Virus record (IMG/VR): IMGVR_UViG_3300046713_000128
Span: 1-38,298 of that record
DNA length: 38,298 nt
Strand: one strand, 5' to 3'
DNA from: a virus
Each line of letters starts with the position of its first letter. Positions within the stretch are counted from its first letter, which is position 1. The notes under the pieces are model-generated. The model was not told where the DNA came from. It was given only the letters and a program-made list of their open reading frames with translations, and ran no database searches. A program made the position numbers and the translations under genes. This document shows positions 1 through 38,298 of this stretch, piece by piece.

Positions 1-1
1 G

Positions 2-76
2 AAGCGCCGCCGATCCCCGCCCCGCCTGGCCGACTCGCATCCGGCCGGGCACCCGGTCCGGGGCCGCGCGAACTAG
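2..76 (+). CDS. 3' end of an upstream gene (partial)
   Basis: An open frame enters from the left edge and stops with TAG at 74-76, giving about 24 residues rich in Arg and Pro that end in GRAN. No start lies in the window, so this is only the possible tail of an upstream coding region. In such GC-rich DNA an open stretch this short can arise by chance. Confidence 0.25.
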   Translation, partial: KRRRSPPRLADSHPAGHPVRGRAN

Positions 77-77
77 G

Positions 78-93
78 GGGGCCGCGCGGCCCC
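78..93. repeat. 16-bp perfect palindrome
   Basis: GGGGCCGC followed by GCGGCCCC is a perfect palindrome that can fold as a 6-bp stem with a GCGC loop. It lies just after the stop at 76 and before the ATG at 143. No T-tract follows. It could be a weak terminator or a protein site. The left half (GGGGCCGCGCG) also occurs as a direct repeat at 60-70. Confidence 0.4.
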
Positions 94-142
94 GGTCCAC
101 CAAACGACTTCACACCCGACTTCGCACTGAAGGACCCGAGCG

Positions 143-460
143 ATGACCAGCACGATCAGCCGGCACGACACCGGCAACCCGACCACCTTCTCCTTCTTCC
201 CGGTCCCGGCCAGCACCGAGGTGCCGCGACCCGCCGCCACCATTGCGGTCCCGATCGCGCGGCCCACCGGCCACCCGGCCCCGGCCATCCACCGTGCGCC
301 GACCGTCTACCCGCAGCCGCAGCCCGAGCCCCGGCCGGAGTACCACCGCGCCAAGCACCGGCGCGCCAACCCGCCGTGGGCGTGGGCGCTGGTCGGTGCC
401 GGAACACTCCTGGCGGGCCAGTTCCTCGCTGGGCTGGTCGCGCTGGTGGTGGCGTGGTGA
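143..460 (+). CDS. Small tail-anchored membrane protein, unknown function
   Basis: A 105-residue protein starting at ATG 143, with GAAGGA about 10 bases upstream. The first 65 or so residues are Pro/Ala-rich and low in complexity. A short basic stretch (KHRR) follows, then a hydrophobic segment at about residues 77-104 that ends almost at the C-terminus. The shape suggests a single membrane span with the N-terminal part in the cytoplasm. It is the first gene of the early chain and overlaps the next by 4 bp (GTGA). No family is recognised. Small membrane proteins also occur in actinobacterial conjugative elements, but nothing in the sequence fixes that role. Confidence 0.6.
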   Translation: MTSTISRHDTGNPTTFSFFPVPASTEVPRPAATIAVPIARPTGHPAPAIHRAPTVYPQPQPEPRPEYHRAKHRRANPPWAWALVGAGTLLAGQFLAGLVALVVAW

Positions 461-693
461 GCGCCGACGAGATCCTCGCCCAGGCCGCCCGCCCCCGCGA
501 CGAGCTGCTCGCCGAGCTGGCCGCCGCGAAGGTCGCGCGCCGCTGGCTGGTCATGCTCCAGGGCTCCGACGGCGCCGAGTACCAGGTGTGCCAGCACCGG
601 TGGGAGCTGGTCGCCGAGGGCTGCGCACGCCGCCGAACCGCCCGCGCGGACCAGCTCGGCGCCCGCTTCACCGTGCGGAGGGCCGACGCGTGA
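457..693 (+). CDS. Hypothetical protein, 78 aa
   Basis: The GTG at 457 overlaps the previous stop (GTGA), as in most genes of this operon, so it is preferred over the upstream start codon in the same frame at 376. The protein is charged, with an N-terminal Ala/Leu-rich helix (LAELAAAKVARRW) and two Cys residues in the middle. It also overlaps the following gene by 4 bp. I recognise no family. Confidence 0.6.
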   Translation: MSADEILAQAARPRDELLAELAAAKVARRWLVMLQGSDGAEYQVCQHRWELVAEGCARRRTARADQLGARFTVRRADA

Positions 694-1091
694 GCCCGTC
701 GACGACCGAGACCCACACGCGCGCCCAGTGCGATGACTGCCCCGGCGTAGTCCTCGACGCTGAACGCCCCGTCGCTCGCGCCCACGCCAAGAACCACGGA
801 CACACCGTCCGGTTCAGTGTCGAGCAGACCACCACCTACGTCGGCGTCGAGAAGGCCGATCTCGGCGACAGGCCGACCATGGAGCAGCGATTCGGGCAGG
901 CCGTCCGCGTGCGCCGACTGGCGAAGGGCTGGTCTCAGCAGAGGCTCTCCGACGAGTTACGGAGAGAAGGGGTCGGGCTGCATCAGTCCGGCATCACCCG
1001 CCTGGAAGCGGGCACGCGGGGCACCGGCCTGAACGAGGCCGAGGTCATCGCCGCACTGCTCGGCATCGACAGGTCGGAGTGGCAGTCATGA
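690..1091 (+). CDS. XRE-family helix-turn-helix regulator with N-terminal Cys/His motif
   Basis: A 133-residue protein starting at GTG 690, overlapping the previous stop by 4 bp. The N-terminal 40 residues carry CDDC followed by H-x3-H (AHAKNHGH), resembling a small zinc-binding module. Residues from about 68 form an XRE/Cro-type helix-turn-helix: VRRLAKGWSQQRLSDEL, then the recognition segment GITRLEAG. It probably binds DNA as a regulator of phage genes. No divergent promoter or second repressor lies next to it, so I cannot call it the immunity repressor; a role inside the early operon is as likely. Confidence 0.75.
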   Translation: MSPSTTETHTRAQCDDCPGVVLDAERPVARAHAKNHGHTVRFSVEQTTTYVGVEKADLGDRPTMEQRFGQAVRVRRLAKGWSQQRLSDELRREGVGLHQSGITRLEAGTRGTGLNEAEVIAALLGIDRSEWQS

Positions 1092-1312
1092 CCGCCGTGC
1101 TGCACGCCCTCACCGAGCCGGAGGCCGCCGCGATCTGCGCGGTGCTCCGGGCCGTCGAGCACATCCCGGTCGAGGCCGACTGCTACGCCGACGGCGTCCA
1201 CCTGCACCCCTGCCGCGAGGTGACCACCGCCGAGGAGGTCTCCGTGCTGCGGGCCTTCGCCGCGGTGAGCGACTCCCGGATCTTCTGGGACGGGGCGGTG
1301 TCCGATGCCTGA
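1088..1312 (+). CDS. Hypothetical protein, 74 aa
   Basis: ATG 1088 overlaps the regulator stop (ATGA) and is preferred to the in-frame GTG at 1079. The protein is acidic, with the pattern EAAAICAVLRAVEHI near the N-terminus and a His/Cys pair (HLHPC) in the middle. It overlaps the next gene by 8 bp. No family is recognised. Confidence 0.6.
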   Translation: MTAVLHALTEPEAAAICAVLRAVEHIPVEADCYADGVHLHPCREVTTAEEVSVLRAFAAVSDSRIFWDGAVSDA

Positions 1313-1565
1313 GTACCCGAAGCCGAACACCAGCGCCGACCACCGCGCGCCGGCCACGGAGTGCCTCGACCGCGCCCAGCGGTCGCTGGAGGTTGCCGAG
1401 GTCAACCTCGACACGGTCGCCGCGCTGTTCGAGCTGAACAAGACCCGCGTGTCCTTCGCCGACCTGATCGCCCACGCCGAGGCCCGCACCCGGCTGGGCG
1501 TGGGCTGGGCTCGGCTCGCGGACGCCAAGGCGTTCGCCATCACCGAGGCGCCGTTCGATGCCTGA
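1305..1565 (+). CDS. Hypothetical protein, 86 aa, mostly helical
   Basis: It starts at ATG 1305 inside the end of the previous gene and runs 8 bp into the exonuclease gene. The sequence is Ala/Leu/Glu-rich and probably helical (CLDRAQRSLEVAEVNLDTV). Its position directly before the exonuclease suggests co-expression with the recombination module, but no function can be read from it. Confidence 0.6.
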   Translation: MPEYPKPNTSADHRAPATECLDRAQRSLEVAEVNLDTVAALFELNKTRVSFADLIAHAEARTRLGVGWARLADAKAFAITEAPFDA

Positions 1566-2460
1566 GCCGATCGCGCTGCCGCCGGCCACCGAGGTCACCG
1601 GGCCGGGCGTCTACAACCTGCCCGAGGCCGAGTACCACGCCCGGCCGGAACTGTCCTCGACCGGCGCACGCAGGCTCCTGCCGCCGTCCTGCCCGGCGCT
1701 GTTCAAGCACTGGCTCGACGAGGGCGGCGAGACGAAACCCGCGTGGGAGAAGGGCAAGGCCGCCCACAAGCTCGTGCTCGGGGCCGGCCCCGGGATCGTC
1801 GCGGTCGAGGACGAGTGGGGCCAGGACCCGAACGCGTGGCGAACGGACAAGGTGAAGGAGAAGCTCGCCGAGATCCGCGGCCGCGGCGACGTCCCGCTGA
1901 AGAAGGCCGACTACGACGCCGTGCACGCGATGGCTGCCGCCATCCGCAAGCACCCGGTGGCGGCCGCCCTGCTCGACCCGGCGACCGGAGCTCCCGAGCA
2001 GGCGCTCATCTGGCGCGACGAGCGGACCGGGGTGATGTGCCGGGCGCTGGTCGACTTCCTCAAGCACCCGGTGGCCGGCAAGCGGTTCCTGCTGACGGAC
2101 TACAAGCACGCCGGGGGCGAGTACGGGGCGTCGCCGGAGAAGGTCGGCCGAACGATGGGCGACTTCGGCTATCACGTGCAGCTGGCCTGGTACCTGATGG
2201 GCTGCGTCGCCCTGGGCTTGTGCAGCGAGAACCAGGCGGCGGCGCTGCTGATCGTGCAGGAGTCCCGCAAGCCGTACCTCGTGACGGTGGCGCAGCCGGA
2301 CCCGACGGCGATGCGCATGGGCGCGATCCGATGCCGCCAGGCCCTCGACCTCTACGCCGAGTGCATCAAGAACGACCGCTGGCCGGGCTACGCCGACGAC
2401 GTCGTGCTGGCCGAGCTGCCGCCCTGGGAAACCCGCGAACTGAACGGAGCAATCTGGTGA
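1558..2460 (+). CDS. PD-(D/E)XK exonuclease, RecE / exodeoxyribonuclease VIII-like
   Basis: A 300-residue protein. The family degrades one strand from double-stranded DNA ends and feeds a single-strand annealing protein during phage recombination. Visible core motifs are GKAAHKLVLG (His70), PEQALIW (Glu147), ALVDFL (Asp166), LTDYKHA (Asp181-x-Lys183) and YHVQLAWY (Gln208). These match, in order, the His, Glu, Asp, D-x-K and Q-x3-Y positions of the RecE-like PD-(D/E)XK fold. The length suits the catalytic domain without the long N-terminal extension of E. coli RecE. The next genes, a probable annealing partner and a RuvC-like resolvase, fit a recombination module. Confidence 0.85.
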   Translation: MPEPIALPPATEVTGPGVYNLPEAEYHARPELSSTGARRLLPPSCPALFKHWLDEGGETKPAWEKGKAAHKLVLGAGPGIVAVEDEWGQDPNAWRTDKVKEKLAEIRGRGDVPLKKADYDAVHAMAAAIRKHPVAAALLDPATGAPEQALIWRDERTGVMCRALVDFLKHPVAGKRFLLTDYKHAGGEYGASPEKVGRTMGDFGYHVQLAWYLMGCVALGLCSENQAAALLIVQESRKPYLVTVAQPDPTAMRMGAIRCRQALDLYAECIKNDRWPGYADDVVLAELPPWETRELNGAIW

Positions 2461-2666
2461 GTCAGTCCTACGCCCGGATCACGATCCGGCTCGAAACCAT
2501 GACGCCGCAAGAGCCCGACGAGAAAGGCTACAAGCGGTCGGACGAGGCTGCCCGGACCTCCGAGATCATCCTGTGCGCGGGCGACGAGGGCACCGCCGTC
2601 CTGATGGCGCAGTCGCACATCGGCGTGCTCGCCGACTACTACGCGCCCGGTGCGGTGACCGCATGA
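2457..2666 (+). CDS. Hypothetical protein, 69 aa
   Basis: GTG 2457 overlaps the exonuclease stop and the gene overlaps the next by 4 bp (ATGA). It encodes an acidic protein with a likely beta-strand start (YARITIRLET) and no Cys motif. It sits between the exonuclease and its probable annealing partner, so it may act with them. No family is recognised. Confidence 0.6.
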   Translation: MSQSYARITIRLETMTPQEPDEKGYKRSDEAARTSEIILCAGDEGTAVLMAQSHIGVLADYYAPGAVTA

Positions 2667-3538
2667 CGAACGCCGTCGACCGGATTACGCCCAGCACGCC
2701 GACCCCCACCCACCTCGGCCAGGCCACCGCGATCGAGCAGTCCCGCGCCGCCGCCGAGGTCGCCGCCGCCGTCCACGTCGCACAGCAGTGCCCCCGCGAC
2801 ATGCAGAAGGCCCTCGCCGAGATGCGCGAGTCCTGCCGCCAGCCCCGCCTCGCCGACCGGGCGTTCTTCCGCTACAACCGCGGTGGCGGCAACGTCACCG
2901 GCGCCACCGTCCACCTCGCCCGCGAGCTGGCCCGCTGCTTCGGCAACGTCCAGTACGGCATCTCCGAGCTGCGCCGCGACGACGCCGGCGGCTACTCAGA
3001 GATGCAGGCCTACGCCTGGGACGTCGAGCGCAACACCCGCTCGGCGCAGATCTTCGTGGTGCCGCACATCCGCGACACCAAGCAGGGCCCGAAGCCGCTG
3101 ACGGACCTGCGGGACGTCTACGAGAACAACGCCAACATGGGCGCCCGGCGGCTCCGGGCCGCGATCTGGGCGATCCTGCCGCCCTGGTTCGTCGACGAGG
3201 CCGAGGAGATCTGCAACAACACGCTGGCCGACGGCGGCGGTGTGCCGCTGCCGAAGAGGATCGCGGACTGGATCGCCGCGTTCGGCCGTCAGGGCGTGTC
3301 CCAGATGCAGCTGGAGCAGAAGCTGGGCCGGGACTCGGCGCGATGGACGGAGCACGACGTCGCGCAGCTGTCGGTGATCGCGAAGTCCGTGGCGCGCGGC
3401 GAGGCCCGGATCGAGGACGAGTTCGCGCCGGAGCGGGTCACGGCCGCCGAGATCGCCGGCACGAAGCCGGCCACTCCGCAGCCCACCGACGGCAACGACT
3501 GGCCGGAGACCGCACCGGTGCCGGGCGGCGACCAGTGA
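2663..3538 (+). CDS. Probable phage recombination protein (single-strand annealing partner)
   Basis: A 291-residue protein from ATG 2663. The central part, about residues 68-190, carries conserved-looking motifs: FFRYNRGGGNVTGATVHLA, a WD at 119-120 followed by VPHIRDTK, then LTDLRDVYENNANMGARRLR. I recall this pattern from proteins paired with RecE-like nucleases in phages, but I cannot name the fold with certainty. It lacks an obvious Walker motif, so it is not a Sak4/RecA type. The C-terminal 40 residues are acidic and Pro-rich, as often seen in DNA-binding phage proteins. The annealing role is inferred mainly from its position one small gene after the exonuclease. Confidence 0.6.
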   Translation: MTNAVDRITPSTPTPTHLGQATAIEQSRAAAEVAAAVHVAQQCPRDMQKALAEMRESCRQPRLADRAFFRYNRGGGNVTGATVHLARELARCFGNVQYGISELRRDDAGGYSEMQAYAWDVERNTRSAQIFVVPHIRDTKQGPKPLTDLRDVYENNANMGARRLRAAIWAILPPWFVDEAEEICNNTLADGGGVPLPKRIADWIAAFGRQGVSQMQLEQKLGRDSARWTEHDVAQLSVIAKSVARGEARIEDEFAPERVTAAEIAGTKPATPQPTDGNDWPETAPVPGGDQ

Positions 3539-4044
3539 GCGCCCGCGTCGTTGGGCTGGATCTGTCGATGACCGCCACCGGAGTGTGCGACGCCGACGGT
3601 CGCTGCACGACGATCAAGCCGACGCAGCCCGGTGACGAGCGCCTGGTCTACATCGCCGCGCTGACGGCGGTCGCCGGCCGGGGCGCGGACCTCGTAGTGA
3701 TCGAGGACCTGCCGACACACGCGCACAGCGCGGGCATCACCGGCATGGTCCACGGCGCGGCCCGGCTGGTGCTGCTGAACCAGAAGACCCCGTACGTCCT
3801 GCTGCCGCCCGCATCGCTGAAGAAGTTCGCCACCGGCCGCGGCAACGCCGGCAAGCCCGAGATGGCCGTCGCGCTCTACAAGCGCCTCGCCCTGGAGCTG
3901 GCCGACGACAACCAGGTGGACGCGGCCTGGCTGCGTATCGCCGGGCTCCAGCTGCTCGGCGAGCCGGTCGTGGAGCTGCCCGCCGCCCAGGTGGCCGCGC
4001 TCGACAAGGTCCTCATCCAGCTCAACCAGGACGGGAGATCCTGA
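3535..4044 (+). CDS. RuvC-like Holliday junction resolvase
   Basis: A 169-residue RNase H-fold nuclease starting at GTG 3535 (GTGA overlap). Asp9 in VVGLDLS, Glu57 in DLVVIED, and Asp125 with Asp129 in ADDNQVDAAW occupy the places of the metal-binding acidic residues of RuvC. The family cuts branched DNA, resolving recombination or replication intermediates before packaging. It closes the recombination module that begins with the exonuclease. Its stop overlaps the next ATG by one base (TGATG). Confidence 0.85.
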   Translation: MSARVVGLDLSMTATGVCDADGRCTTIKPTQPGDERLVYIAALTAVAGRGADLVVIEDLPTHAHSAGITGMVHGAARLVLLNQKTPYVLLPPASLKKFATGRGNAGKPEMAVALYKRLALELADDNQVDAAWLRIAGLQLLGEPVVELPAAQVAALDKVLIQLNQDGRS

Positions 4045-4304
4045 TGTTCAGCCTTTCTGGACGCCGTCCAGTCCCGACCCCGCCCCCGTCGCCGCCCGCC
4101 GCCTCCGAGCTGTCTGTGGCGCGCGACCGCATCCACGCCTGCGTCCGTGCGCTCGACAACATCATGCGCGACGAGCGCGCCCGGGGCACCGAGTGCGATG
4201 CCGCGCTCTTCAACCGGCTGCTGGACGCGCGGAACCTGCTAGCGCCGTCCTCGGCCCTGCCGCTGCGCCCGACGACTCCGGTCATCCCGGGGCGTGCGTC
4301 GTGA
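4044..4304 (+). CDS. Hypothetical protein, 86 aa
   Basis: It starts at ATG 4044, overlapping the resolvase stop, and ends in a GTGA overlap. A Pro-rich N-terminus (PTPPPSPPAA) is followed by a helical, charged middle (VRALDNIMRDERA) and a second Pro-rich tail. No family is recognised. Confidence 0.55.
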   Translation: MFSLSGRRPVPTPPPSPPAASELSVARDRIHACVRALDNIMRDERARGTECDAALFNRLLDARNLLAPSSALPLRPTTPVIPGRAS

Positions 4305-4579
4305 CGGCCCGGGACATCACCATCGCAGGCGAGGATGGGCGGCAGGCGATGGTCGTCAAGGCTGGGTCCGGCTGGGCCGTGCTCTGCATCGACATCGACG
4401 CCCCGGTCAGATGCCCGAACATCATCGGCTGGTCGACGCGCACCCGCGCAATCCACGGCGCCGAGTGGCACCTGCGTTGGCACGACAACGGCAAGCCCAC
4501 CTGCCGGGACTGCGGCGTGTGGCTTTCGCACCGGACCGCGAGGCGCTGCCGCAAGGGCACCTGCGAGGTGACGTCGTGA
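4301..4579 (+). CDS. Hypothetical Cys-rich protein, 92 aa
   Basis: GTG 4301 overlaps the preceding stop by 4 bp. The C-terminal third carries CRDCG, then a basic stretch and two more Cys (RRCRKGTC), a plausible four-Cys metal site. The N-terminal part looks like beta strands (AMVVKAGSGWAVLCIDIDA). One of many small putative zinc proteins in this operon. Confidence 0.6.
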   Translation: MTARDITIAGEDGRQAMVVKAGSGWAVLCIDIDAPVRCPNIIGWSTRTRAIHGAEWHLRWHDNGKPTCRDCGVWLSHRTARRCRKGTCEVTS

Positions 4580-5103
4580 CCGCCGCCGAGCTGTCCACCT
4601 CCGCGCAGCTGCGCCACACCCAGGCCGCGTTCGCCGCGAGCCAGGCCGACCTGACCGCAGCGCGATCCACGGCCACCGAGCTGGCCGCGCTGTACGAGAG
4701 CGCTACCGCCGAGACGGCCCGGGTCCAGGACGAGCTGCGCGAGGCCGACGAGCGCTACACCGACCTGGACGGCGAGCTCGAACGGATGCGGCAGGACCGC
4801 GACCGGCTCAAGCAGCAGGTCGACCCGCTGAGCGCCCGCGCCGAGCGACTGGAGCGGGAACGCGACGAGGCCCGGTCGGAGCTGCTCGAGGTGACCACCA
4901 CGATGCACGCCGCGCTCGCCGGACAAGACCTCGCCCGCGCCGAGCTGGCCAGCGCACAGCAGGAGTCGGCCCGGCTGCGTAGGGCGCTGCAGCAGCACCC
5001 GTACTGGACGTGCCCGCGCTGCAGCGCGCAGATCGCCGCCGAGGTGGCCGCCGAACAGGCCAGCCGCCCCACCACCGACACCGAGGAGGCACCCAATGGC
5101 TGA
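4576..5103 (+). CDS. Coiled-coil protein with C-terminal CPRC motif
   Basis: A 175-residue protein starting at GTG 4576. Residues about 10-140 are a continuous Ala/Glu/Arg/Leu heptad pattern (for example ERMRQDRDRLKQQVD), strongly suggesting a long coiled coil. A CPRC pair follows near residue 150, with no clear second pair. It may be a scaffold or DNA-associated protein, but no family is recognised. It overlaps the next gene by 8 bp. Confidence 0.65.
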   Translation: MTAAELSTSAQLRHTQAAFAASQADLTAARSTATELAALYESATAETARVQDELREADERYTDLDGELERMRQDRDRLKQQVDPLSARAERLERERDEARSELLEVTTTMHAALAGQDLARAELASAQQESARLRRALQQHPYWTCPRCSAQIAAEVAAEQASRPTTDTEEAPNG

Positions 5104-5335
5104 CGCGATGATCACAGCCGCCGCCGAGGCCATCGAGGAAGCCATGGTTCCCCGCATCGGCCGCGACCTCGGCACCATCCACCGCGACCCGATCGTCGCT
5201 GCCTGCGTGGCCGCCGGGCTGCGCGTGATGGCCGACGAGATCGACCGCGGGCCGACGTTCGACCTGCCGCCGTCCGTCATCTCGGCGCTGGTCCGCGAGC
5301 GCGCCGACGGCCTGATCGGCGGCACCGATGGCTGA
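5096..5335 (+). CDS. Hypothetical protein, 79 aa
   Basis: It begins at ATG 5096 inside the previous gene and overlaps the next by 8 bp. The content is helical and acidic (ITAAAEAIEEAM), with a DP-x-V-AACVAAG stretch in the middle. No Cys motif and no recognised family. Confidence 0.6.
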   Translation: MADAMITAAAEAIEEAMVPRIGRDLGTIHRDPIVAACVAAGLRVMADEIDRGPTFDLPPSVISALVRERADGLIGGTDG

Positions 5336-5570
5336 GCTGGAGCCCACCAAGGCGCTGATCGAACTGCTCGCCGACATCGACGACCGCAAGGTCTACACCG
5401 AGCCGCTCACCTTCGCCGCCTACCGCAACCGCCTCGACGGGCTGCCCGAGGTCGTCTCGGAGATGGCCTGGACCGTCGAGCACGCCGGATGGGCGGTCGA
5501 GCTCGCCGACGACCCGGTGTGGCACCTGACCCCGCTCGGCCGCGAAGTCCTGGATCGGGGTGCGCCGTGA
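5328..5570 (+). CDS. Hypothetical protein, 80 aa
   Basis: An acidic protein from ATG 5328, part of the overlapping chain (8 bp before, GTGA after). It carries several Trp/Leu-rich patches (EMAWTVEHAGWAVELADD) and ends in WHLTPLGREVLDRG, which resembles the last helix and wing of some small DNA-binding folds. That likeness is weak and I assign no function. Confidence 0.6.
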   Translation: MAELEPTKALIELLADIDDRKVYTEPLTFAAYRNRLDGLPEVVSEMAWTVEHAGWAVELADDPVWHLTPLGREVLDRGAP

Positions 5571-5779
5571 GCCGGGCCAGCGAGTGGGCGCAGAGAAGCC
5601 GGCGGGAGGCGATACGGAAGCAGGACATCGCCCGCGCCGTCGCCTCGGCCCGGCCGTTCTACATCCCGCCGTGCTCCCGCTGCCGGGCGCCGCTCGGCGA
5701 CTCCAAGGGCAACCCGCGCTGGGACATCGTCGGCCGGCTGAAGTTCGTCTGCCTCGGCGGCTGCGCGGTGGACCGATGA
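5567..5779 (+). CDS. Small zinc-ribbon-like protein, 70 aa
   Basis: GTG 5567 overlaps the previous stop. The N-terminal half is basic and helical. The C-terminal half has PCSRCRAPLG, then CLGGC near the end: two Cys pairs about 25 residues apart, the usual spacing of a zinc ribbon. Probably binds nucleic acid or protein; no named family. Confidence 0.6.
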   Translation: MSRASEWAQRSRREAIRKQDIARAVASARPFYIPPCSRCRAPLGDSKGNPRWDIVGRLKFVCLGGCAVDR

Positions 5780-5910
5780 GGCCGCGCCACGCCGCCCGGC
5801 TCGACGCCCGGGTGCTGTGTCGACTGCCGTACTCCGACTGGCTGGCGCTGCCCCGAGGCGAACGCAAGCGGCGGCTACAGGCCGCCAAGAAGGGAGCCCG
5901 CCGTGGCTGA
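5776..5910 (+). CDS. Very small basic protein, 44 aa
   Basis: ATG 5776 overlaps the previous stop (ATGA) and the gene ends 8 bp inside the next. The protein is strongly basic (LPRGERKRRLQAAKKGARRG at its end). Support comes from translational coupling on both sides rather than from any motif. Confidence 0.5.
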   Translation: MRPRHAARLDARVLCRLPYSDWLALPRGERKRRLQAAKKGARRG

Positions 5911-6133
5911 CATCCACCCCGCCTTGCGCGCCACGCTCGACCGTGAGCTGAGCGGCGCCGTCGAGGGCCTTCTGCGCAAGGCGGCCGAGTATGACGGCCA
6001 GGACGTCATCGAGGCCAACGTGGCCCTGATGAACGACCTGCTCGACCTGTTCAGCCCGGCGCAGCTCGCCGCCGCGGCCGCGGCGATGGCACTCCGCGCG
6101 CACCGGCAGGCTGCAGGGGTCGACCGTGGGTGA
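5903..6133 (+). CDS. Hypothetical protein, 76 aa
   Basis: It starts at GTG 5903, preceded by AGGGAG (with AAGAAGGGAG across the overlap). The sequence is helical and Ala-rich, with AEYDGQDVIEANVALMNDLL in the middle. No Cys motif. It overlaps the following gene by 8 bp. Confidence 0.6.
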   Translation: MADIHPALRATLDRELSGAVEGLLRKAAEYDGQDVIEANVALMNDLLDLFSPAQLAAAAAAMALRAHRQAAGVDRG

Positions 6134-6335
6134 CGTCATCTCGCTGCCGAGGCCCACCCGCACCCCGGCCGACGCCGTACGGGACCTGCCGGGGTGCGGG
6201 AACACCTGGACGCCGCGCACCTGCCGTGGCTTCGACCAGCGCTCACCAATCGACCACCGGTGCTGGACATGGTCCGGCTGGCCGCACCTCTGCCGGTGCA
6301 TGCGCTGCCACGCGGACGCCGGAGGTGCGCGGTGA
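6126..6335 (+). CDS. Small Cys/His-rich protein, 69 aa
   Basis: GTG 6126 lies inside the end of the previous gene. The protein has six Cys residues, with GCGNTWTPRTC in the middle and HLCRCMRCH near the end, suggesting a metal site. No family is recognised. Confidence 0.55.
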   Translation: MGDVISLPRPTRTPADAVRDLPGCGNTWTPRTCRGFDQRSPIDHRCWTWSGWPHLCRCMRCHADAGGAR

Positions 6336-6517
6336 TCAGCGAGACCGAAACGCCGGAGCAGTGCCCGCCGATCACCGACCACGTCTTCCGCGCGGGTGGC
6401 GGCAGATGCCTGGCCGGCATCACCACCGGCAGGTGCGTCTACGGCGGCCGCTGCAACAGGCCGCAGGACGACCACATCACGCGCCCCGACTTCCAAGCCG
6501 CGGGAGGTGCGCGGTGA
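6332..6517 (+). CDS. Small Cys-containing protein, 61 aa
   Basis: GTG 6332 overlaps the previous stop and the gene ends in GTGA. Four Cys residues (EQCPP, GRCLAG, GRCVYGGRC) and two His could hold a metal. The ends of this gene and of its neighbour (GGAR) are alike, and the DNA just before both downstream GTG starts (GGAGGTGCGCGGTGA) is repeated, giving each downstream gene a Shine-Dalgarno-like GGAGG. Confidence 0.55.
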   Translation: MISETETPEQCPPITDHVFRAGGGRCLAGITTGRCVYGGRCNRPQDDHITRPDFQAAGGAR

Positions 6518-6747
6518 CCGTACGCATCATGCTGCGCTGCTCCGGCCGCGACGACGTCGTGCTCACCCTGGAGCCCGGCAGGTACGCCCGGGTCAACCTG
6601 GAGCACGGCCCGGACCGGCCCATCGTCGCCGTCAGCGTGCTGCTGCTCGAGGACGCGACCGGCGACGTGACCCCGGCCGGGATGCACATCGACGAGCAGC
6701 GGCCGGCCAGCACCGAGCAGCTCGACCTGACCGGCGGTGCCCGGTGA
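6514..6747 (+). CDS. Hypothetical protein, 77 aa
   Basis: Starts at GTG 6514, with GGAGG nine bases upstream inside the previous gene. The sequence looks like an all-beta fold (VTVRIMLRC, then IVAVSVLLLED) and has one Cys. It ends in a GTGA overlap. No family is recognised. Confidence 0.6.
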   Translation: MTVRIMLRCSGRDDVVLTLEPGRYARVNLEHGPDRPIVAVSVLLLEDATGDVTPAGMHIDEQRPASTEQLDLTGGAR

Positions 6748-6989
6748 TTCAGGTGACCGACGAGATGCGGCGGGCCGTGCGCGGCCGGATGGGGATCCCC
6801 GACGGCGTCGCCCTGGATCCGTGGATGGAGGCCGCGATCGGCGACGTGCTCGCCCTGGTCGAGCGGGAGTACGTCATCCTGCCGCGCGGCGCTCAGCCGA
6901 TCTGCTGCCGCGAGCACCCCGACAGGCCGGTCCGATGGGGCCAGTGCGGCGAGTGCATCGCTGAGCTGCCTTCCGAGGACCGGACATGA
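6744..6989 (+). CDS. Hypothetical Cys-rich protein, 81 aa
   Basis: GTG 6744 overlaps the previous stop. The N-terminal half is helical (VTDEMRRAVRGRMGI), and the C-terminal half has CCREHP and CGEC, a possible Cys/His zinc site. It overlaps the next gene by 4 bp (ATGA). Confidence 0.6.
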   Translation: MIQVTDEMRRAVRGRMGIPDGVALDPWMEAAIGDVLALVEREYVILPRGAQPICCREHPDRPVRWGQCGECIAELPSEDRT

Positions 6990-7177
6990 AGCCCAAGCCC
7001 ACCGGCCGCCCGCACCTGTTCGTGGCCGACCCCACCGTGCCGCTCGACCAGTCCGGCCGGGCCACCTGCCGCTGCCAGCTGGTCGGCGAGCCCGGCGACG
7101 CCCACCACACGCTGCCCGACGTGCCAGAGCAGGCCGAGCACCGCCGGCGCATCGGCGAGGACGGGGGTGAGGGGTGA
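6986..7177 (+). CDS. Small protein, 63 aa, related to WhiB-neighbour type phage proteins
   Basis: ATG 6986 overlaps the previous stop. It carries a CRCQLVGEPGDAHHTLP stretch; the pattern of two Cys, then two adjacent His, resembles short metal-binding proteins common in actinophage early regions. The family comparison rests on memory and is weak. It overlaps the next gene by 4 bp. Confidence 0.5.
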   Translation: MKPKPTGRPHLFVADPTVPLDQSGRATCRCQLVGEPGDAHHTLPDVPEQAEHRRRIGEDGGEG

Positions 7178-7368
7178 GCAACGGAAGGCTTCAGCGCCAC
7201 AAACCACGCCTCGTCGTCGAAGCGGACGGGCCGCTCTCGGTGCGCTGCGAGACCTGCGGTCAGCACATCGCGGGCACGCAGTACCCGACCGTCAGCTTCC
7301 ACCTCGAAACGCTGATGACCCTGCTGACGATCCACGCCAAGAAGTGCGGAAAGAAAGGAGCTGCCTGA
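7174..7368 (+). CDS. Small zinc-ribbon-like protein, 64 aa
   Basis: GTG 7174 overlaps the previous stop. It carries CETCGQHI and a later H-x3-KC, a plausible Cys3His site. The gene ends with a strong AAAGGAG that can serve as ribosome binding site for the CTG-started gene downstream. Confidence 0.6.
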   Translation: MSNGRLQRHKPRLVVEADGPLSVRCETCGQHIAGTQYPTVSFHLETLMTLLTIHAKKCGKKGAA

Positions 7369-7514
7369 CACCGGCCGAGACCAACCCCGATCGCGGCCGG
7401 GCCGCAATTCCCGTGCGCATTTCCGACTCCATGCAGGAATACGCACAAGCACAGATAGAGCACGAGGTGAATGGTGATCCACGGAACAGCGGGATCCGGC
7501 GCGGCGCGCATTGA
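7365..7514 (+). CDS. Small protein, 49 aa, probable CTG start
   Basis: A CTGA overlap with the previous stop and AAAGGAG at 7354-7360 place translation initiation at CTG 7365. No ATG or GTG gives a similarly placed start. The protein includes VRISDSMQEYAQAQIEHEV, resembling the start of a ribbon-helix-helix or similar short domain. Codon use here is less GC-biased than in neighbouring genes. Confidence 0.45.
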   Translation: MTPAETNPDRGRAAIPVRISDSMQEYAQAQIEHEVNGDPRNSGIRRGAH

Positions 7515-7515
7515 C

Positions 7516-7626
7516 ATGTGCCGTGAGCTGGGAGAATTGGGTGGACCGGAAAGGGCGCGGCTAACGCCCAATCCGGCCGCTAGGTCCCCGATTCGCTTGA
7601 CCGAACCGGAAGGAGCCGTGCTGTGA
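7516..7626 (+). CDS. Tiny protein, 36 aa (possible leader)
   Basis: ATG 7516 lies one base after the previous stop, and the frame ends at a TGA that overlaps the next GTG (GTGA at 7623). The protein is Arg/Pro/Leu-rich with no motif. It would link translation from the CTG-started gene down to the initiator-like gene. Support is positional only. Confidence 0.35.
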   Translation: MCRELGELGGPERARLTPNPAARSPIRLTEPEGAVL

Positions 7627-7703
7627 CTATCGCATGGCCTGCCCCTCTGTGGTCTACCCGCAACGCCGTGCAATTCCTCACGGGCTGGGTGGGCAATCAA
7701 TGA
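7623..7703 (+). CDS. Tiny protein, 26 aa (possible leader)
   Basis: GTG 7623 has GGAAGGAG nine bases upstream, an excellent ribosome binding site, and its TGA overlaps the ATG at 7700 (ATGA). The peptide is Trp-rich (AWPAPLWSTRN, then TGWVG). The strong ribosome binding site makes it a probable translated leader for the following initiator-like protein, or a real microprotein. Confidence 0.5.
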   Translation: MTIAWPAPLWSTRNAVQFLTGWVGNQ

Positions 7704-8476
7704 GCTACGAAGCCGTCCGCTGGGCGCTGTACGACGCGCCGATGCTGCTGACGGCCGCAGGCAAGCCGGACACGGCTGCGCGGTTCGTGCTGCTCGCCCG
7801 CGCCGAGCGAGCCGACAAGCACGGCCGCAACACCTACGCCGGGCCGGCCGACCTGATGAGGACCACCGGCTACGACGAGCGGACCATCCAGCGCGCTGAC
7901 CGCAGGCTGGAAGACGCCGGGCTACTCGTGCGAGAGGGCTTCTCGCACGTCGGCACCGTGCGGTGGCGCGTCGACATGTCGCTCAAGCAGCCCGCTGTGG
8001 AGCCCGTCGTCGATGCCCGGATCGAGAAGCGGCGCAAGGCGGACGCGGCTCGGCAGCAGCGCCTCCGGGAGCGCCGAAAGGCCGAATCCTCGGCGCCCGA
8101 AAGCGGCCAGCCCATCGAACCTGATGTATCGAACAAGGTCACCGTCACGCATTCAGAATCCGTGACGTCACGCATTTCAAATCCGGACGTCACGGATTCT
8201 GTGTCCGGATGTCACGGACGCAGCGCCCCCCAAACCACCCTTAGAACCACCCATAGAACCGCCCTGGGAACCGCCCCTGGGGGCGCGCCGCCCCCAGACC
8301 CCCGACGACCCCACTCGCCTTCGGCTCCTGGGACCGGCGAGCAGAAGTCACCCAACGGACCGCTCACCCCAGCCCAAGACCAACAGAGTGAGTCACTCCC
8401 GCACGCGAACGCGCGAGGCCCGGACGCCGGGCAGGCGGGCTCGGTCGTCGATTTCTTCACCCGGGAGGCGATGTGA
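7700..8476 (+). CDS. Winged-helix protein, probable replication initiator carrying origin iterons
   Basis: A 258-residue protein from ATG 7700. The N-terminal 90 residues are a helix-turn-helix of the kind found in phage and plasmid replication proteins: LLARAERADKHGRNTY, then LMRTTGYDERTIQRADRRLE and GLLV before a wing. Residues about 110-135 are a highly basic helix. The rest is low-complexity Ser/Thr/Pro-rich linker, and the DNA encoding it contains iterons, tandem repeats and a hairpin (8144-8297). An initiator whose gene contains its own origin is the known arrangement of lambda O. No polymerase or helicase loader is visible, so replication would rely on host enzymes. A purely regulatory role is the alternative. 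Confidence 0.65.
   Translation: MSYEAVRWALYDAPMLLTAAGKPDTAARFVLLARAERADKHGRNTYAGPADLMRTTGYDERTIQRADRRLEDAGLLVREGFSHVGTVRWRVDMSLKQPAVEPVVDARIEKRRKADAARQQRLRERRKAESSAPESGQPIEPDVSNKVTVTHSESVTSRISNPDVTDSVSGCHGRSAPQTTLRTTHRTALGTAPGGAPPPDPRRPHSPSAPGTGEQKSPNGPLTPAQDQQSESLPHANARGPDAGQAGSVVDFFTREAM
8144..8220 (+). repeat. Four phased iterons (origin candidate)
   Basis: GTCACGCATT at 8144 and 8167, GTCACGGATT at 8189 and GTCACGGACG at 8211 recur at 23, 22 and 22 bp, about two helical turns. Dyads centred on GACGTC (8164-8169, 8186-8191) and GATGTC (8208-8213) are flanked by inverted arms close to AATCCGTGAC / GTCACGGATT. The array lies inside the winged-helix gene. This is what an initiator-binding origin looks like. 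Confidence 0.75.
8233..8281 (+). repeat. 12-bp tandem repeat, four copies, beside the iterons
   Basis: AACCACCCTTAG (8233-8244), AACCACCCATAG (8245-8256), AACCGCCCTGGG (8257-8268) and AACCGCCCCTGGG (8269-8281) run head to tail. The first two copies are relatively AT-rich for this genome. They could be a second binding array or an unwinding element. The period is a multiple of three, so coding repetition is a competing explanation. Confidence 0.65.
8277..8297. other. Perfect 9-bp hairpin at end of origin candidate
   Basis: CTGGGGGCG at 8277-8285 pairs perfectly with CGCCCCCAG at 8289-8297, leaving a CGC loop. It abuts the tandem repeats, inside the coding sequence of the initiator-like protein. 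It could mark a primase or nickase site, or attenuate transcription. Confidence 0.55.
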
Positions 8477-8694
8477 CCGACCACTGGCTCGACGATCCCA
8501 GCCCTTACCTCGACCGCGACGCCCCGCGCTGCCGCAGCCACCCGTCCGAGCTGGGCACCAACTGCCGCCTCTGCCGCAGCGAAGCCATCGCCGACCCGGA
8601 CCGCGAGCCCGAGAACTCACCCGCCGCCGAGTTCCGCGACCGCCCGACCCGCCTCGCCCCCGTCATCCCGATCAACTCCCGGAGGACCTCGTGA
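8473..8694 (+). CDS. Small Cys/His protein, 73 aa
   Basis: GTG 8473 overlaps the initiator stop (ATGTGA context), with GGGAGG upstream. It contains RCRSHPSELGTNCRLCRSE, three Cys plus His, a likely metal site. The C-terminal half is Pro/Arg-rich. It overlaps the following gene by 4 bp. Confidence 0.6.
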   Translation: MTDHWLDDPSPYLDRDAPRCRSHPSELGTNCRLCRSEAIADPDREPENSPAAEFRDRPTRLAPVIPINSRRTS

Positions 8695-8900
8695 CCTGCC
8701 TCGTCATCTGCATCCAGCCCAGCCCGACCAATGCCCACTGCGCCGCCTGCCACATCACCTTCGGGTCGGTGACCGGCTTCGACCGGCACCGGCGTGGCGG
8801 CGAGTGCATCGCCCCGACGGCCCTCGCGATGCACCGCGATGCGCGCGGCGTGTGGCGCATGGACGGGACGCGCGTCTTCGCCGAGGAGGTGGCCCAGTGA
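8691..8900 (+). CDS. FDXHR-type putative zinc-binding protein, 69 aa
   Basis: The core is C-x2-C followed by GFDRHR and a final Cys (CAACHITFGS, then GGEC). The FDxHR signature with two Cys before it and one after matches a small zinc-binding family that is frequent in actinophages. GGAGG lies before GTG 8691. Function in the family is not known; DNA or protein binding is likely. Confidence 0.75.
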   Translation: MTCLVICIQPSPTNAHCAACHITFGSVTGFDRHRRGGECIAPTALAMHRDARGVWRMDGTRVFAEEVAQ

Positions 8901-9262
8901 TCGACCTGCGCGACCAGCTCGGCGACTTCGAGGCCGCCGCACAGCGGCTGCTCGGCCGCACCGGAGCGCTCGTGCTCGTGCACGCCCAGCCCGCCAGCTG
9001 CCACCCCGGCCGGCCGAAGTTCTCCCGCCTTCTCTGCCGCCACTGCTACGACCACCATCGCCGCAAAGGCACCCTGTGCGACTTCCCCACCGAGGTCCGC
9101 AAACGTGACGACCTCATCGCCGACTACGAGTTGCTCCGTGGCCAGGGCTACACGAAACGCCAGATCGCCGAACGGCTCGGCATGAACCTCAGCACCCTGC
9201 GGGTCGCCTACCAGCGCGCCGTGCGGGCAGGGCTGCTGACTCCGGATCGGAGGGCCGCATGA
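8897..9262 (+). CDS. Zinc-binding helix-turn-helix protein, 121 aa
   Basis: It starts at GTG 8897 (GTGA overlap). The middle holds CHPGRPKFSRLLCRHCYDHH, a Cys/His cluster, followed by KGTLCDF. The C-terminal third is a resolvase-like helix-turn-helix: LRGQGYTKRQIAERLG, then LSTLRVAYQRA. It probably binds DNA as an early or late transcription regulator. The next gene overlaps by 4 bp. Confidence 0.7.
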   Translation: MIDLRDQLGDFEAAAQRLLGRTGALVLVHAQPASCHPGRPKFSRLLCRHCYDHHRRKGTLCDFPTEVRKRDDLIADYELLRGQGYTKRQIAERLGMNLSTLRVAYQRAVRAGLLTPDRRAA

Positions 9263-9432
9263 GCCACGACCCGACCGCCTACATGCGCGAATACCGCAGC
9301 CGACCCGCAGTACGCGAGGCCGAGCTCGCACGGCGCAGAGCACGCGACCGGGCACTGGCCCGCCTCGCCGCCGAGTACCCGGAGCGCTACCGGGCGCTGT
9401 ACGTCGTAGAGCTGAACCGGGAGGACGCGTGA
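9259..9432 (+). CDS. Small basic protein, 57 aa
   Basis: ATG 9259 overlaps the previous stop (ATGA) with CGGAGGG upstream, and the stop overlaps the next GTG. The sequence begins MSHDPTAYMREYRSRP, a motif typical of small phage proteins, and is then Arg/Ala-rich and helical. Likely nucleic-acid binding by charge; no family is named. Confidence 0.6.
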   Translation: MSHDPTAYMREYRSRPAVREAELARRRARDRALARLAAEYPERYRALYVVELNREDA

Positions 9433-9638
9433 GCGAGACCGGACCGATCCCCGATACCAAGACCTGCCACGACTGCGACGCCGAGATCATCTGGCTCTGG
9501 TCACCGCGTGTCCACGGCGGCCTCGGCGGCTGGGTGAAGTTCCGCAGGCTCACCGGTGACGGCATGACCATCCGCTCTCACCGCTGCCGCGAACCGCGCG
9601 GCGAGTTCGACTACCAGGCCTCGGAGGAGCGACCGTGA
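9429..9638 (+). CDS. Small zinc-ribbon-like protein, 69 aa
   Basis: GTG 9429 overlaps the previous stop. TCHDCDAEI near the N-terminus and SHRC near the C-terminus could form a Cys3His metal site, with beta-rich Trp-containing sequence between. It overlaps the next gene by 4 bp. Confidence 0.6.
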   Translation: MSETGPIPDTKTCHDCDAEIIWLWSPRVHGGLGGWVKFRRLTGDGMTIRSHRCREPRGEFDYQASEERP

Positions 9639-10552
9639 CAGCCCCGACCTGCATCGTCTGCGGCAAGCCGATGGCGGACACGGCGTACGCGTGCCCGGCC
9701 GACGCCCTGAGCCTCGCTGAGACGCTCGTGATCGCCGCGGGGCATGCGGAGGACGCGGAGACCGTGATCGCCCGGCAGACGCGATATGGGGGCGGTTCCC
9801 GGGGCGGATCCAGTGAACCCCTGCCCGTCGATCTCACCGCCGCGGCTCGATACGACGCCATCGAGAACGCGATCGGCACCTGGACCCGGCACGTCCTCGA
9901 GGCCCAGGAGATCGACCTGCCCGCGTGGCAGGCGTACGCCGGGCCACCGTGCGCGGCCGGCTGGTGCGAGCACGACAGCTGCCGCGAGGTTCGCGGCGGG
10001 CGGCCCACATCGGACGTCGCTGTCGCCGCGGCCTGGCTCGCCACGCAGACCGGCTGGCTGCGCAAGCGGCCCGAGGCGGGGGAGGCCTTCGCCGAGCTGG
10101 AGCACGCGTGCCGCGACCTGGCGCGCCTCGTCGACCGGCCCGCCGACCAGGAGCTCGTGGGCATGTGCGACTGCGGCAAGGTGCTGTACGCGCCACGGGG
10201 CAAGGTCGCCGTCACCTGCCCGGTACCGACCTGCAAGCTGCGATGGAACGTGGCCGAGTCCCGGGAGATCCTGCGCAAGGCGCTGCGCGGCCGGCTGTTC
10301 ACCGCGTCCGAGTGCGCCCGGCTCGGCGCGTACTGGACCGACCGCACGCAGCCGCAGATCCGGGCGCTGATCACCACGTGGACGCGGCCGGACCGGCAGA
10401 GGATCACCGCCCGCGGGTGGATCCCGAACGAGGACTACGTCGGCGACGGCGAGGAGCCCGAAGGGTGGTCGACGTACCTGCTCGGCGACGTGCTCGACCT
10501 GCTGGCCCAGACACCACGACGACAGCGCAACCGCGAAGGAGTGGCAGCATGA
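9635..10552 (+). CDS. Actinophage zinc-ribbon / HTH protein, 305 aa
   Basis: It starts at GTG 9635, after CGGAGGAG. The N-terminus has CIVCGKPM and CPAD, a first metal site. A helical middle follows (about 60-170) with a C-x4-C-x4-HDSC cluster. Around residue 178, MCDCGKVLYA pairs with CPVPTCKLRW, a second zinc ribbon. The C-terminal part looks like a helix-turn-helix (TASECARLGAYW, then ITARGWIPN). I recall similar hypothetical proteins in actinophage early regions. A DNA-binding regulatory role is inferred. Confidence 0.65.
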   Translation: MTAPTCIVCGKPMADTAYACPADALSLAETLVIAAGHAEDAETVIARQTRYGGGSRGGSSEPLPVDLTAAARYDAIENAIGTWTRHVLEAQEIDLPAWQAYAGPPCAAGWCEHDSCREVRGGRPTSDVAVAAAWLATQTGWLRKRPEAGEAFAELEHACRDLARLVDRPADQELVGMCDCGKVLYAPRGKVAVTCPVPTCKLRWNVAESREILRKALRGRLFTASECARLGAYWTDRTQPQIRALITTWTRPDRQRITARGWIPNEDYVGDGEEPEGWSTYLLGDVLDLLAQTPRRQRNREGVAA

Positions 10553-10905
10553 CCGGCATGGACGAGCTGGTGACCTGGCTGCGCGCTCAGCTGGACGAGG
10601 ACGAGCGCAAGGTCGCAGCGATGCAGCGCGAGACGAGGCGCGTCCAGACGGCCCCGATCTTTCAGGGCCATCCGCCGAACTGGCTAGCGGGCGTGGACAT
10701 CTTCGTCAGCCCCACGCGTTGGCAGGCCGAGGTCGAGGCGAAGCGGCGGATGCTGGACCTCGCCGACCCGGGCGTGATGAAAGCTCTCGGCACGCAGGAC
10801 CCCGACTTCCGCGACGGCTACGTAACGGCCCACGAGGACGTCGTCAAGCTGCTCGCTCTGCCGTACGCCGGGCGTGAGGGCTACCGCGAGGAGTGGCGGC
10901 CGTGA
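10549..10905 (+). CDS. DUF6221-like protein, 118 aa
   Basis: ATG 10549 overlaps the previous stop. The start, MDELVTWLRAQLDEDERKV, and the later helical segment with DPGVMKAL and a C-terminal LLALPYAGREGYREEW match the pattern of DUF6221, a small actinobacterial and phage family of unknown function. The family name is from memory. GAAGGAG upstream supports the start. Confidence 0.6.
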   Translation: MTGMDELVTWLRAQLDEDERKVAAMQRETRRVQTAPIFQGHPPNWLAGVDIFVSPTRWQAEVEAKRRMLDLADPGVMKALGTQDPDFRDGYVTAHEDVVKLLALPYAGREGYREEWRP

Positions 10906-11615
10906 CTCAGATCGGGGTCCGCTGTGGCTGCGGACGGACCATGCAGCCCAACACGCTTGCCGGACCTGGTGCCTTCCGGTGCGGATGCGGCGCGGGCGTC
11001 AGGCTGACCGGCCTGCCGCGACTCGACCAGCACCACTGCACGGTCTACCTCGGCGAACGAGTCTGCAACGGACCGAAGAAGCCGGACCACATCACGTGCG
11101 AGCCCTGCGCAGTGAAGATCTCCCGCAACGCCCTGGTCTACCCGGAGACCGCCGAGCAGATCGCTGCCCACCTGGAGCGAGTCGAGTTCCTCAAGGCCCG
11201 CCGGCTCGAGGAGGAGGCGTTGAACGAGCGCCACCGTGCGGAGGCGCAGGAGAGGTACGAACGAGGACCCCGCCGAGACCGGGCCCGCCGTGCAGCGGTG
11301 GTCTACTACTGCCGGATCCGCGACGGCGTGGTCAAGATCGGGACGACCAGCCAGATATACGTTCGGATGGACGCGTTTCGCGTAGCCGATGGCGACGTGC
11401 TCGCCGCCGAGCCGGGGAGCTTCCCGCTGGAGGGTGTGCGGCACAGGCAGTTCGAGCACCTGCGCATCAGCGCCGATGCCAGGCGCGAGGACTTCCGGCT
11501 CGACGATCAGCTCCAGTCCCACATCGACATGCTCGTCGACATGTACGGGCAGCCGTTCGACCTGGTGGAGGCGTTGCTGGACGAGCAAGGTGATGTTGCC
11601 GAAGCGGCAAGCTAG
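10902..11615 (+). CDS. GIY-YIG / T5orf172-type domain protein with zinc ribbon
   Basis: A 237-residue protein from GTG 10902. Residues 8-30 carry two CGC pairs (RCGCG, FRCGCG), a zinc ribbon, and a second cluster CEPC follows at about 66. A charged helix (about 90-130) links to a GIY-YIG-like domain: VVYYCRIRDGVVKIGTT with Arg155 downstream, then PLEGVRHRQFEHLRI containing a candidate catalytic Glu and the conserved His. This matches T5orf172/MUG113-type GIY-YIG domains found in phages. It may be a nuclease or a degenerate DNA-binding relative. It is the last gene of the early chain. Confidence 0.7.
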   Translation: MTQIGVRCGCGRTMQPNTLAGPGAFRCGCGAGVRLTGLPRLDQHHCTVYLGERVCNGPKKPDHITCEPCAVKISRNALVYPETAEQIAAHLERVEFLKARRLEEEALNERHRAEAQERYERGPRRDRARRAAVVYYCRIRDGVVKIGTTSQIYVRMDAFRVADGDVLAAEPGSFPLEGVRHRQFEHLRISADARREDFRLDDQLQSHIDMLVDMYGQPFDLVEALLDEQGDVAEAAS

Positions 11616-11624
11616 CGCTACTAT
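11596..11624 (+). promoter_or_regulatory. Promoter-like site upstream of tRNA
   Basis: TTGCCG at 11596-11601 and TACTAT at 11619-11624 are 17 bp apart, matching a housekeeping sigma promoter at four of six positions in each hexamer. The site overlaps the end of the GIY-YIG gene and would start transcription near 11631, ahead of the tRNA and the packaging genes. Confidence 0.5.
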
Positions 11625-11666
11625 TCCAGCTCAGCAGGCAGGCGAACCCTGCCCAGACCTCGACTC

Positions 11667-11689
11667 AGCCCTGGCTCAGCGCTGGGGCT
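11667..11689 (+). terminator. Weak hairpin before tRNA
   Basis: AGCCCTGG (11667-11674) can pair with CTGGGGCT (11682-11689) over 8 bp with two wobble pairs and a 7-base loop. Only a short T stretch follows. It may end early-operon transcription, or be part of tRNA leader processing. Confidence 0.25.
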
Positions 11690-11702
11690 TCGTCGTATCC
11701 GG

Positions 11703-11777
11703 AGCGCTGTGGAGCAGTGGTAGCTCGGCGGGCTCATAACCCGTAGGTCGCGCGTTCGAATCGCGCCAGCGCAACCA
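11703..11777 (+). tRNA. tRNA-fMet (initiator type), anticodon CAT
   Basis: A complete 75-base cloverleaf with encoded CCA. The acceptor AGCGCTG (11703-11709) pairs with CAGCGCA (11767-11773) except A1:A72. The D stem is GAGC/GCTC. The anticodon stem GCGGG/CCCGT holds loop CTCATAA, with CAT at 11735-11737. The T arm is GCGCG/CGCGC with loop TTCGAAT. Three initiator hallmarks are present: an unpaired 1:72 position, three consecutive G:C pairs beside the anticodon loop (GGG/CCC), and A11:T24. An elongator tRNA-Met would lack these. It lies between early and packaging genes, next to an HNH gene. Confidence 0.93.
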
Positions 11778-11792
11778 CCCGCGGAGACGCAC

Positions 11793-12137
11793 ATGCCGAT
11801 GCGCCCCTGCCTCGGACGACCCGGCCAGCCCTGCGGCCGGCTCACCGACCGCTCCGACTCGCGGTGTGGCGCATGCGCCAGCGCCAAGGGCCGAGCCCGC
11901 GACCAGGCCCGAGGCAACCGTCATCAGCGTGGCTACACAAGCGAGCACGACGCCATCCGCGTAGACCTGCTGGCCAAGCTCGTGCCTGGTGCTGCGTGTC
12001 CACGCTGCGGCGAGCCGATGTGGCCTACGCAGGAGCTGGACGCTGGTCACCCCGACGATGCGCCACTTCGACTCGACCGCACATCGAAGGCCACGCGACT
12101 CGAACACGCGCACTGCAACCGAGGTGCGCAGGATTGA
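11793..12137 (+). CDS. HNH endonuclease (packaging-associated)
   Basis: A 114-residue protein starting at ATG 11793, with CGGAGA upstream. The HNH core has Cys69-x2-Cys72 (CPRCGEPM), LDAGH at 82-86, and LEHAHCNRG with His105, Cys108 and Asn109; the two Cys pairs hold structural zinc. Another Cys cluster (CLGRPGQPC, CGAC) lies near the N-terminus. HNH proteins encoded immediately before terminase genes act with the terminase in cos cleavage in HK97-type phages. This one sits directly before a noncoding repeat region and the small terminase, which fits that role. Confidence 0.88.
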   Translation: MPMRPCLGRPGQPCGRLTDRSDSRCGACASAKGRARDQARGNRHQRGYTSEHDAIRVDLLAKLVPGAACPRCGEPMWPTQELDAGHPDDAPLRLDRTSKATRLEHAHCNRGAQD

Positions 12138-12352
12138 CGCTCAGTCACACCTCACTCTGAGTGACATTGGGCCGGATGGGTCAGTGTCACGGAGGGTAGG
12201 GGGAGGGGGCTGTGACGCAAGATCTGGCGGAAAGCAGGACCCCTGGGGCATCCCCCTCGCGATCTGTACGGGTTTGAGGTCCGGATTCCGGTCACTCTTG
12301 GTAGTCCCACCTGGAACCGCAACTCTTAGTGACATCACAGGGGGTGACATTC
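12138..12352. other. Noncoding region with GTGACAT repeats, candidate cos site
   Basis: This 215-bp gap is the longest noncoding stretch. ACTCTGAGTGACAT (12154-12167) and ACTCTTAGTGACAT (12322-12335) differ at one base, and GTGACAT recurs at 12344-12350. TCACTC-T-GAGTGA (12152-12164) is a perfect dyad, TCACTCT recurs at 12291, and CCGGA-T-TCCGG is at 12280-12290. A purine-rich stretch lies near 12193-12209. Location between HNH and small terminase genes suggests terminase binding and cutting. Confidence 0.5.
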
Positions 12353-12913
12353 ATGGCTGGCATGGGGCCCCCACCGAAGTCACCCGAGCAGCGCGTCCGC
12401 CGTAACGCCACCGTCGCCATGACCGCGTTGCCCGCCGGCGGCCGCAGCAGCCCGGCCCCGGAATGGCCGCTGATCCCCGACGTGGTGATGGCGGCCCGTC
12501 GGGACCTGGCCGAGGCCAAGGTCGAGCATCTGCGGTACGACCTCTCCGAGGGCAAGCCCGTCGAGTTCCACCTTGAGCGCGCCGAGGAGAAGCTCGCGAT
12601 CCTCGAGCGGCAGCTCGCTGAGCAGAAGCGCCTTGAGGCGCAGGTGTGGGACGACCTGTGGACGACACCTCAGTCGATCGCCTGGGAGCAGCTGGGCTGG
12701 CTGCGCGACGTCGCTCAGTACGTGCGCCACAAGGTGCTCGCCGAGCTGGGCGACATGGACTCGGCGAAGGAGGCTCGTCAGTGGTCTGACCGGCTCGGCC
12801 TGTCGCCGTTGGCGATGTTGCGGCTGCGCTGGCGGATCGCGGATGACGAGGTCGCCGAGAGGCGCCAGGAGTCGACCGCGAACGCGCGAGGCCGGATCAA
12901 GGCGGTCGGCTGA
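12353..12913 (+). CDS. Terminase small subunit
   Basis: A 186-residue protein from ATG 12353, with AGGGGG about 8 bases upstream; the in-frame GTG at 12329 lies in the repeat region and is less likely. The start MAGMGPPPKSPEQRVRRN is typical of actinophage small terminases. A middle coiled-coil-like segment (about 65-100, EEKLAILERQLAEQKRLE) would support oligomer formation. The C-terminal part is helical with LGLSPLAMLRLRWRI. The family recognises the packaging site and activates the large subunit. One small gene separates it from the large subunit. Confidence 0.78.
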   Translation: MAGMGPPPKSPEQRVRRNATVAMTALPAGGRSSPAPEWPLIPDVVMAARRDLAEAKVEHLRYDLSEGKPVEFHLERAEEKLAILERQLAEQKRLEAQVWDDLWTTPQSIAWEQLGWLRDVAQYVRHKVLAELGDMDSAKEARQWSDRLGLSPLAMLRLRWRIADDEVAERRQESTANARGRIKAVG

Positions 12914-13155
12914 TGTGGCCGTGGCTGGTGGACCCGATCACTGTCGCGCGCGGGGATTCCGACCCAGCTGAGCCGCTGGGATTGTCGCAGGCGCAGCGCG
13001 CGCAAAGCGACGCCTCGCAGCGCTGGCTGACTCCGGAGGCCACCGCCTGCCCGCGTTGCCGAGCGATTGCTGGGCATGCGCCGACATGCATCACGAAGGT
13101 CGCAATCGACGTTGAGTGGTGGCCTGGTTCGACCGGTGAACTGACGGCCAGCTGA
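12913..13155 (+). CDS. Hypothetical protein between terminase subunits, 80 aa
   Basis: ATG 12913 overlaps the small terminase stop by one base (TGATG) and its own stop overlaps the large terminase ATG the same way. It holds CPRC and one more Cys (APTCITK) and ends in WWPGSTGE. The tight coupling with both terminase genes suggests a packaging accessory role, which is inference only. Confidence 0.6.
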   Translation: MWPWLVDPITVARGDSDPAEPLGLSQAQRAQSDASQRWLTPEATACPRCRAIAGHAPTCITKVAIDVEWWPGSTGELTAS

Positions 13156-14759
13156 TGCCGTGGCGCGGTCCGTCCGAGCCCGGCGAGTTCCCGACCCTCG
13201 GGTACGACGTCGGCGAGTGGATCGAGCAGCACCTCGTCCTGGCCGACGGCTACCGGATGGGCGAGCCGTACAAGCTCACCGACGAGATGTGGACGTTCCT
13301 GGTCCACTACTACCGGCTCTACCCGCACGCGGCCCCCTGGCCGGCCCCGGACAGCCTGCGCTACACCGGCGGGCAGCTGCGCCGGTCGCAGAAGTGGGGC
13401 AAGGACCCGTTCGCTGCGGCGATGATCGCGGCCGAGGCGCTGGGCCCGACCCGCCATGACGGGTGGACCGCCGACGGGGAGCCGGTGGGGGCGCCGTACC
13501 CGTCGCCGTTGATCGTCTGCCTCGGCACCTCGGAGGAGCAGACCGCGAACACCTGGCGCCCGTTGCTGGGGATGCTGCGCGGTGGGCCGCTGGTGAACGA
13601 GCCCGGCATGGACATCGGTGAGACCCGGGTCATCCTGCCAAGCGGCGGGAAGATCGAGCCGGCGACCACGTCGGCCCGGGCCCGGCTGGGTGCCCCGATG
13701 ACGTTCGTGACGATCACCGAGACGCACCTGTTCACGCTGCAGGGCGGTCATCGCAAGGTGTGCGGCGCCGTCAAGCGCAACGTGGCCGGCATGGACGGCC
13801 GCTGGCTGGAGATGACCAACGCCTGGGATCCCTCGGAGGGCTCCGAGGCTCAGGTGACCGGCGACAACCCGGACGAGCGGACGTACGTCGACACGATCGA
13901 GCCGCATCGGGTCGAGGACCTGGGCGACGACGAGGCGCTCTACGCCGAGCTGCTGCGTCAGTACGGCGACAGCGCCCGCGAGCGCGGCGGCTGGGTCAAC
14001 ATCCGTGGCCGCATGTTCGGCGAGGCGCGGTCGAAGAAGCACATGGAGGCCGACCGGCGCCGCTTCTTCCTGAACGAGATCGTCGTGGGTGAGTCCGTGT
14101 TCGTCGACCCGATCGCCTGGGATGCGGCGGCCGGCGACGGCGAGACCCTGGCGCCCGGCGAGCGCATCACGCTCGGCTTCGACGGCTCGAAGTTCCGCGA
14201 CGCGACCGCGTTGATCGCCTCGCGGATGTCGGACGGCAAGCTGTTCACGCTGCGGGTCTGGGAGCGGCCCAAGGATGCCGCGCAGTGGAAGGTCCCGTCC
14301 GCCGAGGTCGACCAGGTCGTCGGGCAGACGTTCGATGCGTACGGCGTCGTGCTGATGTTCGCCGACCCGTACCGGTGGCAGGACTACCTCGACACCTGGG
14401 CCGGCAAGTGGCCCAAGCAGGTCGTGGAGTTCCCCACGAACGTCGAGCAGCGCATGGACCGGGCGATCGAGCGGTTCACGACTGCGTTCGCCGCCGGCGA
14501 CATCGCCCACGACGGCAACGAGACGCTGACGCAGCACTGCAAGAACGCCGTGCTGGTCAAGGGCTCGCGCAAGAAGCCGCGGCCCGGCGAGGACGAGAGC
14601 ATCGCGCAGTACCACATGAAGATGGCCAAGCGCGGCGACGGCCAGCTGATCGACGCCTCGGTCGCCGCGGTGCTCGCCTACGCGGCCCGCGGGCAGGCCA
14701 TCGAGGACGGCGCCCTGATCCCCGAAGAGACGCAGCCGTTTTTCGCGTCCTGGCGATAG
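13155..14759 (+). CDS. terL: Terminase large subunit (ATPase-nuclease)
   Basis: A 534-residue protein that pumps DNA into the prohead and cuts it. The ATPase part has a Walker A variant RRSQKWGKD (76-84) and Walker B with catalytic Glu189 in FVTITETH. A coupling-type stretch follows. The nuclease part has GFDGSKFRDA (Asp343), FADPYRW (Asp404) and a late DASVAAVLA, the three acidic positions of the RNase H-like fold. The length is normal for phage large terminases. The architecture is the actinophage P27/HK97-like type. Strong neighbours (HNH, small terminase, portal) confirm the call. Confidence 0.95.
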   Translation: MPWRGPSEPGEFPTLGYDVGEWIEQHLVLADGYRMGEPYKLTDEMWTFLVHYYRLYPHAAPWPAPDSLRYTGGQLRRSQKWGKDPFAAAMIAAEALGPTRHDGWTADGEPVGAPYPSPLIVCLGTSEEQTANTWRPLLGMLRGGPLVNEPGMDIGETRVILPSGGKIEPATTSARARLGAPMTFVTITETHLFTLQGGHRKVCGAVKRNVAGMDGRWLEMTNAWDPSEGSEAQVTGDNPDERTYVDTIEPHRVEDLGDDEALYAELLRQYGDSARERGGWVNIRGRMFGEARSKKHMEADRRRFFLNEIVVGESVFVDPIAWDAAAGDGETLAPGERITLGFDGSKFRDATALIASRMSDGKLFTLRVWERPKDAAQWKVPSAEVDQVVGQTFDAYGVVLMFADPYRWQDYLDTWAGKWPKQVVEFPTNVEQRMDRAIERFTTAFAAGDIAHDGNETLTQHCKNAVLVKGSRKKPRPGEDESIAQYHMKMAKRGDGQLIDASVAAVLAYAARGQAIEDGALIPEETQPFFASWR

Positions 14760-14769
14760 GAGGAAATCC

Positions 14770-15045
14770 ATGGCCGTCCTATCGACGAGTCCGGACGCCC
14801 GGCTGCAGTGGCGCGAGATCGGCCGCCTGGTCACGGCGGGTCTGGGCTGGCTGCTCTTCGCGGCCGGCTGGCTGGTCGCGAAGACGCTGCGGGCCGCCGC
14901 CACCGCGATCGGTGCCGTCCTGTTCGCCGCCGGCTGGCTCGCCTCGGCCGCGGCCTGGCCGGCGCTGTGCTGGTGCGGCCGCGCCGTGAGTCTGGGCTGG
15001 CAGGAAGGCCGCAAGCCGATCGGCGGTCGGCGTGGGCCTTCTTGA
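14770..15045 (+). CDS. Small membrane protein between terminase and portal, 91 aa
   Basis: ATG 14770 is preceded by TAGGAGGAAA, one of the best ribosome binding sites in the window. Residues about 20-70 are hydrophobic, with a duplicated LFAAGWL motif that suggests two membrane helices arising by repetition. A basic C-terminus follows. The gene overlaps the portal start by 14 bp, so it is co-translated with it. No family is recognised; a holin-like protein or an antiholin would be unusual here. Confidence 0.7.
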   Translation: MAVLSTSPDARLQWREIGRLVTAGLGWLLFAAGWLVAKTLRAAATAIGAVLFAAGWLASAAAWPALCWCGRAVSLGWQEGRKPIGGRRGPS

Positions 15046-16426
15046 GCGCATCGCCGCTGCGGGTAAGGGCGAGGAGCGCTTCAGCGCCGACCAGTGGCTG
15101 ACGCAGTTCCTGGCGCCATCGCAGTTCAACTACAACGGCTCGAACTACTCGTACGGCGGCCTGCGTACGACCATGTCCGGGCAGAAGATCCAGCAGGTCG
15201 CCGCCACCCTGCCCGGCTACGCAGCCGCCCTGCGGGCGTGCCCGCCAGCGTTCGCCGCGCAGATGGTGCGGGCGCTGACGCTGTCGCAGATGCGGTTCAC
15301 CTGGCGTAACCTGCCGAGCCACCCGTCGACGCCGCGGCGCACATTCGGGAACCGGGAGTTGTCGCTGCTGGAACGGCCGTGGCCGAAGGCGACCACCTCG
15401 GACCTGGTGGCGACGATGGAATGGCATGCCGGGCTGACCGGCAACGCGTTCGTCGTCCGGCAGCGTGACCGGCTGCGGGTGCTGCGACCGGACTGGTGCG
15501 GGCTGATCTTCGGGTCACAGCAGGACCCGGACGAGATCGCCGCGACCGCCCTGGACGGCGAGCTGCTCGGGCTGATCTACCAGAACGGCGGCATCGGCTC
15601 CGGCCGCGGTCAGATGCAGACGTTGCTGCCGGACGAGTTCGCGCACTGGTCGCCGATCCCGGACCCGGAGTGCCCCGGCATGGGCCAGTCGTGGATCACC
15701 GCCGCGCTGGCAGACATCCAGGGCGACCGGGCGGCGACGCAGCACAAGCTGCAGTTCTTCACCAACGGCGCGACGCCGAACATGGTGGTCACCGGCATTC
15801 CGGCAGCGACCAAGGAGATCTTCAGCGACATCGTCGACGCGATGGAGGAGAAGCACGCCGGCGTCGCCAACGCGTACAAGACCCTCTACCTGGCGCTCGG
15901 CGCCGACGCCAAGGTGGTCGGCTCCGACCTGAAGCAGCTCGACTTCAAGGCCACCCAGGGCGCCGGCGAGACGCGCATCGCGATGCTGGGCCGCGTCCCG
16001 GCGCCGCTGCTGGGCATCTCCGAGGGTCTGGCCGGGTCGTCGCTGAACGCGGGCAACTTCGGCATGGCCCGGCGCATCTTCGCCGACAGCTGGATCTACC
16101 CGTCGATGCAGGACCTCTCGGCGTCGCTGGAGTCCATTCTCACGCGGCCCACCGACCGCAGCGGCTACCCGGACTCCGAGCTGTGGTTCGACACCACCGA
16201 TATGCCGATCCTGCGCGAGGACGCCAAGGACGCGGCCGCGATCACGCAGACGCAGGCCACGACGATCGGCCAGCTCGTGCGCGAGGGCTTCACCGCCGAG
16301 TCGGCGAAGACGGCCGTCATCGGCCAGGACATGAGCCAGCTCGTCCACTCGGGCCTTGTCTCCGTCCAGCTGCAGGTCCCCGGCTCCACCCCACCCGCAA
16401 CCACCCCGGCAGGAGGGGCGAAGTGA
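15032..16426 (+). CDS. Portal protein (HK97 type)
   Basis: A 464-residue protein from GTG 15032, coupled to the upstream membrane protein gene. It forms the dodecameric ring through which DNA enters and to which the tail attaches. The start GLLERI, the crown/stem region with ATMEWHAGLTGNAFVVRQR, LQFFTNGATPNMVV, and ILGRVP-like LGRVPAPLLGIS followed by GSSLNAGNFGMARR are typical of HK97-family portals. The Pro/Thr-rich C-terminal 20 residues are probably disordered. Confidence 0.93.
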   Translation: MGLLERIAAAGKGEERFSADQWLTQFLAPSQFNYNGSNYSYGGLRTTMSGQKIQQVAATLPGYAAALRACPPAFAAQMVRALTLSQMRFTWRNLPSHPSTPRRTFGNRELSLLERPWPKATTSDLVATMEWHAGLTGNAFVVRQRDRLRVLRPDWCGLIFGSQQDPDEIAATALDGELLGLIYQNGGIGSGRGQMQTLLPDEFAHWSPIPDPECPGMGQSWITAALADIQGDRAATQHKLQFFTNGATPNMVVTGIPAATKEIFSDIVDAMEEKHAGVANAYKTLYLALGADAKVVGSDLKQLDFKATQGAGETRIAMLGRVPAPLLGISEGLAGSSLNAGNFGMARRIFADSWIYPSMQDLSASLESILTRPTDRSGYPDSELWFDTTDMPILREDAKDAAAITQTQATTIGQLVREGFTAESAKTAVIGQDMSQLVHSGLVSVQLQVPGSTPPATTPAGGAK

Positions 16427-17214
16427 CCACAGCCCAGACGGCGCCGCCGATCCTTCTTCGCGCGGTCGAGTTCCGCGCCACCGACGACGACGCCGGCGAC
16501 GGCCGCACGCTCGAGGGCTACGGCGCAGTGTTCAACTCGCCGACGAGCATCCGCGGTTGGGAGGGCGACTTCCTCGAGGAGATCGCCCCCGGCGCGTTCC
16601 GCAAGACACTGCGCGAGCGGACCCCGGTGCTCCAGTTCGACCACGGCCGCGACCAGCGCACCGGGTCGGTGCCGATCGGCTCGATCGAGGAGTTGAAGGA
16701 GGACACCGAGGGCCTGTTCGTCCGCGCGCGGCTGTTCGACAACCCGGTGGTCGAGCCGATCCGGCAGGCCATCGAGGGCAAGTCCATCACCGGCATGTCG
16801 TTCCGGTTCGCCGTCGCTGAGGAGCGCTGGGTCGACAAGGACGGCAAGAAGGTCAAGGACGAGGAGCTGTCCGAGCTGCTGTGGCGTCCGGGTGACCGTG
16901 GGCCGCTGAAGCGGACCATCCTGCGCGTCGACCCGCTGTACGAGCTCGGCCCGGTCGTCTTCCCGGCCTACGACAACACCTCCGTCGGTGTGCGCTCGCT
17001 GCTGGCGCAGCTGACCCCCGACGAGCACCGCCAGATGCTCCGCGAGCTCGCCGAAGAGCTTCGCACGCACGGCGGCATAGACCTCACCGAGGACGGCGCG
17101 CGGAGCGCCGCCGAGGGCGAGCAAGGCACGCAGCCAGGGAACGGCGAGCGGCCACCCACTTCAGTTCGTTCCCGCGTCGACCACGACGCCCTCCGTATGA
17201 GAGGCATCCTGTGA
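16423..17214 (+). CDS. HK97-type prohead protease
   Basis: A 263-residue protein from GTG 16423, with AGGAGGGG upstream. Family S78/U35-type protease: TLEGYGAVFN at 29-38, catalytic-type His74 in LQFDHGRD, and a Ser in GKSITGMSFRF (probably Ser126), followed by ELGPVVFPAYDNTSV. It should trim the N-terminal delta domain of the capsid protein during maturation. The C-terminal 60 residues are an acidic tail that may act in scaffolding. Lies between portal and capsid genes, as expected. Confidence 0.93.
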   Translation: MTTAQTAPPILLRAVEFRATDDDAGDGRTLEGYGAVFNSPTSIRGWEGDFLEEIAPGAFRKTLRERTPVLQFDHGRDQRTGSVPIGSIEELKEDTEGLFVRARLFDNPVVEPIRQAIEGKSITGMSFRFAVAEERWVDKDGKKVKDEELSELLWRPGDRGPLKRTILRVDPLYELGPVVFPAYDNTSVGVRSLLAQLTPDEHRQMLRELAEELRTHGGIDLTEDGARSAAEGEQGTQPGNGERPPTSVRSRVDHDALRMRGIL

Positions 17215-18797
17215 ACCACAGCCGCAAGCCGAAGCTGCTCGGCTACCGCAAGAACGGCGCCCCCGTCTGGCTGGCCCAGGGCGGCGCCCCCGATCTCGCC
17301 GAGCAGATCACCCGCTCGCTCGAGGGCAAGGACGTCGCAGACCTCAAGGCCTCCGCCGTTCCCGACGAGCTGCGGGGCAAGACGCCCGACGAGCTCGTCC
17401 AGTACATCGAGGTCCTGGACGCGCACCTGCGTTCCATGCATCAGGACGAGGACACCGGCGAGCTGCGCGAGAAGTCGCCGGCGGAGCAGAAGGCGTTCGC
17501 CTACGGCCTGGAGCTGCGCGACATCGCCACCAAGCGCATCGAAGAGCACCGGGCCGTGCAGGAGATCTTCAGCCGCAAGCCGAAGGCCGTGCAGCGGGCG
17601 CTCGCCAACATCAAGACCGGCAGCGACGACCCGTACGGCGACGTGCGCCGGCTGACGACGGCCGAGGCCCGTGACGGCGCGCTGCGCCGGCTGGACAGCC
17701 GCGACGCGGGCTCGATGCTGGAGGACGACCAGCGCGAGCACGTCGAGCGGCAGATCCGCAAGGACACCACGATCGCCCGCCGGATCCTCGTCACCGAGAA
17801 CGAGCACTACCGCGAGGCGTGGATGAAGCTGGTCACCCAGCCGCACCCGTTCCTCGACGACGACGAGCGCAAGGCCGTCCAGGCCTGGCAGGAATACCGG
17901 GCGATGGCCGACTTCACGTCGGCAGCGGGTGGCTTCGGCATCCCGGTGTTCATCGACCCGTCGATCATCATGACGGCGCAGGGCAGCGGGAACCCGTTCC
18001 TGTCGATCGCCCGCCAGGTCACCGTCAACACGAACCGGTGGAAGGGCGTCAGCTCGGCCGGTGTGACCTGGGCGTTCCAGACGGAGGCCGCGGCAGCCAC
18101 GGACAACTCGCCGACCCTGGCGCAGCCGACGGTGGACGTGCACATGGCGCGCGGCTTCATCCCGTTCTCGATCGAGGTCGGGATGGACTACCCGGCCTTC
18201 GCGTCGGAGATGTCCGACCTGCTCGCCGCGGGCTACGACGAGCTGCTCGTGGACAAATTCACCCGCGGCTCCGGTTCGGGTGAGCCGTTCGGCATCCTGA
18301 CCGCCCTGTCGGCGAACGCGTCGGTCCGGGTGCGGGTGGCCACGGCCGGCGCGATCAACTCGCAGGACCCGTACAACGTGTGGAAGGTGCTGCCGCAGCG
18401 GTTCCGCCGCAACGCGGCCTGGCTGATGTCGGTCGGCGTGAACACGGCGATCCGGCAGCTGGGCGCGGCGAACGTGTTCCACGGCTACACGGTCAACCTG
18501 CCCGAGGAGTGGGCCGGCCAGCTGATGAACAAGGCCGTGTACGAGGACCCGTACATGCCCGACACCACCACGACCACATCGAGCACGGTCGGTGTGGCCG
18601 TCGTCGGCGACTTCTCGAACTTCGTGGTCGCCCGCAACGGCGGCATGGAGGTCGAGCTGGTGCCGCAGCTGTTCCAGCAGGTGACCGCGGGCTCCGGCCC
18701 GGCGGTGCCGACCGGGCAGCGCGGATGGTTCGCGTACAGCCGCATCGGATCGAACTCGGTGAACGACCTCGCGTTCCGGCTGCTGACCAACACGTAG
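17211..18797 (+). CDS. Major capsid protein (HK97 fold) with long N-terminal scaffold domain
   Basis: A 528-residue protein from GTG 17211 (GTGA overlap). The first 225 or so residues are charged and helical, acting as a delta/scaffold domain that the upstream protease would remove. The mature part begins near AMADFTSAAGGFGIPVFID, the usual start of HK97-fold capsids, and continues with FLSIARQVTV, GVTWAFQTEAAA and IEVGMDYPAF. The C-terminal A-domain region contains YTVNLPE and VVGDFSNFVV. It ends ahead of a strong hairpin. Confidence 0.95.
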   Translation: MNHSRKPKLLGYRKNGAPVWLAQGGAPDLAEQITRSLEGKDVADLKASAVPDELRGKTPDELVQYIEVLDAHLRSMHQDEDTGELREKSPAEQKAFAYGLELRDIATKRIEEHRAVQEIFSRKPKAVQRALANIKTGSDDPYGDVRRLTTAEARDGALRRLDSRDAGSMLEDDQREHVERQIRKDTTIARRILVTENEHYREAWMKLVTQPHPFLDDDERKAVQAWQEYRAMADFTSAAGGFGIPVFIDPSIIMTAQGSGNPFLSIARQVTVNTNRWKGVSSAGVTWAFQTEAAAATDNSPTLAQPTVDVHMARGFIPFSIEVGMDYPAFASEMSDLLAAGYDELLVDKFTRGSGSGEPFGILTALSANASVRVRVATAGAINSQDPYNVWKVLPQRFRRNAAWLMSVGVNTAIRQLGAANVFHGYTVNLPEEWAGQLMNKAVYEDPYMPDTTTTTSSTVGVAVVGDFSNFVVARNGGMEVELVPQLFQQVTAGSGPAVPTGQRGWFAYSRIGSNSVNDLAFRLLTNT

Positions 18798-18806
18798 AAA
18801 GTGGGC

Positions 18807-18831
18807 GGCGCCTGGGTATATCCCAGGCGCC
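18807..18831 (+). terminator. 10-bp hairpin after capsid gene
   Basis: GGCGCCTGGG (18807-18816) and CCCAGGCGCC (18822-18831) pair perfectly around a TATAT loop, ten bases after the capsid stop. No long T-tract follows, so it probably acts as an mRNA-stabilising element or partial terminator that keeps capsid mRNA high over downstream genes. Confidence 0.75.
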
Positions 18832-18856
18832 ATCCCCTGAAAAGCAGGAGGACCGC

Positions 18857-19081
18857 GTGGCCCTGTCCACCGATTCGATCGATCCGAAGAAGTCGGCGCC
18901 GGCGAAGGCGGCCGACAAGTCCGAGGCCAGCACCAAGTTGCCGGAGCCGGTCGCCGCGCCCGGCGCGACGGACCCGGCCGTGCAGCAGATCCTCGCCGAA
19001 CAGCAGACGGCCGTCTCCAACGGCGACGCCGCCGGCATCCGCGAGGCCAACGCCAAGCTGAACGAGCACGGCTACAAGTAA
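18857..19081 (+). CDS. Hypothetical small protein after capsid, 74 aa
   Basis: GTG 18857 is preceded by CAGGAGG. The protein is Ala/Lys/Pro-rich, with helical VQQILAEQQTAVSNGDAA at the end. It lies between two hairpins and so forms its own short transcription segment. Small capsid-linked proteins often occupy this place, but no decoration-protein family is recognised. Confidence 0.65.
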   Translation: MALSTDSIDPKKSAPAKAADKSEASTKLPEPVAAPGATDPAVQQILAEQQTAVSNGDAAGIREANAKLNEHGYK

Positions 19082-19095
19082 CCATCCACCGCGCG

Positions 19096-19120
19096 AGCCC
19101 CGGACCATCCGTCCGGGGCT
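19096..19120 (+). terminator. 10-bp hairpin terminator
   Basis: AGCCCCGGAC (19096-19105) pairs perfectly with GTCCGGGGCT (19111-19120) around a CATCC loop, followed by TTCG. It lies 14 bases after the previous stop. Stem strength and position support transcription termination or attenuation. Confidence 0.75.
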
Positions 19121-19145
19121 TTCGCATGCCCGGAAGGCCTCACCC

Positions 19146-19388
19146 ATGGACGTCGTGTACCCGGTCGCCGACGCGACCCTCCCGCTGGCGAACGGTGCGA
19201 GCTTCACCGTGCGCCGCGGCCAGCACTGGCACGTCGAGGACGCGGTGGTGAAAGAGCACCCGGGCATGTTCTCGGACGATCCGCGCTACGGCCTGGCGTT
19301 CTCGTCGCCGCCGCCGGAGATGTCCGAGGCCCCCGTCGAGCAGGCCACGGCCGCTCCGGGCGAGCGCCGGACCTCCCGCCGAGCCTGA
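19146..19388 (+). CDS. Hypothetical protein, 80 aa
   Basis: ATG 19146 has GGAAGG seven bases upstream. The N-terminal half looks like beta strands (VVYPVADATLPLANG, FTVRRGQHWHVED). The C-terminal third is Pro/Ala/Arg-rich. Similar short proteins lie in the head-to-tail region of many actinophages, so a head-associated role is possible. No family is recognised. Confidence 0.65.
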   Translation: MDVVYPVADATLPLANGASFTVRRGQHWHVEDAVVKEHPGMFSDDPRYGLAFSSPPPEMSEAPVEQATAAPGERRTSRRA

Positions 19389-19473
19389 CCCAATCGTCTC
19401 CGGTCGGCCGCTCGTGGATGGTCGTCCGGCCGGAGGCTCAACCATCCACAACCATCCACGTGAAAGGTCCGAA

Positions 19474-20253
19474 ATGACGCAGGAACCCGACGTCCCCGAC
19501 GTCGACCCGACCGGCACGGTCGCGCTGGCCTACGTGCACTCCGAGCGGGTCTCGTACTCGTGGCACCACTCGATCGTCGAGCTGATGGGCTTCGACTTCG
19601 CAAATGCCGGGCGGGTGGTCCGCGGCGGCTTCATCTCGATGCACTGCGGCACCGACGGCCTGGTCGACGCCCGCAACAAGGCCGTCGCGACGTTCCTGGC
19701 CGAGCGGACCGCAGAGTGGCTGTTCTGGATCGACACGGACATGGGGTTCGCCCCGGACGCGCTGGAGCGGCTGCTGGCCGCCGCCGACGCCGACCACCGG
19801 CCGATCGTCGGCGCCCTGGCGTTCTCGCAGCGCCAGACCGAATCTGACGGCCGCGGTGGCTGGCGCTGCACGGCCACGCCGACGGTCTTCGACTGGGAAG
19901 AGGTCGACGGCAAGACCGGCTTCTCGGTGCGCTGGGACTACGCGCGAAACACCGTCACCCGGGTGGCCGGCACCGGCTCGGCGTGCCTCCTGATCCACCG
20001 CACGGTCCTCGAGAAGATCGCCGCGGAGCACGGCCCCATCTGGTACAACCGGATCCCTAACCCGTCGCTCGGGCAGATGACCTCCGAGGACCTGTCGTTC
20101 TGCATGCGGGCGGGGGCGCTCGGCTTTCCCCTGCACGTTCACACCGGTGTGGAGGCGACGCACCACAAGCCGGTGTGGCTGGCTGAGGACGACTACCTGC
20201 GCCAGCGTGCCATCGACGCCGCCCTGAAGGACCGCGCCGAGGTGACGTCGTGA
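19474..20253 (+). CDS. Glycosyltransferase, GT-A fold
   Basis: A 259-residue protein; ATG 19474 with AAAGG upstream is preferred over the in-frame GTG in the repeat region. FLAERTAEWLFWIDTDMGF contains the DTD that matches the DxD metal-binding motif of GT-A transferases. GFISMHCGTDGLVDARNKAV precedes it, as in phage and bacterial GT2-like enzymes. A later SEDLSFCMRA and a HHKPVWL motif resemble the acceptor end. It would transfer a sugar from a nucleotide donor, probably to a virion protein, since it lies in the structural region. Confidence 0.82.
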   Translation: MTQEPDVPDVDPTGTVALAYVHSERVSYSWHHSIVELMGFDFANAGRVVRGGFISMHCGTDGLVDARNKAVATFLAERTAEWLFWIDTDMGFAPDALERLLAAADADHRPIVGALAFSQRQTESDGRGGWRCTATPTVFDWEEVDGKTGFSVRWDYARNTVTRVAGTGSACLLIHRTVLEKIAAEHGPIWYNRIPNPSLGQMTSEDLSFCMRAGALGFPLHVHTGVEATHHKPVWLAEDDYLRQRAIDAALKDRAEVTS

Positions 20254-21149
20254 AGATCGCCCTCACCGGAGCGGCCGGATACCTCGGCACCCACCTCACC
20301 CGCACCCTGATCGAGGCGGGCCACTCGGTTAACCGCTACGACCGCCGCCCCGGCCCGCTGCTGTACGACCTGTTCGACCTGTGCGAGCGAGCCTCGTTCC
20401 GGTCGCGACTGGCAACTACTCGCCCTGATCTGGTCGTGCACATGGCGGCCCGGACGGGCCGCCTGTTCGGCGAGGACGACCGGCAGGACTCGGTCCGATC
20501 GAACGCCGAGGCCACCGTCAACGTCGCCCAGGCGTGCAGCGAGGTCGGCATCCGCATGGTCTACGCCAGCTCGTCGGAGATCTACGGCGACACCGGCCAG
20601 GTGTGCACCGAGGACGGTCCGTACGCGCTGCCGCACAACCTCTACGGCGTCAGCAAGCGGTGGGGCGAGGAAGCCTGCCAGCTCTACAACCCGGACGGCC
20701 TGACGATCTGGCGCATCTCGATGCCGTACGGGCCCGGCGCGAAGGTCGGCTACCGCGGCCTGAACGCGCTGCACGCCTTCCTGTTCGCGGCGCACAACCG
20801 GTTGCCCATCACCGTGCACCGTGGCTCGTCGCGGTCCTGGACGTATGTCGGCGACACGATGGCCGCGATGCTGGCCACGCTCGAGCGGCCGGGCGTCTGG
20901 AACATCGGTGGCGACCACGACCACCGTTCGATGCTCGAGGTGGCCGACCTGGCGTGCGCGATCGCCGACGCACCGCCGTCGCTCATCACGGAGGTCGAGC
21001 CGCCGACCGCGCAGACGCTGGTCAAGCGCCTGTCGTCGGCAAAGCTCGAGGCGATCGGGTGGGCGCCGCAGACCTCGCTCGCGGACGGCATGAAGCTCAC
21101 CTACGAGTGGGTGGCGCGCCACGACGCCGACGGGCGGCTGGTCGCATGA
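20250..21149 (+). CDS. NAD-dependent sugar epimerase / dehydratase (extended SDR)
   Basis: A 299-residue protein from GTG 20250. The Rossmann fingerprint GAAGYLG is at residues 7-13, HMAARTG forms the second strand motif, the Ser-rich YASSSEIYG precedes the active-site YGVSK (Tyr-x3-Lys), and RISMPYGPG resembles the substrate loop. These are the marks of extended short-chain dehydrogenases that convert UDP-, GDP- or dTDP-sugars. It overlaps both glycosyltransferases by 4 bp, so the cassette probably makes and transfers a special sugar. Confidence 0.88.
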   Translation: MKIALTGAAGYLGTHLTRTLIEAGHSVNRYDRRPGPLLYDLFDLCERASFRSRLATTRPDLVVHMAARTGRLFGEDDRQDSVRSNAEATVNVAQACSEVGIRMVYASSSEIYGDTGQVCTEDGPYALPHNLYGVSKRWGEEACQLYNPDGLTIWRISMPYGPGAKVGYRGLNALHAFLFAAHNRLPITVHRGSSRSWTYVGDTMAAMLATLERPGVWNIGGDHDHRSMLEVADLACAIADAPPSLITEVEPPTAQTLVKRLSSAKLEAIGWAPQTSLADGMKLTYEWVARHDADGRLVA

Positions 21150-21760
21150 TCTCCATCGTCATCCCGACCATCAGGGGCCGCGAGGAGCACTTCCAGCGCT
21201 GCGTCGCCGCGTACGAGTCCCGCACGGTCAGCGCCTTCGAGATCATCGTCGAGCGTGACCACCCGGCGGTCGGGCCGGCCTGGAACGCGGGCGCCGCGCG
21301 GGCGACCGGCGACTACCTCCACTTCACCGCCGACGACCTCGAGCCGCACGAGGGCTGGGACGTCCCCGCGCTCGAAGTCGTCCAGCGCGGACTGATGCCC
21401 GCCCCGCGTGTGATCAACCAGCACGGCCGGCTCGACTCGTGCGGGCTGCACGGCGTCGAGATGGAGGACTGGGCGGTCGTGCCCATGTCGGTGGTCCCGT
21501 TCATGTCGCGCGAGCAGTGGGCGGCGATCGGGCCGGTGCTGCCGATCCACTACTTCACCGACAACTGGATCTCCTGGCGTGGCCACCGCGCCGGCTGGCC
21601 GACGGTCGTGCGACGAGACTTCGCGTTCACCCATCACTGGGCGCAGCACGGCCGCGGCGCCGGCATGACGTACGACGAGCGGCTGCGGCACGACCAGGGC
21701 GTGTTCCTCGAAGCGGTGCGGGAGGCCGAGTCCGATGGTGCAGTACGCGTCCAACGCTGA
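21146..21760 (+). CDS. Glycosyltransferase family 2-like
   Basis: A 204-residue protein from ATG 21146 (ATGA overlap). It begins MISIVIPTIRGREEHFQRCV, the typical first strand and helix of GT2 enzymes, followed by EIIVERD and ARATGDYLHFTADDLEPHEGW with ADD in the place of the DxD motif. A late MTYDERLRHDQGVFLEA also resembles GT2 families. It overlaps the connector gene by 26 bp. It probably acts with the first transferase on the same glycan. Confidence 0.82.
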   Translation: MISIVIPTIRGREEHFQRCVAAYESRTVSAFEIIVERDHPAVGPAWNAGAARATGDYLHFTADDLEPHEGWDVPALEVVQRGLMPAPRVINQHGRLDSCGLHGVEMEDWAVVPMSVVPFMSREQWAAIGPVLPIHYFTDNWISWRGHRAGWPTVVRRDFAFTHHWAQHGRGAGMTYDERLRHDQGVFLEAVREAESDGAVRVQR

Positions 21761-22271
21761 ACTGGAGTCCTACCTGCAGAAGACCCTCGCCGGAGCCACG
21801 GCGACCCTTGTGCTGCAGATCGCGTCGGCAGAGTTCTCTCGGGTGGCCGACACGATGTGGGCGCCGTCGGGCGCCACCTGGACGACGCTCGGCCACGGGC
21901 GCACCGTGCTGGAGCCGCCGTACAAGCCCATCACCGCGGTCGCGCAGGTGCGGGTGAACGGCACCGTGATCACCGGCTGGTCGCTGGTGAAGGGCAAGCT
22001 CTACCGACAGTCCGGGTTTGGCGTGTGCGGCAACTTCCCGCCGGACGAGGCCCAGGTGGACCTGATGCACGGCGAGACGACCGCCCCCGACGACGTGAAG
22101 GGCGCGGTCCTCGAGACGGCGGGCCAGGCATACGACGTGCCGATCAGCGCGCTGGTATCCGAGTCGATCGACGACTACGCGGCCCGCTACGTCGCGTCCG
22201 GCGGTGGCCTGCAGCTGACCGCGTCAGCCCGGTCGCTCGCCGAGGGCTACCGCGGTCCGCTCCTCGCCTGA
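21735..22271 (+). CDS. Head-tail connector (adaptor) protein
   Basis: A 178-residue protein from ATG 21735, with GGGAGG upstream inside the transferase gene. The start, VQYASNAELESYLQKTL, is typical of gp6/gp7-like adaptors that bind under the portal. A beta-rich middle (ITAVAQVRVNGTVI) and a helical C-terminus follow. The order before head-tail closure genes supports the call; no exact family can be named. Confidence 0.72.
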   Translation: MVQYASNAELESYLQKTLAGATATLVLQIASAEFSRVADTMWAPSGATWTTLGHGRTVLEPPYKPITAVAQVRVNGTVITGWSLVKGKLYRQSGFGVCGNFPPDEAQVDLMHGETTAPDDVKGAVLETAGQAYDVPISALVSESIDDYAARYVASGGGLQLTASARSLAEGYRGPLLA

Positions 22272-22336
22272 TCATCGCGACCGGGACAACTGGATAGGCG
22301 ACGGACGTTGATCGAGCCAAAGAGCAGGAGACGACC

Positions 22337-23434
22337 GTGGCATTCCCCGCCAGCCTGACCCTGATCACCGTCAACGTCCGCGCCGACCTGCTTCCCGCCG
22401 GCGGCTCGGCCGGCTGGGCGCGGCTGCGCTACGACCTGCAGCCGCTCACCGGGGCCGCCGCGGACAGCATCGTCGCCTACGTCGACGAGACGGCGACGTT
22501 CGCCGCAGACGGAACCGGCACCCTGCAGGTGCCGGCCACCAACGCGACCGGATGGACGCCGCAGGACTTCAGCTACGCCGTCACCGTGTGCTCCGGCAGT
22601 CAGGTCCGCCACGGCACTGTGCAGCTCGATCGGGGCACGCCGACGGTCAACCTCGCCGACGTCATCCAGTGGGACGGTGCCGCCGAGCAGGGCGTCACCT
22701 ACGCCACCGTCGCCCAGCTCGGTGAGGTCGATGCCCGGATCGACGCTCTCGGCATTTCCGATGTCGCGGGCCTGCAGGTCCAGCTCAACGCCAAAGCTCC
22801 GCTGGCCAGTCCCACGTTCACCGGCACCGTCGCCGGCATCAGCAAGTCCATGGTCGGGCTCGGGAACGTGGACAACCTGGCGGACCCGATGCCCAGCCCG
22901 TTGGATCACGGCCTCGTCGGCTGGACCTGGGACCCGATCCACCAGCAGGCCGGGACCGTGGTGCCCACGGCTGGCCTGGCGCACGTGGTCAGGATCCGCG
23001 CGCTCGGCCCCGTAGTCACCAACATCCATGTGCATGTGACGGTGGCCGGGTCGGTCCTGACCGCGAACCAGTGCTACATGGCGCTCTACAACGATGCCGG
23101 GGCACTCCTGGGTGCGGGTGCGATCACGGCCAGCCTGCACAACACCGGCACCAACGGATGGGGCGACACGGGAGCCAAGGTCCATCCGCTGTCCACGCCA
23201 CAGGGCGTGACGACCAATGCCTGGTACAAGGTCCTTTTCTGGTACCAGGGGACCACCGGCCCGGCCTTCTCCCGGAACACGAACGCGGGCAGCTCCATGC
23301 TCAACATCGGACTGACCGCGGGCACGGCCCGGTACGCGACCGCGAACTCGGGCTTGACCACGGCCGGCACCGTGCCCGCCAACATCGGTGCGACGTCCGG
23401 CGGGTCGACCGCCTGGTGGGTGGGGCTGTCATGA
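22337..23434 (+). CDS. Fibre-like structural protein
   Basis: A 365-residue protein from GTG 22337, with GCAGGAG six bases upstream. The first 100 residues look like an N-terminal beta domain (SLTLITVNVRADLL, then FSYAVTVCSGSQV). Around residues 150-180 lies LASPTFTGTV and LGNVDNLAD, sequences typical of trimeric phage fibres. The C-terminal domain is Gly/Thr-rich beta sequence ending in WWVGLS. It lies between connector genes, so it may be a head or neck fibre rather than a tail-tip fibre. Confidence 0.75.
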   Translation: MAFPASLTLITVNVRADLLPAGGSAGWARLRYDLQPLTGAAADSIVAYVDETATFAADGTGTLQVPATNATGWTPQDFSYAVTVCSGSQVRHGTVQLDRGTPTVNLADVIQWDGAAEQGVTYATVAQLGEVDARIDALGISDVAGLQVQLNAKAPLASPTFTGTVAGISKSMVGLGNVDNLADPMPSPLDHGLVGWTWDPIHQQAGTVVPTAGLAHVVRIRALGPVVTNIHVHVTVAGSVLTANQCYMALYNDAGALLGAGAITASLHNTGTNGWGDTGAKVHPLSTPQGVTTNAWYKVLFWYQGTTGPAFSRNTNAGSSMLNIGLTAGTARYATANSGLTTAGTVPANIGATSGGSTAWWVGLS

Positions 23435-23823
23435 GCCGCGACAGCGTCCTCGCCCGCGCCCAGGCCGCCGCCGTGCTGGGCATGGCCGACACCTGCACGA
23501 TCCGCCGCCTGGCCGGGTCGAGCACCGACCAGGACGCCGGCGATATCACGCCGACCTGGACCTCCCTCTACGCGGGCAAGTGCCGCGTGCAGCAGCGCCA
23601 GGCCGAGGCCGCCCAGCACGACGCCGGCGAGGACTACCAGCTGCTGCTGCGCCTCACCGTGCAGCTGCCCGTCACGGTCACCGGCCTGAAGGTGGGCGAC
23701 GAGATCACGATCACCGCCTCTCGAGACGCGGACCTCGTCGGCCGCGTGTTCCTCGTCCGCGACCTCGCGCACAAGACCGACCAGTCGGCGCGCCGGGTCG
23801 GCGTGACCGAGAGGACGTCCTGA
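23431..23823 (+). CDS. Head-tail closure protein, DUF6093-like
   Basis: A 130-residue protein from ATG 23431 (ATGA overlap). CTIRRLAGSS, then a beta-rich body with AGKCRVQQRQ, GLKVGDEITITAS and GRVFLVRDL, resembles DUF6093 proteins that follow connectors in actinophages. These plug or adapt the neck of the virion. The family name is from memory. Confidence 0.68.
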   Translation: MSRDSVLARAQAAAVLGMADTCTIRRLAGSSTDQDAGDITPTWTSLYAGKCRVQQRQAEAAQHDAGEDYQLLLRLTVQLPVTVTGLKVGDEITITASRDADLVGRVFLVRDLAHKTDQSARRVGVTERTS

Positions 23824-24212
23824 TGCCCGCCTCCTTCGACGCTCGCGAGCTCGACGTCCTCGCGCACGACCTCGACCGCGCTGCCGGTGTCGCGCCGGCG
23901 GATGCCCGCAAGGTCGTGGGCCAGGGCGCGCTGAACATCAAGCGCGACGCCCAGCGGCGCCGGGCCGGCTCGAAGTACCTGCCACGCCTGGCCGCCGCGA
24001 TCAACTACGACTCGCATGAGACGCCGCACGGCGGATGGTCGGAGGTCGGGCCGGACCACGCCCGTCCGCAGGGAAACCTGGGCCACATCCCTGAGAACGG
24101 CACGCTGACGAACGCGCCCGAGCCGTACATGGCCCCGGCCGCGGCCGCCGAGCAGCCGCGGTTCGAGAAGGCGATGCAGGGCCTGGCCGTGAAGGCCGCA
24201 GGCCTCGAATGA
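23823..24212 (+). CDS. HK97 gp10-like neck/tail-completion protein
   Basis: A 129-residue protein, ATG 23823 overlapping the previous stop by one base. ARELDVLAHDLDRAAG is an N-terminal helix, and NIKRDAQRRRAGSKYLPRLAAAI followed by EVGPDHARPQGNLGHIPENG gives the characteristic strand-loop pattern of HK97 gp10-like proteins. YMAPAAAAEQPRFEKAMQ ends the domain. It fits the neck module. Confidence 0.75.
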   Translation: MPASFDARELDVLAHDLDRAAGVAPADARKVVGQGALNIKRDAQRRRAGSKYLPRLAAAINYDSHETPHGGWSEVGPDHARPQGNLGHIPENGTLTNAPEPYMAPAAAAEQPRFEKAMQGLAVKAAGLE

Positions 24213-24628
24213 GCTGGCCGATCCAGGACCACGCGAACGCCTTCCTGGCGCTGCTGACCGCCGACGGGCAGCTCACCCACTACGACGGTGCCGTCCCGGC
24301 CGATCCGGCCGGGCAGTACGCGCTCGTCTACTTCTACATCGAGACGCCCGACGGTCTGGTCGCGCCGGACAAGGTGCCGCTGACGCTGAACTCTGACGTC
24401 ATCAACGCCCGCGTGTACGTGCACTGCGTCGGCGGCAACGCCATCGCGGCCCGGGCGATCGCTGGCCGAGTCCGGGCGCTGGTGCTGAACGTGACGCTGA
24501 CGATCTCCGGCCGGGCATGCTTCCCGATCCGCTGGGTCGAGGGTCAGCCGCCGCGGCGCGACGAATCGACGGGCCCGCTGGTCATGGACCAGGTCGACGT
24601 CTACGGCTGGACCAGCGTCCCCGCCTGA
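24209..24628 (+). CDS. Tail terminator-like protein
   Basis: A 139-residue protein from ATG 24209 (ATGA overlap). The helix DHANAFLALLTADG followed by YALVYFYIETPDG and ARVYVHCVGGNAIAARAIAGRV fits the alpha/beta tail terminator fold that caps the tail tube. Position two genes before further tail genes agrees. Its last 28 bases overlap the end of an opposite-strand gene. Confidence 0.72.
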   Translation: MSWPIQDHANAFLALLTADGQLTHYDGAVPADPAGQYALVYFYIETPDGLVAPDKVPLTLNSDVINARVYVHCVGGNAIAARAIAGRVRALVLNVTLTISGRACFPIRWVEGQPPRRDESTGPLVMDQVDVYGWTSVPA

Positions 24629-24795
24629 GCCTCGGGGTCGACCAGCATCCTCAGCCGCCACGTCCCGCCCTCGACCTCTTCGCTGACGGTGGTGATCAGC
24701 GGTACGCGGGAGCCGTCCTGCAGCTGGATATAGACCAGGTCGCCCGGCTCGGGGAGCTTCATCGGCTCGGCGCGGCGAAAGCCCTCAATCCTCAT
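24601..24795 (-). CDS. Minus-strand small protein (moron candidate), 64 aa
   Basis: It starts at ATG 24795 (reverse), with MRIEGFRRAEPMKLPEPG and DLVYIQLQDGSRVPLITT, then EEVEGGTWRLRML. The pattern suggests a small beta-barrel. It is the only gene on this strand within the late operon. A TATGCT lies exactly 6 bases before ATG, so the message is probably leaderless. It fills the gap between two structural genes. Expression in the prophage, independent of late genes, is inferred. The function is unknown. Confidence 0.6.
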   Translation of the reverse strand: MRIEGFRRAEPMKLPEPGDLVYIQLQDGSRVPLITTVSEEVEGGTWRLRMLVDPEAQAGTLVQP

Positions 24796-24807
24796 TTGCC
24801 CAGCATA
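24796..24807 (-). promoter_or_regulatory. Leaderless-type -10 site for minus-strand gene
   Basis: On the minus strand TATGCT (24807-24802) is followed by GGGCAA and then ATG. The distance of six bases from the -10 hexamer to ATG puts the transcription start at the A of ATG, the common leaderless layout in actinobacteria. No good -35 is visible. Confidence 0.45.
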
Positions 24808-24823
24808 GAAGGGGGTGCGCCGC

Positions 24824-25159
24824 ATGGCGCTCCAGGCATCACAGTCGGTGGTGATCACCGGCACCACGCCGTCGGCGATCACACCGTCCGCGTCCGACAC
24901 GATCGCCGCGACCAGCTTCGGCACGGCGGGCGTCTACATGCGCGTGATCACCACGGGCACCTCGACGAACGTCGCGATCCTCGACCCCGGCTCGACCGCT
25001 CAGGGCAACCCCGGGACGGTCACCGCCGTCGCCGCACCGGCGACCGGCGTCCGGATGATCCTCGTCCCGAACACGGCGGTCAACGCGTCCACCGGCGTCG
25101 CCACGGTCACCTTCAGTGGCGCGCTGACCGGCGTCACCTACGAGCTGTACCGGGCCTAG
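24824..25159 (+). CDS. Putative structural beta-domain protein, 111 aa
   Basis: ATG 24824 has AAGGGGG eight bases upstream, so the in-frame GTG at 24815 is less likely. The sequence is Thr/Ser/Val/Ala-rich without Cys, with alternating beta strands (SVVITGTTPSAITPSA, GVYMRVITTGTSTNVAIL) and a final TGVTYELYRA. This looks like a small Ig-like or decoration-type beta sandwich. It lies just before tail tube genes. Confidence 0.65.
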   Translation: MALQASQSVVITGTTPSAITPSASDTIAATSFGTAGVYMRVITTGTSTNVAILDPGSTAQGNPGTVTAVAAPATGVRMILVPNTAVNASTGVATVTFSGALTGVTYELYRA

Positions 25160-25168
25160 GGGGCATCG

Positions 25169-25477
25169 ATGACCGAGTACTGGATTGCCGACCACCAGCA
25201 CGCCAAGGCCGTGGTGGGCACCGCCGCAGAGCGCGACTACTGGGTGCGCGTGCAGGGCTGGACCGAGACGACCGAGCCGGTCGGCCTGGAGTTCCAGCAC
25301 GTGCAGCACGAAGCGCACCACGGCCGGGGCGTGCTGGTCCACGACGCGGCCGTCCTGCACGAGGAGCTGGGCTGGCGCCCCTCGGGCCCGCCGCCGGTGC
25401 CTGGTTCGCCGGAGCCTGTCGCGCCCAAGAGTTCCCCCGCGCCCAAGCCCGCCTCCAGCGGCGACAAGAAGGAGTAG
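25169..25477 (+). CDS. Hypothetical protein, 102 aa
   Basis: ATG 25169 is preceded by AGGGGG. The N-terminal 70 residues are a mixed fold with many His (HHGRGVLVHD). The last 30 are a Pro/Ser/Lys-rich disordered tail. It lies directly before the tail tube gene. No family is recognised. Confidence 0.65.
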   Translation: MTEYWIADHQHAKAVVGTAAERDYWVRVQGWTETTEPVGLEFQHVQHEAHHGRGVLVHDAAVLHEELGWRPSGPPPVPGSPEPVAPKSSPAPKPASSGDKKE

Positions 25478-25481
25478 GTAG

Positions 25482-25976
25482 ATGCCGGACATCACCGGTG
25501 ATGGCAAGATCCGGGTCTACTGGGTCACGACCATCGCCAGCCAGAACGCCCCGACGACGACCGAGCTGAACGCGGGCATCGACCTCACCTCGACGATCAC
25601 CGCCGACGGCCTCATGGGCCTGCAGCCGGAGACCGCCGACGTGGACACGTCCTCGCTGGCCAGCACGTTCAACGCGGTCGACAACGGTCGAGTCAGCTTC
25701 AGCGGCACGAAGGTGCGACTCAAGAAGCAGTCCGGCACCGACACGATCTTCACCACGCTGGTGAAGGACACCGCCGGCTTCTTGGTCGTTCGCCGCTCGG
25801 TGGCGCAGGCAACCGCGTGGGCCACCCTGCAGGCCGTCGAGGTGTACCCGGCGAAGTGCGGCGAGGTCGCTCGCGTCGACTTCGAGCCGAACACGCTCGA
25901 GCGGTACGAGATCCCGATCAAGATCACCGCTGGTGCTGCCGGTACCGGTCCGTCGCTCCGCGCCGCAGTCGCCTGA
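25482..25976 (+). CDS. Major tail tube protein
   Basis: A 164-residue protein from ATG 25482, with AAGGAG upstream. The pattern of beta strands (KIRVYWVTTIAS, LNAGIDLTSTITADGL, TVRRSVAQAT-like VVRRSVAQATAW) and the absence of Cys clusters except one fit siphovirus tail tube proteins. It comes right before the assembly chaperones and tape measure gene and ends in a strong terminator hairpin, both typical of this highly expressed gene. Confidence 0.82.
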   Translation: MPDITGDGKIRVYWVTTIASQNAPTTTELNAGIDLTSTITADGLMGLQPETADVDTSSLASTFNAVDNGRVSFSGTKVRLKKQSGTDTIFTTLVKDTAGFLVVRRSVAQATAWATLQAVEVYPAKCGEVARVDFEPNTLERYEIPIKITAGAAGTGPSLRAAVA

Positions 25977-25996
25977 CCTTCACCAACCCTCTTTCG

Positions 25997-26020
25997 CCGC
26001 CTCCGACCGGGGCGGTTTTT
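25997..26020 (+). terminator. Rho-independent terminator after tail tube gene
   Basis: CCGCCTC (25997-26003) pairs with GGGGCGG (26009-26015), with one wobble pair, around a CGACC loop, followed by TTTTT (26016-26020). It is the most classic terminator in the late region, 20 bases after the tail tube stop. It should lower transcription into the chaperone and tape measure genes. Confidence 0.85.
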
Positions 26021-26023
26021 CGT

Positions 26024-26055
26024 GCCCGGCCGGTGCCACCCGACGCCGGCCGGGC
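26024..26055 (+). terminator. Second hairpin in tandem
   Basis: GCCCGGCCGG (26024-26033) pairs perfectly with CCGGCCGGGC (26046-26055) over a 12-base loop, beginning 4 bases after the T-tract of the previous terminator. No T-tract follows. It may back up termination, or protect the 5' end of downstream mRNA. Confidence 0.6.
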
Positions 26056-26085
26056 GCCCATCGGGTATCGGGTACGGGAGAAGCA

Positions 26086-26664
26086 ATGCCAGCACGACCT
26101 AAGAAGGCGGGGACGGCGGTCGCCAAGCCGAGCTATGAGGCCCTGATCGCCGGCGCGCGGCAGCAGGAGCGCGAGGTGCCGATCTGCCTTCGCGGCGACC
26201 TCGTGGCCGACCACCTCGCAGTCGTCCGTGAGGTCGAACGGATGCGGAAGAACGCCGGCGACAGCCTGGCCGGCGACGGCACCGGCGTGCTCGTCGAGCG
26301 GATCCGGGACCTGGAAGCCGAGATGCAGGCCAACGTCTACCCGTTCCGGGTACGGTCTCTGCCGCCCCGCCGGTACCGGGCCTTCAAGGCCGAGCACCCG
26401 ATCCGGATCGACGACAGCGGGGAGCCGGACCAGAAGGACAAGGTCTTCGGCTTCAACGCCGATACCGGCTTCGAACCGCTGACCCGCCTGTGCCTGGCCG
26501 ACCCGGTGCTGGACGACGACGGCTTCGACGACCTCATGGACAAGCTCAACGAGCAGCAGTTCGAAGAGCTGGCGGCAGCCTGCTGGTTCGTCAATCGAGG
26601 CGGCACCGACGTCCCTTTCTGGTCCGCCGCATCGGAGCCGACGGAGAGTTCCGAGCCCGAGTAG
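26086..26664 (+). CDS. Tail assembly chaperone, G-type
   Basis: A 192-residue protein from ATG 26086, with GGGAGAAG upstream. Basic N-terminus (MPARPKKAGT), then a helical body with LNEQQFEELAAACWFVNRGG near the end. It lies between the tail tube and tape measure genes, where lambda-like phages make G and a frameshifted G-T product that keep the tape measure protein soluble. The slippery heptamer CCCTTTC near the end (26613-26619) supports the call. Confidence 0.85.
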   Translation: MPARPKKAGTAVAKPSYEALIAGARQQEREVPICLRGDLVADHLAVVREVERMRKNAGDSLAGDGTGVLVERIRDLEAEMQANVYPFRVRSLPPRRYRAFKAEHPIRIDDSGEPDQKDKVFGFNADTGFEPLTRLCLADPVLDDDGFDDLMDKLNEQQFEELAAACWFVNRGGTDVPFWSAASEPTESSEPE

Positions 26665-27038
26665 AAGCGGCCGACCGCCTGGGTATCCCGCCGTCGCAGT
26701 TCGACGGCCGTGAGCCCGCCGAGGTCACCGAGCACGAGTACGAGAACGGCCTGCTCATCCGGTCGGTCACCACGCGAGAGTCGGCTTGGACCGAGCAGGA
26801 CCGAGCCGAAGTCCTTGCGCTCGCCGACTACCGCGCCGAGCTGTGCCCGTGCGGATGCGGTCACAAGCTCGCCGACACCACCTCGCACGAAGACGGCGGC
26901 CCGGAGTTCTCCGCGAGCCGCACGGCGTGCCGCGCCCGCCTGGCGCAGCTCGAGGCGCAGCGGGCCATCGCCGACCCGAAGAAGCCCAACCCGAACGCCC
27001 CCGCCCACCTGTGGCGCATCGACATGAAGGCGGGGTGA
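26086..27038 (+). CDS. Tail assembly chaperone G-T fusion by -1 frameshift
   Basis: Ribosomes slipping back one base at C-CCT-TTC would read base 26619 twice and continue to the stop at 27036-27038, joining 26086-26619 to 26619-27038. This gives 317 residues. The extension begins LVRRIGADGEFRARVEA and carries PCGCG and a further Cys, then ends IDMKAG. No independent good start is found for the downstream frame. The -1 G/GT arrangement is a well known, conserved feature of siphovirus tail genes. Confidence 0.85.
26613..26619 (+). other. Slippery heptamer CCCTTTC
   Basis: The zero frame reads gtC-CCT-TTC, matching X-XXY-YYZ exactly. After a -1 shift the tRNAs re-pair on CCC and TTT. It lies 45 bases before the G stop, the usual position for programmed frameshift sites. 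Confidence 0.88.
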
Positions 27039-27042
27039 GCTC

Positions 27043-30000
27043 GTGGCTCTACGCACCGTCGGCGTGAGGTTGACCGCGGACGTCACCAACTACGTCGCCG
27101 GCATGAAGCGCGCCGGGGAGTCGACGAAGTCGTTCTCCCAGGGCCTCAGCCAGCAGGCGGCCGGCGGTCACCTCGACAAGATCGCCGACCGCGCCGGGAT
27201 CATGGGCCTGGCCATCGGTGCCGGGGTCGGTGTCGCGGTCAAGGCGTTCATGGACTTCGACAAGCAGATGAGCTCGGTCAGGGCCGCGACGCACGCCACC
27301 GCCGGCGAGATGGAGCAGCTGCGCAAGGCCGCGATCAAGGCCGGCGCCGACACCCAGTACTCGGCGACCGAGGCGGCCAAGGGGATCGAGGAGCTGGCCA
27401 AGGCGGGCGTCTCCACCAGCGACATCCTCGGCGGCGGACTCAAGGGCGCCCTGGACCTCGCGGCCGCCGGCCAGATGGACGTCGGCGCGGCCGCTGAGAC
27501 CGCGGCCAGCGCGATGACCCAGTTCAAGCTGTCCGGCCGCGACGTCCCACACGTCGCCGACCTGCTCGCCGCCGCGGCAGGCAAGGCGCAGGGCGAGGTC
27601 TCCGACATGGGCGCCGCCCTGAACCAGGCGGGCCTCATCGCCTCCGGCACGGGCCTGTCGATCGAGGAGACGACCGGCACCCTGGCCGCGTTCGCCTCGG
27701 CTGGCCTGATCGGCTCCGACGCCGGCACCAGCTTCAAGACGATGCTGCAGTCGATCCAGGCCCCGAGCGGCAAGACCCGGGACCTGATGGAGGACCTGGG
27801 CGTCAGCGCCTACGACGCCGCCGGCCAGTTCGTCGGCATCGCGAACTTCGCGCAGAACCTGAAGGACAAGCTCAGCGTCCTGACCCCGGAGCTGCGGGCG
27901 AACGCGATGGCGCAGATCTTCGGCTCGGATGCGACCCGGGCCGCGAATGTGCTGTACGAGCAGGGCGCGGCCGGCATTCAGTCCTGGATCGAGAAGACGA
28001 ACGACGCTGGGTATGCGGCCGAGACGGCAGCGGTCAAGACCGACAACCTGGCCGGCGACATGGAGCGCCTGAAGGGCTCGCTCGACACGCTGCTGATCCA
28101 GTCCGGCGGCGGCGCGAACGGTGGCCTGCGGCTGCTGACGCAGTCCCTGGAGTCGATGGTCGACCAGTTCGGCAAGCTGCCGTCCGGGGTCACCGCGACG
28201 GTGACGGTCATGGGTGGCCTGACCGCTGCGGTACTGCTGGGCGGTGCCGCCTGGGTGAAGGCGCGCGGTGCGATCGCCTCCACGGTCGCCGAGCTGAACG
28301 CGGTCGGCCCGGCGGGCGCTCGCGCGGCGACCGGCCTGCAGTCGGCCACGAAGTGGGCGGGCCGGGCTGCGGTCGCCTTCGTCGGCCTGGAGGTGGCCGG
28401 CGCCGTCTTCGATTCGATGGGCAACTCTGCGGTCAACGTCAACAAACTCACCGCCGCGCTCCAGGAGTACGCGACCACGGGCAAGATGACGCAGGGCCTA
28501 ACCGACATTTTCGGCCAGGACCTGGAGTCCCTCGGCAAGAACGCCAAGTACGCCTCCGACGCGACGCACGGCTTCACGGGCATGCTGGCGGACCTTTCGT
28601 CATACGTTCCAGGGCTCGACACGTTGAGCGAGTGGACCTTCGGCACCTCGTTCAGCGACTCGACCGAGAAGATGAAGGCCCTGGACGAGAGCTTCAGCGC
28701 CTTCATCGCGACGCAGAAGGACGCCAAGAAGGCCAGCGAGCTGTGGAACGAGATCCTGACCAAGTCGGGCCTCGACACCGAGCAGCTGGCCGAGCTGCTG
28801 CCCGGCGCGTGGAAGGGCATGCAGGATCTCCAGGCCGCTGCCCACAGCGGCGCCGGGGCCCAGGGCGAGCTGAGCGAGCAGACCGCCGCGACGACCGCGC
28901 AGATGGAGAAGCAGAAGGAGCAGGCGGAGGAGCTCAAGAAGGCCTTCGACGACCTGTTCGGCCGCTACATGAGCGCCGACGAGGCGGCCATGGAGTACGA
29001 GAAGTCCCTGGTCTCGACGAACAAAGAGCTGGCCAGCGGCGCCAAGACCCTCGATGTCCACTCCGAGGCCGGGCAGAAGAACCGGACCGCGACGCTAGAC
29101 CTGATCAAGGCGGTCAAGGAGCAGCGCGACGCCAACATCAACAACGGCATGGCTGTCGACGAGGCGGACAAGAAGTACCGCTCGCAAATCACCACGCTGG
29201 GCAAGACGATGCTCCACCTCGGCTACACCAAGACCGAGGTCGAGAAGCTGATCGGCAAGTACCGCGCCATCCCGAGCAGGGTCGGCACGTCGATCGAGAC
29301 CCCAGGCCTTCCGAAGGCATCGGGCAGCATCAAGGACTACAAGGGCCAGCTCGACAGCCTGGCCCGGCAGATCAAGACGCACGTCTCGGTCGAAGGCGAC
29401 GCTGCGGCGTACCGGAAGCTCGAGAAGCTCCTCATCGCCCAGCGGGTGGCGATGAATCCCGAGCTCAGCCTGTCCGGTGCCGCCTCCGCTTTCCGCAAGC
29501 AGGAGGCCAAGGCCTTTCATGAGGGCGGCTGGACCGGTCCGGGCGGGAAGTACGAACCTGCGGGCGTGGTGCACGCCGACGAGTTCGTGGTCAACAAGGC
29601 GGCTCGGCGCAAGATCGAGGCCACCAATCCGGGCCTGCTCGACGAGATGAACGCGACCGGTCAGGTCCGCGGGTACGCCGGCGGCGGACTGGTCATGCCG
29701 TTCCCGGTGGACGCGTCACGCACGAAGATCCCCGCCATGATGCCGACGGCCAGCTTCGGTGACTGGCCGTCCAGCCCGGGTGCGCAGCGGGGCGACTCCG
29801 GCATCTGGCGCAAGATCGTCGCGATGGTGCGGGCCAGCGGCATCCCGTACGACTTCGGCAACGGCTACCGCCCCGGCGACCCGCTGTGGCACGGCTCCGG
29901 CCGCGCCGTCGACTTCATGGGCTACAACCAGGACCGGCTCGCGCAATTCTTCCAGGCCCGACAGGGCAGCGTCCTGGAGCTGATCCACCGCACGAAGAGC

Positions 30001-30327
30001 CGGGACTACGGCATCACCCGCGGCCACTACAACGCGATGCCGCACCAGTGGCCGCTGCACAAAAACCACCTGCACGTCGCGATGGAGCACGGCGGCACGA
30101 TCCGCGAGCCGGTGTACGGCGTCGGCGTCTCCGGCAACACCTATTCGTTCGGCGAGAACTGGAAGCCGGAGCGGGTGACGCCCGGCGCCTGGTCGAGCTC
30201 GAGCGCGGGTGGTGGCGGCGGCACCATCAACGTCACCGTCCAGGCCGGCTACGTCGTCAGCGAGCGTGACCTGGAAAACAAGATCACGCAGACGATCGAC
30301 ACGCTGCGGGCGAAGGGGCGGGTCTGA
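27043..30327 (+). CDS. Tape measure protein with C-terminal M15-like peptidase domain
   Basis: A 1094-residue protein starting at GTG 27043. It sets tail length; about 1.5 angstroms per residue suggests a tail near 160 nm. The first 400 residues are typical (DFDKQMSSVRAATHATAGEM, YSATEAAKGIEELAKAG). A hydrophobic stretch is at about 385-410, and further helical repeats run to about 860. Near residues 945-1015 lies WHGSGRAVDFMG (His950, Asp957) and HLHVAM (His1009, His1011), the zinc ligands of M15-like peptidases. This would cut cell-wall peptides during DNA entry. The end is a Gly/Ser-rich linker and a helix. Confidence 0.92.
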   Translation: MALRTVGVRLTADVTNYVAGMKRAGESTKSFSQGLSQQAAGGHLDKIADRAGIMGLAIGAGVGVAVKAFMDFDKQMSSVRAATHATAGEMEQLRKAAIKAGADTQYSATEAAKGIEELAKAGVSTSDILGGGLKGALDLAAAGQMDVGAAAETAASAMTQFKLSGRDVPHVADLLAAAAGKAQGEVSDMGAALNQAGLIASGTGLSIEETTGTLAAFASAGLIGSDAGTSFKTMLQSIQAPSGKTRDLMEDLGVSAYDAAGQFVGIANFAQNLKDKLSVLTPELRANAMAQIFGSDATRAANVLYEQGAAGIQSWIEKTNDAGYAAETAAVKTDNLAGDMERLKGSLDTLLIQSGGGANGGLRLLTQSLESMVDQFGKLPSGVTATVTVMGGLTAAVLLGGAAWVKARGAIASTVAELNAVGPAGARAATGLQSATKWAGRAAVAFVGLEVAGAVFDSMGNSAVNVNKLTAALQEYATTGKMTQGLTDIFGQDLESLGKNAKYASDATHGFTGMLADLSSYVPGLDTLSEWTFGTSFSDSTEKMKALDESFSAFIATQKDAKKASELWNEILTKSGLDTEQLAELLPGAWKGMQDLQAAAHSGAGAQGELSEQTAATTAQMEKQKEQAEELKKAFDDLFGRYMSADEAAMEYEKSLVSTNKELASGAKTLDVHSEAGQKNRTATLDLIKAVKEQRDANINNGMAVDEADKKYRSQITTLGKTMLHLGYTKTEVEKLIGKYRAIPSRVGTSIETPGLPKASGSIKDYKGQLDSLARQIKTHVSVEGDAAAYRKLEKLLIAQRVAMNPELSLSGAASAFRKQEAKAFHEGGWTGPGGKYEPAGVVHADEFVVNKAARRKIEATNPGLLDEMNATGQVRGYAGGGLVMPFPVDASRTKIPAMMPTASFGDWPSSPGAQRGDSGIWRKIVAMVRASGIPYDFGNGYRPGDPLWHGSGRAVDFMGYNQDRLAQFFQARQGSVLELIHRTKSRDYGITRGHYNAMPHQWPLHKNHLHVAMEHGGTIREPVYGVGVSGNTYSFGENWKPERVTPGAWSSSSAGGGGGTINVTVQAGYVVSERDLENKITQTIDTLRAKGRV

Positions 30328-31871
30328 TGGCCGGCACCTACAAGGTCCACATCGACTGGGACGCCAACGGGGACTTCACCGGAACGTACGACGACGTCAC
30401 CACCCGGGTGCTCGACGATCGGACCCAGGTCACCTGCTCGTACGGCCGGGACGCGAACCGGGCGCTGGCGCCGGTGAAGGTCGGCGAGGCCGAGTTCGAA
30501 CTGAACAACATCAGCCGCGACTACAGCCCCGAGAACACCAGTTCGGCGCTCTACGACAAGGCCGTCCCGGCGCGCGAGGTCCGCGTCCAGGCAACCCTGA
30601 GCGGCACCACCTACACGCCGTTTCGCGGCCACATCGATGACGTGGACTTCAAGCTCGACATTTCCGAGCGGTCGGTCCGGGTGACATGCCTGGACCCGAT
30701 GGCCCGGCTGAAGGGCATCCAGATCTCCACGGGCATGTACCGGGGTGTGCGCACCGGCGACGCGATCCACCTGATCCTGGACGCGATCGGCTGGTCGCCG
30801 GCACTGCGCGACATCGACCCCGGCGCCACGCTCATCGACTACTGGTGGCTGGACAACGCGGACGCCTACGACGCGGCGATGGCGCTGGTCGACTCGGAAG
30901 GCCCGGCCGCCCTGCTGACCTCCGACGACAGCGGCCGCGTCGTCTTCCGCGACCGGCACCACCGCCTGCTGCGGACCGCCTCACAGACCGTCCAGTCGAC
31001 GTGGCGGGCGTCCGGGGTCGAGCCGTGCTTCTCGGCACCGGCGACGTACTCGCACGGCTGGAAAGAGATCATCAACTCGGTCTCCATCGAGGTGCCGGTG
31101 CGAGCACAGACTCCGTCGCTCGACCTGGTGTGGACCTCGCCGGGCCGGGTCTCGTTGGCGTCGGGAGACACGCTGAACCTGACCGTCAAGGGGAACAGTC
31201 CGTTCGTCGGCGCGATCACCCCGGTCTCAGGTACCGACTACACGGTGACCGGCACGGTCACGGTGTCGATGACCCGGACCGACGGCGAGTCCACCACCCT
31301 CGTGCTGACCGCCTCGTCGGGCGCGGCCACGCTGGACGGCCTACAGATCCGGGGCTACCTGCTGCAGACCGTCGCGACGGTCGTGGTCACCGTCGAGGAC
31401 GGATCGTCGATCACGAAGTACGGCCGACGCTCCGGCACGAACCTGCGCCAGCCGGTGTGGGCCGGTCTCGGCGACGCGAAGGCGATCGCCGAGCTGATCG
31501 TCGGCAAGCGCGCCGAACGCCTCGCGGCGATCTCGGTGACCATGGGTGGCAACGACACCCGGCTGCTGCAGCAGTTGTCCCGGGACCTGTCCGACCGGGT
31601 GCATGTCGTCGAGCCGCATACCGGCCTCGACGCGGACTGCTGGATCGAGCAGATCGCGCACCGGATCACGCAGGGCGGCACCGAGCACAAGACCACGTTC
31701 GGGCTGGAGAAGGTGCCCACCGTGGTGACGACCCCGTTTACGTTCGGGGTGGCGGGCCGGGGTTTCAACGACGGCCTGTTCGCCCAGGCGGGCTCGGACA
31801 ACCCGGCCAACATGTTCCTCTTCGACCAGGCCTCTGGTCACGGCTTCGACCAGGGGGTGTTCTGCATATGA
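30327..31871 (+). CDS. Minor tail protein, baseplate/hub type
   Basis: A 514-residue protein; ATG 30327 overlaps the tape measure stop (TGATG). It begins YKVHIDWDANGDF, a sequence commonly found at the start of actinophage minor tail proteins, and continues with beta-rich regions (EFELNNISRDYSP, SVRVTCLDPMARLKG). An inserted Thr-rich beta domain is at about 270-350. Its position after the tape measure matches distal tail or hub proteins. Confidence 0.82.
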   Translation: MAGTYKVHIDWDANGDFTGTYDDVTTRVLDDRTQVTCSYGRDANRALAPVKVGEAEFELNNISRDYSPENTSSALYDKAVPAREVRVQATLSGTTYTPFRGHIDDVDFKLDISERSVRVTCLDPMARLKGIQISTGMYRGVRTGDAIHLILDAIGWSPALRDIDPGATLIDYWWLDNADAYDAAMALVDSEGPAALLTSDDSGRVVFRDRHHRLLRTASQTVQSTWRASGVEPCFSAPATYSHGWKEIINSVSIEVPVRAQTPSLDLVWTSPGRVSLASGDTLNLTVKGNSPFVGAITPVSGTDYTVTGTVTVSMTRTDGESTTLVLTASSGAATLDGLQIRGYLLQTVATVVVTVEDGSSITKYGRRSGTNLRQPVWAGLGDAKAIAELIVGKRAERLAAISVTMGGNDTRLLQQLSRDLSDRVHVVEPHTGLDADCWIEQIAHRITQGGTEHKTTFGLEKVPTVVTTPFTFGVAGRGFNDGLFAQAGSDNPANMFLFDQASGHGFDQGVFCI

Positions 31872-32281
31872 CGCTGCCCGCACTGGCCGGGATCGCGTAC
31901 GCCGAGGCGAACTGGGGCAGGTGGATCGTCCGGTGCCCGGCCCGCGGCTGCTACTCCGCCCGCCAGCTCAACCCCGGTGAGGGCTTCCGCTGCGACGACT
32001 GCGGCCACCTCGCCGACGTCATCTGGCCGGCCGATACCGCGCTCATCGAGCACCTGCTGATCCTGCGCCCGGACGTCACCACCCGGAACTGGGTGTCCGG
32101 CGAGACCACCGACGACCTGTGGCTGGAGAACATCCGCCACGGCGTGCCGCTGGTCGCGCACCCCGAGCTCGGCGCGTCGGCGTCCCGGCTGGTCCTCGAC
32201 ACCGCAGGCGGTCAGGTCCGCCTGCGCCTGCTCGACGAGCCCCTCGTCATCGACTCCCACCCTGTCGCGATCGGAGCCTGA
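31868..32281 (+). CDS. Zinc-ribbon containing minor tail-region protein, 137 aa
   Basis: ATG 31868 overlaps the previous stop (ATGA). CPARGC and CDDCGHLADVIWP at about residues 23-50 form a probable zinc ribbon. A helical and then beta-rich remainder ends in IDSHPVAIGA. It sits among the tail genes, so it may be a small tail-tip component. No family is recognised. Confidence 0.65.
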   Translation: MTLPALAGIAYAEANWGRWIVRCPARGCYSARQLNPGEGFRCDDCGHLADVIWPADTALIEHLLILRPDVTTRNWVSGETTDDLWLENIRHGVPLVAHPELGASASRLVLDTAGGQVRLRLLDEPLVIDSHPVAIGA

Positions 32282-32284
32282 CCC

Positions 32285-32839
32285 ATGGCGTGGAGCACAG
32301 CACTTACGGCGGTGAGCAACGCGGCGTTGACCGCGGCGCAGTGGAACGCGAGCGTCCGCGACAACCTCGCCGAGACCGCCCCGGCGAAGGCCACCGCGAC
32401 CGGCCGCATCTTCGTCACGACCGGTGCGAATGCGATCGCCGAGCGAATCCCGTCGATCGGCCGGGTGACCGGCGGCGGCCAGGGCACGACGTCGACGAGC
32501 TTTGTCGACCTGACCACGGTCGGGCCCAACGTCAACAGCCTGACCACCGGCACGAGCGCGATCTTCGCGGTGTCGAGCTTCTGCCTGAACACCCAGGCTG
32601 CGAACGGCTGCTACATGGGCGTGGCCGTGTCGTCCGCGTCGACGATCGCCGCCGACGTCAACCGGTCGCTGCGGGTCATGTCCGGCGCCGCGAGCGAGAA
32701 CAGCAAGGGGTCCTACGTCGGCATGTTCGGCGGCACCCTGACCGCTGGCAGCAACACCTTCTCGGCCAAGTACGCGGCGCTCTTCAACACCGGCACGGCC
32801 ACCTTCGACGAGAGAGAGCTGCTGGTGATCCCGCTATGA
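32285..32839 (+). CDS. Minor tail protein / short fibre, 184 aa
   Basis: The start, MAWSTALTAVSNAALTAAQW followed by NASVRDNLAET, is a sequence found at the start of many actinophage tail proteins. The rest is Gly/Thr/Ser-rich beta sequence typical of fibre or receptor-binding domains. Closely follows the hub gene. It has no Cys cluster beyond two single Cys. Confidence 0.75.
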   Translation: MAWSTALTAVSNAALTAAQWNASVRDNLAETAPAKATATGRIFVTTGANAIAERIPSIGRVTGGGQGTTSTSFVDLTTVGPNVNSLTTGTSAIFAVSSFCLNTQAANGCYMGVAVSSASTIAADVNRSLRVMSGAASENSKGSYVGMFGGTLTAGSNTFSAKYAALFNTGTATFDERELLVIPL

Positions 32840-33846
32840 GACGCCGCCTCGCCGCCCTTTCAGCCGCCGTTCTCACGGCGGCTTTTCTGTGCCCTCTTCC
32901 GGCCGCCGGCAAGGCCGACCCGACCCGCGCCGAGCAGTGGCGGGCGATCGCCCAGCGCGCCGCGGACCGCATGGACGTCCTCGCGACCGGCGTTCAGCGC
33001 TCGAGCACTCTGGCGTACGCGGCGCAGGCCCACGCGTGGCTGTCGCCGGACGGCTGGCAGGACCCGGCCGCCCAGGCCTACCTGACCCGGCTGTACGCCA
33101 CCCAGAACCCGGACGGCGGCTACGGCATCGGCGTGGCGTACGACGCGGGCGGCGACGGCAGCGTCAACCCCGCGACGACGACGTACACGGTGACGCTGGC
33201 CGGCCACGTCGGCCCGGCCCTGCTCGACGGGATGCGCGCCGGCGTCGTGCCGCGGGCGAAGGTCCAGCAGATCTACGACCTGCTCGTCTCGACCCCACGC
33301 ATCGACACCTCGGCGGGCCGGTGCCTGAGCTACTCCCGTGCCGCCGCCGACGCGGTGCCCGGCAGATGCGTCCACAACGTCAACGCCGGGGCGGCGGCCT
33401 GGCTGCTCGAGGCGGGCAAGGATGGCTTCGCCATCCCGTGGTGGCTGATCCAGGGGATCGCCAAGCGGGAGCTGAGCGCCTACAACGCCAGCACCCGCTT
33501 CTGGCCGTACCAGGACAGCACGGCCCCGACCCCGCAGGACGCCGACCACAACTCGTACAACGCCGAGTCGATGTACGACCTGGCGTACCCGGTGGCCTAC
33601 TCGGCCGCGTACGTGGCGCTGACGACCGAGCCCGACGGCGCCGCTGGTACCCCGATCGTCTACATGCGCCTGGCCGGGCTGCCGCCCGCGCCGACGGCGA
33701 TGTCCGGCAACACCACGGTGTGGTGCGTGCTCGGCGATCGGTGGCTCGACGAGGCCGACGCCTTCACCACGGCCAACTTCTCCGACGTCGGCCGGCTGTC
33801 GCAGGTCGCCTACTACGGGTCCCGGGCCGCCCGGGCCTGCGTCTGA
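32836..33846 (+). CDS. Secreted protein with signal peptide, alpha/alpha-toroid-like
   Basis: A 336-residue protein from ATG 32836 (ATGA overlap). The N-terminus MRRRLAALSAAVLTAAFLC followed by PLPAAGKA is a clear Sec signal peptide, with cleavage likely near residue 27. The mature part has four Cys, which could form disulfides outside the cytoplasm. TQNPDGGYGIGVAYD resembles the QxxDGGxG repeat of terpene-cyclase-like alpha/alpha barrels, and NAGAAAWLLEAG and SMYDLAYPVAYSAAYV fit such helices. Being secreted, it may act on cell envelope or polysaccharide; no catalytic residues can be named. Confidence 0.72.
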   Translation: MRRRLAALSAAVLTAAFLCPLPAAGKADPTRAEQWRAIAQRAADRMDVLATGVQRSSTLAYAAQAHAWLSPDGWQDPAAQAYLTRLYATQNPDGGYGIGVAYDAGGDGSVNPATTTYTVTLAGHVGPALLDGMRAGVVPRAKVQQIYDLLVSTPRIDTSAGRCLSYSRAAADAVPGRCVHNVNAGAAAWLLEAGKDGFAIPWWLIQGIAKRELSAYNASTRFWPYQDSTAPTPQDADHNSYNAESMYDLAYPVAYSAAYVALTTEPDGAAGTPIVYMRLAGLPPAPTAMSGNTTVWCVLGDRWLDEADAFTTANFSDVGRLSQVAYYGSRAARACV

Positions 33847-33861
33847 TCGGGAGGGATGACG

Positions 33862-34044
33862 ATGGCCAGCTGGACAAGAGCCGACTTCGAGGCCGATAGG
33901 AAGCGCTACAAGGCCGAGCGCCAGCGCCTTCTCGACAGCGGTCTCGCCGAGGAGCACCCGCTGGTCGAGCGTCAGACTCGCCGAATAGAGACCGTCGATC
34001 GGGTCCTGAGCGACCCGGCGTACGGCCTGGCAGAGGAGCGGTAG
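33862..34044 (+). CDS. Small charged helical protein, 60 aa
   Basis: GGAGGG at 33850-33855 abuts an ATG at 33856 but lies six bases before ATG 33862, so the second is the better start. The protein is rich in Arg, Glu and Asp, and probably one helical hairpin (DFEADRKRYKAERQRLLDSG). It precedes the endolysin gene. No family is recognised. Confidence 0.6.
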   Translation: MASWTRADFEADRKRYKAERQRLLDSGLAEEHPLVERQTRRIETVDRVLSDPAYGLAEER

Positions 34045-34046
34045 CG

Positions 34047-34877
34047 ATGGCCGCCTGGACCCTGGTTCCCTGCCTGGTGTCGCTCCGCGAAGAGTTCGAC
34101 CAGGTCAGCCCGAACCGCGACAAGGGCGCCGACGGCTCGATCGGCGACAGCGCGCACACCAGCTCGTCCGATCACACCCCGGACGAGGACTCGGACGTTC
34201 TGCGCGACCACGACGCGGACAGCAAGAACGAGGTACACGCCCTCGATATCGACAGCTCGGGGCCGTGGCCCGGCAGCGTGACCGACTTCAGCGCGTTCAA
34301 CCTCATGGTCCGGGAGCTCGTCGCCCGCGAGAAGGCGGAGTACGAGAGCCCCACCATGGTCGGGCGGCTGAAGTACGTGATCTGGAACCGGCAGATCGCA
34401 TCGCGATCCTGGGGCTGGACGTGGCGCCCGTACACCCTGGCCGACCCGCACACCAACCACGCGCACTTCTCCGCTCGCTACGAGAGCGGCCCGGAAGCCG
34501 ACACCCGCCCGTGGGGCGTAGCCGAGGAGGACGACATGGCACTCAGCACCGAGGACAAGGCCTGGATCAAGGGCCTCCTTACCACCGACAAGGACGTCGC
34601 GGCGCAGCTGCAGGCGCGGCCGTGGCAGTACGGTGGCCGCGGCATCCCGGCGAACCTGACCACCCTGGGCGTCCTCGCCACCGCCTACGCCAATGCGGCC
34701 AAGGCGGCCGGCCAGGACGTCGACGAGTCCGCGATCGTCGCCGGCGTCCTCGAGGGCCTGAGCGGCAGCACCGAGTCCGACGCCGAGCTCGCCGCCGCAC
34801 TGCAGGCCGCGCTCGGCGACCGGGCCACCGCGATCGGCCGCATCCTCGCCACGGCGCCGCAGTCCCCGGTCGCCTAA
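34047..34877 (+). CDS. Endolysin with M15-like peptidase domain
   Basis: A 276-residue protein with GAGGAG eight bases before ATG 34047. The N-terminal 150 residues hold SSDHTPD and EVHALDID (candidate His and Asp67) and NHAHFS (His138, His140), the zinc site pattern of M15-like D,D- or L,D-peptidases used as actinophage endolysins. A linker at about 155-165 leads to a helical C-terminal domain with LTTLGVLATAYANAAKA, perhaps for targeting or oligomer formation. It would digest peptidoglycan cross-links after holins open the membrane. There is no signal peptide. Confidence 0.82.
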   Translation: MAAWTLVPCLVSLREEFDQVSPNRDKGADGSIGDSAHTSSSDHTPDEDSDVLRDHDADSKNEVHALDIDSSGPWPGSVTDFSAFNLMVRELVAREKAEYESPTMVGRLKYVIWNRQIASRSWGWTWRPYTLADPHTNHAHFSARYESGPEADTRPWGVAEEDDMALSTEDKAWIKGLLTTDKDVAAQLQARPWQYGGRGIPANLTTLGVLATAYANAAKAAGQDVDESAIVAGVLEGLSGSTESDAELAAALQAALGDRATAIGRILATAPQSPVA

Positions 34878-35257
34878 TGCGAGAGCGGGTCGGCCGCCGC
34901 GGCGCTGCGCTGCTCTTCTTCGCCCTGCTCGGCGGCGTCTACTGCTACGGCCTGCTCGACCCGGCCCAGCCGATCGGCCCGACCTATGCCTGGGCGCAGT
35001 CGGTCCTCCCGCTGTGGTTCTGGGCCGCGCTGTGGGGCGGCGCGGGCGCCCTCTGCGCGGTGTGCGCGTTCCTCGAGCGCGACAGCATCGCGTTCGGCGC
35101 GATGATCGGCGTGACCGCCTGGTGGGGGCTGCTCATCGGCGCGGGCTGGCTGGCCGGCGACGTCGACCGCGGGTACGTCTCGGCCGCCGTCTGGCTCGCG
35201 CTGGCCGGCTTCGTGTACGTCATCGGCGGTGGACTGCAGGCTAAGGGGCCTTCGTGA
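34877..35257 (+). CDS. Membrane protein, holin candidate (about 4 helices)
   Basis: A 126-residue protein, ATG 34877 overlapping the endolysin stop (TAATG). Hydrophobic segments lie near residues 10-26, 40-65, 70-92 and 103-121. Length and position directly after the endolysin suit a holin or a lysis-control protein. It carries a positively charged N-terminus (MRERVGRRG). No family is recognised. Confidence 0.65.
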   Translation: MRERVGRRGAALLFFALLGGVYCYGLLDPAQPIGPTYAWAQSVLPLWFWAALWGGAGALCAVCAFLERDSIAFGAMIGVTAWWGLLIGAGWLAGDVDRGYVSAAVWLALAGFVYVIGGGLQAKGPS

Positions 35258-35526
35258 GTCCGATCGTCGCAGCTGTGATCACTGCGGCCGGCGCGGCCTT
35301 GGTCGGCTGGTTCGGGTACCTGGCGTCGCGGCGCAACAACCGGACCGACGCGGCGCAGAAGATGATCGACCAGCACCAGGAAGACATCGGCACCCTGCGG
35401 GGTCGCGTCGGCCAGCTGGAGCGCACGCAGCGGATCCAGGGCGACTACATCGGCCAGCTGCGCAAGCACATCGCCGACGGCGAGCCGCCGCCTCCGCCGC
35501 CGTACCCGAGCGGCCTGATCACCTGA
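35254..35526 (+). CDS. Single-span membrane protein with coiled coil, holin-like
   Basis: A 90-residue protein from GTG 35254 (GTGA overlap). An N-terminal hydrophobic helix (IVAAVITAAGAALVGWFGYL) is followed by a charged coiled coil (TDAAQKMIDQHQEDIGTLRG onward), and a Pro-rich tail. This is the shape of small XhlA/DUF2746-type phage membrane proteins found in lysis cassettes. It may work with the neighbouring membrane protein. Confidence 0.7.
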   Translation: MSPIVAAVITAAGAALVGWFGYLASRRNNRTDAAQKMIDQHQEDIGTLRGRVGQLERTQRIQGDYIGQLRKHIADGEPPPPPPYPSGLIT

Positions 35527-35566
35527 CCGTCACCGGCACCACGTAACCATGATCGAGAGGAACACC

Positions 35567-35782
35567 GTGCCCAAGCCCGAGCTGCCGAACGAGAACGAGC
35601 TGGCCCAGGGGTCGTACGAGGCCTATGCCGAGGCGACCGGCGGCAAGACCTTCGACGGCCGCGATATGCCCGCCTGGGAGAACCTGGGCGAGACGATTCA
35701 GGGCGCCTGGCGGGCGGCGGCGGCTAAGGCCATCTCGATGCGCGTGGACTACGGCCCCCAGCGCTGGCACAACGAGCCGTAG
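35567..35782 (+). CDS. Small protein with W-x2-L-G motif, 71 aa
   Basis: GAGAGG lies six bases before GTG 35567, so this is chosen over the in-frame ATG 35549, which lacks a site. Acidic N-terminus, then MPAWENLGETIQGAWRAAA, a pattern seen in many actinobacterial and phage proteins of unknown function. It probably binds a partner through its helix. Confidence 0.65.
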   Translation: MPKPELPNENELAQGSYEAYAEATGGKTFDGRDMPAWENLGETIQGAWRAAAAKAISMRVDYGPQRWHNEP

Positions 35783-35805
35783 TCGACCCCGGGCGCCCTC
35801 GCCCC

Positions 35806-36018
35806 TCACCGGCGCGAGCGGTGCACGTGCTCGTCGTCGTACAGCACCGGCGCCGTGCAGCCCTCGGCCCGGCATTCCCACAGCCGTACCGGCTGACCGC
35901 ACACCGGGCACCCGCCGGTCGTCGGCACCAGCTGCTCGTGGCCGGCCGGGCACGCGGTCGGCGCGTCCTCGATCCACACGGTCCGGCCTTTTCGCTCGAC
36001 CGGGATCAACCGCACCAT
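35806..36018 (-). CDS. Minus-strand zinc-ribbon protein, 70 aa
   Basis: Read in reverse from ATG 36018; an alternative ATG at 36051 would add 11 residues but would overlap the start of the plus-strand gene at 36050. The protein has CPAGHEQL, CPVCGQPV, ECRAEGC and a His-rich end, a probable zinc-ribbon pair. It lies in the lysis region, facing the late genes, and may be expressed separately. No clear ribosome binding site is seen. Confidence 0.5.
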   Translation of the reverse strand: MVRLIPVERKGRTVWIEDAPTACPAGHEQLVPTTGGCPVCGQPVRLWECRAEGCTAPVLYDDEHVHRSRR

Positions 36019-36049
36019 CAACCCATCATCACCCGATCGGAGATCCGTC

Positions 36050-36421
36050 ATGCAGGTCTACGGGAAGTCCATCGTCGCCGCGCTGTACGCGGTCGCCGTC
36101 GTCGCCGTGGCGCAGCTCTCCGGCGATCACCACGTCGACGCGTCCGAGGGCGTCGCCATCGGCATCGCCCTGTGCACCGCGCTGCTGACCTACATCGTTC
36201 CGCTGGTGCCGTCGGCGCCCTGGACCAAGACGGCGATCGGCGCGATCCTCGCCGGGCTCCAGGTGGCCACCACGGTCATCGTCGGCGGAGTCGACAGCAA
36301 CGACTGGCTCCTCATCGCTTTCGCCGTGGCCAGCGCGCTCGGCATCCAGCTCGCCCCGGCGGTGTCGCCCCGGACGGCGACCGCGGTCGGCTTCGGCTCG
36401 GACGCCCCGGCGCGGTTCTGA
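36050..36421 (+). CDS. Membrane protein, holin candidate (about 4 helices)
   Basis: A 123-residue protein from ATG 36050, with CGGAG seven bases upstream. Hydrophobic segments lie near residues 6-24, 35-55, 62-80 and 83-102. The pattern, length and location after the endolysin suit an actinophage holin (similar phage proteins begin MxxYGKxxVA). It is the last gene before the terminator. Confidence 0.7.
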   Translation: MQVYGKSIVAALYAVAVVAVAQLSGDHHVDASEGVAIGIALCTALLTYIVPLVPSAPWTKTAIGAILAGLQVATTVIVGGVDSNDWLLIAFAVASALGIQLAPAVSPRTATAVGFGSDAPARF

Positions 36422-36451
36422 GCGCTCCACCACCCGACGCACCAAACAGCG

Positions 36452-36486
36452 CCGCCCCTCGACCTTCGGGTCGGGGGGCGGATTTT
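36452..36486 (+). terminator. 13-bp UUCG-capped terminator, both strands
   Basis: CCGCCCCTCGACC (36452-36464) pairs with GGTCGGGGGGCGG (36469-36481), with one wobble pair, around a TTCG tetraloop, followed by ATTTT. It lies between the end of the plus-strand late genes (36421) and the end of the minus-strand translocase (36500), so it can end transcription from both sides. Confidence 0.92.
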
Positions 36487-36499
36487 GCTGTGTCCGGGG

Positions 36500-38230
36500 T
36501 CAGACCTGCGCGCAGCTCTCCGCCCACGCGTCCAGGTCGGCACGCGCGTACAGGTCCGCGTTCCCGCGCTTCCCGCGGGCCGGTGGCACCCGGCCGACGT
36601 TGCGCTGCAGCCGCTTCTTCGTCGCCTCGTACGACGGCCACGGCAGCACGCCGGCGTCGATGGCGTCCCGCAAGGTCATCATGTCCCCGTCCCCGGGGAC
36701 ATTGCTGCTCAGCGCGCTATCAGGGCCCTCCGGCGGCTTTGCCAGGGCCCTGGCCTGTGCCGTGTTGAGGTAGGCCACCTGGACCTCGACGGCCTGACCG
36801 CCGATGACGACCTGCCAGCGGCCCAGCGTCCGGCTCGCCCTCGGCATGGAGGCCTCCGGCACCAGCATCTTCCAGTTGTTCGCCGTGTACCTCGCCAGGC
36901 AGCGGATGCCGAAGTTCTCCCGCGCCTCGGGGCCGCCGATCGCCCGCGCGGTGAGCATCTGCGCGATCGCCAGGACGTTGACCTTCGCCGAGCGGCCCAT
37001 GAAGAGCAGGTCGGCCAGCGCCGCGACGGCGGGGGAGCGCTTCGGCTCACCCTTCTCGCGGGTCTCCGCCCAGTAGTTGGTGAGCTGCCCGATCGTCGCG
37101 TTGAGCTCTTCGCAGATCAGCAGGTGCCGGGGGCCCGGATCCCAGTCCTCCGCCTCGTGCAGCGCGTCGTCGTTGCGCTGGTCGGCCATCGCGGACAGCC
37201 GCAGCAGCGCGTCGTGCATCTGGGCCGGCTTCGTGCAGTAGTCCACCCCGGCCTGCCCGAGCGCCCACCGGTGTGAGCCCTTGCGGTCCAGGATGACCAC
37301 CCGGCCGCCCCGGCGCAGCACCTGCACGGCCAGCAGCTGGGCCAGCACGCTCTTGCCGGCGCCCGACCCGGCGCTGACCGCGATGTGCGGGGAGTCGTCG
37401 CGCAGCGAGATGACGACCGCCTGGTCGCCGGCACCCTGGCCGACGTAAAACTCCCACTCCTTCAGGCTTGCCATGTGCTCGAGCACCTGGACGTGACCGA
37501 CCTGCGCCGGCGGCCGCTTGCGGACCGTCCACCGGGCACGGACCCGGCGCCCGACCTGATACCAGGACTCGACCAGGTCACCGGCCGGGATCTTGCTGGA
37601 GATGATGGAGGACACGAGTTGTCGCTGCTCCTTCGTCAGATACGGGGTCTCTACGGTCAGCTCGATGCGCGGGCCCAGCTGCTCGCCCGGCCGCCGGAAC
37701 ACCTCGAGCCGCTGCGTCGCCGGGCGGGCGGCGCGCTGGATCGCCCACACGCCGCGCTGTAGCTGGTCGGGCAGCCAGCGCAGCACCGGCTCGACATGCT
37801 CGCCGTACCGAAGCCTCGCCGCCTGCTCGAACGGTGACAGCGGCTTGGCCAGCCGCGGCGTCAGGTTGCCGAGCGACGGGTCGACGTACAGCCGCACGGC
37901 GCCCTCGTCCACGCCCAGCGCGGGACTCATCGCCGCCAGGGTCGGCGCGACGTACTCGGCGAGGAACCGGCGCCGCACCACAATCCGGCGGCCGCGCCAC
38001 GCCACGACGGCCACCGTGGCGCCGGCGGCCACCGCGGCCGGCACGGGGAACTCGGCGGTGAGCAGCGCCGCCGCCGGCGCTCCGAGTCGCCACGCCTGCC
38101 GCTGCCATCCGGCGAGCCGGGCCGGGCCGGGCCGCAGGTACGGGTGGCCGGGCTGCCCTTTCAAGGGTCGCCCGGCCACGTACCGGTACGCCACGCGCGG
38201 CGCGGTGTTGCGCGGCTGGCCGTCCGTCAT
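36500..38230 (-). CDS. FtsK/TraB-type DNA translocase of conjugative-element type
   Basis: A 576-residue protein on the minus strand, ATG at 38230 with GAGGAG eight bases upstream. A hydrophobic stretch at about 50-77 is a probable membrane segment. Walker A is AVSAGSGAGKS (Gly288-Ser294), and HLLICEELNATI (369-380) gives a Walker B with two Glu, like the FtsK/SpoIIIE proteins of actinobacterial conjugative elements. A later ENFGIRCLARYT fits the motor core. The last 60 residues (LRDAIDAGVLPWPSYEATKK onward) look like a winged helix, which in TraB/FtsK binds guide sequences. It would pump double-stranded DNA between cells or in septa. It is not a usual phage packaging motor, as a separate terminase is present. 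Confidence 0.9.
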   Translation of the reverse strand: MTDGQPRNTAPRVAYRYVAGRPLKGQPGHPYLRPGPARLAGWQRQAWRLGAPAAALLTAEFPVPAAVAAGATVAVVAWRGRRIVVRRRFLAEYVAPTLAAMSPALGVDEGAVRLYVDPSLGNLTPRLAKPLSPFEQAARLRYGEHVEPVLRWLPDQLQRGVWAIQRAARPATQRLEVFRRPGEQLGPRIELTVETPYLTKEQRQLVSSIISSKIPAGDLVESWYQVGRRVRARWTVRKRPPAQVGHVQVLEHMASLKEWEFYVGQGAGDQAVVISLRDDSPHIAVSAGSGAGKSVLAQLLAVQVLRRGGRVVILDRKGSHRWALGQAGVDYCTKPAQMHDALLRLSAMADQRNDDALHEAEDWDPGPRHLLICEELNATIGQLTNYWAETREKGEPKRSPAVAALADLLFMGRSAKVNVLAIAQMLTARAIGGPEARENFGIRCLARYTANNWKMLVPEASMPRASRTLGRWQVVIGGQAVEVQVAYLNTAQARALAKPPEGPDSALSSNVPGDGDMMTLRDAIDAGVLPWPSYEATKKRLQRNVGRVPPARGKRGNADLYARADLDAWAESCAQV

Positions 38231-38257
38231 GCTGTGTACTCCTCTGCCAGGGGAAAG

Positions 38258-38290
38258 GGGCGCGACCGTGCTTTCATCTCGGTCGCGCCC
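38258..38290. repeat. 11-bp perfect inverted repeat upstream of translocase
   Basis: GGGCGCGACCG (38258-38268) pairs perfectly with CGGTCGCGCCC (38280-38290) around 11 bases. It lies 28 bases upstream of the translocase ATG. It may be the operator of this gene or the terminator of an upstream gene out of view. Confidence 0.65.
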
Positions 38291-38298
38291 GCAGATCT

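Follow-up and report, generated by a model that had tools for sequence, protein, structure and literature searches.

A distinct DNA translocase family shared by temperate phages and virion-less integrative elements of Micromonosporaceae

The window studied here, the whole 38,298-bp IMG/VR contig IMGVR_UViG_3300046713_000128 from a soil actinobacterial virus, is probably the greater part of a temperate Micromonosporaceae siphovirus with a module for dsDNA transfer; this judgement covers the virus and the explanation of the module jointly. The translocase gene of this module (TRA; 36500..38230, minus strand) belongs to a distinct family that resides in integrated prophages, is common to virion-less integrative elements and is found on unrelated virion lineages. 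This is what is new; elements with a dual virion-plus-conjugation lifestyle are already known from pZL12. The closest kin of TRA are encoded by integrative elements and plasmids with a transfer-like module. Among solved structures, the fold nearest to it is that of a conjugation coupling protein.

Of the genes characteristic of a temperate siphovirus (Caudoviricetes), the window holds TerL, portal, tape measure and holin; an integrase and att sites are seen in relatives. The sequence-only reading had placed the translocase beside a complete virion module, and these genes bear it out, with the capsid assigned by position. All of them lie on the plus strand. The large terminase subunit (TerL; 13155..14759) was found by PHROG profile search and is a separate packaging motor, which supports the earlier view that TRA is a translocase distinct from the one that fills the capsid. 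It is followed by the portal (15032..16426; phrog_12, E = 2e-31) and, judging by its place after the portal and by sequence reading, a probable major capsid protein with an N-terminal extension (17211..18797). The tape measure protein (27043..30327) was recognized by sequence reading and comparison with relatives. A probable lysin gene (34047..34877), whose function is assigned by position, is conserved near the holin/translocase junction in many related loci, and a holin-like gene (36050..36421) matches phrog_565 and Pfam Phage_holin_9, the latter at an E-value of 5e-5 that falls below the Pfam cutoff. Upstream, a replication initiator (7634..8476, plus strand; phrog_1032) shares its PHROG with the initiator of one virion-less element, and the PHROG search also recovered exonuclease VIII-like and RuvC-like genes. 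A tRNA-Met (CAT) gene (11703-11777) follows the early genes and precedes the terminase. Glycosyltransferase-like and NAD-dependent epimerase-like genes (19414-21149) lie amid the structural module and could possibly modify the virion or the host surface.

The translocase adjoins the lysis genes and is transcribed toward them. A terminator-like hairpin (36446..36491, plus strand; core stem 36452-36481, then TTTTG; −41.5 kcal/mol, z = −4.0) lies between the late genes, at their holin end, and the convergent translocase. The record stops 68 bp upstream of the translocase start codon, so the context of the gene was taken from relatives. The record contains no integrase, excisionase or partner gene, and the integrase and Rep/Spd genes that the earlier reading proposed to look for on the right fall outside it. 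No terminal redundancy or overlap was detected in the 38,298-bp record, and circular permutation was rejected as its ends do not overlap. At the very end of the record, just upstream of the translocase, an 11-bp perfect inverted repeat (GGGCGCGACCG/CGGTCGCGCCC; 38258..38290) is possibly an operator, the terminator of a missing upstream gene, or a binding site.

TRA is a real gene: an intact ORF of 576 residues with an ATG start, a GC3 of 0.93 and a ribosome-binding site (GAGGAG) ahead of the start codon. The conservation of its homologues (30 further sequences aligned), together with dN/dS values of 0.11-0.25 in close pairs, shows that it is not a chance ORF. We modeled the protein with AlphaFold2 from the 31-homologue alignment (pLDDT 77). 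At the N terminus, two overlapping hydropathy peaks of modest height (1.36-1.60; residues 49-67 and 59-77) coincide with the long helices predicted at residues 41-60 and 65-105. This hydrophobic stretch (38000..38086, minus strand; residues 49-77) is a probable membrane anchor, and the case for a membrane segment in the model is plausible, not strong.

The central part of the protein is a motor domain of the FtsK/HerA superfamily (36731..37684, minus strand; residues 183-500), as seen from both Pfam and structure matches. Its Walker A motif, GSGAGKS (37349..37369, minus strand; residues 288-294), has Gly 290, Gly 292, Lys 293 and Ser 294 invariant across the 31 homologues, and the Walker B motif with its catalytic glutamate pair, LLICEELNAT (37094..37123, minus strand; residues 370-379), has Glu 374 and Glu 375 equally invariant. 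The P-loop motor, the two Walker motifs and the FtsK/HerA fold are the features by which the FtsK-HerA superfamily is recognized, and TRA has them all. Pfam DUF87/HerA matches the motor with an E-value of 6.6e-8, passing that model's cutoff, and phrog_1358 (FtsK/SpoIIIE-like) matches weakly. Pfam FtsK_SpoIIIE (PF01580) gave no match at E = 0.01, and the name ‘FtsK’ is therefore right for TRA at the superfamily level only. The best fold in the PDB is TcpA of plasmid pCW3 (Foldseek E = 4.5e-17), which superposes with a VIA Z-score of 27.3 and an rmsd of 2.7 over 249 residues. The FtsK motor comes second (Z = 25.2), followed by the T7SS ATPases EccC/EssC and by HerA.

The C-terminal domain (36503..36685, minus strand; residues 516-576) is predicted to be a MerR/excisionase-like winged helix. 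Modeled alone, the last 70 residues form a confident winged helix (pLDDT 85), whose best matches, tied between MerR regulators and excisionases, have low Z-scores of 5-6, as expected at such small size. Pfam HTH_17 also matches weakly, and no FtsK gamma-type domain appears among the structures listed. Since an N-terminal hydrophobic stretch, a motor and a C-terminal winged helix follow one another, the layout is that of single-protein DNA pumps, yet the family is not TraB. The transfer-enzyme layout first read from the sequence thus holds for the HerA/FtsK-superfamily motor and the winged helix, and plausibly for the membrane segment, but without the PF01580 domain. The more specific label, a TraB/pSAM2-type enzyme, is not supported, given the missing PF01580, the different type of winged helix and a search of the window that found no clt-like repeat cluster.

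In four Micromonosporaceae chromosomes, TRA lies inside prophages of 43-46 kb bounded by direct repeats derived from the 3′ end of a tRNA. The prophages of A. italicus (45.9 kb), M. alfalfae (43.7 kb) and P. pyxinae (42.8 kb) have perfect tRNA repeats of 43, 46 and 25 bp, respectively, and that of A. aureus (44.2 kb) has a 31 bp repeat at 90% identity. These repeats place the translocase of the relatives within the phage element. They disfavor the alternative of two adjacent elements, one conjugative and the other a prophage, and a host gene or separate element fails to explain the relatives, where att repeats enclose TRA and virion genes alike. In M. alfalfae and A. italicus, at most about 2 kb separate the integrase from TRA. 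In the two tRNA-Ser prophages the integrase sits beside attR with TRA near attL, so that the two become neighbors across attP on the excised circle. The A. italicus prophage encodes a terminase, major head protein, integrase and portal, and the M. alfalfae prophage a terminase, major head protein, integrase and tape measure; their terminases and head proteins are of different families, with the same TRA. In M. alfalfae, TRA and the late genes share a strand, and the expression programme is therefore not uniform.

The family is widespread among related viruses. Scans of viral contigs yielded 13 further IMG/VR records with TRA, 12 at 65-77% identity and one at 34%. Of the 14 TRA-bearing records (the window included), 12 encode TerL of a single family and 9 a tyrosine-type integrase; a serine-type recombinase was also seen. 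The genome scan found 17 TRA loci, all in Micromonosporaceae, where 12 of 201 sampled genomes carry the gene. These hosts are filamentous.

A four-transmembrane partner (DUF2637 or a variant) is encoded directly upstream of TRA in most loci checked. By analogy, the partner gene of the window would normally be expected beyond the right end of the record. In some phages, a second type of protein, HTH plus multi-transmembrane (motif IWSGWVGLGGLTGFG.VHPLPGI; L002:8930-9724, L004:2863-3675, L009:8995-9762), replaces DUF2637 at this place. SpdB of pIJ101 was not accepted as a DUF2637 homologue (E = 0.008 against five sequences only).

TRA is 71-76% identical in integrative elements of 10-14 kb that lack the virion cassette. 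The element of M. veneta (L015/L024) spans 14.05 kb between 45-bp tRNA-Gly repeats. It encodes a tyrosine integrase, an HTH protein and a primase/polymerase-like protein besides TRA and a DUF2637-like membrane protein, and none of its scanned ORFs is a virion gene. That of Micromonospora parastrephiae (L022:7746-17784; 10.0 kb between 19-bp repeats) contains the partner–TRA pair, a primase-like AAA protein, an HTH protein and an integrase, and in addition a lone HK97-type major capsid gene (Pfam E = 3e-42); TerL (phrog_9) was not found in the M. parastrephiae genome. It may be satellite-like or a capsid-carrying conjugative element. Because of this capsid gene, not all of the ‘virion-less’ relatives need be conjugative elements, as some may be satellites or prophages in decay, and we softened the label AICE for the group as a whole. 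A further set of TRA loci, one with a serine recombinase, lies near rpsT or in other host genes, as identified by sequence reading. In Plantactinospora endophytica (L016:8160-20940), a virion-less element appears to have entered a 3-methyladenine DNA glycosylase-like gene; it encodes a serine recombinase and brings along a partial copy of the interrupted gene (88 bp repeat, 78%). The DUF2637–translocase pair recurs on the plasmids pPR2 and pFRL6, where the translocase is called ‘Tra protein’ and its motor is about 40% identical to TRA.

In the TRA tree, the virion-less elements are nested among the phage-bearing ones. At least three changes are forced, and two of these fall on fully supported branches. 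The tree accordingly requires several switches between virion-bearing and virion-less elements, without fixing their direction. TRA is far better conserved than the virion genes: phages that share 65-77% identity in TRA show 26-45% in their tape measures, and the portals and capsids of those phages were unrecognizable by tblastn in the loci compared, where the flanks limit the comparison. A tblastx synteny comparison of the window with its relatives was discarded as noise due to high G+C. As judged from the dN/dS values of close pairs, selection on TRA is purifying.

Among characterized systems, the TraB/Tra proteins of Streptomyces plasmids and AICEs (pIJ101, pSVH1 and pSAM2) have a plan like that of TRA: a membrane part, which in TRA is plausible, an FtsK-superfamily motor and a C-terminal winged helix, with small membrane partners encoded alongside. 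In TraB systems, a hexameric membrane pump of this superfamily can carry dsDNA from one mycelium into another, and small membrane partners assist its spread (PMC12857230, PMC5365140, PMC3583192). However, Tra of pIJ101 matches PF01580 (9e-10), the criterion for TraB/Tra of conjugative plasmids and AICEs (Ghinet 2011, PMC3218068), and has a MarR-type winged helix, whereas that of TRA is predicted to be of the MerR/excisionase type; hhalign aligns pIJ101 Tra with the TRA family in the motor only. TcpA of Clostridium perfringens pCW3 is the closest solved motor fold and an FtsK-resembling conjugation coupling ATPase, but it is 17% identical to TRA and works with a T4SS-like Tcp apparatus, of which none is seen here. 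An AICE comprises integrase, Rep and Tra between att sites and no virion module, and the window differs in having one and in carrying no integrase on its record. The small elements of M. veneta and M. parastrephiae share with TRA phages the translocase family, the kind of multi-transmembrane partner, a tyrosine integrase, an HTH protein and att repeats, but are 10-14 kb long and, unlike the window, lack terminase, portal and tail genes. The pRL2-11/‘Tra protein’ family of Streptomyces linear plasmids and Planobispora pPR2 has a motor about 40% identical to that of TRA, and pPR2 and pFRL6 resemble the TRA loci in their upstream DUF2637 partner, though they are plasmids and not phages. We found no functional study of the pRL2-11/‘Tra protein’ family and no experiments on any member of the TRA subfamily in the literature consulted.

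The Streptomyces plasmid-phage pZL12 (phage ZL12; GQ919031), as far as it is described where cited in PMC3583192, combines virion and conjugation lifestyles. It is like the window in having a virion module and a tra/transfer-like gene on one element, with conjugation by the window element being our inference. In contrast, pZL12 is an autonomous 90-kb plasmid with ParAB, and the window's relatives are integrated prophages of 43-46 kb. Its Tra was rejected as a TRA homologue (BLASTP E = 0.04; hhalign probability 0.9%). The actinophages Galactica, Hiyaa, Spocter and Keanu and Thermobifida phage P1312 also have annotated FtsK-like DNA translocases, as in the window phage, but these are matched by the pZL12 protein and not by that of the window, and so form another family.

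Short guide repeats (clt) bound by the winged helix had been proposed as a signature to look for. No clt-like cluster emerged, as no 8-mer occurs four times within 200 bp anywhere in the window, where the upstream flank of the translocase is off the record. Among relatives, a repeat cluster in L016 was rejected as clt as it is a coding repeat of DUF2637 (EPVKAQPVKAQPV). Iteron-like clusters of 4-5 palindromic repeats (CACCTGCAGGTG; CACACGTGTG) occur near replication genes in L018 plus flank (concatenate G018 41703-41855), in G020 near 45823 and in G023 (37525-37609), and in view of that location were not taken as clt.

On balance, TRA and its partner are best explained as a module for dsDNA transfer, itself transferable, that a temperate siphovirus carries, a reading we consider rather likely and one in which transfer is deduced from a module having the same kinds of parts as TraB systems. 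TRA would be a membrane-anchored, presumably hexameric translocase of FtsK/TcpA fold with its own DNA-binding winged helix and a putative recognition site, normally with a four-transmembrane partner directly ahead and an integrase close by. The winged helix would load the pump onto the element's DNA, either once the prophage has excised or directly from the lysogen. The membrane parts would position it at hyphal contacts or septa, and the pump would drive dsDNA into the neighboring compartment or mycelium, spreading the prophage without lysis.

An alternative role, which we regard as unlikely, is vertical maintenance or movement within one mycelium in place of transfer between strains, with TRA driving newly replicated prophage DNA across septa and into compartments or spores in the manner of SpoIIIE/FtsK. 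The FtsK motor is the second-best fold match and the hosts are filamentous. In known systems, intramycelial spread involves membrane partners of the Spd type (PMC12857230). Nevertheless, the spread of TRA to many lineages and to virion-less elements fits horizontal transfer at least equally well, and no partition genes are seen in the module.

It is improbable, in our estimate, that TRA is instead a factor of the phage life cycle or of host takeover, acting in ejection, segregation during lysis or superinfection exclusion, with the small elements being satellites or decayed prophages that retained it. PHROGs does class FtsK/SpoIIIE-like phage proteins as moron/host takeover, the lone HK97 capsid gene of the 10-kb M. 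parastrephiae element would suit such an origin, and unrelated FtsK-like translocases occur in other actinophages. Against this, the M. veneta element has an integrase, HTH protein, primase and DUF2637–TRA pair and no virion gene among its scanned ORFs, and plasmid kin with the same pair occur outside phages. That TRA is a mere passenger of an integration cassette, useless to the phage, would agree with its place at the integrase/lysis boundary, a usual cargo site, but is very improbable given purifying selection, with dN/dS of 0.11-0.25 in close pairs and catalytic residues intact in 31 of 31 homologues.

With the transfer module preferred, the virus lineage may have two ways to spread, one in particles and one by DNA passing directly from cell to cell. 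A broader proposal, which we put forward tentatively and with real doubt, is that in Micromonosporaceae the integrase, multi-transmembrane partner and TRA form the stable, conjugative core of a class of integrative elements. The virion module would then be exchangeable cargo, with unrelated coats gained and lost several times and the elements traveling in virions as well as through dsDNA transfer between mycelia. If TRA does transfer DNA, one shared, conserved transfer module would tie phages to conjugative elements. Complete integrated prophages with TRA occur in culturable strains, such as Micromonospora alfalfae MED01 and Actinoplanes italicus DSM 43146, where this can be tested. Surveys of actinomycete conjugative elements based on PF01580 would miss the TRA family, and prophage surveys would count TRA-bearing elements as ordinary phages. 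Gene flow by these elements may thus be undercounted.
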